NCBI GenBank assembly: GCA_902779165.1 | Contig: CACZAN010000041.1 | Span: forward strand, 1 to 43,017 | DNA length: 43,017 nucleotides | Direction: 5' to 3' | From: an uncultured Bacteroidales bacterium | GTDB taxonomy: Bacteria > Bacteroidota > Bacteroidia > Bacteroidales > Bacteroidaceae | Part shown: in pieces, positions 1 through 43,017 of the stretch | Numbering within the stretch: the stretch's first letter is position 1 | How the letters are laid out: every line of letters begins with the position of its first letter | The notes under the pieces: model-generated | The model's input: the letters and a program-made list of their open reading frames with translations, nothing else | Database searches by the model: none | Told to the model about the DNA's origin: nothing | Program-made: the position numbers and the translations under genes

Positions 1-687
1 GCCTATGAGAAACTGGACGAGAACGACAAGCAGAAGATGGCAGAACTGGAGAACAAATATCACCAATGGACGATCGACTACTACAAAGCCCACCCGATGC
101 TCGGTTTCCTGTTCGAACTCAACGGGCGGCTCAATGGTTTCCACTTCAACGACACTGGCCTCGCCGCTATGCTCGACATCTACCACCACCAATACACCGC
201 ACTCTATCCTGACCACCCCGTGCATCAGCGTATCGCCGAGCAAGAGGCTTGGGGCTATCAGATTTGCGGGCGAAAGTACAACGACTACAACGTGCGAACA
301 ATGGACGGGCAGCAAGTCCGCGCCTCTGAATACTACAAGGACAAGTTGACGCTCGTCATCTGCTGGGCCTCGTGGTGCTCGCCTTGCATCCGCGACGCTT
401 GCGACATCATTCCCATCTACAACGAGTACAGCAATCGTGGCCTAAATGTGTTCAGCCTTGCCCACGAATTTAAGTCCACCGATGCCATGCGCAAGGCAGT
501 TGAGCGTCACGCTTTCCCCTGGCCTTGCCTCGTTGACCTTGACGACGAGTTCGGCGTTTTCCAAAAGCATGGAACCGCCAATAGTGCCCTGTTCCTCATC
601 GACCGCGACGGCACCATCATCGCCGTGCCCAACAGCGTAGAGGAACTGAAAGCGAAACTTGAAGAGATATTCAACGATAACAAATAA
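1..687 (+). CDS. Thioredoxin-fold (TlpA/AhpC-TSA-like) protein, 3' part
   Basis: The reading frame is open from the first base of the window, so the true start lies upstream; the internal ATG at 37 is probably not the start. The visible 228 residues have an N-terminal half of mostly charged and aromatic residues with no recognised domain, then a thioredoxin fold beginning near the word RTMDGQQVRASEYYKDK. The redox motif is WASWCSPC, a CxxC active site typical of TlpA/ResA-like thiol-disulfide proteins. The conserved region SALFLIDRDGTI matches the strand that ends this fold. Bacteroidetes encode many such periplasmic or lipoprotein thioredoxins that reduce or resolve disulfides in the envelope. 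Any signal peptide would lie outside the window, so location is inferred from the family. The substrate cannot be told. Confidence 0.85.
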   Translation, partial: AYEKLDENDKQKMAELENKYHQWTIDYYKAHPMLGFLFELNGRLNGFHFNDTGLAAMLDIYHHQYTALYPDHPVHQRIAEQEAWGYQICGRKYNDYNVRTMDGQQVRASEYYKDKLTLVICWASWCSPCIRDACDIIPIYNEYSNRGLNVFSLAHEFKSTDAMRKAVERHAFPWPCLVDLDDEFGVFQKHGTANSALFLIDRDGTIIAVPNSVEELKAKLEEIFNDNK

Positions 688-740
688 GCAGCAGTTGTGG
701 GATGAGTTGACACGCGATGGAACTATTGTTACCCTCCGAA

Positions 741-913
741 GTAAGTATAGTTCCTCGTCTCAGAGACTATCCTTTGTTGTACTCACGTCCATACATAGCG
801 GCCAGGACGTATATTGGTGAAAGACATTTCGCCCTTTCGTGGAAGTCGATATGTCCTATTGCGAAAGACGATATGTCCCGTCATGAAGGAGTCTCCATTA
901 CTTCTTAATATGC
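741..913. repeat. 22-nt-phased degenerate repeat array A
   Basis: The gap between the convergent thioredoxin-like and rsmF genes contains units that restart every 22 nt at 804, 826, 848, 870 and 892. They carry related words such as CCCTTTCGTGGAAG, CCTATTGCGAAAGAC and CCCGTCATGAAGGAG, linked by GAC-rich joins. Just upstream, 741-772 read on the minus strand closely matches 37548-37580 in array C: both contain ATAGTCTCTG, one variable base, then GACGAG. A 22-nt period excludes a coding repeat. The function is unknown. Confidence 0.6.
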
Positions 914-2361
914 TAAGGAGCTGATTCCTTATTATAGAATAAGGTGTGGGGGATGAGGTGGGTGCTACGGATGCGCCACTCTTTGGGATAGAGATTGTTG
1001 GCACGGGTGCCGAGGTTATTCATCAGGCCAAGACGCTGGCCACGGAAGCAGACCTGAACGATGCCGCGGGGAGTATCGGGCGGGAGGATGAGGGACTCGC
1101 GCTGGAGATAGCGGAGGGAGTCGGCGAGGGAGAGGTCGACGCGGGGATAAAGACCCATCCCCTTCCGTGAGGGAGAGGAGGCCTCCGGCTTATTATCCAA
1201 GGGAGAATCAAGTTGAGAGGTGGGTAGGATGATAAGGGAGGAAGAGGTATCGCGGCGGTCTTTCTTCTTGATTTTCTTCTTGTTGACAGAAGGATACGGG
1301 TGGTCGCCGGCTTCGCCATGCTTGCGGAGAACAGCAAGGAAAAAGCCTTCGCCGCGGACTTGACCAGGAAGGAAATGGTAGCACGGGAGAGTTCCTAAGC
1401 TGGAGGTATCCCCTCCCCTATCGGAGGAAGAGCTGATGAAGGAACTGGCTTTTCTCAAATCACCTCTTATGCCCCAGGCGGAGTCAATAGGAACGGAGAG
1501 GACATCGGCACCAAGCTCGCTGGCAATCCATTCCACATTATCCTCGTCTTCCTCGGGGTTGAAGGTGCAGGTGCTGTAGATGAGGATGCCGCCGGGAGCG
1601 AGAAGGGGCCAGATGTCGCAGATGATGCTGCGCTGCAGGGCAGCGCAATCGGTGACGAAGGCGGGCGACCACTGACGGCTGGCCTCTTCTTCCTTGCGCA
1701 TCATGCCTTCGCCGGAACAGGGAACATCGGCGAGGATGAAATCCACCCACCCGTCACTTTCCCTGCGCGAGAGGGAGTTTGCGCCCTGACTTTTCAGAGG
1801 CTTACAAGATGGCAAATACTCAGCAAGGTCGGCAGGATAAGCTTGGGTGACGAGGACATTAGGGTGGCCCCACTTGGCAAGGTTCTCGGCGAGGATTTGA
1901 CAGCGGGCACGATTGGGTTCGTTGCTGACGAGGAGGCAATCGTCGGGAAGAAGGGAACGGAGCAGCGTGCTTTTGCCTCCTGGAGCGGCACAGAGGTCAA
2001 GGGCGAGGCTTGGGGATTTAAATGGAGAAATCTTCAAGCGTGAAGCATCGTAAAGCGTCGGGCAAAGTATGGATCTGACCACGTGGGCGAGAAACATGGA
2101 GCTGGCTTCTTGGACGTAGTAAGCACCCGCGTGGAGGAGGGGATCGGCGGTGAACTGGGGGCGCTGCTTCAGATAGAAACCTTCGGGACACCAAGGCACA
2201 CGACCATCAGAACCCTCAGGCTCCGCCTCCACCGGCAGGCAACGGGAGTTGATGCGGATACTGACGGAGGGCTCTGCCTCCAGTCCTCGGATGAGAGCTT
2301 CCACATCCTCCTCATTCCATCGGCGGAGGAAGTAGTTTTTGAAGTCTTTTGGTAGATTCAT
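913..2361 (-). CDS. rsmF: RsmF/RsmB-type rRNA (cytosine-5) methyltransferase
   Basis: This 482-residue protein is a SAM-dependent RNA m5C methyltransferase of the NOL1/NOP2/Sun family. Visible motifs are the SAM-binding LDLCAAPGGKS, the motif IV cysteine in DVPCSGEGMMRK and the motif VI cysteine in YSTCTFNPEEDEDNV; the two cysteines are the catalytic and release residues of the family. The C-terminal part, ending LGTRANNLYPKEWRIRS, matches the RsmF-type C-terminal domain that contributes to RNA binding, so RsmF (16S rRNA position 1407 in E. coli) is favoured over RsmB. A low-complexity stretch of Lys, Ser and Pro at about residues 360-400 looks like a disordered linker. The ATG at 2361 lies only four bases after a TATCTTTG promoter box, so the mRNA may be almost leaderless. 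It is divergent from thyA. Confidence 0.9.
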   Translation of the reverse strand: MNLPKDFKNYFLRRWNEEDVEALIRGLEAEPSVSIRINSRCLPVEAEPEGSDGRVPWCPEGFYLKQRPQFTADPLLHAGAYYVQEASSMFLAHVVRSILCPTLYDASRLKISPFKSPSLALDLCAAPGGKSTLLRSLLPDDCLLVSNEPNRARCQILAENLAKWGHPNVLVTQAYPADLAEYLPSCKPLKSQGANSLSRRESDGWVDFILADVPCSGEGMMRKEEEASRQWSPAFVTDCAALQRSIICDIWPLLAPGGILIYSTCTFNPEEDEDNVEWIASELGADVLSVPIDSAWGIRGDLRKASSFISSSSDRGGDTSSLGTLPCYHFLPGQVRGEGFFLAVLRKHGEAGDHPYPSVNKKKIKKKDRRDTSSSLIILPTSQLDSPLDNKPEASSPSRKGMGLYPRVDLSLADSLRYLQRESLILPPDTPRGIVQVCFRGQRLGLMNNLGTRANNLYPKEWRIRSTHLIPHTLFYNKESAP

Positions 2362-2365
2362 GGTG

Positions 2366-2373
2366 CAAAGATA
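2366..2373 (-). promoter_or_regulatory. Bacteroidetes -7 box of rsmF
   Basis: The minus strand reads TATCTTTG followed by CACC and then the ATG. This matches the TAnnTTTG element used by the Bacteroidetes primary sigma factor. No clear TTTG element is seen at -33; that space is filled by the 9-nt AATTGAAAA tract. Confidence 0.65.
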
Positions 2374-2376
2374 GGT

Positions 2377-2408
2377 AATTGAAAATTGAAAATTGAAAAT
2401 TGAATCAA
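2377..2408. repeat. Short tandem tract, unit AATTGAAAA
   Basis: About three and a half copies of a 9-nt unit lie directly upstream of the rsmF -7 box, exactly where promoter spacing is set. A similar CAATTTTCAATTT stretch precedes the thyA -7 box in inverted orientation. Slippage here could alter promoter spacing, but that is inference. Confidence 0.7.
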
Positions 2409-2529
2409 TAAATTTGCTATTGGGGCGATGAAAAACATATTTTCATCTGCAAAGGGACTTAATGCACCTTTCTGATATGCTATCAAGGAAATATTTTCAT
2501 TTTTCAGTTTCCAATTTTCAATTTTTCCG

Positions 2530-2537
2530 TATCTTTG
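2530..2537 (+). promoter_or_regulatory. Bacteroidetes -7 box of thyA
   Basis: TATCTTTG followed by CACC lies 21 bases before the thyA ATG. It is an inverted near-copy of the rsmF promoter box 160 bp away, including the preceding CAATTTTCAATTT. Confidence 0.7.
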
Positions 2538-2558
2538 CACCCGAAAACGAAAAATGGT

Positions 2559-3353
2559 ATGAAACAATACTTGAATCTCCTGCAACGTATCCTCGATGAG
2601 GGTGCCGTGAAGACCGACCGTACGGGCACGGGCACGAAAAGCATCTTCGGACATCAAATGCGCTTCGACCTGAAGGAAGGCTTCCCGTTGCTGACAACAA
2701 AGAAGCTGCACCTGCGTAGCATTATCCACGAGCTACTTTGGTTCCTGCGTGGCGACACGAATATCCAATACCTGCATGACAACAAGGTCACCATTTGGGA
2801 CGAGTGGGCCGATGAAAACGGAGAACTCGGTCCCGTCTATGGTCATCAGTGGCGCTCGTGGCCGGACTACGACGGGGGGACTATCGACCAGATTGCCAAC
2901 GTGGTGGATCTCATCAAGAACCATCCCGACTCGCGCCGAATGATTGTCTCGGCCTGGAACGTAGCCGAAGTAGAGAAGATGGCATTGCCGCCCTGTCATA
3001 CACTGTTTCAGTTCTACGTCGCCGACGGCCGTCTGTCGCTGCAACTCTATCAGCGCAGCGCCGACACCTTCCTCGGCGTACCCTTCAATATTGCCAGCTA
3101 TGCGCTGTTGCTGCAGATGATGGCGCAAGTAACGGGGCTGGAAGCGGGCGAATTCATACACACGACAGGCGACACGCACCTGTACCTCAATCATTTGGAT
3201 CAGGCTCACCTACAGCTTACCCGCGAGCCGCGACCACTGCCTCGAATGGTTCTGAATCCTGAGGTGAAGGACCTCTTCAGCTTCTGCTACGAGGACTTTC
3301 AGCTGGAAGGCTACGACCCGTGGCCACATATTAAGGCGGAGGTAGCGGTGTGA
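2559..3353 (+). CDS. thyA: Thymidylate synthase
   Basis: ThyA converts dUMP to dTMP using methylenetetrahydrofolate, producing dihydrofolate. Starting at the ATG at 2559 gives [12 protein letters not shown] and 264 residues, the classic ThyA length. An upstream in-frame TTG at 2535 overlaps the promoter box and is rejected as start. The catalytic cysteine is Cys146 in [12 protein letters not shown], the same position as in E. coli. [18 protein letters not shown] (folate/phosphate region), [16 protein letters not shown] and [10 protein letters not shown] are also family signatures. folA follows 110 bp downstream on the same strand, the usual pairing because DHFR recycles the dihydrofolate made here. 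The protein is full length with no missing key residue. Confidence 0.97.
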
Positions 3354-3463
3354 AAAGTTGAGAATTGAAAGGTTGAGACATTTAAATATTCTTCATGAAG
3401 CACCGCAGAGCGCCGAGCGGAAAGATGGAACGTTAGTTGGCGAGTGGAAAAACATAAAAGATT

Positions 3464-3952
3464 ATGATTAGCTTGATAGCAGCGGTGGCCGAGAACGGGG
3501 CCATCGGATATGAGAATAAGTTGTTGTATTGGTTGCCGAATGACCTGAAGCGGTTTAAGGCGCTGACATCGGGCCACACTATCGTGATGGGCCGCCGCAC
3601 GTTCGACTCGCTGCCGAAGGGAGCGCTGCCGAACAGAAGGAATATTGTGCTCTCGCACAATGCCGCATTTCAGGCACCGGGGGTGGAGGTATTTCCTTCA
3701 TTGGAAGAGGCGCTGAAAAGTTGCGGCGCTGAAGAAGAGGTCTTTGTGATAGGCGGTGCCAGCGTTTATACTGAGACATTACCGCTGGCCTATCGGCTGT
3801 GCCTGACGCTGGTGCATGATGTGCCCAAACGGGCTGATGCCTTTTTCCCTTGGCTGAATCCAGCGGATTGGCGGGTGGAAGAAGAAGAAAGGCACGACGC
3901 CGACGAGCGCCATGCCTTCGCTTATACCTTTATAAATTATACGCGCGCGTAA
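3464..3952 (+). CDS. folA: Dihydrofolate reductase
   Basis: This 162-residue protein reduces dihydrofolate to tetrahydrofolate with NADPH and completes the thymidylate cycle started by ThyA. Visible family features are the N-terminal MISLIAAVAENGAIGYENKL with its substrate and cofactor loop, the acidic substrate-binding Asp in WLPNDLKRFK, the NADPH motif VMGRRTFDSLP and the glycine-rich VFVIGGASVY. The C-terminal FFPWL and YTFINYTR fit the last strands. The spacer to thyA shows no promoter box or terminator, so co-transcription with thyA is likely. A strong hairpin follows within 10 bp of the stop. Confidence 0.97.
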   Translation: MISLIAAVAENGAIGYENKLLYWLPNDLKRFKALTSGHTIVMGRRTFDSLPKGALPNRRNIVLSHNAAFQAPGVEVFPSLEEALKSCGAEEEVFVIGGASVYTETLPLAYRLCLTLVHDVPKRADAFFPWLNPADWRVEEEERHDADERHAFAYTFINYTRA

Positions 3953-3960
3953 AGAAAGAA

Positions 3961-3981
3961 CCCTCGGGCATAACCCGAGGG
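3961..3981. terminator. Bidirectional hairpin between folA and the DUF349 gene
   Basis: CCCTCGGG and CCCGAGGG form a perfect 8-bp stem around a 5-nt loop. On the minus strand the stem is followed by TTCTTTCTTTA, a good U-rich tail for the DUF349 gene. On the plus strand the tail (CTCATTGTATTT) is weaker. The two genes converge on it. Confidence 0.8.
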
Positions 3982-3991
3982 CTCATTGTAT

Positions 3992-6040
3992 TTAGGCCTG
4001 AGGTTCTTCTGGAGCCTCTGTGGATTCTTCTTTCTTTGGAGCACGCATCTCGACTTCGATGGCCTTAATCTTGCTGGCCAGCAAGTCCAGTTCCTCGCGC
4101 AACTTCTCTACCTTACGGTTCATTTCGGCGACGAGGCTGTTGCCGCTCTTTGAGGTAGCATTAAGGAAGTTGAGGTTGTTCTCGTAGGTCTGGAACTCTG
4201 CCTTACGGGCTTCGAAGACGCGGAGCAGGCGCTCACGTTCCCGGGCCAGAGTGCTCTCGCCCTTGGCAACGGCCTGACGTACGCTCTTCTGGAATCCTTC
4301 GAGGCGACGGCGAGCCTGGCTGGCACCGAAACGCTTATAGAGTTCATCTGCCAAAGCACGATACTCCTTGAAGAGGCGGTCTTTCTCGCGGAAGGGCACA
4401 TGGCCGATTTCGTTCCACTGCGCCTGCAGTTCCTTCACCTTCTCGAGGGTTGCATCGGCGGTGTCCTCTACAAGGGCTTTCAACTGATCAATGATACTCT
4501 TCTTGGCGGCAAGGTTCTCGCGTTCCTCGCTACGCTGGTCAGCCGTGGCAGCCTGACGGGCCTCGAAGAACTTATCACAGGCAGCGGTGAAGCGCTTCCA
4601 AAGCTGTTCGCTATACTTGCGGGGCACAGCGCCAATAGTCTTCCACTGCTTCTGCATCTCGATAAGACGGTCGGCTGTGCGGCGCCATTCAGTGCTCTCC
4701 TGCAGCGATTCGGCCTCCTCCACAAGCTTACGCTTAGCCTCGAGATTCTCGCCCTGCTCGTCCTTGATGGTACGATAGAACTCAGCCTTGGCTGTGAAGA
4801 ACTGATCGCAGGCTGCACGGAAACGGTCAAAGATGAGATTGTTCTGCTTGTGGCTGGCGAACCCTATGGTCTTCCACTCAGCCTGCATGGCGATAACCTC
4901 CTTGGTTTTCTCTTCCCACTGTGCGAAGGTTGCAAGTTCGTCGAGTTTGATATCCTCCACCTGTTCGCAAAGAGCAGTCTTGCGACGCAGGTTGTCTTCC
5001 TCGCGAGCCTTGATAGCCTCGAAGTGCTCCTGATGACGTTTGTTGATGACGGTGGAAGCGGCCTTAAAGCGCTCCCATATTTGGTCGCGCAGCTCCTTGG
5101 CAACGGGACCAATTTCCTTATATTCAGCATGCAGGCTCTGCAGCTTATTGAATGCCACTACGACATCTTCCTCATCCACGAGTTTCTCTGCCAGTTCGAT
5201 GAGTCGTTCCTTGGCAGCCAGATTCTTGCGGAAGTCGTATTCGCGGGCTTCACTATTGAGTTTCAGGAGGTCATAGACCTGCTCGACATAGTGCTGATAG
5301 GTCTTCCATATTTCGGTAGCACGTTCAGCGGGCACGGCCCCCACTTCCTTCCACTGGGCTTGCAGCTGCTTGAACTCGTCGAAGTTCTGACTGACTTCCT
5401 CAGGGGTGGTTGCCAGTTCTTTGATACGCTCGATGATGGCGAGTTTGCGGTCGAGGTTCTCTTCCTTCTGCTTCTCCAGCGCCTCGGCGATTTCGGCCCG
5501 GCGCTGGCGGATATTGGCCATAATTGCCTTGAAGTTCTCCTCGGCGGCATCGACCTCGGCACGCCAGTCCTCGGGAGCTCCGCCTTCCTCAATGAAGGCA
5601 TTGCGAGCTGCCATCTGTGCGGCTTTGTGTAGCTTGTAGAAGACTTGCTTGAGCAGGTCCAGCTCATTCTTGTCACCACCCTTGTCCTCCTCCTGGATTT
5701 CGCGGAGGCGATCCACCACTTGTTCCTTAGTCTCATAAAGGGGACGTGCAGCGCCCTCTGCAGCGGGTTCCTCGATTGCTGGTTCCTCAGCGGCGGGTTC
5801 CTCAATTGCAGGCTCCTCAGGGGCAGGTTCCTCTGGGGCTGCTTCAGGTTCTGCCTGAGTTTCCGGGGTTTCCTCCGCGGGAGCGGCGTCCTCAACTGGA
5901 GCTGTTTCAGGTTCCTCTTCAGGAACGTTGATAATCTCTTCGGCCTGCGTCGCGGTAGCTTCGGGCGCAGGCGCTGTCTGTACTTCTGCTGCCTGTACCT
6001 CATTCTCAGGGGTGGGCTGCAGTTCGTTGGTTTCAGTCAT
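3992..6040 (-). CDS. DUF349 repeat protein
   Basis: This 682-residue protein is mostly charged coiled coil. Residues 1-100 are Glu/Pro/Ala low complexity with tandem EEPAIEEPAAEEPAIEEP, probably disordered. The rest carries five copies of the DUF349 pattern, seen as QWKEVGAVP, EYKEIGPVA, EWKTIGFAS, QWKTIGAVP and QWNEIGHVP, each followed by a helix with W/F-x-x-(Y/F). Members are widespread in Bacteroidetes as single cytoplasmic proteins of unknown function; no signal peptide or membrane segment is present here. It stands alone between convergent folA and corA. The final stretch TSKSGNSLVAEMNRKVEKLREELDLLASKIKAIE is a further coiled coil. Confidence 0.85.
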   Translation of the reverse strand: MTETNELQPTPENEVQAAEVQTAPAPEATATQAEEIINVPEEEPETAPVEDAAPAEETPETQAEPEAAPEEPAPEEPAIEEPAAEEPAIEEPAAEGAARPLYETKEQVVDRLREIQEEDKGGDKNELDLLKQVFYKLHKAAQMAARNAFIEEGGAPEDWRAEVDAAEENFKAIMANIRQRRAEIAEALEKQKEENLDRKLAIIERIKELATTPEEVSQNFDEFKQLQAQWKEVGAVPAERATEIWKTYQHYVEQVYDLLKLNSEAREYDFRKNLAAKERLIELAEKLVDEEDVVVAFNKLQSLHAEYKEIGPVAKELRDQIWERFKAASTVINKRHQEHFEAIKAREEDNLRRKTALCEQVEDIKLDELATFAQWEEKTKEVIAMQAEWKTIGFASHKQNNLIFDRFRAACDQFFTAKAEFYRTIKDEQGENLEAKRKLVEEAESLQESTEWRRTADRLIEMQKQWKTIGAVPRKYSEQLWKRFTAACDKFFEARQAATADQRSEERENLAAKKSIIDQLKALVEDTADATLEKVKELQAQWNEIGHVPFREKDRLFKEYRALADELYKRFGASQARRRLEGFQKSVRQAVAKGESTLARERERLLRVFEARKAEFQTYENNLNFLNATSKSGNSLVAEMNRKVEKLREELDLLASKIKAIEVEMRAPKKEESTEAPEEPQA

Positions 6041-6145
6041 TTTGCTTACGGTTTAAGTAGCTATTATGGTTCATTTGTGCCCTAAGGCGCAGCAAATTAA
6101 CGGAAAAAAAATGGAACGACCTAACTTTTTGGCAAGTTTTTCACA

Positions 6146-7072
6146 TTAAAGCCACGATTCACGCTTGGAATACCACCAAAAGGCGGCAGTTAGCATCACA
6201 GAGATGATGAGAACAAGCGGAAAACCGAGCGGTTGGTTCTCCATTCCGTTGATCAGGTTCATTCCGAACAAACTGGCGATGAGGGTGGGCACCATAAGGA
6301 ACATGGAGATGATGGTCAGCGTCTTCATCACCGTAGACATATTGTTGTTGATGATGCTGGCGTAGGTCTCCATCATCGAGTCGAGGATGTTGGCGTAGAT
6401 TCCCGTCGTCTCTCGCGCCTGGTTCATCTCAATAGTGACGTCCTCAATGAGGTCTGCATCAAGTTCATCGACGGGCAATTTAAACTTCAGTTTTGAGAGT
6501 AGCGTCTCATTGCCACGAATGGAGGTGGCAAAGTACGTCAGGCTGTCCTGCAGACGGCTAAGGTTGATGAGGTCGGCATTATCTATCTTGCGGTCGAGGT
6601 GCTGCTTGGCAGCTTCGATGCGTGCATTGATCTGCTTCAGACGTTTCAGATACCAGACGGCGGAGCTGAGGAAGAGGCGGAAGACCATATCGACGGAATC
6701 CGTAAAGCCCAGTCCTCGCTTCTGCTGATAAGTGACGAAGTCTATCATCAAGTTCGTCTCGTAGTTACAAACCGTGATGCAGACATCGCCTTTCAGTATG
6801 ATACCAAGCGGAATGGTGGTAAAGGGAGTACGGGATTTCACCTCCTTGACGTAAGGAATACGCAAGATGATGAGAATCCACCCGTCATCGTAGTCATAAC
6901 GTGCACGCTCGTCGGCATCAGCGATGTCGTCGAGGAAATAATCAGGAATCTTGAGCTCGTTCTGCAGGAAGTTTGCATCATCGCTCGTCGGGCACGATAC
7001 TTGTACCCAGCAATTGGGCTGCCACTGCTCCAGGGTGTGCAGGCCGCGAAGAGTATTCCAATAGGTTCGCAT
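6146..7072 (-). CDS. corA: CorA-family magnesium/divalent cation transporter
   Basis: This 308-residue inner-membrane protein belongs to the CorA/MIT channel family. The long N-terminal cytoplasmic domain is followed by two C-terminal membrane helices, roughly residues 248-267 (TLTIISMFLMVPTLIASLF) and 280-298 (FPLVLIISVMLTAAFWW). The signature GMN tripeptide that forms the selectivity filter closes the first helix (FGMN), with GMENQ in the short periplasmic loop. The positive tail SKRESWL fits the family. It stands alone, with about 145 nt of leader after a promoter box. Mg2+ is the usual substrate; Co2+ or Ni2+ transport is also possible for the family. Confidence 0.93.
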   Translation of the reverse strand: MRTYWNTLRGLHTLEQWQPNCWVQVSCPTSDDANFLQNELKIPDYFLDDIADADERARYDYDDGWILIILRIPYVKEVKSRTPFTTIPLGIILKGDVCITVCNYETNLMIDFVTYQQKRGLGFTDSVDMVFRLFLSSAVWYLKRLKQINARIEAAKQHLDRKIDNADLINLSRLQDSLTYFATSIRGNETLLSKLKFKLPVDELDADLIEDVTIEMNQARETTGIYANILDSMMETYASIINNNMSTVMKTLTIISMFLMVPTLIASLFGMNLINGMENQPLGFPLVLIISVMLTAAFWWYSKRESWL

Positions 7073-7222
7073 AGTTTAACAATTTTCTTTTTGAGAGGGC
7101 GTAGCCTTCAAGGGTTAAGCGGGCAGCAGAGGCCCGATATGCGATGCGAACCTCCGTCCCTTAATCAGTGTAACGTTGATGATAATCGTCCATTTACGGA
7201 ATAAAGGATGGTTTAACGGCCG

Positions 7223-7230
7223 CAAAGGTA
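7223..7230 (-). promoter_or_regulatory. -7 box of corA
   Basis: The minus strand reads TACCTTTG, matching TAnnTTTG, about 150 bp upstream of the corA ATG. A CTTG lies 22 nt further upstream and could serve as a loose -33 element. Confidence 0.55.
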
Positions 7231-7296
7231 CACTTTTCTTGTGAGAAATGCACAAGAAAAAGATAACTTTTTTGCTGAAAAGGGGTTATTTTACCG

Positions 7297-9606
7297 TTAT
7301 TGGCCCTCCGAAACGCCCTTTGGAGCGCCCTGAGGTACGATAATGGGTGCCGTTGTGCCAGTAGTATCTGGCTCGGAAACGGGAACAGCAGGAGGAGGAG
7401 CCGAAATGGAAGCTGGACGGTCGAGCAGGCCATAGGTGGTGCGCAACACGCGGAACTCTGTACGACGGTTGAGGGCGTTGCATGCTTCCTGTTGTTCCTC
7501 GGGCAATGTCCGAATGAAAGCCTCCGTCAGTGTGTCGCCCAGATGGAGGAAGGGATACTGCTCAACAATACGGCGCTTGACAACCTTCGGACGGCTTTCG
7601 CCATAACCCTTGGGCGTGACGCGGTCGGCAGCGATGCCATGTTCTATCAGGTAGTTCACTACGCTCTCAGCACGTCGCTGTGAGAGGCGTTCATTATAGG
7701 CATCATTGCCACGATAGTCGCAGTGGGCACTGAGCTCGATAGTAATTGTAGGATTCTCGTTCAGCATACTGACGAGGCTGTCGAGTTCGACCGTGCTGTT
7801 CTCGGTAAGGGCTGCGCTGTTGAATTCATAGAACACATTACGCAGAAGGACAGGAGCCGTGATACTTGCCAGCGGGAACTGCAGGACGTATTCGCGGCTG
7901 ACGCTGCTGGTATCCACCCTCAGTTGTTCTACGTGGTTAAGATATCCCTTGCAGGTACCAAGAAACATATATTCCACGCGGGGTTTCACTACGAACGTGA
8001 ATGATCCGTCACCACGCACACTGATCTTCTGGTTTGTGCCATCGGTACCTATTAGATGCACAAGTGCCGAGGGCAGTTCATAGCCGTCTTTCTCATACAC
8101 CCACCCTTTAACGGACTGTATCACCTCGGGGCACTCGAAGGACCAAAGATGATCCCATCCACGAGCATCACCGCGGCTGGAAGAGAAATAGCCTCGGTTA
8201 TGCACCCCTTCAAACGTCATTCCGAAATCGTCACCGGCAGAATTCATCGGGTAACCCAGATTCTTGACAGTCCACTTGTGAGTAACGCTGTCTTCTGTGG
8301 CCACAAAGAGGTCGAGACCTCCCATGCCGGGATGACCATCGCTGGAAAAATACAACTCACCATTGGGACGGAACGTGGGAAACATCTCATCGCCAGGGGT
8401 GTTGATGGGAGCAGGCAGACATTCGGCACCAACCAGATTCTTTCCTTCTATACTTATTCGCCAGATATCCTTACCGCCGTGACCGCCAGGAGCATCGCTG
8501 ACAAAATACAGCCAGTCGCCGTCGGGTGAGACTGCGGGATGGGCAAAACAGGTAAGGGTATCCTTGGATATTTGCACTTCCTGGGGCTTTGACCACGAAG
8601 CATCGCTGCGCTGCGAAGAGTAGATATGGGCATAGCGCGGGTATTCAGCGTCCATCGGACAACGGGTGAGGTACATCGTCTTGCCGTCGGGCGAGAAAGC
8701 ACAGACGCCTTCTTCCAACTCGGAATTCAGTTCACCTTGCACCGACTCGGGGGAACTCCACTTGCCCTTGTCGTCTTTCTTGGACCAGAATATATCCGCG
8801 TACTTTGTGCCTGTAATGCCACTGAGTTCATCGCCAGATGCCTGGGGACGGGTACTTGTCCAGTATATCTGGTCCCAATCGTCGCCGAAGAGTGCCGGCG
8901 AGAAGTCAGACCGGCGGGAGTTCAGCAAAGGCTCCTTCTTCACGGTATGCAGGGTCGGCCTCTGCTTCATGAGCAGTGCCTGACGAGCCCCGATGAGTCC
9001 GTTGGCTGCGAGTGTATCATTTTGCGGCGTACAGATGGTGGTGTGCATAGCTGCCGCTTCCTTGCTGAGGGCGATGTAGGTCTCATAGGTCTTGACTGCG
9101 TTCTTGAAGTCGCCGTTCTTATGAAACTGACGTGCCAACTTCAGGGTTGCATCGAGGATGGCGCCCTCATCAATCGAATCCTGTATGTCCATATATGGTG
9201 TTTCGGGAGCCGGCTTGTCGCCGAAAACGGCAGACACCCCGTCACGGATCTTCTGGCGGTCGGCTTTGGACTTCTCCAGATAGCGGATACCGTTCTGATA
9301 TGCGCCAATAGCCTTCGCCGTGTAGTTGATGCGACGATAACATTCTGCCATCTTCAACGCCCGCTCACCCCGTTTGCCACGTTCCTGATTCTTCGTCTTG
9401 GCGTAAGCTGCCTTATATTCCGCAGCAGCATCGTAGTATTCGCCAAGCGCAAAGAACTGATCACCCTTGCGAAGGTTCGTCTCGGCGTTGCAGGAGAACA
9501 ATAATAATGAGAGGCTGAGAAGTTGAAACATCGAAACACACCACACAAGGCAGCATCGAGCCACCTTGCGCAGATGATGATTCTTAAAAAAACAACAATT
9601 ATTCAA
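7297..9606 (-). CDS. porE: PorE-like T9SS outer-membrane lipoprotein (TPR, PD40 propeller, CRD, OmpA)
   Basis: This 769-residue protein has a lipoprotein signal with a basic start, a hydrophobic stretch and a lipobox ending LLLFSC (Cys39). It then shows TPR-like helices (about 40-210, GEYYDAAAEYKAAY), a PD40/WD40-like propeller (about 230-500, with FSPDGKTMYL, VSPDGDWLYFVSD and PNGELYFSSDG), a carboxypeptidase-regulatory-like domain (about 505-590, KGWVYEKDGYELP) and a C-terminal OmpA peptidoglycan-binding domain (NERLSQRRAESVVNYL, GYGESRP, NRRTEFRV). This order is that of PorE, which anchors the type IX secretion machinery to peptidoglycan. Other Bacteroidetes proteins share the architecture, so assignment as the true PorE rather than a paralog is inference. 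It lies 55 bp after topB and may be co-transcribed. Three T9SS-tailed cargo genes occur 12-28 kb downstream. Confidence 0.8.
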   Translation of the reverse strand: MNNCCFFKNHHLRKVARCCLVWCVSMFQLLSLSLLLFSCNAETNLRKGDQFFALGEYYDAAAEYKAAYAKTKNQERGKRGERALKMAECYRRINYTAKAIGAYQNGIRYLEKSKADRQKIRDGVSAVFGDKPAPETPYMDIQDSIDEGAILDATLKLARQFHKNGDFKNAVKTYETYIALSKEAAAMHTTICTPQNDTLAANGLIGARQALLMKQRPTLHTVKKEPLLNSRRSDFSPALFGDDWDQIYWTSTRPQASGDELSGITGTKYADIFWSKKDDKGKWSSPESVQGELNSELEEGVCAFSPDGKTMYLTRCPMDAEYPRYAHIYSSQRSDASWSKPQEVQISKDTLTCFAHPAVSPDGDWLYFVSDAPGGHGGKDIWRISIEGKNLVGAECLPAPINTPGDEMFPTFRPNGELYFSSDGHPGMGGLDLFVATEDSVTHKWTVKNLGYPMNSAGDDFGMTFEGVHNRGYFSSSRGDARGWDHLWSFECPEVIQSVKGWVYEKDGYELPSALVHLIGTDGTNQKISVRGDGSFTFVVKPRVEYMFLGTCKGYLNHVEQLRVDTSSVSREYVLQFPLASITAPVLLRNVFYEFNSAALTENSTVELDSLVSMLNENPTITIELSAHCDYRGNDAYNERLSQRRAESVVNYLIEHGIAADRVTPKGYGESRPKVVKRRIVEQYPFLHLGDTLTEAFIRTLPEEQQEACNALNRRTEFRVLRTTYGLLDRPASISAPPPAVPVSEPDTTGTTAPIIVPQGAPKGVSEGQ

Positions 9607-9661
9607 CTTTTCTACATTCTAACAGCATTTGAACGTATATATAACGCGCGTACCTTATTAT

Positions 9662-11560
9662 TTATTGTGCTGGCGGCACATGACGGCTCGAAGTATCCTG
9701 CATAACGGTCATCACAAGGTCTGTGACCATCTGTTTCAATTCGGCAATGAAGGTGGCGGCGTCGTACTCGTGGCGCTCTATTTGGCGGAGCTTCTTTTCC
9801 CAGATACCCGTGAGTTCTGCACTCTTCAGCAACTCCTCGTGAATGAGGCCGATGAGCTGGATTCCCGTCTGGGTAGGAGCCAAACTCTTGCGGACGCGAC
9901 GAATATAGTTGCGCTTGAACAGTGTCTCAATAATGGCGGCGCGGGTCGAGGGGCGTCCGATGCCGTTTTCCTTCAAGGCATCGCGCAGCTCATCATCCTC
10001 CACCAACTTACCTGCGGTCTCCATTGCCCGCAACAAGGTTGCTTCTGTGTAAGGCTTGGGGGGGGTGGTCTGTTTCTCTGCGAGGTTGGGAACGTGTGGA
10101 CCGCTCTCGCCCTTCTTGAAGGCAGGAAGGGTGCGTTCTTCATCCTGTGGTTTCTCTGAATTCTCGGCATTCTCCGAATTATCTGAACCCTCAGCAGAAT
10201 CCGTATTCTCCTTCTTCTTCTTTTCCCACAACACATGCCAGGCAGGGTCCACAATGCGCTTGCCCGTAGCCTTGAAGGGCACGAAGTCATCAAACGTGCC
10301 CGCTTTCAATCCCTCGCAACGCACTTCTCCCATCACAGTCGTCTGCTCGAACTTACATTCTGGATAGAACACTCCAATGAAACGGCGTGCGATAAGGTCG
10401 TAGACGCGTTTCTCCATATCCGTCAGCGAAACCGACGTCACAGGAGTTGGAGTCGGGATGATGGCGTGGTGGTCTGTAACCTTGGTGTTGTCGAAGACCT
10501 TCTTGGACTTTTCCAACTTTTTCCCATTTGCAAACAGGGGTTGGATGAAACCAGCGTAGGGTGTCATATTTGCCAGTATCTGCGGACACTTCGGGTACAC
10601 GTCATCCGGCAGAAAAGTGGTATCCACGCGTGGATAGGTAGCCACCTTCTTCTCATACAGGCTTTGGATGAGCTGCAGGGTGAGGTCTGCAGAGTAGCCG
10701 TATTTTTTGTTGCATTCCACCTGCAGCGAGGTGAGGTCAAACAGGCGGGGAGCCGCTTCGCGCCCCGCTTTCTTCTCCACGCTGGTGACCGTGAATGGCA
10801 ATTCGCGGATGGCATCAAGGGCTTTCTGCCCCTCTTCCTGACTTTTGAAGCCGCGGTCGCCTTCTTCCATCATAGCCGTGAAGGTCGTCTCTCGATAGAC
10901 CGTCGTAAGTACCCAATATGTTTCAGGCTTGAAGTTGTCTATTTCGTACTGACGATTGACGATCAATGCCAAAGTAGGCGTCTGCACACGACCGATAGAA
11001 AGCACTTGTCGGTTCGCACCATATTTTATCGTATACAGGCGCGTAGCATTCATTCCTAAGGTCCAGTCACCGATGGCCCGACAGAGTCCGGCTTCGTAGA
11101 GGCTTTGGTACTCGCGCTGGTCCTTTAATGTCTGGAACCCCTCGCGAATGGCTTCTTCTGTCAGCGAACTGATCCAAAGGCGCTGGACAGGACATTTCGC
11201 TCCCGCCTTCTGCATCACCCATCGCTGGATGAGTTCACCCTCCTGGCCAGCATCGCCACAGTTGATAATGCTGTCGGCGGCCTGCATCAGTTTCTCGATG
11301 ATGGCAAACTGCTTCTCCACCCCTTTATCTGCCTTCAGCTTGATACCGAAGCGAGGGGGAATCATCGGCAATTGCGACAGGCTCCACGACTTCCACATCG
11401 GAGTGTACTCATGGGGTTCCTTCAGTTCACACAGATGACCGAAAGTCCAGGTCACCTGATAACCGTTTCCTTCAATGTAACCTCCGCAATCGTGCTTGGC
11501 TCCCAAGACATTTGCGATATCACGAGCTACAGAGGGCTTTTCTGCTATACAAACTATCAT
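9662..11560 (-). CDS. topB: DNA topoisomerase III
   Basis: This type IA topoisomerase (632 residues from the ATG) relaxes and decatenates DNA through a transient 5'-phosphotyrosine link. The toprim domain is visible at the N-terminus (MIVCIAEKPSVARDIA with its catalytic Glu, and GDAGQEGELI for the metal-binding acids). SIGRVQTPTLALI and the active-site Tyr309 in ATYPRVDTTFLP follow. GIGRPSTRA, typical of the family, lies near residue 550. An upstream TTG at 11572 overlaps the promoter box, so the ATG at 11560 is preferred. An acidic Ser/Glu/Asn-rich insertion near residues 455-480 looks disordered. No zinc fingers are seen at the C-terminus. It is divergent from mutA. Confidence 0.93.
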   Translation of the reverse strand: MIVCIAEKPSVARDIANVLGAKHDCGGYIEGNGYQVTWTFGHLCELKEPHEYTPMWKSWSLSQLPMIPPRFGIKLKADKGVEKQFAIIEKLMQAADSIINCGDAGQEGELIQRWVMQKAGAKCPVQRLWISSLTEEAIREGFQTLKDQREYQSLYEAGLCRAIGDWTLGMNATRLYTIKYGANRQVLSIGRVQTPTLALIVNRQYEIDNFKPETYWVLTTVYRETTFTAMMEEGDRGFKSQEEGQKALDAIRELPFTVTSVEKKAGREAAPRLFDLTSLQVECNKKYGYSADLTLQLIQSLYEKKVATYPRVDTTFLPDDVYPKCPQILANMTPYAGFIQPLFANGKKLEKSKKVFDNTKVTDHHAIIPTPTPVTSVSLTDMEKRVYDLIARRFIGVFYPECKFEQTTVMGEVRCEGLKAGTFDDFVPFKATGKRIVDPAWHVLWEKKKKENTDSAEGSDNSENAENSEKPQDEERTLPAFKKGESGPHVPNLAEKQTTPPKPYTEATLLRAMETAGKLVEDDELRDALKENGIGRPSTRAAIIETLFKRNYIRRVRKSLAPTQTGIQLIGLIHEELLKSAELTGIWEKKLRQIERHEYDAATFIAELKQMVTDLVMTVMQDTSSRHVPPAQ

Positions 11561-11569
11561 AAGTGGGTG

Positions 11570-11577
11570 CAAAGATA
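11570..11577 (-). promoter_or_regulatory. -7 box of topB
   Basis: TATCTTTG followed by CACC lies 9 bases before the topB ATG on the minus strand. The same TATCTTTGCACC word serves rsmF and thyA. The predicted transcript would have a very short leader. Confidence 0.6.
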
Positions 11578-11658
11578 CATATTTTTTGGGATGAAAAAGC
11601 CGTTTCTTACAAAATCCTTGCAGAAAATGTTACTTTTGGGACGATTTTTGCAAATAAA

Positions 11659-11690
11659 TTTGGCTGCTCGGACAAACTTTACTACTTTTG
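11659..11690 (+). promoter_or_regulatory. Promoter of mutAB (TTTG-N20-TACTTTTG)
   Basis: TTTG at 11659-11662 and TACTTTTG at 11683-11690 are separated by 20 nt, matching the Bacteroidetes TTTG / TAnnTTTG consensus in both elements and spacing. It gives a leader of about 120 nt before mutA. Confidence 0.7.
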
Positions 11691-11701
11691 CTCGCTTTAA
11701 G

Positions 11702-11755
11702 TAACGATTCGGCCTTATTGTGCCCTTAGAAAGGCACCTTTCAGGCCATTCGTTA
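11702..11755 (+). other. Structured 5' leader of mutA (candidate regulatory RNA)
   Basis: Three nested stems can be drawn: TAACGA/TCGTTA (11702-11707 with 11750-11755), GGCC/GGCC (11711-11714 with 11744-11747) and GTGCC/GGCAC (11720-11724 with 11733-11737), separated by small asymmetric internal loops. The leader lies directly after the predicted start of transcription. No cobalamin-riboswitch B12 box was recognised. Function is unknown; it could be a regulatory leader or a chance fold. Confidence 0.4.
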
Positions 11756-11815
11756 TGTGATGTTGCGCCAATATTCAAACAAACAAAACCTTATATTCTT
11801 TTTATTTAAAAATTT

Positions 11816-13687
11816 ATGGCAGATAGTAAAGAAAAACTCTTCGCGGACTTCACCGCCCCCTCACGCCAGGAATGGCGCGACAAAATTGAGGTAGACCTCA
11901 AGGGCGCTGACTACGAGAAGAAAATGGTCTGGAGAACCAACGAAGGTTTCTCCATGCAGCCGTTCTACTTGAAGGAAGACGTGGACAAGCTGCCCACCGT
12001 CAACGCCCTTCCGGGCGAGTTCCCCTTCGTTCGCGGCAACAAGAAGGACAACAACGTATGGTATGTTCGCCAGAACATCGTTGTTACCGACCCCAAGGAA
12101 GCCAACGCTAAGGCGCTGGAGATCTTGAACAAAGGCATCGACTCCATCGGTTTCCGCTTCCACAGCGACCTGGTAAGTGCCGAAACAATCGAAACCCTGC
12201 TCGACGGAATCCGCTGCGACATCGTGGAAGTCAGCTTCCGCTCCTGTCCGCGCCGAGTACTTGAACTGGCCGACATCCTCGTTGCTTACTACGAGAAGAA
12301 GGGCTACGACAAGGAAAAGATCGTCGGTGGCATTGGCTTCGACCCCATCGAGGCCATGTTGAAAAAAGGCAAGGACACCTCCGCCCTCCTCGCCACAGCA
12401 CCCGCTTTGGTTGAGAAGCTGAAGGACTTCCCCAACCTCCGTTGCATCATGGTACACTCCGACCTGCTCAACAACAGCGGTGCCTACGTCTATCAGGAGC
12501 TGGGCTACGCGCTGGCTTGGGGTAAGGAATACCTGGAGCAGCTCATCAACGCCGGTGTGGATGTCGATCTCGCCGCCAAAAAGATCAAATTCTACATGGG
12601 TATCAGCGGCAATTACTTCATGGAGATTGCCAAGTTCCGCGCTGCCCGTATGCTGTGGGCACAGATTGTGAAGCAGTACGAGCCCAAGTGCGACTGCGCA
12701 GCCCAGATGTGCGTCAATGCAGCTACCTCAACTTACAACATGACTCTCTTCGACAGCTATGTGAACATGCTTCGCTCGCAGACAGAGACCATGTCAGCAG
12801 CTCTCGCAGGCGTTCACTCGGTCGTGGTGACTCCCTTCGACGTTCCTTATGAGACTCCTACGGACTTCGCCGAGCGCATCGCACGCAACCAACAGTTGCT
12901 GCTGAAGGAAGAGTGCCATTTCGACAAGATTGTTGACGTCAGCGGCGGCAGCTATTTCGTAGAAGAGCTGACCGTAGCGATAGCAAAGGAAGCATGGAAA
13001 CTATTCCTCGCCGTAGAGGAAGAAGGTGGTTTCCTCGCTGCCGCCAAGGAAGGTAAGATTCAGGAGGCCATCAACAGTACAGATGCCGCTCGCCACGCCA
13101 ATGTCGGCAAGCGTAAGGAGTTCCTCCTCGGCACCAACCAGTTCCCCAACTTCACGGAAACGAGCGAAGGCAAGGAGCCCATGGCTCCCTGTTGTGGTGG
13201 TCATGTTTGCTGCAACAATGTTGCAGCAGAGGAGACGGAGATTCCCGCGTTGAAGACCAGCCGCCTCGCCTCCGATTTCGAGACCCTGCGCCTCACCACC
13301 GAGAAGGCCGCCAAGCAGCCCGTAGCTTTCATGCTCACCATCGGCAACCTCGCTATGCGTCAGGCTCGCGCTCAGTTCAGCTGCAACTTCCTCGCCGCAG
13401 CCGGCTACAAGGTCATCGACAACCTCGGCTTCCCCACCGTGGAGGAAGGTGTAGATAAGGCTTTGGAAGCAGGTGCCGACATCGTTGTCATTTGCTCCAG
13501 CGACGATGAATACGCCGAATATGCAATTCCTGCTTTCAAATATCTCAATGGTCGCGCCATGTTTGTTGTTGCTGGTGCTCCTGCTTGTTCAGAAGATTTG
13601 AAAGCCGCTGGAATAGAGAATTTCATTCACGTACGTGTCGATCAACTGAAGACACTGCAAGAGTATAACGCCAAACTTGGCATCTAA
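11816..13687 (+). CDS. mutA: Methylmalonyl-CoA mutase small subunit
   Basis: This 623-residue protein is the small, non-catalytic subunit of the heterodimeric B12-dependent methylmalonyl-CoA mutase, which interconverts succinyl-CoA and methylmalonyl-CoA in the propionate route of Bacteroidetes. It has the (beta/alpha)8 substrate-domain start (FTAPSRQEWRDKIEVDLKGA), the region DVSGGSYFVEELTVAIAKEAW shared with the large subunit, and a C-terminal B12-domain-like fold (about 500-623, FMLTIGNLAMRQARAQF...AAAGYKVIDNLGF) that lacks the DxHxxG cobalamin-ligand motif, as expected for MutA. A Cys-rich insertion CCGGHVCCNN near residue 461 is notable. It is followed 28 bp later by mutB in the same operon. 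Confidence 0.93.
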   Translation: MADSKEKLFADFTAPSRQEWRDKIEVDLKGADYEKKMVWRTNEGFSMQPFYLKEDVDKLPTVNALPGEFPFVRGNKKDNNVWYVRQNIVVTDPKEANAKALEILNKGIDSIGFRFHSDLVSAETIETLLDGIRCDIVEVSFRSCPRRVLELADILVAYYEKKGYDKEKIVGGIGFDPIEAMLKKGKDTSALLATAPALVEKLKDFPNLRCIMVHSDLLNNSGAYVYQELGYALAWGKEYLEQLINAGVDVDLAAKKIKFYMGISGNYFMEIAKFRAARMLWAQIVKQYEPKCDCAAQMCVNAATSTYNMTLFDSYVNMLRSQTETMSAALAGVHSVVVTPFDVPYETPTDFAERIARNQQLLLKEECHFDKIVDVSGGSYFVEELTVAIAKEAWKLFLAVEEEGGFLAAAKEGKIQEAINSTDAARHANVGKRKEFLLGTNQFPNFTETSEGKEPMAPCCGGHVCCNNVAAEETEIPALKTSRLASDFETLRLTTEKAAKQPVAFMLTIGNLAMRQARAQFSCNFLAAAGYKVIDNLGFPTVEEGVDKALEAGADIVVICSSDDEYAEYAIPAFKYLNGRAMFVVAGAPACSEDLKAAGIENFIHVRVDQLKTLQEYNAKLGI

Positions 13688-13715
13688 TGTCTAACCTCCC
13701 TAACACCCAAAAGCA

Positions 13716-15823
13716 ATGAAAAAGCAATTCAAAGACATTGATATCTTTGCTGGCATCGAACAGAAGAACGGTCAGCAATGGCAGCGGGAGAATGGCATCA
13801 CTGCCAACTGGAAGACTCCTGAGCAGATTGATATCCAGCCCGTTTATACGAAGGAAGACCTCGAAGGCATGGAACACCTCGACTTCGCTGCAGGTATTCC
13901 CCCCTTCCTCCGTGGCCCGTACAGCATGATGTACCCCTTCCGCCCGTGGACCATCCGTCAGTACGCCGGCTTCTCCACAGCCGAAGAGTCCAACGCCTTC
14001 TATCGTCGTAACCTCGCCAGCGGTCAGAAAGGCCTCTCCGTGGCCTTCGACCTGCCCACACACCGTGGCTACGATCCCGATAACCCCCGCGTCGTAGGTG
14101 ATGTCGGTAAGGCTGGTGTGAGCATCTGCTCGCTCGAGAACATGAAGGTGCTCTTCGACGGCATCCCCTTGAACAAGATGTCCGTTTCCATGACTATGAA
14201 CGGTGCTGTGCTCCCCGTGCTCGCCTTCTACATCAACGCAGGTCTGGAGCAGGGCGCCAAGCTCGAGGAGATGGCCGGTACCATCCAGAACGACATCCTC
14301 AAGGAGTTCATGGTGCGCAACACCTACATCTACCCGCCCGCCTTCTCCATGAAGATCATCGCCGACATCTTCGAATACACCTCGCAGAAGATGCCTAAGT
14401 TCAACTCCATCTCCATCTCCGGCTACCACATGCAGGAGGCTGGTGCCACCGCCGACATCGAGCTGGCCTACACGCTGGCCGACGGTATGGACTACCTCCG
14501 CGCTGGTATCAACGCCGGCATCGACGTGGATGCCTTCGCTCCCCGCCTCTCCTTCTTCTGGGCTATCGGTGTCAACCACTTCATGGAAATTGCCAAGATG
14601 CGCGCCGGCCGTCTGCTCTGGGCCAAGATTGTCAAGAGCTTCGGCGCCAAGAACCCCAAATCCATGGCTCTGCGCACGCACTCCCAGACGTCCGGTTGGT
14701 CCCTCACCGAGCAGGATCCCTTCAACAACGTCGGCCGCACCTGCATCGAGGCCATGGCTGCCGTCCTGGGTCACACCCAGTCCCTGCACACCAACGCCCT
14801 CGACGAAGCCATCGCCCTGCCTACAGACTTCAGCGCCCGCATCGCTCGCAATACTCAGATTTATATCCAGAACGAGACGCAGGTCTGCAAGCACATCGAC
14901 CCGTGGGCTGGTTCCTACTACGTCGAGAAGCTGACGCAGGAGCTCTACCTCAAGGCTTGGGAGCACATTCAGGAAATCGAGAAGCTCGGCGGTATGGCCA
15001 AGGCTATCGAGACCGGTCTGCCCAAGATGCGCATCGAGGAGGCAGCTGCCCGCACCCAGGCTCGCATCGACAGCGGCGTTCAGACCATCGTAGGTGTGAA
15101 CAAGTACCGCCTCGAGCACGAGGACCCCATCGACATCCTCGAGATTGACAACACCGCCGTCCGCCTCGAGCAGGAAGAGGGTCTGAAGAAGCTCCGCGCC
15201 AAGCGCGACAACGAGCAGGTCAAGAAGGACCTCGCTGCCATCACCGCCTGCGTGCAGGAGTTTGCAGATGGCAAGAAGAGCGAGCACAACCTGCTCGACC
15301 TCGCCGTCACCGCCGCCGGCCATCGTGCCACCCTCGGCGAGATTTCCGACGCCTGCGAAGCTGTCGTGGGTCGTTACAAAGCAGTAATCAGAACCATTTC
15401 AGGCGTGTATAGTTCAGAAAGCAAGAGCGACAAGGACTTCGAGGAAGCCTGCCGCCTCACCGAAGAGTTCGCAAAACAGGAGGGCCGTCGTCCTCGTATC
15501 ATGGTTGCCAAGATGGGTCAGGACGGTCACGACGACCTCTGTTCCAGACGCCCGCCGAGGCAGCCCGCGAAGCTGTAGAGAACGACGTCAATGTCGTGGG
15601 CGCCAGCTCGCTCGCAGCAGGTCACAAGACCCTCATCCCGCAGCTCATCGAAGAGCTGAAGAAACTGGGCCGCGAGGACATCATGGTCATCGCCGGCGGT
15701 GTTATCCCCGCCCAAGACTACGACTTCCTCTACAAGGCAGGTGTAGCTGCCGTCTTCGGCCCCGGCACCTCCGTCGCCAAGGCAGCCTGCGAAATGATGA
15801 AACTGCTGCTCGGTAAGGAGTAA
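13716..15823 (+). pseudogene. mutB: Methylmalonyl-CoA mutase large subunit, broken by an internal deletion
   Basis: The frame from ATG 13716 gives 606 normal MutB residues, including [20 protein letters not shown] and [19 protein letters not shown]. In the B12-binding domain it reaches [11 protein letters not shown] and then changes frame, ending at a stop (15578) after [14 protein letters not shown]. The proper sequence resumes in another frame at 15536 with [16 protein letters not shown] and runs to a normal C-terminus ([21 protein letters not shown] region, stop at 15823). Against the family, about 19 codons plus one base (roughly 58 nt, estimated) are missing. The cobalamin motif DxHxxG keeps its Asp and His but loses the Gly and what follows. 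As read, the protein should not bind B12. Either this is a real disabling deletion or an assembly artefact; the rest of the gene shows no decay. Confidence 0.85.
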
Positions 15824-15850
15824 CCCTAGCCTACATAGCAAATAAACAGC

Positions 15851-15890
15851 TCTCCCACGATGCAATGCTGCATCGTGGGAGATTTCTTTT
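15851..15890 (+). terminator. Rho-independent terminator of mutAB
   Basis: A perfect 14-bp stem (15851-15864 with 15869-15882) closes a 4-nt loop and is followed by TTTCTTTTT. It lies 27 bp after the mutB stop. The minus-strand GH31 gene also converges on it, though the T-tail on that side is poor. Confidence 0.9.
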
Positions 15891-15915
15891 TGGATTAGGA
15901 GATTCCTTTTTCGGC

Positions 15916-18357
15916 TTACTTTCCCACCGTCTTCGTTGTCCCGTCAGGCAGGCGCATGACGAATTGGCGGTTAGATGGCATTTCGGGGAAGGAGCCTTGC
16001 GGCCGACTTATGGTGAGGCGCTGCTGGGTGTCTTCCCATCGTAGGGTGATTCGGGAGCATTGTCCCTGTTCGCAGGCGAAGGTGACACCGTCATCCTCAT
16101 ACAGAGTGAAGGTGGCGTCGGCTCCGGGGATGACGGCTATCGTGTCGCCAGCCAGCGGAATGATGGATCCTGCACGTGCGAAGACAGGAATTGTGGCTGC
16201 GTCCACAGCAACGTCAACGTACTGTCCGCCCTGATAATGCTGCCCCGTCCGCCAATCTACCCAACCTCCACGGGATTGGGGCAGATACACGCGCCACTGT
16301 GTGACATCAGGTGCTGTGACGGGACAGATGAGGAGGGCTGGTCCGAACATATATTCTGTTGTCTGGGCCAGTGCCTCATTATCCTCCGGGAAGTCGAAGA
16401 CGAGGGGTCGCATGAGCATCCGGCCCTGTTCGCTGACGGCAGCAGCACAGCTATAGATATAAGGTAACAGTCGCTCGCGCTCGCGCAGGCAACCGACGAT
16501 GATCCGCTGTGCCTCTTCGCCGTAGCGCCAGGGCTCAGTATCACTCTGATATCCATGCACACGCATGAACGGCAGATAGGTGGCCACCTCTATCCATCTG
16601 AGCATCCTGTAGATATATGCGCTATCGGTATATTGGTTTCCTGGCCGGAAAAATCCGCCGGCATCATACGTCCACCAAGGCTGGCCAGCAGCCATCATAC
16701 CAAGACCTGCTGTAATCTGTCGTGCGAGCGTCTGCCAATCGTTGCCTACATCACCGCTCCACATGGCAGAACCATAACGTTGGATGCCGGGAAATCCGCT
16801 GCGTGTGAGGATGAAGGGACGTCGCTGGGGAGCGGCTTCGCGCAGTCCTTCGTAAACGGTCTTATTGACCAGCAGGGGATACACATTTCTCACGCGTTCT
16901 CCCTTCCACAGCCCTCGGTTTACTCGTCGTCCCCGCAAGTCGTCGTTCTCGGGTTCCGTAGCATCCTGCCACCAGGCGTCGATGCCCTGAGGCACCAGCC
17001 GCTGGCTGAACTCCTTCCAGTAGGCAGCTGCCGCCTGTGGGTTGAAGAAGTCTATCCAGTCGGTTCCGGGAATATAGTTGTCGGCCTCCACCATCTGGCG
17101 CCCGACCTCGGACTGCTTGTCGATTTTCGACCATACGCTGAGCATCAGCCGCACGTCGATATCATGCAGGCTGTCGGTCAGTGCCTTCGGGTTTGGATAG
17201 AAGCGCTCGTCGAACTTCATAGCGTTCCATCCATGACGTCCCCACCACTGCCAGTCCTGCACAATCACACTCAGGGGCATCCCCTCGCTGCGGAAACGCT
17301 GGGCGGTCTCAATGATTTCCTTGGATGAATGGAAGCGCTCGCGGCAATGAATGTATCCGAACGCCCATCGCGGCAACATGGGGCTGTGGCCGGTCAGGTC
17401 GTGCAGTGTGGCCATCACCTCGTCTGCGGATCCTACGATGACGGTGTAGTCCACAGCGTCTGCAACCGGTGATCGCAGCGTCGTCGTAGCATCGATTAGT
17501 CTCCAGTGGAGCACCGGCTGGTCGTGGGCCTCAAGCTGTGCGTTGACGGTGTGGGTTCCGGCCTTCAGTTCTACGATGGTAGATGTCGTAGGGGGCAGCC
17601 AAGTGTTACGTGCCTCGAGGATGGTCTGTCCGTCCACCGCCAGGTGGTGGCGCCTGGCCATCTGCTGCCCCACATCGAGCAGGAGGGCATATCGTCCATC
17701 TTGGGGCACCGTCAGCTGCGCCGTGAACCGTCCTCTGACCCGCTCCTCTCGCCGTCCGCCTTCCGTCGTGGTGACGTTCACCACCTCTCGCTCGCCGGTC
17801 TGTCCTTCTCGGGCCAGCGGTAGCACATTATCGGCTGGATTGAAGTCTACGAGTCCATAGTTATTCCATAGCAGTCCGTATCCGCGACTGCTGAGGAGTA
17901 CGGGTATGGAGATTTGTGTGTTCACCTGCGTCAGCCGGCGTGTGAGTCCTCGCAGGTCGGCAAATCCGTCCTGGAACTGCCCGAGTCCATAGAGGTGTTC
18001 GTCTTCGGGTGAACTGAAGGTGAGCTGTGCCTCCTGCGTGGGTTCATCGCCCAGCTGGCTGCTGCGTAGTTGGTGCAGCGTGGCCTCGAAGACCACACGC
18101 CCGAACTTGTTCGTCAGTCGCACTACTTTCTGCTGTTCATCGACGCTCACGCGCACGTCGGCCTGCTGCTGCACGTCATGACGCACATACAACCAGTCGG
18201 GCAATTCCACCGCAGCCGGTCCTTCGCTATAGCGAATCCTCACGGCGTTATCGGCCACCTGTTGCACATCGAGCCGTCCTTGGCCGAAGTTATACGTCTG
18301 GGCCATCGCCGTTCCGACGGTAACCAGCAGAACGCCCAAAATCATAATTCGTTTCAT
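15916..18357 (-). CDS. Secreted GH31 glycosidase (alpha-xylosidase/alpha-glucosidase type)
   Basis: This 813-residue protein begins with a clear signal peptide (MKRIMILGVLLVTVGTAMAQ). An N-terminal beta-sandwich contains a PA14-like insertion at about residues 190-300 (FTAQLTVPQDGRYALLLDVG), the arrangement known from Bacteroidetes GH31 alpha-xylosidases. The catalytic barrel follows (about 325-680) with the nucleophile Asp465 in WWQDATEPE and the acid/base Asp536 in MWSGDVGND. The C-terminal beta domain ends LPDGTTKTVGK. No lipobox is seen, so a periplasmic or exported soluble enzyme is expected. Substrate choice between xylosyl and glucosyl cannot be settled by reading. There are no neighbouring SusC/SusD genes, so it is not in an obvious polysaccharide utilisation locus. 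It lies 103 bp downstream of rnhB on the same strand. Confidence 0.88.
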   Translation of the reverse strand: MKRIMILGVLLVTVGTAMAQTYNFGQGRLDVQQVADNAVRIRYSEGPAAVELPDWLYVRHDVQQQADVRVSVDEQQKVVRLTNKFGRVVFEATLHQLRSSQLGDEPTQEAQLTFSSPEDEHLYGLGQFQDGFADLRGLTRRLTQVNTQISIPVLLSSRGYGLLWNNYGLVDFNPADNVLPLAREGQTGEREVVNVTTTEGGRREERVRGRFTAQLTVPQDGRYALLLDVGQQMARRHHLAVDGQTILEARNTWLPPTTSTIVELKAGTHTVNAQLEAHDQPVLHWRLIDATTTLRSPVADAVDYTVIVGSADEVMATLHDLTGHSPMLPRWAFGYIHCRERFHSSKEIIETAQRFRSEGMPLSVIVQDWQWWGRHGWNAMKFDERFYPNPKALTDSLHDIDVRLMLSVWSKIDKQSEVGRQMVEADNYIPGTDWIDFFNPQAAAAYWKEFSQRLVPQGIDAWWQDATEPENDDLRGRRVNRGLWKGERVRNVYPLLVNKTVYEGLREAAPQRRPFILTRSGFPGIQRYGSAMWSGDVGNDWQTLARQITAGLGMMAAGQPWWTYDAGGFFRPGNQYTDSAYIYRMLRWIEVATYLPFMRVHGYQSDTEPWRYGEEAQRIIVGCLRERERLLPYIYSCAAAVSEQGRMLMRPLVFDFPEDNEALAQTTEYMFGPALLICPVTAPDVTQWRVYLPQSRGGWVDWRTGQHYQGGQYVDVAVDAATIPVFARAGSIIPLAGDTIAVIPGADATFTLYEDDGVTFACEQGQCSRITLRWEDTQQRLTISRPQGSFPEMPSNRQFVMRLPDGTTKTVGK

Positions 18358-18460
18358 AACACCAATATCTTAATTCTTTATATCATAACTTTCAATTTTC
18401 AATATTTCATTTTTCAATATTTCCGCTCGACCTTTGGTCGCTTCATGCCTGAAGAACTTT

Positions 18461-19066
18461 TCAAAGTTCCAGCATCAGCTGCTCCTCGGGCAACAACTTG
18501 AAGGTCATCCGATGATAGGGTGTTGGTCCGAACCGCCTGATGGCCTCGCGATGTTCCTTGGCCGGATAGCCCATGTTGCGTTCCCACCCGTATTGAGGAT
18601 ATTCGCGGGCGAGTTCCCTCATGCGATCATCACGATACGTCTTTGCGAGCACGCTAGCAGCAGCAATGCTCATATAGGTGGCATCTCCCTTCACTATGGT
18701 GTCTGCCGGAATCTCGTAGGGTATCCATCGGTTTCCGTCGATGATCAGGTGCTGTGGTCTGACCTTCAGCTTCTCTACAGCCCGTTGCATGGCGATGATG
18801 CTGCATCGGAGGATGTTCATTTTGTCGATTTCCTGGGGCGAACACTCCGCCACGGCACACGCCACCGCCTCACGCTCGATGACGTCCCGCAACTCATAGC
18901 GCTGTCGCTCTGTCAGCTGCTTGGAATCGTTGAGTACGGCATTGTAGAAGCCTTCAGGCAGGATGACTGCGGCAGCAAAGACAGGCCCGGCCAGGCATCC
19001 TCTTCCGGCCTCGTCGCATCCCGCCTCTATCACATCGGGAGTATGAAAGCACTTCAGCATCTTCAT
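18461..19066 (-). CDS. rnhB: Ribonuclease HII
   Basis: RNase HII nicks RNA-DNA hybrids and single ribonucleotides misinserted in DNA. The protein (201 residues) has the signature [14 protein letters not shown] with the first catalytic Asp and Glu, the central IIDGN Asp, and the [20 protein letters not shown] segment with the last acidic ligand. The ATG at 19066 shares its A with the upstream gene's stop (TGATG), indicating translational coupling; a GTG one codon earlier and an ATG two codons later are alternatives. Length is normal for the family. Confidence 0.95.
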
Positions 19067-20247
19067 CACTTATCCTGTTTGTTGCAAAGGTCGAATGCGA
19101 GCAGCGATCGCTTGAGTCCAGCATATTTGCTCAGATCGCCCCTGATGACGATGAACCCTTTCGCGAGGAAGTTCTTCATGCTGTAGGAGTTCTGTGGCGC
19201 TACAGTGGCGAGAACAGTCTTGGCTCCAGCCTTCTTCGCCTCGGCAATGGCTCGCTCGATGAAGAGCTTCTGCAGGCCGTAGCCCCTCCATTCGGGATCG
19301 CTGACGACGACGTCGAAGGTGAAGGCGGTCTGCCAGGGCACGCCTGCATCCTTGCCGAGGTTGCGGTCCGTATGGCGGCATCCCACGAAGAGTGCGAAGG
19401 CCGCCAGCGTCCCCTGTTCTTCGAAGACGCCCCACAGCATATCCAGATGCAGTGACTCAAGGATTTCCTCTCGCGACAGGGGATAGAAGAGCGAGGGGTC
19501 TGACAGCAGGTCGCAGGCCCTCTGCTGCACTCGCAGGATGTCGGCAATGTCCTGAAAGCCCAGTCGGCGCAGCTCAAAAGTCCGGTTGCGTAGCACCACC
19601 TTCTCGGGAGCCTCCAGACGGGTGTTGCTGAGGTCGTAGAGGTAATACTCTCCCTTGAGGTAAGCGGGGCTGAAGGCAAACTCTTCGCGCGGGATGGGCG
19701 TTCCCGCCTTCCTGCGGAACTCGGCCCAGGCTGCATAGAGTCGGAATATCTCGTTGTAGGAGGACGAGGTGGGCAGCAGATGATGCTCCTGCACGTAGGG
19801 ATTGTTGACAAAGATGAAGAACCGGTAACCGAAGAGGTCGTCGAGATCCTCGATCTTTGCAATCTTATTCCTATAGAGCAGATAGAGGTTCTCGAAGAAG
19901 GTGCAGTAGCAGGCGATGTCCGTGGGCTGAACGTCTTTCCACTGGTCGGGGTTTCCGCTTTCGGCTGGCGAGGCTTCCAGTATGGAGTACACCTTCATCA
20001 GATGCTCGTTGTCGTGGAAATAATTGTTCTGGTCGATGAGCATGTCGCAGCATGTGACGATCTGCGAGTTCCTGAGCTCAATGGCGATGAATACGGTTCC
20101 CACCAGCGTGGCGGCCAGCGAGAAGAGTCCCACGGCAGCCTCGTCGCCGAGGTGGAAGAGCCCTGCTATGAGGCTGCACGATATTAAGATGCAGACCGTG
20201 ACCAGGATGATCATCAGCCTTCGGAGCGTGTTCTTGTTGATTCTCAT
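19066..20247 (-). CDS. Membrane-anchored N-terminal domain fused to a GNAT acetyltransferase
   Basis: This 393-residue protein starts with a basic segment and two membrane helices (about 10-31, [21 protein letters not shown], and 37-56, [20 protein letters not shown]). A helical region (about 60-195) with [18 protein letters not shown] and [16 protein letters not shown] resembles DUF4760-type membrane-associated domains, with low certainty. A GNAT fold follows (about 225-390). Its acetyl-CoA motif is seen as [19 protein letters not shown], with the later [15 protein letters not shown]. The acceptor is unknown. The gene is coupled to rnhB through TGATG and lies 43 bp after the TerB-like gene. 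No known protein of this exact layout comes to mind. Confidence 0.7.
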
Positions 20248-20290
20248 TATCTGTAGTTCGTTATGTCTGTGGCCTCGTCCGCATCGCGTG

Positions 20291-21148
20291 TTACTCCACT
20301 CTCAGGAGTCCGTCCACGGCGTTGTTTACGGCCTCAAAGACTTCTGTCAGGAGGCTTTTGCTGGTGATGCCCTCGATTTCATATCCCTTGTCGGTCTCCA
20401 GTGCGAACACGACATTGCCGTAGATCGGTCCGCCTCCGTAGAGAAGCGTGGCCGGCATATTGTCGCCCACTTCATCGACATATCCGTTGCGGGCCACCAT
20501 GAACACCAGATGTCGCTTGTTCAGCTGCAGTTGCTCGCTGAGGGCATTCAGTGCGGAGGTATAGCGAACCACCTCCACGCGGCCGTTGGCTCCAATCCAC
20601 TCCGACAGTTCCTTGCCGAGTGTGTCCCAGTCCTCGTTCTCGCTCTGCTGGAGGACGGTGGTGCCGTCGAAGTTCACCACGATGAAAGCGGGTATGATTT
20701 CGTCCTCGTCGTCCTCGTCGTCAGTTTCCTCGTCGTCCTCGTCGTCAGCTTCCTCGTCGTCCTCATACTCCTCGTCGTCTTCTTCGTCCTCGTCGTCCTC
20801 CTCATCATCTTGGGGATCAGGCAGTCCCAGGGCTAACTTGATTGTATGATAGGATGTTGCCTCTTCATCGGTTAACTTCCCATCGGCAAGCACCACCTTT
20901 GCTAATAAGTTGGACACCTCCTGCTTCGCCTCGCCGTCAAGGTTCTTGAGGAGCTCTTGACAGCGGTCGACAGACATCTCCTGAGCATAGTCGCAGATCT
21001 GCTCCCGCGTGTCGTCGTCCATACCGTCAAATGTGTCTAAGAATTCAAATATCTTGAAGGCTTCGCTGTTCGGCATTTCGCCGTCTGCAACGCCCAGTTC
21101 CATGCCAAGTCGTGCGATGGCCGCTAAGGTTTCTAATGTTACTTTCAT
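20291..21148 (-). CDS. Unknown protein: TerB-like helical domain, polyacidic linker, alpha/beta domain
   Basis: The 285-residue product is not recognised as a whole. Residues 1-110 are helical with two repeated calcium/metal-site-like patterns (GMELGVADGEMPNSEAFKIF and AKVVLADGKLTDEEATSY) that recall the TerB/tellurite-resistance fold. Residues 112-148 are almost pure Asp/Glu, encoded by a GTCCTC/GTCGTC-rich tract at about 20695-20815. Residues 150-285 look like an alpha/beta domain (FIVVNFDGTTVLQQ; YGNVVFALETDKGYEIEGI). There is no signal peptide. It is the first gene of a minus-strand group with the GNAT protein and rnhB. The tract of repeated acidic codons is prone to length change. Confidence 0.65.
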   Translation of the reverse strand: MKVTLETLAAIARLGMELGVADGEMPNSEAFKIFEFLDTFDGMDDDTREQICDYAQEMSVDRCQELLKNLDGEAKQEVSNLLAKVVLADGKLTDEEATSYHTIKLALGLPDPQDDEEDDEDEEDDEEYEDDEEADDEDDEETDDEDDEDEIIPAFIVVNFDGTTVLQQSENEDWDTLGKELSEWIGANGRVEVVRYTSALNALSEQLQLNKRHLVFMVARNGYVDEVGDNMPATLLYGGGPIYGNVVFALETDKGYEIEGITSKSLLTEVFEAVNNAVDGLLRVE

Positions 21149-21260
21149 AATCGCAGGGGTTTAGGGGTTATAAACTATGGTGATTGCTTTTTCGAAGAAT
21201 TTATGAGTTCTCTGGTCCCATTTCAGTCCAGGAGGCATCATTTTTCCGGTAAGGACGGTG

Positions 21261-21268
21261 CAAATATA
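21261..21268 (-). promoter_or_regulatory. -7 box of the TerB-like gene
   Basis: The minus strand reads TATATTTG followed by CACC, matching TAnnTTTG, about 110 bp upstream of the ATG at 21148. No convincing -33 TTTG was found. Confidence 0.5.
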
Positions 21269-21422
21269 GGAAATAAACAGCGATGAAAAAAGAAAAAGCC
21301 CCAAAAACTGCACACGATGGTCCAAAATAACTCACAAAACGCCTCCATTTCGCTGCTCAAGGCGCAGAAAGCTTGCCGTTGGCAGCTCTCTTTGGAGATT
21401 AGCTCCGCGTATTTTCCAAACA

Positions 21423-21554
21423 CACGTCCAGCCATTTCGTCCGACACGTATATACGTAAATGCTGAGATGTATTTACGTAAAAACAATTACGTCCTATCA
21501 CGAAGACTCCCACGTCCTATCACGGAGGAACCTACGTCGGTACATCGTGAAACT
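21423..21554. repeat. 22-nt-phased degenerate repeat array B (six units)
   Basis: Six consecutive units start exactly every 22 nt (21423, 21445, 21467, 21489, 21511, 21533); five begin YACGT and one GATGT. Their cores are CCATTTCGTCC, ATATACGTAAA, ATTTACGTAAA, CCTATCACGAAG, CCTATCACGGAG and CGGTACATCGTGAA. It fills the gap between the divergent TerB-like and sialidase genes, about 70 bp before the sialidase promoter. The rest of this 568-bp gap (21149-21422 and 21555-21716) holds only promoter boxes and AT-rich sequence. Confidence 0.7.
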
Positions 21555-21624
21555 GAAAAAACGGTGTGTGAAGAGTAAAAAAGCGGGCCGAAAGTGCTCT
21601 TTTTCAGTTTTTTTGGTTTGATTA

Positions 21625-21656
21625 TTTGGCCATCTCGGCAGAAGTCGCTACCTTTG
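21625..21656 (+). promoter_or_regulatory. Promoter of the sialidase gene (TTTG-N20-TACCTTTG)
   Basis: TTTG at 21625-21628 and TACCTTTG at 21649-21656 are separated by 20 nt, a full match to the Bacteroidetes consensus. The leader to the ATG at 21717 is about 55 nt. Confidence 0.75.
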
Positions 21657-21716
21657 CGCCGCAATTTATGCCCCACCTTCCCTTTTGCCAACAATACTAA
21701 CATTATATTAATCCCT

Positions 21717-24700
21717 ATGAAACTTAAACCATTACTCTCTCTCTTGTTTCTCCTGACTCTGGGGGGAATCATGAACGTGTCCCTGGCGCAAACCGCCGTG
21801 ACCGTCGGCAGTAAGGTCACGGACGCCAGTAGCATCGTCAGCGGCAACGCTTATCTGATCAAGTACACCAGTATGACTGGAACGCCGTACATCTACGATG
21901 CGGGCACGACGACCCCGCTTCAGGCTCCAAGTGTTCAAAATGCGGCTACCAAAGCTTGTGCCTTCTACTTCATCAGCGACGGGAACGGGGCTTATAAGCT
22001 GCAGAATGCTTATACAGGCAATTATTGGCCCGCACCAACTGGTAATGCAAGACTCTACCCAACGACAGCAGCTAATGCCGGAAGCTGGGCAGTTTCTATT
22101 TCCAACGGTGCAGCTACCCTAACCTGTACTAACGGTGGAACCACCTATGGCCTCGACCGACTTACTCCTGATGTGGTCGGATGGAGCAGCAGAAAGACCG
22201 TTGAGATTTATGAAGTTAATGCCGCAGACCTCTCGACGGCTGCCGCCTTCACTGAGTTCACGGACAAGGACATCAACGTCAGCGCCACCGCTGCCACGAG
22301 CCTCACACCTGGAACGTGGTATGTGATGAAAAACATCGGCCGCAATGTGTATGCCTATGAGAAGACAGACGCACACAAGCTCTACAACCAGTCCGCAGCT
22401 CCCGCCGGATCGGCAGCGGATAATGCCAAATTCCTCGTTCGTCTGCTCAACGGAAGCGACGGCAAGTACTACATCCAGAATGGACTCGGCAACTTCTTTG
22501 GAGCCATTCCGGAAAACACGGCAGTACCCACCACTGCTTTGATAGAAGAGCAAATCAGCATTTCCCAAATCGGAGATAATGCCGGTTATTTCTATCTCCG
22601 AGGCACTACCGACAGCCGCATTCTCGACTGCCAAGACCCCGGATATCCCGTAGTAGGTTGGGGCACAAACGCTCCTAGCGCCACCAACAGCAATGCAGCC
22701 TGGCAGTTCTTCCCCATCGAATTGGTTGAGTCGTGGGTGCCGGCTATCGATGAGGTCTACACGATTAACAACACGAACAGCAACCGTGGTGCGCTCATCT
22801 ACAACTCCGACAATCCGAAGTATGTATGGAGCAGCGGCAAGAGCGGCACGTTCGATGCCACGGCAGCCAACAGCCAGTGGGTGATCATCCCCTCCGGCAC
22901 CGCCAAGCAATACTATTTATATAATGTAGGAGCCGGCAAGTTTGCCATTCCTACAGGCATCGCACAGAGCGCCAGCAACTCTTGGGTGTTCAGCGATGAT
23001 GCCGTGGCTGTCATCTTCGAGAACCAAGGCGACGGCACGAAGAAGATCAAGATGGCAAATAACCCCGTCAGCGGCACCAATGCAGCTTATATGGCTGTCA
23101 GCAACAGCTACACGGGTCCCATCATCAACTACAACGACGTAGGCGGCAACTTCACCGTCACGAAAGTAGAGGGCGATGCCAGCACAGCCGCCAGCGCTGC
23201 CGTGGCCAAGCTGGTGAAGAACCAGACGGCCTTGACGGGAGGTGCTACAGCAGACGACGGATGGTATGTCATCAGCATCCGTACCACCAGCAACAGCACC
23301 GCCACCGCCTCTCCCGGCCGCTACATCTATCCCGGTACCACGAATCAGGCCAACTATCCGCTGACGTTCACAGGTGGCATAGATGTGCAGCCTTCCATCA
23401 GCGACGCTACGTTCTACACACGCTTTGTTAAGAACGGCGACGACTATAACTGGCAGATGACCGACGGGCGCTATCTCATCAACAGCAACAATGTCTTCCC
23501 CACGGCTTCCAGTGAGCCTGTAGCTGTGGTTCCCGGCTATGATAACGGGTGCTACATCAAATCCAATGGCAGATTTGCCGACCCGTATGTGAGCAACGGC
23601 AACTTCTTCATCGGCGAAACGGCTTCGTATCGCACGACGTGGAACATCTATCCCATCGACCTCACTGCTACCGGCCTCACGGCTTGGCAGGTCCTCTGCG
23701 ACAACGCTCCCGAGTCGGCTGAGATCACCTGCTCGCGCGGTGATGTCTGTGGTCTGACGGCTGTTTATAAGAACGGTTTCTTCTTCCTGCCGACGGGTGT
23801 GACGCCCGAGGGAAGCGACTTCACGCTGGACGGAGCCAGTGGAGTCACCATCGACGGAACGGCTCATACCATCGCCTTTACTTACGACCCGAACCTGGCC
23901 ATCGTTGCCGACGGCGTGGTTGTGGAGCAGGGCTGGCAGACGGCAGGACGCGACAGCGAGGTGATGATGCTGAAGGTCACAGCCAAGCCCTTCAAGGCTG
24001 CGAAGAACACCACCTTGACCGTAGGTCTGAAGGACGGTTCGGAGTCCAACATCTCCTCCCTGAAGCTCTACGAGGCTGACACCAACTCGCCCGAGATCTA
24101 CTCCACGGGCGACGGCGCTCCCACGAAGACGGAGGTCGCCACGGCAACCATCAACGGCGCTACCGCCACCTTCGAGATCGGCGACCTCGCTGCCGGCACG
24201 CACTACTACTGGATTGGTGCTACGGTGAGCAGCACGGCTACGCTGGGTGCTGTCCTTGATGCCGCCGTGACGGGCATCGCCTACCAGGTGGAAGGCCAGA
24301 CGGCACAGGACCTCGACCTGACTTCCGTCGGCGATCCTGCCGACCGCGGTGCTATGGTCTTCAACGTCCGCAGCTATCCCTTCCTGCCGCGCGACAACGG
24401 CAGCCGCGTCTATCGTATTCCCGCCATGATTGTGGCTGACGACGGCAGCATCGTGGTGGCCGCCGACAAGCGTTATCAAAGTCACACCGACATCGGCAAC
24501 GGCGGACACGTCATCGACATCGTGGTGCGCCGCAGCACCGACGGCGGTAAGACCTGGAGCGCTCCCGTGACCATCGCCAAGGGCGAAGGCTCCACCGCCA
24601 GCGGCGGCGACGACAAGCGTTGCGGCTTCGGCGACCCAAGTCTCGTGAAGGGTAAGGACGGCAAGCTCTATTGCCTCTTTGCCGCTGGTAACGAAGGCTA

Positions 24701-26630
24701 CTTCTACGGCCAGAAAGGTATGTGTATGTCTGTCAGCACCGACAATGGTGTGACCTGGAGCAGCGGCGAGGGCAACCCGCCCGTTGACCTCTACTGGAGC
24801 GGCGCTATCAAGAACGTCGCCACCGCAGGTGCCGCAGGCTTCGGTCTCTATGACTACTTCGTGACTTCCGGTCGCGGTCTGTATATCCCCGAGGACGACA
24901 TCCTGATGTACCTCATCCCGGCTCAGACGATGACCAGTGAAACCGAGCACACAGGTGACTCGCAGGACTACGTCTTCTACTCCAGAGACGGCGGCGAATC
25001 GTGGTACTTCAGCGAGACCCCGATGGTTCAGGGCGGCGACGAAGCCAAGATTATCCAGATGAACGACGGCTCGCTCTTCGGTTCCATCCGCAAGGGAGGC
25101 AATCGCCGCTTCAACACCGCCACCTACACGAAGAACGACGACGGCAAGACGCTGAGCTTCAACTTCGGCACACAGTGGGAGAACAGCCAGCTCTATCAGG
25201 CCAGCCAGAACAACCAGGACGTCTACTTCTACCAGCGCGAGACCGCTGAGGGCAAGACCGACGTCATCATCCACTCCATCACCACCGGCAACCACGTCAA
25301 CCTCAAGCTCTATTACAGCACCGACCAGGGCCTCAACTGGACAGAGTTCCTAAACGTGCAGACGAAGGGTACGCGCTACGTGACCATGGACAAGAATCCG
25401 GCCAACGGCAGCCTCTACCTGTTGTTCGAGGACCAGTCGCTGAACAGCGCTGGCGGCTACACCGACTACAACCACTATCCCCTGAACTTCCTCGAGATCA
25501 CCCGCGAACAGCTCGTGAGCCTCATCCCCGCACTGGAGGAATATAATGTTCCCGAGTACCTGAAGACCAGCGTCGTCAAGAACTCTGTTTACCAGACTGG
25601 CACAGGCTGCGATACCTACGGAACCTTCTCCGACACCGGCTCTGGCCACTGGGCACGCACCTGGACTTCCAAGGCCTCTGCTGGCGTTGCCGGGCTGACA
25701 ATTTCCACAGAAAGCGGCTACGGCTTCGACAGGGCAACTATTGTTGGAACCCGCGTCATGACCATCAAGCCCAGTGCTGACGGCGCTACGGACACCTACA
25801 CCATCACCGCACCTGAAGGTTATATCATTTCAAGCTACTCCATTGGCGGTGCCGTATATACGGGTGGTACCTACCGCATCACCGCAGCCGACGGAACCAC
25901 CACCGGCGACATCACTTCCACCACGACACCTACGCACATCACCGTGAACGACGTGAATGCCGCCTCCACGACCTTCACCTTCTACGGTGCTTCGCAGAGT
26001 AACTGGTTCGGCTTCACCAACTTCACCATCACCCTCACCAAGTCATTCCCGCTGAACGTCGTTGGCGATGCCAGCTACGCTACGCTCTACCTGCCGTTCG
26101 ACGTGACGACGACGGGTGCCACGAAGGCCTACTACGTGGGAACCGCCAACAACGGCTATGCCCAGCTGACAGCAACGGACAACGAGGGTACGGAGATTCC
26201 GGCCAACACCGCCGTGGTGCTCGTCAACAGCGACGCTGATGGCAGCACGACCCTGACGAAGACGACGGGCCTCAGCGCCGTGGTCACCGAGAGCGCCAAC
26301 CTGTTGAAGGGCACCCTGGTGCCCATGAGCCTCGACCTCAGCGACGAGACACCTTATTATTCCTTAGGCAAGCTCGACGGCGAGATCGGTTTCTACAAGT
26401 TCACCGACGGCACCATCACCCTCGGCGCCAACAAGGCATACCTCGAAGTGCCTGCTGCCGGCGGCGTCAAGGGCTTCGCACTCGGATTCGGCGACGAGGA
26501 CGGCATCCTCGAGCTGAATGGCAACAGGACGAACGAGACCAGCGAGTGGTACAACCTCGCCGGACAGCGCGTCAGAAAGCCCACCCGCGGAGTATATATC
26601 GTCAACGGAAAGAAGGTCACCGTGAAATAA
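21717..26630 (+). CDS. Secreted multidomain sialidase (GH33) with T9SS-like tail
   Basis: Starting at ATG 21717 gives a signal peptide (MKLKPLLSLLFLLTLGGIMN...SLAQ) and 1637 residues; an upstream extension to 21594 would bury the signal. Order: beta-trefoil-like repeats (about 25-740), including a module (about 180-338, TPGTWYVMKNIGRN...KYYIQNGLGNFF) shared with the two following large proteins; a sialidase-associated N-terminal beta domain (about 745-890); then the propeller (about 890-1270). This has the arginine motif YRIP (Arg900), an acid/base Asp in RYQSHTDIG, Asp-boxes RSTDGGKTW, STDNGVTW, SRDGGESW and STDQGLNW, and SIRKGGNRR for a second Arg. A C-terminal region (about 1440-1637) ends WYNLAGQRV...GVYIVNGKKVTVK, a T9SS-like sorting tail. 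It should release terminal sialic acid from host glycans outside the cell. Confidence 0.9.
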   Translation: MKLKPLLSLLFLLTLGGIMNVSLAQTAVTVGSKVTDASSIVSGNAYLIKYTSMTGTPYIYDAGTTTPLQAPSVQNAATKACAFYFISDGNGAYKLQNAYTGNYWPAPTGNARLYPTTAANAGSWAVSISNGAATLTCTNGGTTYGLDRLTPDVVGWSSRKTVEIYEVNAADLSTAAAFTEFTDKDINVSATAATSLTPGTWYVMKNIGRNVYAYEKTDAHKLYNQSAAPAGSAADNAKFLVRLLNGSDGKYYIQNGLGNFFGAIPENTAVPTTALIEEQISISQIGDNAGYFYLRGTTDSRILDCQDPGYPVVGWGTNAPSATNSNAAWQFFPIELVESWVPAIDEVYTINNTNSNRGALIYNSDNPKYVWSSGKSGTFDATAANSQWVIIPSGTAKQYYLYNVGAGKFAIPTGIAQSASNSWVFSDDAVAVIFENQGDGTKKIKMANNPVSGTNAAYMAVSNSYTGPIINYNDVGGNFTVTKVEGDASTAASAAVAKLVKNQTALTGGATADDGWYVISIRTTSNSTATASPGRYIYPGTTNQANYPLTFTGGIDVQPSISDATFYTRFVKNGDDYNWQMTDGRYLINSNNVFPTASSEPVAVVPGYDNGCYIKSNGRFADPYVSNGNFFIGETASYRTTWNIYPIDLTATGLTAWQVLCDNAPESAEITCSRGDVCGLTAVYKNGFFFLPTGVTPEGSDFTLDGASGVTIDGTAHTIAFTYDPNLAIVADGVVVEQGWQTAGRDSEVMMLKVTAKPFKAAKNTTLTVGLKDGSESNISSLKLYEADTNSPEIYSTGDGAPTKTEVATATINGATATFEIGDLAAGTHYYWIGATVSSTATLGAVLDAAVTGIAYQVEGQTAQDLDLTSVGDPADRGAMVFNVRSYPFLPRDNGSRVYRIPAMIVADDGSIVVAADKRYQSHTDIGNGGHVIDIVVRRSTDGGKTWSAPVTIAKGEGSTASGGDDKRCGFGDPSLVKGKDGKLYCLFAAGNEGYFYGQKGMCMSVSTDNGVTWSSGEGNPPVDLYWSGAIKNVATAGAAGFGLYDYFVTSGRGLYIPEDDILMYLIPAQTMTSETEHTGDSQDYVFYSRDGGESWYFSETPMVQGGDEAKIIQMNDGSLFGSIRKGGNRRFNTATYTKNDDGKTLSFNFGTQWENSQLYQASQNNQDVYFYQRETAEGKTDVIIHSITTGNHVNLKLYYSTDQGLNWTEFLNVQTKGTRYVTMDKNPANGSLYLLFEDQSLNSAGGYTDYNHYPLNFLEITREQLVSLIPALEEYNVPEYLKTSVVKNSVYQTGTGCDTYGTFSDTGSGHWARTWTSKASAGVAGLTISTESGYGFDRATIVGTRVMTIKPSADGATDTYTITAPEGYIISSYSIGGAVYTGGTYRITAADGTTTGDITSTTTPTHITVNDVNAASTTFTFYGASQSNWFGFTNFTITLTKSFPLNVVGDASYATLYLPFDVTTTGATKAYYVGTANNGYAQLTATDNEGTEIPANTAVVLVNSDADGSTTLTKTTGLSAVVTESANLLKGTLVPMSLDLSDETPYYSLGKLDGEIGFYKFTDGTITLGANKAYLEVPAAGGVKGFALGFGDEDGILELNGNRTNETSEWYNLAGQRVRKPTRGVYIVNGKKVTVK

Positions 26631-26642
26631 TAAAGACAGCCA

Positions 26643-26676
26643 CCCCGCCCCCTCCCGCCGCAGGGAGGGGGGCGGG
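26643..26676 (+). terminator. GC-rich hairpin after the sialidase gene
   Basis: CCCGCCCCCTCCC and GGGAGGGGGGCGGG form a 13-bp stem with one bulged G around a 6-nt loop, 13 bp after the stop. There is no clear T-run (AGCTTCAAATTTAG follows), so it may be a leaky terminator or an mRNA 3'-end stabiliser before the small ORF at 26718. Confidence 0.55.
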
Positions 26677-26717
26677 AGCTTCAAATTTAGTTATTCCCCC
26701 TAAAAAAACAGACAACT

Positions 26718-26897
26718 ATGAAAAAGAGTTATATTAGTCCTGAATGCCTGATTATCGAGACGACACCCTCGCAGATGATTGCTGCCTCACTGAAGGTCGG
26801 AGGCAAGGTCGAAAAGGCAGAAGATGTAGGATTCGTCAAGGGCGACAATGCCAGCGGCGAAAACGCAGAATTTTGGGACGGCGACACAGAATGGTAA
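26718..26897 (+). CDS. Small peptide, 59 residues (family of unknown function, copy 1)
   Basis: ATG AAA AAG opens a 59-residue frame that ends GDTEW. It is clearly related to the 61-residue peptide encoded at 26999. Both start MK-x-x-YI-x-P, have SQ(M/L)IA near residue 18-22, a central GFVKG, and a Trp/Asp-rich end (FWDGDTEW here). There is no signal peptide or membrane segment. It sits between a hairpin and its own terminator, so it forms a separate short transcript unit or a processed tail of the sialidase mRNA. Similar short MK..Y..P peptides are common in Bacteroidales, but I know of no function. Homology to copy 2 is the main evidence that it is translated. Confidence 0.75.
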   Translation: MKKSYISPECLIIETTPSQMIAASLKVGGKVEKAEDVGFVKGDNASGENAEFWDGDTEW

Positions 26898-26913
26898 ACA
26901 TATAATGAATCCA

Positions 26914-26945
26914 CAGCAGACTGCAGCATCCATTGCAGTCTGCTG
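26914..26945 (+). terminator. Terminator after small peptide 1
   Basis: A perfect 12-bp stem (CAGCAGACTGCA at 26914-26925 with TGCAGTCTGCTG at 26934-26945) closes an 8-nt loop and is followed by TTCTCTTC. It lies 16 bp after the stop of the small ORF. Confidence 0.75.
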
Positions 26946-26998
26946 TTCTCTTCAAACTAAAGGTGTGTTCTATTACATAAAATAACTAAATCGAAAGA

Positions 26999-27184
26999 AT
27001 GAAGCAAACGTACATTCAACCGCAGCAATCCGTCATCGAGGTAGCTGTATCGCAACTCATTGCTGATTCGCCACTGGGCGTAGAGAATCGCGAAGTCAAC
27101 GACTCAGGCAGAATCGGTTTCGTCAAGGGCGAAAGCAGGCCCAGCGACCACAGCGTATGGGATGACGACTGGTCAAAAGAATAG
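26999..27184 (+). CDS. Small peptide, 61 residues (family of unknown function, copy 2)
   Basis: This 61-residue frame begins MKQTYIQPQQSVIEV and ends HSVWDDDWSKE. It aligns along its length with the 59-residue peptide just upstream: YI-x-P, SQLIA, GFVKG and WD-x-D are shared. It ends 6 bp before the ATG of the GH20-GH33 gene, so the two are almost certainly co-transcribed and may be translationally coupled. It has no signal peptide, no cysteine and no membrane segment. The paralogous pair, each next to a large exported glycosidase gene, suggests a link with that system, but function is unknown. Confidence 0.8.
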   Translation: MKQTYIQPQQSVIEVAVSQLIADSPLGVENREVNDSGRIGFVKGESRPSDHSVWDDDWSKE

Positions 27185-27190
27185 ATAATT

Positions 27191-30100
27191 ATGAAAACAA
27201 GACTTTTCCTTCTGGCATTGCTGCTCCTCGTCAATGTCGGAAGCCTGCAGGCATCCACTGCCACATCGTGGTTGTTGCCTAAGCCCCAACAGATGACGGA
27301 GGACGAAGCTACCTTCGATCTCGATCGTCCGGTGGCGGTGAGCGACCCGACGAATTCGACCTTGTTAGCCTCGCTCTTCAACACGGCAGGCAGTGCCACG
27401 GCCTCCGTGACGGTGAACATTGTAGATGCCGCCACGCTCGGCACCTTCGACTACACGCTGGCGGGCTTCGATAACGAGGGCTATAAGCTTCAAGTTACCA
27501 CCGATGCCATCACCATCAACGCCGCCACCAAGACCGGTGTCATCCGTGCTGCCCAGACGTTGATGCAGCTCGCCGCAGCCACCGGCGGCGCCAGCATTCC
27601 CGGCGTCAGCATCACCGACTACCCGGCTTTCAAGCTGCGCGGCTTCATGCACGACGTAGGCCGTTCGTTCATCTCCTTCGATGAGCTGAAGAAGGAAATC
27701 GACCTGCTTTCACGCTTCAAGGTCAACGTCTTCCACTGGCACTTGACCGACAACCAGGGCTTCCGCTTCGAGTCGAAAGTCTATCCGCAACTCAACCAGG
27801 CTGCCAACATGACACGATTCGCGGGAAGCTACTACACCCAGTCACAATGCACCGAGCTGGAAGCCTACGCCGCCGAGCGTGGCGTCATCATCATTCCGGA
27901 GATTGACATGCCCGGCCACTCCACCGCCTTCACCAACGCGATGGGCTACACCATGAGCAGCGACCAAGGCCGCACAGCCCTGAAAGCATTGCTCTCGGAG
28001 CTGGCCGCAGCCTTCCCGCTGGCTCCCTACATCCACATGGGCGCCGACGAGGCCGGCACAACGGCGGCCTTCGTCAACGAGATGTCGCAGTACATCAAGG
28101 AGACGCTCCATCGCAAGTGCATCGTGTGGAACCCCATCAGCGGCGTCAGCATCAGTACCTCCACGTTGCCCTACATCGACATGACGGAGATGTGGAGCAC
28201 CAGTGGCCGTAAGATCGACGGACTGCCCAATATCGACTGCCGCTACAACTACATCAACCACTTCGACGTCTTTGCCGACCTGGTAGGTATCTACAAGAGC
28301 AATATCTATTATGCCCCGCAGGGCAGTAGCGAGGTGGCAGGTGCCATCACCGCCATCTGGAACGACCGCAAGACGCCGACCGAGACGGACATCATCAGCC
28401 AGAACGGTCTCTACGCCCACGCCCTCGCCACCGCCGAACGCGGCTGGATGGGCGGCGGCAGCCAGTACATCGAGGTCGGCGGAACGACGCTGCCCAACAG
28501 CGGTACAGAGTTCGAGGCGTTTGCCGACTGGGAACGCCGCTTCCTCCACTACAAGGACACGTGGCTGGCCAGCGAGCCTATTCCCTACGTCAGGCAGACC
28601 AACGTGAAGTGGCGCATCACGCAGGCATTCCCCAACGGCGGCACGGCCTCTGCGGTGTTCCCCCCCGAGACGGCCACCGATGACATCCTGCCCGACCAGT
28701 TCACCTACGACGGTCAGACCTATACGACCAGCATGGCCACGGGCGCCGGCATCTACCTGCGCCACGTATGGGGAACGAACGTCCCTGGCTTCTACGCCAA
28801 CCCGCAGCTGAACACCACGGCCTACGCCTGGACCTACGTCTATTCGCCCACGGCACAGACGGCAGGCGCCCTCATCGAGTTCCAGAACTACAGCCGCTCG
28901 GAGAACGACAAGGCTCCCGATGCCGGCAACTGGGACCGCAAGGGCTCACGCATCTGGGTGAACGGCACAGAGGTGGCTCCTCCCACGTGGACCAATAGTG
29001 GCAAGAGCATCAATAGCGAAGTGGATCTCGGCAACGAGAACTTCCCCGCGCGCGAACCTATTATAATTAATCTACGCGCAGGATGGAACAAGGTGTTGCT
29101 GAAACTGCCCTACGTCAGCGCCAGCAACATCCGCCTCAATAAATGGATGTTCACCTTTGTGCTCACCGACGCTTCCGGTCGCCACGCCCTCGACGGCATC
29201 ACCTACTCACCCATCCAGAGCCTGGACGCCAATGCAGAAAGTGTCGTGGCAAAGATTGGCGAAATCAAGACCTACGTCAACAGCGTCTGCAGTGCACAAG
29301 TAGGCTACTACCCCGTCAGTGCTGCCGCCACGTTGAACGCTGCAGTTGCCGAGGTGGAAGCCACGTTGCAGACGACGATGACCGCCGCCGAGCGAGAGGC
29401 ACAGGTGGCATCGCTGGAAACAGCCTTCACGACCTTCAAGAACGGCCTGTCGGCACAGGCCATCAACCAGCCTCTGGCCAGCACATCCGGCGAGAACCAC
29501 TACTATACGTTCTGCACTCCCCTGCGCGGCACGCGCTATGCCACCTCGACGGGTGTCGGCGGTGAGCTGGGCGGCGGAACGACCGTGGAGGTCGCCTCCT
29601 GCTGGAAATTCGTCAGCCGCGGCGATGATACTTTCGACATCGTCAATGCCCAGGACGGGTCGTATATCCTGCCCAACAGCACGAACAACAGCGTCCTCAA
29701 GACACAAGCCACGTCACCTGCCGCAGGGTGGACAATCGCCAAAGCCAACGAGACGGGTTATGTCATCATCACTTCCGGCTCGTGTCAGTTCAACCAGACC
29801 AACCTCAGCAGTTCTGCCCTCTCCGGTGGCTACAAGATCTACAACTGGGGCGGCGGCACGAACACCAGCGACACGGGTTGCAAATATTGCATTGAGGAGA
29901 TTGCCGAGGACGACATCCCTTTTCCCCTTTCCTCGACAGCACTCGAGGAACTGACCAACCATGACATTAACATCTCAACAACCGCTGCCACCAGCCTCAC
30001 CACAGGGCAATGGTACATCATGAAGAATGTGGGCCGCAACGGCTATCTCTACGAGAAAGTTGCCGACCACAAGCTCTACACACAAGCTGCACAGCCCAGC

Positions 30101-33100
30101 GCCTATGCACCTGACAACGCACAGTTTCTGGTGCGTCTCACAGATGATGCCGGAGGGAAGTACTTCCTTCAGACTGGCTACGGCAACTACTTCTACACGC
30201 TTGTCAACGGCTTGGGCGGCACAGGCGGTGGCAACAACAACGGAACCACGGCCGTCAAGAAGGCCGCCTACACCATCGGCGCCATCGCTTCGGGTTACTT
30301 CTACCTGCAAGACGTGAACGACGTCATCATGGATGCCAACACCGTAGGGGGCACCGTAGCAGGATGGGGAACGAGCGTTCCCTCCTCCACCACGGGCAAT
30401 GCCGCCTGGCAGTTCTTTCCCGTTGAACTTCCCGACGTTGACCCCTCGCTCTGCTTCCGTGCCACGAACGTCACCGTCTGCCAAGGCCACCAGACCACGG
30501 GACAGGGCAACACGATGCAGGCACTCCTGCGCCTGAAGGTCACGCCGTTCAAGACCTGCACGCCGACCAGCGTCAGTGTGACGCTCACCGGTGCCGACCA
30601 GCTTGACCGCGTAGCCGTCTACACCACCACCATCGACCAGATTCATGCGGCGGCCAGTCCCGTGAAGATCGGTGAAGCCTCGGTCACTGGCAGCAACCTC
30701 ACCATCCCGACTTCCTCCGCCACTGCCCTCACGGCCGATACACCTATTTATATATGGGTGACTGCCGACGTGAAGAGCACGGCCACGGAACTCGCCACCA
30801 TCGACGCCGCCGTCACCTCCATTGCCTACAGCAACGCCTACGGCACAAACGCCTGCGACCTCTCCGCTATCGGCAACCCCGACGGCGCGATGCGTATCTT
30901 CAAACAGCAAACCGCCCTCTGGACGGCTTCGCAGAGTCAGGCCAAGTACTACCGCATACCCGTCATCATCCGTACAGCCGACGGCGGCATTGCTGCCTTC
31001 ACCGACTACCGCTACGACAACACCGAGGACTTGGGCAAACCCGCTTCGGGACACAAGATCGACGTGGTGATGCGGAAGAGCATGGACAACGGCGCCACCT
31101 GGTCAGCACCCATGACCATCGCCGCCGGCGACGGCTCCTCGGAGGCCGCCTACGGTTACGGCGACCCTGCCGTGGTGTGCACCCAGAGCGGCAAGCTCAT
31201 CTGCCTCATGGCGGCGGGCAAGAACAGCTATCCGACAGGTATGCTCCACATGGGCTACACCGAAAGCACCGACAACGGTGCCACGTGGTCCGCACCCAAA
31301 GACATCTTCAGCGCCATCAACAAGGGAGGCTTCACCTTCCAGAGCGCCTTCACCACAGCCGGCAAGGGCGTCACCTTCGACAATGGCCGCGTGGCCTTTG
31401 CCATGAACGGCAAGGTCAGCGGAACGACCAACGAATACATCCTCTATTCCGACGACGAAGGGGCGACGTGGACCGTCATGCCTACAGCCGTCTATACGGG
31501 TGCCGACGAGTCGAAACTGGAAGTGATGAACGACAACTCGCTCCTCCTTTCCGTGCGTCGTGGCGGATGGAACAGCATGGCCAACCGCGGCTACAACCGT
31601 TCTGTGGGCGACGCCAGCGGCGACGGCATCACGAGCTGGGGCACACAGGGCATCTGGGGCGATGAGATGAATGCCAACGGATGCAATGCCGACATCCTCT
31701 ACTACAACCGCGCCACAGAGAATGCTGCACGTCCCGACGTGATGCTCCACACCCTCACCAAGACTTTCAGCACCTACCGCCGCGACCTGCGCCTCTACAT
31801 GAGCCTCAACCAGGGGCAGACGTGGTACGAGGCACTGCAGCTACAGCCGGGTTACGCCGCCTACAGCTCCATGCAGAAGTTGGCCAACGGCGACGTAGCC
31901 ATCATTTATGAAGACGGCAGCCTTGGGAATCAGGACAAGATGGACTGCTATGCCATCAACTACATCGTCCTCAGCAGCGAAGCCATCAACGCCCGCATCG
32001 ACGAACTGAACGAAGCCCTCCACCATCCCACAGCCACCATCATCTCTATGGGCGAGACCAACACCAGTGCTCCGTGGGGCGCATGGACTCCCTCTTCGGG
32101 TTGGGCCAACAAGTTCACCACCAATGCCAGTTCCGGCTTCGCCGGCGTGGAGATTTCGGCCACGTACAGTGCCTTCAACCGTGAGAGCGACTACGGTCAG
32201 CGTGACTTCTGCATCAAGCCCAGTGCCGCAGGAGCCACCGATGTCTTCACCATAACCGCTCCGCAGGGCTATCTCATCAAAGGCTATAGCATCGGAGGAC
32301 ATTACTGGACTGGCTCTGAGCTCTATACCCTCACCTCTGCCGACGGCACGCAGTCTGCCGAGGTCAACACCAACAGCGGTACGCCTCACATGCTGACCGT
32401 GGACAACATCTATGCCCCCTCGACGACCTTCTCCATGAAGAGCAAGGGAAGCAGCAACAACCGATTTGCTTGCATCATGCAGTTCACCGTCACCCTGTCC
32501 GACAACATGCCCGTCTCTCTCCACGCCGTGAACAACGGACAGTCATACTCCACCCTCTACCTGCCTTTCGACGTGACGACGGACATCAACACGAAAGCCT
32601 TCTACATCACCACCGTGGGCAATGGTTATGCCTCACTGACAGCCACGAACAACGACGGCAAGGAGATTCCTGCCCGTACCGCCGTGGTGCTCGTCAACAG
32701 CACAGCAGCCACCGAGGCCACCGTCGGCATGACATCCGGCCTCAGCACCGCGGTCAGCGAGGAGGAGAACCTGTTGAAGGGAACACTCACACCGATGGCG
32801 CTTGACCTCAGCGACGGAAGTAACTGTTACTCCCTTGGTGTCCTCGACGACATAATCGGCTTCTACAAGTTCCAGAGTGGTGAAACGACCTCTATTATGC
32901 TCGGAGCTAACAAGGCGTATCTGGAGACGCCTGCTTCTGGCAGTCCTGTCAAGGGCTTCGCCCTCGACTTTGGCGGTGAGGACGGCATAGAGCAAATGGT
33001 GAATCATGAATCCGCAGACGACAAATGGTATGACCTGAACGGACGCAGACTTCATGGCACTCCAACGGCCAAGGGCATCTACATCAACGCCGGCAAGAAG

Positions 33101-33115
33101 GTCGTTGTCAAGTGA
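27191..33115 (+). CDS. Bifunctional secreted GH20 beta-hexosaminidase / GH33 sialidase with T9SS-like tail
   Basis: A signal peptide (MKTRLFLLALLLLVNVGSLQA) opens this 1974-residue protein. A GH20b-type N-terminal domain (about 25-140) precedes a GH20 barrel (about 145-470) with DVGRSFISFDELK, FHWHLTDNQGFR and the catalytic pair Asp286-Glu287 in HMGADEAG. Linker and beta-trefoil-like modules follow (about 470-1080); the part at about 918-1080 (TTGQWYIMKNVGRN...YFLQTGYGNYF) is shared with the neighbouring large proteins. A sialidase-associated beta domain (about 1085-1240) leads to a second catalytic unit (about 1245-1600) with YRIP (Arg1255), TDYRYDNTEDLG, Asp-boxes KSMDNGATW, ESTDNGATW and YSDDEGATW, and SVRRGG. 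The C-terminal region (about 1770-1974) ends WYDLNGRRL...KGIYINAGKKVVVK. The two exo-enzymes would remove sialic acid and then HexNAc from glycans. Confidence 0.9.
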   Translation: MKTRLFLLALLLLVNVGSLQASTATSWLLPKPQQMTEDEATFDLDRPVAVSDPTNSTLLASLFNTAGSATASVTVNIVDAATLGTFDYTLAGFDNEGYKLQVTTDAITINAATKTGVIRAAQTLMQLAAATGGASIPGVSITDYPAFKLRGFMHDVGRSFISFDELKKEIDLLSRFKVNVFHWHLTDNQGFRFESKVYPQLNQAANMTRFAGSYYTQSQCTELEAYAAERGVIIIPEIDMPGHSTAFTNAMGYTMSSDQGRTALKALLSELAAAFPLAPYIHMGADEAGTTAAFVNEMSQYIKETLHRKCIVWNPISGVSISTSTLPYIDMTEMWSTSGRKIDGLPNIDCRYNYINHFDVFADLVGIYKSNIYYAPQGSSEVAGAITAIWNDRKTPTETDIISQNGLYAHALATAERGWMGGGSQYIEVGGTTLPNSGTEFEAFADWERRFLHYKDTWLASEPIPYVRQTNVKWRITQAFPNGGTASAVFPPETATDDILPDQFTYDGQTYTTSMATGAGIYLRHVWGTNVPGFYANPQLNTTAYAWTYVYSPTAQTAGALIEFQNYSRSENDKAPDAGNWDRKGSRIWVNGTEVAPPTWTNSGKSINSEVDLGNENFPAREPIIINLRAGWNKVLLKLPYVSASNIRLNKWMFTFVLTDASGRHALDGITYSPIQSLDANAESVVAKIGEIKTYVNSVCSAQVGYYPVSAAATLNAAVAEVEATLQTTMTAAEREAQVASLETAFTTFKNGLSAQAINQPLASTSGENHYYTFCTPLRGTRYATSTGVGGELGGGTTVEVASCWKFVSRGDDTFDIVNAQDGSYILPNSTNNSVLKTQATSPAAGWTIAKANETGYVIITSGSCQFNQTNLSSSALSGGYKIYNWGGGTNTSDTGCKYCIEEIAEDDIPFPLSSTALEELTNHDINISTTAATSLTTGQWYIMKNVGRNGYLYEKVADHKLYTQAAQPSAYAPDNAQFLVRLTDDAGGKYFLQTGYGNYFYTLVNGLGGTGGGNNNGTTAVKKAAYTIGAIASGYFYLQDVNDVIMDANTVGGTVAGWGTSVPSSTTGNAAWQFFPVELPDVDPSLCFRATNVTVCQGHQTTGQGNTMQALLRLKVTPFKTCTPTSVSVTLTGADQLDRVAVYTTTIDQIHAAASPVKIGEASVTGSNLTIPTSSATALTADTPIYIWVTADVKSTATELATIDAAVTSIAYSNAYGTNACDLSAIGNPDGAMRIFKQQTALWTASQSQAKYYRIPVIIRTADGGIAAFTDYRYDNTEDLGKPASGHKIDVVMRKSMDNGATWSAPMTIAAGDGSSEAAYGYGDPAVVCTQSGKLICLMAAGKNSYPTGMLHMGYTESTDNGATWSAPKDIFSAINKGGFTFQSAFTTAGKGVTFDNGRVAFAMNGKVSGTTNEYILYSDDEGATWTVMPTAVYTGADESKLEVMNDNSLLLSVRRGGWNSMANRGYNRSVGDASGDGITSWGTQGIWGDEMNANGCNADILYYNRATENAARPDVMLHTLTKTFSTYRRDLRLYMSLNQGQTWYEALQLQPGYAAYSSMQKLANGDVAIIYEDGSLGNQDKMDCYAINYIVLSSEAINARIDELNEALHHPTATIISMGETNTSAPWGAWTPSSGWANKFTTNASSGFAGVEISATYSAFNRESDYGQRDFCIKPSAAGATDVFTITAPQGYLIKGYSIGGHYWTGSELYTLTSADGTQSAEVNTNSGTPHMLTVDNIYAPSTTFSMKSKGSSNNRFACIMQFTVTLSDNMPVSLHAVNNGQSYSTLYLPFDVTTDINTKAFYITTVGNGYASLTATNNDGKEIPARTAVVLVNSTAATEATVGMTSGLSTAVSEEENLLKGTLTPMALDLSDGSNCYSLGVLDDIIGFYKFQSGETTSIMLGANKAYLETPASGSPVKGFALDFGGEDGIEQMVNHESADDKWYDLNGRRLHGTPTAKGIYINAGKKVVVK

Positions 33116-33165
33116 ACAGGAATCAAGACCCCAGAGAGAATGAAAAAGGGAAAACATAGAGAAGA
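32949..33165 (+). repeat. Duplicated 3' end, copy 1 (pairs with 37036-37250)
   Basis: The last ~165 coding bases and about 50 bases after the stop are nearly the same as at 37036-37250, including the untranslated words GAACAGGAATCAAG and GAGAGAATGAAA. Similarity is strongest here and lower elsewhere in the two genes. It also shows that the ATG at 33140 lies in copied spacer and is not the start of the next gene. Confidence 0.75.
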
Positions 33166-33196
33166 CGGTGAAAAAAATCATAAAAACCATCAATCA

Positions 33197-36100
33197 ATGA
33201 GAAAGCTAACAACCCTGGCGCTGCTTCTGATAGCGGGAGTCGCGTCTGCCGCAATTCAGTCCGGCTATTATCGTGTCAAGAGCTACAACGACAAGTATCT
33301 GACAGAGAATATCTCGAACCATACACTCGTCTGCTCGGATTTACGGGATGGCAACTATACGCAGGTGTGGTACCTCACCGTGAATGGCAGCAATGTCACG
33401 TTCCAGAATGCACTGACGGAGAGGTATGTACAAAGTCAGAATAATGCTTCCTACCAATTCACCACAGAAGCAACGCCTTTCAGTTTCACGGTAGGAGAGG
33501 ACAACAGCACCTATACCTTCAAGAACCATAATAATGGATGGTGGGATGGAGGCCTACATAGTGATGCTGGTTTAAATGTCGTATTTTGGGATGTCACAGA
33601 TGCGAAATCCAAATGGACCGTGGAGGCTGTGGAAATGGATGATGCCGCACTGGCAGCACAGAAAGCAGCACTCACAGAGGTTTCCACGGAAACACTTGGT
33701 TATATCTTCACCACTTCAGCCTGTACTGAACTTAAAAGTCCTTATAGCGGCTATTCCGATGAAGATCTGCGCACAACGCTGAGCGCTTTGTCAATGTCTA
33801 CATCCCTACAGGACATGGCCATCAAGGTGAAGAACAACTCCTGGGCGACCTACAGCGGATGGAACAAGACCGAGAAGACTTTCCGCATCGCAGACTATAA
33901 GGCTTACAGCAGCCATAGCCGCTGGACAAGCATCCTCGGCTACGGCCACCTGATGGGGCGCCTCAGCAATCCTACGGGTATCTGGGTCGACGCAGATCAG
34001 ATACTGCAAGTCTATGTGGGCGATATCCCTGACGGAGAGAGCGTGGCACTGGAAGTGGCAGGACACGGACAGGCTTCAGGCACCACCTACGACCTGCACG
34101 AAGGCATGAACTGCCTGCTCATGACCACCTCCGGCAACTGCTTCGTCTTCTATGAAGTGGATAACACCACCGATGGCGATACACCCTATCAACTGATGTC
34201 CAACTATGCTGACGTGACCGTTCACATTGAAGGCGGTACCGTGCAGGGGTACTTCGACCTCACCAAGGGAGACGACGATGACGACTGGACACAACTCACC
34301 ACGCATCTGCTCTCCAAGGAAAACGTCTGCCTCAAGAGCGACAAGCATGTCATGAATCTCAAGAAGAGTTGGCTACTCACCGCTCTCAATGGATCCAGCG
34401 TCGTCGATATGATGAATGTCTGGAAGAACCTCTCTGAATGGCAGGACGAACTTACGGGACGCAGCGACAACTACGGCGGACAGAGCCGCTACGGCCAGTT
34501 CTGCAACAACATCACATCTGTCACATCCGTTGGAGCTGATGAACAAGGAGGCAATCCCCACGCCAGCACCTACGGCACATTCTACTACGATAACTATCAC
34601 CAACGCATCTTCAATGCAACGAATCTGTTGACTGTGGCAGATAATATGTGGTGCATCGCCCACGAGCAGGGTCACAACCGTCAGGACCCCATCAATATGG
34701 TGGGCAACACCGAGATCTCGAACAACCTCTTCTCCAATGTGGCCATCTACAAGCAAGGACGCTACACCAGCCGCACAGCCAGCATACAGGACGTGTTCGA
34801 TGACTACCTCGCCGGTGTCTCCTGGCCTGAACGTATTGCCCGGTCCTGTAATGGCGTTGACGGCTACAATCAGCAGATGCTGCGCCTCAACTGGCAGCTC
34901 TATCTGTACTTCCATGTCAACGGCAACGACCCCGACTTCTTCCCCCGCCTCTACGATGCCCTGCGTACCGACCAGATGACGCGAAAGGATGTGTCCGTCA
35001 GCGCGGAAACAGTCACAGGAGGCCAGTTCACGGCCGCCTCCGACGACTATCTGAAGTACTATGTCAAGTGCTGCGAGGTCAGCGGTTATGACCTCACGGA
35101 CTTCTTCACATCCTTCGGATTCTTCATGATTCCCAGTTCAGAGAGTCTGACGCTGAATGGTATCACGACAACCCAATACGCGTTCATTAACGATTACGAC
35201 AAGACTTGTCTCTACGTCACCAACGAGATGATCAGTGCCGCCAAGGCCACCGTTGCCACACACGGCTACCCCAAGGCAAACATCACCTTCATCGAAGACC
35301 GCGTCAAGGCACCACTCGCCACCTACGAAGGTCATGCAGAGGGCGAACTCAGAACAATCAATCCCGATGCACCCGTCGCTTCCTTCGGCGCTGTAGGTGA
35401 GATGGGACAATACACCGACTTCGGCACTCCATGTTCCGCCTATACCTATAATATTTCCGAGCGCGGGAATGTGACGGTCAGTGGAAAAGGTGCCGTGGGC
35501 ATCATCGTCTATGACAACAGTGGCAATATCGTCGGCTTCTACAACACCAGCACCTTCCGTCTGCCCGCTTCTGCCTTTGACGAAAACGGATTGAAGAGCG
35601 GTTACAGTATCAAGGCTGCGGCAGGCGATGGCACGACAGCTGCTGCAACATACGACTCCAGTGTGGAAGTCAATGAATTCCCGAAGACGGGAGTGTGGTA
35701 TACCTTTCGCACTACTCTCCGTGATAATCGTTATATGCTTAGTAATGGCGCGGGTGAAGGTGTCGTAGGTAATCCGACCGCCACGCCCACTAATGCCATG
35801 CAGTGGCAATTCGTAGAGCGCGACGGAGAACCAGAGACCTTTGACATCATCAACCTTGCCGACAACTCATACCTCTCGCCCGCAGCAGATTACGACACCC
35901 AGATAAACACATCCCAGAACAAGCCTGCTGCAGGATGGAAACTAAAGCCTGCCAATACTGCGGGGATGTACATCGTGTTTAGTGGCTCCGTACAGCTGAA
36001 TCAGACGAATAATGCTGGCACAAATGGAAATAAGATGTACAATTGGGGTGGCGGAGGCAACACTACGGACGGTGGTTGCCAATTTGCCATTGAAGAAGAG

Positions 36101-37204
36101 AAAGAACTCGCTTCGACTGCCCTCGACGAACTGGCCGGATTGGATATCAGTGTCTCGGGGAATGCTGCCGATGACTTGACAACGGGACAATGGTATGTGA
36201 TGTTCGACAGAGGTGCCAATCACGGCTATCTCTACGAGAATGCCTCTTCCCACACCCTCTACAACACCGCCACAGTTCCCTCCGGCACAGCAGAGGCTAA
36301 TGCCAAATACCTCGTCCGCCTCATCGATGCAGGCGACGGCAAGTATTATATTCAGACCGGTTACGGAAACTACTTCTGGACGTTTAAGCACAGTACTAAT
36401 GTACAAGTCTCTGCATACCAATTAGAAAAAATAACTATCGCCAAAATCAACGGCACCGCCGGACACTTCTACCTACGCTCTTCAAACAATGTCATTCTCG
36501 ACGCCAACGCAATTACCAACGGCGACGCTACTGTCGTAGGCTACGGCACCTCCGTTCCAACCAGCACTGGCGGCAACAACGACTGGGCATTCTACCCTGT
36601 CACCCTAACCCGCACTGTTGCACTCAACGCCGTAGGCGACAAGAGCTATGCTACGCTGTACTTGCCATACGACGTGACGACGGATGGCGCAACGAAGGCC
36701 TACTACATCACAGAGGTGGCCGAAGGCTATGCCAGGATGACGGAAGTGACCAACCAAGAAATTCCGGCAAAGACCGCCGTGGTACTCATCAATAGCGAGA
36801 AGGCAGCAAGCACCACTCTGACCGTGGCCTGCGGACTCGCCCAACAGGTAAGCGAGAATGAGAACTTGCTGAAAGGAACGCTGACAGCGATGGAGCTCGA
36901 CCTCTCCCAGAGCTCTGCCTACTACTCGCTCGGCGTCATCGACAAGATCGGATTCTACAAGTTCAACGACGGAAACTCCACCACCATCACCCTTGGTGCC
37001 AACAAGGCGTATCTGGAATATACCGCTCCCGCAGGCGTCAAGGGCTTTGCCCTCGACTTTGGCGGCGAGGACGGCATCGAGCAAATGGTGAATCATACAT
37101 CCGCAGAACGCAAATGGTACGACCTGAACGGACGCAGACTCCTTGCCGCTCCAACAGCCAAGGGCATCTACATCATCGACGGCAAGAAGGTCGTTATCAA
37201 GTGA
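33197..37204 (+). CDS. Secreted M60-family (mucinase-type) metallopeptidase with T9SS-like tail
   Basis: The start at 33197 gives a signal peptide (MRKLTTLALLLIAGVASA) and 1335 residues; the ATG at 33140 is in a spacer copied from the previous type of gene end. An N-terminal beta-trefoil-like domain (about 20-150, SGYYRVKSYNDKYL) is followed by the peptidase region (about 220-700). The zinc motif is HEQGH (His489, Glu490, His493) with the third ligand Glu506 in GNTEISNN, fitting the M60/enhancin pattern HExxH-(8-28)-E. This family includes mucin O-glycoproteases. Two beta-trefoil-like modules (about 830-1138) and the C-terminal region (about 1140-1335, ending WYDLNGRRL...KGIYIIDGKKVVIK) are shared with the preceding protein. 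It lies 81 bp after it with no promoter between, so both are probably one operon. Confidence 0.88.
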   Translation: MRKLTTLALLLIAGVASAAIQSGYYRVKSYNDKYLTENISNHTLVCSDLRDGNYTQVWYLTVNGSNVTFQNALTERYVQSQNNASYQFTTEATPFSFTVGEDNSTYTFKNHNNGWWDGGLHSDAGLNVVFWDVTDAKSKWTVEAVEMDDAALAAQKAALTEVSTETLGYIFTTSACTELKSPYSGYSDEDLRTTLSALSMSTSLQDMAIKVKNNSWATYSGWNKTEKTFRIADYKAYSSHSRWTSILGYGHLMGRLSNPTGIWVDADQILQVYVGDIPDGESVALEVAGHGQASGTTYDLHEGMNCLLMTTSGNCFVFYEVDNTTDGDTPYQLMSNYADVTVHIEGGTVQGYFDLTKGDDDDDWTQLTTHLLSKENVCLKSDKHVMNLKKSWLLTALNGSSVVDMMNVWKNLSEWQDELTGRSDNYGGQSRYGQFCNNITSVTSVGADEQGGNPHASTYGTFYYDNYHQRIFNATNLLTVADNMWCIAHEQGHNRQDPINMVGNTEISNNLFSNVAIYKQGRYTSRTASIQDVFDDYLAGVSWPERIARSCNGVDGYNQQMLRLNWQLYLYFHVNGNDPDFFPRLYDALRTDQMTRKDVSVSAETVTGGQFTAASDDYLKYYVKCCEVSGYDLTDFFTSFGFFMIPSSESLTLNGITTTQYAFINDYDKTCLYVTNEMISAAKATVATHGYPKANITFIEDRVKAPLATYEGHAEGELRTINPDAPVASFGAVGEMGQYTDFGTPCSAYTYNISERGNVTVSGKGAVGIIVYDNSGNIVGFYNTSTFRLPASAFDENGLKSGYSIKAAAGDGTTAAATYDSSVEVNEFPKTGVWYTFRTTLRDNRYMLSNGAGEGVVGNPTATPTNAMQWQFVERDGEPETFDIINLADNSYLSPAADYDTQINTSQNKPAAGWKLKPANTAGMYIVFSGSVQLNQTNNAGTNGNKMYNWGGGGNTTDGGCQFAIEEEKELASTALDELAGLDISVSGNAADDLTTGQWYVMFDRGANHGYLYENASSHTLYNTATVPSGTAEANAKYLVRLIDAGDGKYYIQTGYGNYFWTFKHSTNVQVSAYQLEKITIAKINGTAGHFYLRSSNNVILDANAITNGDATVVGYGTSVPTSTGGNNDWAFYPVTLTRTVALNAVGDKSYATLYLPYDVTTDGATKAYYITEVAEGYARMTEVTNQEIPAKTAVVLINSEKAASTTLTVACGLAQQVSENENLLKGTLTAMELDLSQSSAYYSLGVIDKIGFYKFNDGNSTTITLGANKAYLEYTAPAGVKGFALDFGGEDGIEQMVNHTSAERKWYDLNGRRLLAAPTAKGIYIIDGKKVVIK

Positions 37205-37250
37205 ACAGGAATCAAGGCCCCCTGAGAGAATGAAACAGGGAAAAGCAGAG
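37036..37250 (+). repeat. Duplicated 3' end, copy 2 (pairs with 32949-33165)
   Basis: This is the second copy of the near-identical gene end and untranslated spacer. Here it runs straight into the terminator hairpin. Conservation past the stop codon points to DNA-level duplication or conversion and not only protein selection. Confidence 0.75.
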
Positions 37251-37252
37251 TG

Positions 37253-37306
37253 AAGAAGAGCCGTAGCGGTGAAAATAACGCCGCTACGGCTCTTCTTTTC
37301 ATTTTT
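37253..37306 (+). terminator. Strong terminator of the glycosidase-peptidase operon
   Basis: A perfect 17-bp stem (37253-37269 with 37281-37297) around an 11-nt loop is followed by TTCATTTTTT. It closes the plus-strand unit that starts at the small peptide or sialidase genes. Confidence 0.9.
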
Positions 37307-37310
37307 TGCC

Positions 37311-37318
37311 TACCTTTG
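37311..37318 (+). promoter_or_regulatory. Orphan -7 box upstream of the gpmI remnant
   Basis: TACCTTTG followed by CACC matches the Bacteroidetes -7 element. It lies about 90 bp before the gpmI-like remnant and could be the original gpmI promoter carried along with it. A TTTT stretch is present upstream but no clean -33 TTTG. Confidence 0.5.
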
Positions 37319-37332
37319 CACCAGCAAAACAA

Positions 37333-37393
37333 TAAACTCTAAACTTAGAAACGGCTCTAAACTCTAAACTTAGGAACTGTTCTAAACTCTAAG
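37333..37393. repeat. 25-nt tandem repeat (2.4 copies)
   Basis: Units starting at 37333, 37358 and 37383 share TAAACTCTAAACTTAG and then vary (AAACGGCTC, GAACTGTTC). It lies between the orphan -7 box and the gpmI remnant, in what would be the 5' leader. Confidence 0.7.
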
Positions 37394-37407
37394 TCCGCAA
37401 TATAACT

Positions 37408-37569
37408 ACGGCAAAGAAAGCTCTGCTGATGATCCTCGACAGATGGGGAATGGGCAACAAAGGTAAGGACGACGTCATCCACCAGACATCGACTCCTTGT
37501 ATGGATTACCCGTCTTGGCCGCAACAAAAGGACGCAAGTGAAACAAAGTATAGTCTCTGCGACGAGTAA
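37408..37569 (+). pseudogene. gpmI: 5' remnant of a phosphoglycerate mutase gene (gpmI)
   Basis: Read in frame from 37408 the DNA encodes [20 protein letters not shown], then [14 protein letters not shown]. This matches the N-terminus of cofactor-independent phosphoglycerate mutase, normally (M)[15 protein letters not shown]...DDVI.NTPTPYMDYL. The start codon is ACG where ATG is expected, and the conserved Gly of LDGWG is Arg. Similarity stops at about residue 37 and the frame ends at a TAA at 37569, inside array C. An intact copy is presumably elsewhere in the genome. It is a dead fragment, perhaps left by recombination. Confidence 0.75.
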
Positions 37570-37939
37570 CTACTACTTCCAGCGACGAGGGACTACTACT
37601 TCCAGCGACGAGGGACTATAGTGTGACTTATCTCACGGGCGAGACAGAGACTGTCTCATCAATGAGATTGCCATGTCTCACAGGTGAGAATTCAAGAGAC
37701 ATCCAGACGTGAGGGTGAAGGTGTATATACGTAAAGGCCGAGATGTATATACGTAAAGACGAAGATGTATATACATAAAGGTCGTGACGTCCTTTCGTGG
37801 AGGACGTGACGGATTACGGCGAAAGACGTGACGGATTATGACGAAAGACGTGACGGATTACGGCGAAAGACGTGACGGATTACGGCGAAAGAGGTGACGG
37901 ATTACGGCGAAAGAGGTAATGGATTCCGAATGGATTTAA
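37561..37939. repeat. 22-nt-phased degenerate repeat array C (about 17 units)
   Basis: Units first repeat every 23-24 nt (37561, 37584, 37607), then at 22-23 nt (37631, 37654, 37676, 37698) and then every 22 nt to 37939. Word types change along the array: CTACTACTTCC; palindromes TCTCATCAATGAGA and TCTCACAGGTGAGA; TGTATATACGTAAAG; CCTTTCGTGGAGG; and finally five near-copies of GACGGATTACGGCGAAAG. One unit (37786-37807) is itself an inverted repeat, ACGTCCT and AGGACGT around 7 nt. There is no reading frame and no resemblance to a CRISPR. Confidence 0.8.
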
Positions 37940-38193
37940 TTATTTTTTTCAAAAATCCCCCGAATCCACCGATAGTGGTTTATATTTTTTCTGCTGGAAT
38001 TTGTTTCCTGAGAGGGAGAATCGGTGGATTCGGGGGATTTTTGAAAAAAAATTTTTTTTAAATCAAACGAGGCCAGGCGTACTCCTTTGTCCAACCCACG
38101 CACAGCACGAAGTTCCCATTCGGCTTCTCCCTCGCTGCTCAGGGCTTCGAGTGCCATCGCGAATCCTTCGGGGTTGTTCGTTAAATAACGCAC
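37936..38193 (-). pseudogene. Unrecognised ORF fragment lacking a normal start
   Basis: A minus-strand frame encodes RYLTNNPEGFAMALEALSSE and GEAEWELRAVRGLDKGVRL, which looks like real protein, but there is no good start: GTG at 38193 is preceded in frame by CTG ATC and then a stop five codons upstream. From about residue 44 onward the codons run through AT-rich DNA and the 31-bp inverted repeat, so the C-terminal half is probably not original. I do not recognise the family. It is best read as a piece of a lost gene cut by the palindromic element. Confidence 0.45.
37943..38050. repeat. 31-bp perfect inverted repeat (MITE-like palindrome)
   Basis: The left arm 37943-37973 and right arm 38020-38050 are perfect reverse complements, with ATCCCCCGAATCCACCGAT as the GC-rich part, separated by 46 bp. 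The element carries no gene. Target-site duplications could not be assigned with confidence because the flanks are AT-rich. It abuts array C on the left and the ORF fragment on the right. Confidence 0.8.
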
Positions 38194-38223
38194 GATCAGA
38201 CTTTTTTAAAAGGGTTTAAAAAA

Positions 38224-38252
38224 GGGCACAAAGGGGATACCTCTTTGTGCCC
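38224..38252 (-). terminator. Terminator of the InlB/GLUG pseudogene
   Basis: GGGCACAAAG and CTTTGTGCCC form a 10-bp stem with a 9-nt loop. On the minus strand a T-rich TTTTTTAAACCC follows. It lies 24 bp after the original stop codon of the pseudogene. Confidence 0.75.
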
Positions 38253-38275
38253 TTGTGCATCTTGTGGGGCATTCT

Positions 38276-39256
38276 TATTTCCAGTCGTCCCAGTCGACGG
38301 TGTTGGCCTTCACGCGGGCAGCCTGATTGCATTCAGGCAGACGGTGGCCGTGGCATGGCAGTTCTCGACGCTACCACCTTCATAGTTCCTGCCCACGATG
38401 CCGCCGACACAACGATAGCCTGTGATGCGCATATCGCTGACGGTGACATTCTTCACAACGCCACCATTGAATATATAACCAAAGAGGCCCAGATAGCTGT
38501 CAGCCTTGAAATCACTTCCGCCCTTGTAGATACGGATGCCGCTGACGGTATGGCCCTGACCGTCGAAGGTGCCGATGAACGGGCAGCTGCTGTTATTAAA
38601 GTAACCACCTATCGGCGTATAATTGTTCTCGGTGCTGGTGGCATCGTTCCAGGCGATGGTATGAGCGTACGTTATGTCGTCAGCCAGCACGAAGTACTTT
38701 TTCTGGAAGATATTTCCACTGTTCACGCATGCGCCAGCAGGTCAAGTCCTGCGGTGGTGGTGATGGTGTAGGCCTTCTCGGCTGAGCTTCCGTCTTTGCC
38801 TTGCGTTACGCCCCAGACGTCGGTCCACTGGGCATAGAGGTCAACGGTGGCACCGTTGGTGGCGGTGAGGTTCGAGACCTCCTCTCCGTCGGTGTATACC
38901 ACGTCGCCATCGGGCGCTGTGCTCCATCCGTCGAAGGTGTAGCCGGTGCGGGAGATGCTCTGGATGTTCTGCGCCTGGTCGTAGGTCATGGCCATGTCGG
39001 TGTAGGCATCCGTGCCGTCGTTATGATGAAGGCGCAGGGTGTAGGTGATGGGGGTGCTGGCGACATCCGGGATGGTCGCCGTCCTCGCACCGGTGCTGTA
39101 GCCAAAGCCCGAGTTGTTGGGTGTGAAGGTGAGCGTCCACCTGCTTGAGGAAGTGTTCTCCGCCGTGAATGCGTAAGTCACGGTCTTCTCCATTGCGTGT
39201 GCTGTCCCTGCGAGCGCACAGAGAAAGGCAATGATAAGGTAGAGTTTTTGTTTCAT
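38276..39256 (-). pseudogene. Frameshifted secreted InlB-repeat/GLUG surface protein
   Basis: The N-terminal frame (39256 down to about 38727) has a signal peptide (MKQKLYLIIAFLCALAGTAHA), a beta domain and an InlB/Flg_new-type repeat (SRTGYTFDGWSTAPDGDVVY...DLYAQW). It stops at LLAHA. One missing G at about 38728 would restore AHAVNSGNIF and the next frame, which carries GLUG-type motifs (GTFDGQGHTVSGIRIY, GLFGYIFNGG, GGIVGRNYEGG). That frame stops at 38310, but another frame continues NQAARVKANTVDWDDWK to a stop at 38276, implying a second shift near 38335-38350. Such proteins are Bacteroidales surface or adhesin-like proteins. Two lesions and the short length suggest a decayed gene, unless base calls are wrong. 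Confidence 0.7.
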
Positions 39257-39285
39257 TTTTGTATGGTTCTTCTGATTTTCGGGGG

Positions 39286-39293
39286 CAAAGGTA
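39286..39293 (-). promoter_or_regulatory. -7 box of the InlB/GLUG pseudogene
   Basis: The minus strand reads TACCTTTG, matching TAnnTTTG, 30 bp before the ATG at 39256. The promoter therefore looks intact although the gene is broken. Confidence 0.6.
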
Positions 39294-39389
39294 CATAATT
39301 TTTATGTTTTAACGATTTACTATCTGCTAATTTTTTTAATGAAAAGAAAAGTGATAAAGAATTAGGGGGAAAATGGTATTTTTGTGCAT

Positions 39390-39425
39390 AAAAAAAAGTC
39401 ACGCCCTCTCGGTGGAAGACGTGAC
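39390..39425 (-). terminator. pnp terminator built from a 22-nt-array unit
   Basis: On the minus strand GTCACG and CGTGAC (39425-39398) close a hairpin extended by GU and GC pairs, followed directly by eight T. It lies about 47 bp after the pnp stop. Confidence 0.8.
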
Positions 39426-39443
39426 GGATTATGGAAACGGCCT
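39398..39443. repeat. 22-nt-phased repeat, array D (two units)
   Basis: Two units, CACGCCCTCTCGGTGGAAGA and GACGGATTATGGAAACGG, match the CCTTTCGTGGAGG and GACGGATTACGGCGAAAG words of array C in the same order. They overlap the pnp terminator hairpin. Confidence 0.55.
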
Positions 39444-39471
39444 TACGGCTTATTGTGTGATGTGCTGAGGA

Positions 39472-41700
39472 TTATTCCTCACGGCGGGGACGGTGTTCTC
39501 CGTGGTCGGGACGTTCGCCACGCTCAGGGCGTTCGCGACGGGGACGGGGAGGACGCTCGACGTAGCCTTCGGGCTTCGGGATGAGGACGCGGTGCGAGAG
39601 CTTGAACTTGCCGGTCTTCGGGTCGATTTCCAGCAGCTTGACGGTCATCTTGTCGCCCTCCTTGATGCCGGCTTCCTCAACGGTCTCGAGGCGCTTCCAG
39701 TCAATCTCGGAGATGTGGAGCAGACCGTCCTTACCCGGCATGAATTCCACGAAGCAGCCATAAGGCATGATGCTGCGAACGGTGCCTTCGTAGACCTCGC
39801 CCACTTCGGGCACAGCAACGATGGCGCGGATCTTCGACAGTGCGGCCTGGATGCTCTCGGCGTTGGGGCCGCTGACCTGCACCTTGCCGACTCCGTCTTC
39901 TTCGTCGATGGTGATGGTGGCACCGGTGTCTTCCTGCATTCCCTGAATGATCTTTCCGCCAGGGCCAATGACGGCTCCGATGAACTCCTTCGGGATGATG
40001 ATCTGCTCGATACGGGGAACGTGGGGCTTGAGTTCGGGACGGGGCTCGGGCATGCACTCGAGGATCTTGCCGAGGATGTGCTCGCGGGCCTGCTTGGCCT
40101 GCATGAGGGCCTTCTCGAGGATCTCGTAGCTGAGGCCGTCGCACTTGATATCCATCTGGGTGGCGGTGAGGCCATCCTTGGTGCCGGTGGTCTTGAAGTC
40201 CATGTCGCCAAGGTGATCCTCGTCGCCGAGGATGTCGGAGAGCACAGCATACTTCTCTTCACCGGGGTTCTTGATCAGACCCATAGCAATACCGCTGACG
40301 GGCTTCTTGATGGGCACACCGGCGTCCATGAGGGCGAGGGTGCCTGCGCAGACGGTAGCCATGGAGCTGGAACCGTTGCTCTCGAGGATGTCGCTGACGA
40401 CACGCACAACGTAGGGATAATCTGCAGGAATCTGACCCTTCAGGGCGCGCCATGCGAGGTGGCCGTGACCAATCTCGCGACGGCCTACGCCGCGCTGTGC
40501 CTTGGCCTCGCCAGTGGAGAAGGGCGGGAAGTTATAGTGCAGGAGGAAGCGCATGTAGGAGCGGTCGAGGACGTCGTCCACGAGCTTCTCGTCGAGCTTG
40601 GTGCCGAGGGTGACGGTGGAGAGCGACTGGGTCTCGCCACGGGTGAAGATGGAGCTTCCGTGAGGTCCGGGCAGGGGGCTGACTTCGCACCAGATGGGGC
40701 GGATGTCGGTGGTGCCGCGACCGTCGAGACGAATGCCTTCATCGAGGATGCAACGGCGCATGGCGTCGCGCTCTACGTCGTGGTAGTAACGGTCCACGAG
40801 GGCGTTCTTCTCTTCGAGTTCTGCAGCATCCATGTCTGCATGAGCCTCGGCGTAGCGCACCTTGAAGTCCTCGCGAATCTTCTCGAATGCCTCGGCGCGG
40901 GCCTGCTTCTCGAAAGCCTGCTTGGTGATATCGTAGGCGGGCTGGTAGCACTCCTTGTTGACCTGCTCGCGCAGTTCCTCGTCGTTGACCTCGTGGCAGT
41001 ATTCGCGCTTGACGTCCTTGCCGAGTTCCTTTGAGAGTTCCTTCTGGAGGCGGCACATGGGCTTGATGGCCTCGTGGGCTACCTTCAGAGCCTGGAGCAG
41101 ATCCTGCTCGCTGACTTCCTTCATCTCGCCCTCGACCATCATGATGTTTTCTTCGGTGGCGCCGACCATGATGTCCATGTCGGCATCCTTCATCTGCTCG
41201 AAGGTGGGGTCCACGATGTACTCGCCGTTGAGACGAATGACGCGTACCTCAGAGATGGGGCCCTCGAAGGGGATGTCGGAGCAGCTGAGGGCGGCGCTGG
41301 CTGCGAAACCTGCCAAAGCATCGGGCATGTCGATGCCGTCGGCAGAGTAGAGGTTCACATTCACGTAGACCTCAGCGTGGTAGTTGCTGGGGAAAAGGGG
41401 ACGGAGCGCACGGTCGACGAGGCGACAGGTGAGGATTTCGTCATCATTGGCCTTGCCTTCGCGCTTCGTGAAGCCACCGGGGAAACGGCCGGCAGCGGCA
41501 TATTTCTCGCGATATTCTACTTGAAGGGGCATGAAATCGGTTCCGGGAACGGCATCCTTGGCGGCACAAACGGTGGCCAGGAGCATCGTATTTCCCATTC
41601 GGAGCATCACGGCTCCGTCTGCTTGCTTAGCAAGCTTGCCAGTCTCGATGGAAATCTCGCGGCCATCGGGCAACTGGACTGTCTTGGTGATTACGTTCAT
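39472..41700 (-). CDS. pnp: Polyribonucleotide nucleotidyltransferase (PNPase)
   Basis: PNPase degrades RNA 3' to 5' by phosphorolysis. From ATG 41700 ([20 protein letters not shown]) the protein has 742 residues; an upstream TTG at 41715 is rejected. Two RNase PH-like domains are visible: the first with [20 protein letters not shown], the second with [21 protein letters not shown] and [17 protein letters not shown] domain ([20 protein letters not shown]) and an S1 domain ([20 protein letters not shown]) follow. The C-terminus is an Arg/Pro/Glu-rich tail (about 710-742), an addition seen in Bacteroidetes enzymes. About 110 nt of leader separate it from its promoter box, in keeping with the autoregulated leaders known for pnp. 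It is followed by a terminator. Confidence 0.97.
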
Positions 41701-41816
41701 CTTGTGATTTGACAATTTAACGATTTACAATTTTACTTTTACGATTGCGTCAAAAAAATATTACTTTCTTCGTCTCAAAACGTTCTTTCTTTTCGGGATG
41801 GTCTCAAAAAACCGCG

Positions 41817-41824
41817 CAAAGGTA
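41817..41824 (-). promoter_or_regulatory. -7 box of pnp
   Basis: The minus strand reads TACCTTTG followed by CGCG. Directly upstream, 41834-41866 is a 7-nt tandem tract (GTTTAAA on the plus strand) filling the -33 region, as at rsmF. Confidence 0.6.
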
Positions 41825-41833
41825 GTGATAATA

Positions 41834-41866
41834 GTTTAAAGTTTAAAGTTTAAGATTTAAAGTTTT
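41834..41866. repeat. 7-nt tandem tract, unit GTTTAAA
   Basis: Three clean units and degenerate further units lie immediately upstream of the pnp -7 box, between it and the end of comF at 41939. Confidence 0.7.
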
Positions 41867-41938
41867 GCGCGCACAGGGAGGGAAAGGCTCATTTTTACGT
41901 TTTTTTAACCCAAATCGGTCATTAGGATGGATCGGTGC

Positions 41939-42673
41939 TTACGCCTCTGACTCCCTCCACGCCTGTATCCACACCTCTGTTGAGAGGTTTACCCAAGCCC
42001 ATGTGAAGGTGGAAATGCGGATGTCGGAGAAGCTCTCAAGAACGCCGACAGCTCCCATAATGGTGGCGCCGGTGGTCATCACGTCGTCCACCAGCATCAG
42101 ATGCTGCCCCTGGGCAATGGCAGCATCCTCGGCGAGGGAGAAGAGGTCGCGTCCGTTGCGGAAGCGGTCTGGAAGGCGGAAGTGGGTCTGCGACTCGCGG
42201 TCCTGATGGCGCACGAGGAGGTCGGTACGCACCGGAAGCCCCAATTCCTCAGAAATTCCGTGGGCGATGGACTCTGCCTGATTGAACCCCCGACGTCTCC
42301 GACGTTGCCGGCTCAGCGGCAGCGGCACCAAGGCATCGATGTCATCAAAGAGCCCAGTAGGGGCCAGTCGTCGGGCCGCCATACGCCCCAGCCAGCGTCC
42401 GAGGTCGTGGTCGCGGGTGAATTTCATCTCGTGCACCAGTCGTGCCGCCGCATTCTCGCGCCGATAGATGCAGAGGGCGCCGCACTTCGCCAAAGCCGGA
42501 TGTTCCTCTCGCCAACGCAGGATATGACGGTTCATTCGCCAGTCCATCTCCTCCTCAAAAGGCAGTTTCAGCAGACAGGCGGGACACACATACAGCTCGC
42601 CGAGAGCCAAGCGCTGGCCGCAGACGACGCACTGTCGGGGGAAGAAGAATTCCTGAAGGCGACGAAATAGCAT
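41939..42673 (-). CDS. comF: ComF family phosphoribosyltransferase-like protein
   Basis: From ATG 42673 (MLFRRLQEFFFPRQC) the protein has 244 residues, the usual ComF length; the TTG at 42703 would overlap the upstream gene and is rejected. An N-terminal four-cysteine zinc-binding site is seen as CVVCGQRL and CPACL. A phosphoribosyltransferase fold follows, with the RRRRRGFNQAESIA segment and the PRPP-binding motif HLMLVDDVMTTGATIMG. ComF proteins assist DNA uptake in competent bacteria; in Bacteroidetes the role is not established. It lies 17 bp after the small Cys-rich membrane protein gene on the same strand. Confidence 0.92.
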   Translation of the reverse strand: MLFRRLQEFFFPRQCVVCGQRLALGELYVCPACLLKLPFEEEMDWRMNRHILRWREEHPALAKCGALCIYRRENAAARLVHEMKFTRDHDLGRWLGRMAARRLAPTGLFDDIDALVPLPLSRQRRRRRGFNQAESIAHGISEELGLPVRTDLLVRHQDRESQTHFRLPDRFRNGRDLFSLAEDAAIAQGQHLMLVDDVMTTGATIMGAVGVLESFSDIRISTFTWAWVNLSTEVWIQAWRESEA

Positions 42674-42690
42674 GGGATTCACGTTTTGCG

Positions 42691-42942
42691 TCAGCGACAG
42701 CAATCACAAGCTGTGTCCCTGGGACAACTCGGCCTGTCGGCCGGGCGAAGAGGGGCGTCGTCATGACGATGATTACAGGTCTCGGCCAACGGACATCCGG
42801 CGCAATGCGGATCGCCCGCCTGTGGAGTGCGGAAACGTTTCCAAAGGCGGCGAGCCGTGTAGATCAGACAGGCGGCGAGGATGAGAGTGACGAGAATGGG
42901 TTGCAAAATGTTGAAATATGAGTCCACTTTAAAAAGTGGCAT
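42691..42942 (-). CDS. FeoB-associated-type Cys-rich membrane peptide
   Basis: This 83-residue protein has one membrane helix (about 12-30, ILQPILVTLILAACLIYTA), a basic stretch (RRLWKRFR) and a Cys cluster HCAGCPLAETC, the pattern of the FeoB-associated Cys-rich membrane family. A further CxxxxCDCCR ends the protein, which is longer than most members. Family members usually follow feoB; the 75 bp upstream to the window edge show no recognisable FeoB sequence, so that link is unverified. An inverted repeat CCACTTT/AAAGTGG overlaps the start codon region (42924-42939). Confidence 0.65.
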   Translation of the reverse strand: MPLFKVDSYFNILQPILVTLILAACLIYTARRLWKRFRTPQAGDPHCAGCPLAETCNHRHDDAPLRPADRPSCPRDTACDCCR

Positions 42943-43017
42943 TTATGTTAAACATTTGCTCTGAAGAATATAATCTGAGCTTCAAAACAGACAGCACGGT
43001 TTTTTCTGCGATGAGCG

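Follow-up and report, generated by a model that had tools for sequence, protein, structure and literature searches.

Positions 37559–37931 of the window (i.e., the whole 43,017-base contig, from a genome of 3.59 Mb that is 86% complete) hold a non-coding array of changing words with a period of 22 nt, located between a peptidase-M60 gene (end at 37204) and a gene on the reverse strand (Table 1). The array and its period are real, and this observation is secure. Moreover, the array belongs to a class that is dense in Prevotella-like genomes, sparse in the other families of the order and nearly absent further out. We consider it fairly probable, judging from sequence patterns, that such arrays are stations of cooperative operator sites for a putative dimeric protein.

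Table 1. Array units, stations and adjoining hairpin in the window.
Feature	Position	Strand	Basis
23-nt units, GCGACGAGGGACTACTACTTCCA type, A side of station, ~2.6 copies	37559..37618	+	TRF; repeat family D5; weak dyad
Three palindromic B words TCTCA-N4-TGAGA	37631-37644, 37654-37667, 37676-37689	.	Sequence and dyad centres
Three C words, ACGTATATACGT-like, spacing 22	37721-37732, 37743-37754, 37765-37776	.	TRF and dyad centres; phase of the last B word
Single D unit, TCCTTTCGTGGAGGACGTGACG	37790..37811	+	Register
Five E units, GATTACGGCGAAAGACGTGACG, and degenerate end	37812..37931	+	TRF 37803-37925; family D1
Second window station: 22-nt register, two C words followed by D-type units	21437..21541	+	Lag scan, dyad centres
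First window station: A words at ~725 and at ~747, one C word at ~812, D-type units as far as 904	721..904	+	Lag scan (800-904), dyad centres
About two isolated D/E-like units, GGTGGAAGACGTGACGGATTATGG, 1.5 kb from main array	39398..39443	+	Sequence
Perfect inverted repeat, 31-nt arms 37943-37973 / 38020-38050, abuts array	37943..38050	.	Repeat family I1

As had been predicted from the sequence, the units of the main array first measure 23 nt and later 22 nt, the latter being reported by TRF at 37718–37781 (2.9 copies) and 37803–37925 (5.6 copies). The predicted palindromic TCTCA-type words are there as well (at 37631, 37654 and 37676), spaced by 23 and then 22 nt, the one at 37631 having one mismatch, while CCTTTCGTGGA, which had been listed among the array words, occurs a single time in the window array. 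The last TCTCA-N4-TGAGA and the first ACGTATATACGT-like word are unlike in sequence and share one 22-bp phase, the dyad centres of the third B word (37682.5) and of the first ATATACGTAAA-type word (37726.5) being 44 nt (2 × 22) apart. Five dyads with at least six of seven pairs occur in the array, versus 0.77 ± 0.88 in base shuffles; in the 23-nt part, dyad symmetry is not clear-cut. Between the peptidase gene and the array, at 37333–37392, stands a separate repeat of 25 nt (TAAACTCTAAACTTAGAAACGGCTC, 2.4 copies).

Related arrays were also expected elsewhere in the window, and a lag scan of its whole length retrieved two of the places concerned (21437–21541 and 800–904), the third one (39398–39443) amounting to only about two units. 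The three window stations are ~20.6 and 16.3 kb apart. The inverted repeat next to the main array is probably a separate element outside the lattice; similar hairpins adjoin the arrays in L034, L036, L038 and L049. These long hairpins, with TTTTTTTCAAAAATCCCCCGAATCCACCGAT arms, are found at the same end of the arrays, some copies with matching changes in both arms, and a second hairpin family (CACTCCGAACACTCCGAAACACTCCGA) adjoins the arrays in L041, L042, L045 and L059; both resemble families of MITE-like elements close to array ends. The main array and the stray units at 39398–39443 have between them a pair of overlapping reading frames on the reverse strand (38310–39256), one with a List_Bact repeat domain (PF09479), and a single station may have been split by an insertion there.

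Searched with blastn against its own genome, the array gives 76 matches in ~40 places. In a sample of 38 blast-chosen places (~4 kb on each side) plus the window, 3976 positions match at lag 22, whereas no other lag between 10 and 40 exceeds 293 and shuffled sequence gives none. The original prediction had been staked on a 22-nt peak and on similar arrays elsewhere, and it withstood both checks. An exact 34-nt pattern search of the genome contigs returned 0 matches. The word order A, B, C, D/E is common to many own-genome arrays. In the fetched stretches, 35/40 F–C pairs and 25/28 B–C pairs are in phase (0 mod 22), as are 63/63 F–F and 156/160 C–C pairs within one word type; A words have no constant phase relative to C. 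The pattern GTTCCA-N4-TGGAAC occurs 128 times in the window genome, versus 11 times for the reversed pattern, and the number of sites per array has its mode at four and a tail to eleven. At L044 (3685–4095), an array with another word (ACTGGGCGGCAAGGTTGGGATG) lies beside C words in one 22-nt register. Stations are nonetheless sparse in this genome: one was found in 7 unselected 20-kb stretches, and the median interval among the listed stations is 28.7 kb. Lag 22 is unremarkable in 4 unselected stretches (8.6 kb), with one array each at lags 21, 22 and 23 and two each at lags 17 and 34; among 8 window-genome stretches, 5 had been picked for containing matches. With several words per lattice and longer rows, the window genome is an elaborate case.

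The class was followed across relatives with a lag scan (64% match over 50 positions, lags 12 to 44, low-complexity units dropped). Genes were delimited with a custom procedure based on ORFs and hexamers. In 80 relatives fetched at PNPase (at most 10 kb on each side; 164 kb intergenic), which are mutually non-independent, lag 22 leads with 38 arrays, followed by lags 21 (18) and 23 (9), lags 42 and 44 having 13 and 28 arrays and all remaining lags at most 6. The best named PNPase matches are rumen Bacteroidaceae/Prevotellaceae MAGs. Before the low-complexity filter, the counts were 39 at lag 22, 20 at lag 21 and 13 at lag 14, and when coding DNA is included, lags 18 (33) and 27 (31) come close to lag 22 (36). 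The same-genus sample (16 stretches, 35 kb intergenic) yields 15 lag-22 and 5 lag-21 arrays, no other lag below 40 exceeding 4. Further away, other families of the order (20 stretches, 35 kb) have 1, 2 and 2 arrays at lags 21, 22 and 23 and none at any other lag, other orders and classes of the phylum (20 stretches, 76 kb) have a single one at lag 22 and none at 21 or 23, and zero arrays were called in 14 kb of E. coli. The commonest site numbers are five (16/41) and four (13/41) in the pnp sample, and four (6/12) and five (5/12) in the genus sample. The words are species-specific, while the 22-nt lattice is constant. A blast of the array in 60 relatives matched in one only (G003), a result that misleads unless lags are compared instead of words. 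Some lineages may use 21 in place of 22. In one relative, a 21-nt array (TGCGAGTTACGAAATTATCTC; L132, 12416–12598) lies directly 3' of pnp.

Dyad symmetry was assessed by column permutation (200 per array). It is significant (p < 0.05) in 27/38 lag-22 arrays of the pnp sample, 10/15 of the genus sample and 35/60 of the blast-chosen own-genome arrays. The pnp arrays at lags 21 and 23 reach this level in 7/18 and 7/9 cases, so that no significant dyad is present in 11/38 arrays at lag 22 and in 11/18 at lag 21. The mean dyad z in the same sample is 2.46 at lag 22, versus 1.25 for 51 control arrays of other lags, which likewise exceed their own shuffles. Neighbouring units are more alike within 5.5 nt of the dyad centre (identity 0.67) than outside (0.58; p = 6.5e-4), a difference that is absent at lag 21. 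For the lag-23 arrays of the window genome, 3/6 have dyads with p < 0.05, and the core/linker difference is absent too. The strict spacing of dyad centres and the conservation of words above linkers thus lend support to the phased protein-binding array proposed at the outset.

A simpler version of the pattern is found in Palleniella intestinalis, where one word, AAGGTAACNCTT, dominates (551 matches on both strands with one mismatch allowed, versus 135 for the reversed pattern); dominant words of other genomes exceed their reversed patterns as well (107 versus 1; 159 versus 3, forward strand). The P. intestinalis site reads RYR-AAAGGT-A-ACNYTT-YRY, with one stronger and one weaker half, and occurs in either orientation. 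By eye, 11/11 lag-22 arrays in 240 kb carry the dominant word, one in degenerate form, this sample being mostly match-bearing (11/12 stretches hold a listed match). Over 480 contiguous kb, lag 22 has 18 arrays and other lags at most 2, except lag 44 (8); dominant-word sites are present in 15/18 lag-22 arrays and other words in 3/18. Arrays of the 21-nt CGCGCCGCCGAAATTTTG type, without the dominant word, were seen at G061:C1:386527-386963 (L334) and at L300 (1960–2570).

Using a PWM trained on the very contig scanned, 31 arrays of at least two sites were identified in these 480 kb, 110 of their 116 sites being intergenic, along with 23 lone sites (7/23 intergenic) whose number is similar to that in shuffled DNA, in which 24 peaks, from 24 positions, are expected at the cut-off. 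Site pairs within 100 bp are offset by 22 (80 pairs), 44 (51) or 66 (26), nine other offsets occurring once each. Runs at exactly 22 bp comprise four sites in 22 cases, two in 4, three in 3 and five in 1 (lone sites: 29), and the next-unit positions beyond the runs hold a site in 0/44 cases. At the outer sites, the strong half-sites face outward (17:3 and 15:4; P = 0.00095). A weak lone copy of the dominant word stands 12 bp before a ParA-type gene (Pfam; L336 ~18669, G061:C1:458668).

The arrays of this contig are also evenly placed, at a mean distance of 15.5 kb with a CV of 0.43, versus 0.99 ± 0.18 for random placement into intergenic gaps (0/2000 trials as low as 0.43). Intervals below 6 kb are missing from four other P. 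intestinalis contigs (0 versus 6.9 expected, P = 1e-4) and from a second genome (0 versus 4.1, P = 0.005), both on listed perfect-match sites, and more weakly from the window genome (0 versus 3.5, P = 0.02), for which the site list is mixed; outside the 480-kb contig, these tests rest on listed sites or mixed lists, and G063 has too few listed perfect-match sites for such a test. This suggests that stations avoid each other.

The places of stations are not conserved between relatives, and at given loci stations come and go. In 15/28 relatives, a homologue of the gene upstream of pyrH occupies that position, and a 22-nt dyad array was found at the pyrH station position in 0/15 relatives keeping this gene pair (two have short AT-rich repeats), while four relatives have lag-22 arrays with other words near the locus. 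Around pnp, little synteny is kept among the 9 nearest relatives beyond pnp and its upstream side. As for the protein, the 20 proteins beside P. intestinalis sites that were scanned with Pfam are mostly enzymes of many kinds; no regulator beside a station was found among them, nor was the binding protein. A zinc-ribbon protein lies beside a station (L247:4124), and a weak lone site (L328:18191) has an AraC-type/methyltransferase protein next to it. HU-HIG (PF18291) is a weak lead for the binder: it has 11 matches in the window genome, of which L299, L302, L305, L311 and L314 have an array within ~1 kb, but no array is near its best copies in G061 and G062. Two of these loci (L302 and L305), both at the end of a contig, nearly duplicate each other. 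ParB has a strong match in 8/8 genomes (a single match in 6/8), and the words differ between these genomes. A plasmid search with the gene neighbouring the array returned no match.

Could the arrays be neutral minisatellites, maybe spread by MITE-like elements such as BrickBuilt, in which slippage and decay produce period and dyads as by-products? We hold this to be unlikely. The window genome does have series of near-identical units and alternating dimers (e.g., L064 and L040) that resemble minisatellites, the arrays of the window, L034, L036, L038 and L049 have long identity and a flanking hairpin in common, as if copied, the turnover of stations at given places fits, and BrickBuilt (PMC4596501) is an intergenic 23-nt array of the same order. 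However, such an origin accounts poorly for a single dominant period and a shared phase despite unrelated words, for dyad scores that exceed column permutation, for words better conserved than their linkers, for flipped words with the centre still in phase, and for the four-site peak and the even spacing. Decaying minisatellites, as initially considered, are therefore not the best single explanation, even though local unit duplication is clear and the long rows of the window genome may owe part of their length to minisatellite expansion superimposed on the lattice. A role as transcription roadblocks or read-through insulators, in which bound dimers, in the manner of phage stoperators, would halt RNA polymerase where genes end and the spacing would be secondary, also strikes us as rather improbable. 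In tandem gaps, the array is nearer to the upstream stop in 21/30 cases in the pnp sample, 3/5 in the genus sample, 19/26 in the window genome and 14/18 in P. intestinalis, and the pnp arrays are enriched in convergent gaps (0.28 of array bp versus 0.19 of intergenic bp) and depleted in divergent ones (0.13 versus 0.22). Yet this bias is modest: the convergent enrichment recurs in the genus sample, but the divergent depletion does not (0.30 versus 0.32), and hardly any bias is left in P. intestinalis, where arrays occupy 5/31 divergent, 8/36 convergent and 18/119 tandem gaps, i.e., only about one gap in six, and the spacing is left unexplained. A plain terminator, one half of the initial suggestion of a nucleoid or terminator element, is likewise not the best single explanation, while the nucleoid half is suggested by the even placement in one genome.

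Two further explanations fare worse. Tandem hairpins acting as RNA elements in untranslated RNA behind genes would agree with the many words able to form short stem-loops and with arrays near gene ends. Nevertheless, mismatched stem pairs have no G.U preference on the sense strand (GT/AC 55/46 in the pnp sample, 7/12 in the genus sample and 29/72 in the window genome), which argues for DNA dyads rather than RNA hairpins; Rfam gives 0 matches at gathering score in the window, the word itself is retained beyond mere complementarity, and the spacing is exact, all of which makes this reading very improbable. REP elements are associated with a RAYT transposase, and a REP/BIME-like spread of palindromes by such a Y1 enzyme could produce hundreds of species-specific, mainly intergenic palindromes. 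Y1_Tnp indeed has matches in G000 (3), G003 (1) and G064 (1), but 0 in G061, G062 and G063, in which words or arrays are documented, and in G065 and G066, all five of unstated completeness; moreover, linkers are not copied along with the word, and the phase is strict. The RAYT reading is largely refuted by this Y1_Tnp scan, and we give it next to no credence.

With respect to known systems, plasmid iterons, such as the 22-bp ones of R6K, are direct repeats arranged in tandem at replication origins, where a Rep gene is also present. They share with the stations the tandem rows of ~two helical turns per unit, but stations comprise hundreds of sites in either orientation, a single 480-kb contig alone having 31 arrays, and no Rep gene was found among the 20 scanned P. 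intestinalis neighbour proteins. The operators OR1–OR3 of phage lambda are adjacent pseudo-palindromes ~23–24 bp apart, with stronger and weaker halves bound by cooperative dimers, within one control region, whereas stations are chromosome-wide. A CRISPR array was rejected because the whole period of 22 nt is too short for a repeat plus a spacer. The system that most deserves re-examination as a possible relative is BrickBuilt of Porphyromonas gingivalis, which consists of intergenic arrays of a single 23-nt unit sequence (19 elements in ATCC 33277, repeat number variable between strains) and has a leader and a tail bearing terminal inverted repeats (PMC4596501). Both are intergenic tandem arrays of Bacteroidales. 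By comparison, stations mostly have a period of 22, with minorities at 21 and 23 (the window array is 23-nt only in its first 60 nt), they use many words that vary by species, and the window array, the one inspected for this, is not enclosed by an inverted repeat. The published BrickBuilt unit gives p = 0.04 to 0.22 in the dyad test, depending on arm length, and BrickBuilt may be a relative under another name.

The 13-bp matS target of MatP has 23 copies in the 800-kb Ter domain of E. coli (PMC3330122) and resembles the stations in that dispersed sites let a DNA-binding protein, only putative here, organise a stretch of chromosome; stations differ by their rows of mostly four phased sites across the 480-kb contig, with matches on other contigs, and by words that vary with the species, and they are not known to keep to a single region. 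Mycobacteriophage stoperators are numerous dispersed repressor sites in one genome too, but they are asymmetric, bound by a monomeric repressor and located on phage genomes (PMC9283540), whereas stations belong to a bacterial chromosome and consist of dyads arranged in phased rows. REP elements, finally, are extragenic palindromes of 20–40 bp in high copy number (PMC3733652), a likeness with the stations of P. intestinalis that does not extend to RAYT, which was not found there. BrickBuilt, matS, stoperators, iterons and REPs are thus the nearest described systems, none of which agrees with the stations in all the defining features tested. No description of such stations was found in the open-licence PubMed Central literature, where absence proves nothing.

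Regarding the operator reading, dyad sites whose centres are 22 bp, hence two DNA turns, apart would bring neighbouring dimers of a sequence-specific protein next to each other on the same DNA face, where they would bind cooperatively. The sites and their lattice are shown by the sequences, the binding, the dimeric state and the chromosomal task being inferred. Exact spacing, free orientation, a preferred site number and diverged linkers are all expected under this kind of binding. A typical station has four or five sites, and stations recur along the chromosome in intergenic DNA, with a slight preference for the downstream over the upstream side of genes. New sites would arise by unit duplication in multiples of 22, selection holding words and phase while linkers drift, and the dominant word or words of each species would reflect a joint rewriting of protein and sites during divergence, with the lattice retained. 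Our best guess for the function is chromosome organisation, the stations possibly acting as domain borders, loop anchors or tethers rather than in single-gene regulation: stations keep apart from one another and show no dependence on the gene next to them, which favours a task at the scale of the chromosome. On the other hand, the sparse stations of the window genome and its short-interval test of only P = 0.02 make both the operator and the architecture readings less likely. More tentatively, the arrays could represent an undescribed architecture system of Bacteroidales (mainly Prevotella-like), with a word private to the species and stations of preferred size, which in P. intestinalis would comprise four outward-closed dimer sites on a 22-bp lattice and be ~15 kb apart. 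Since this code is private and chromosome-wide, stations could also mark self versus incoming phage or plasmid DNA.

If this reading is correct, a major group of gut and rumen bacteria would possess a chromosome-wide site system whose architecture is kept while its words are not. The words would then provide bait sequences for the protein and the stations predicted positions for Hi-C, and the species would form a natural series for studying the joint change of a DNA-binding protein and its many sites.
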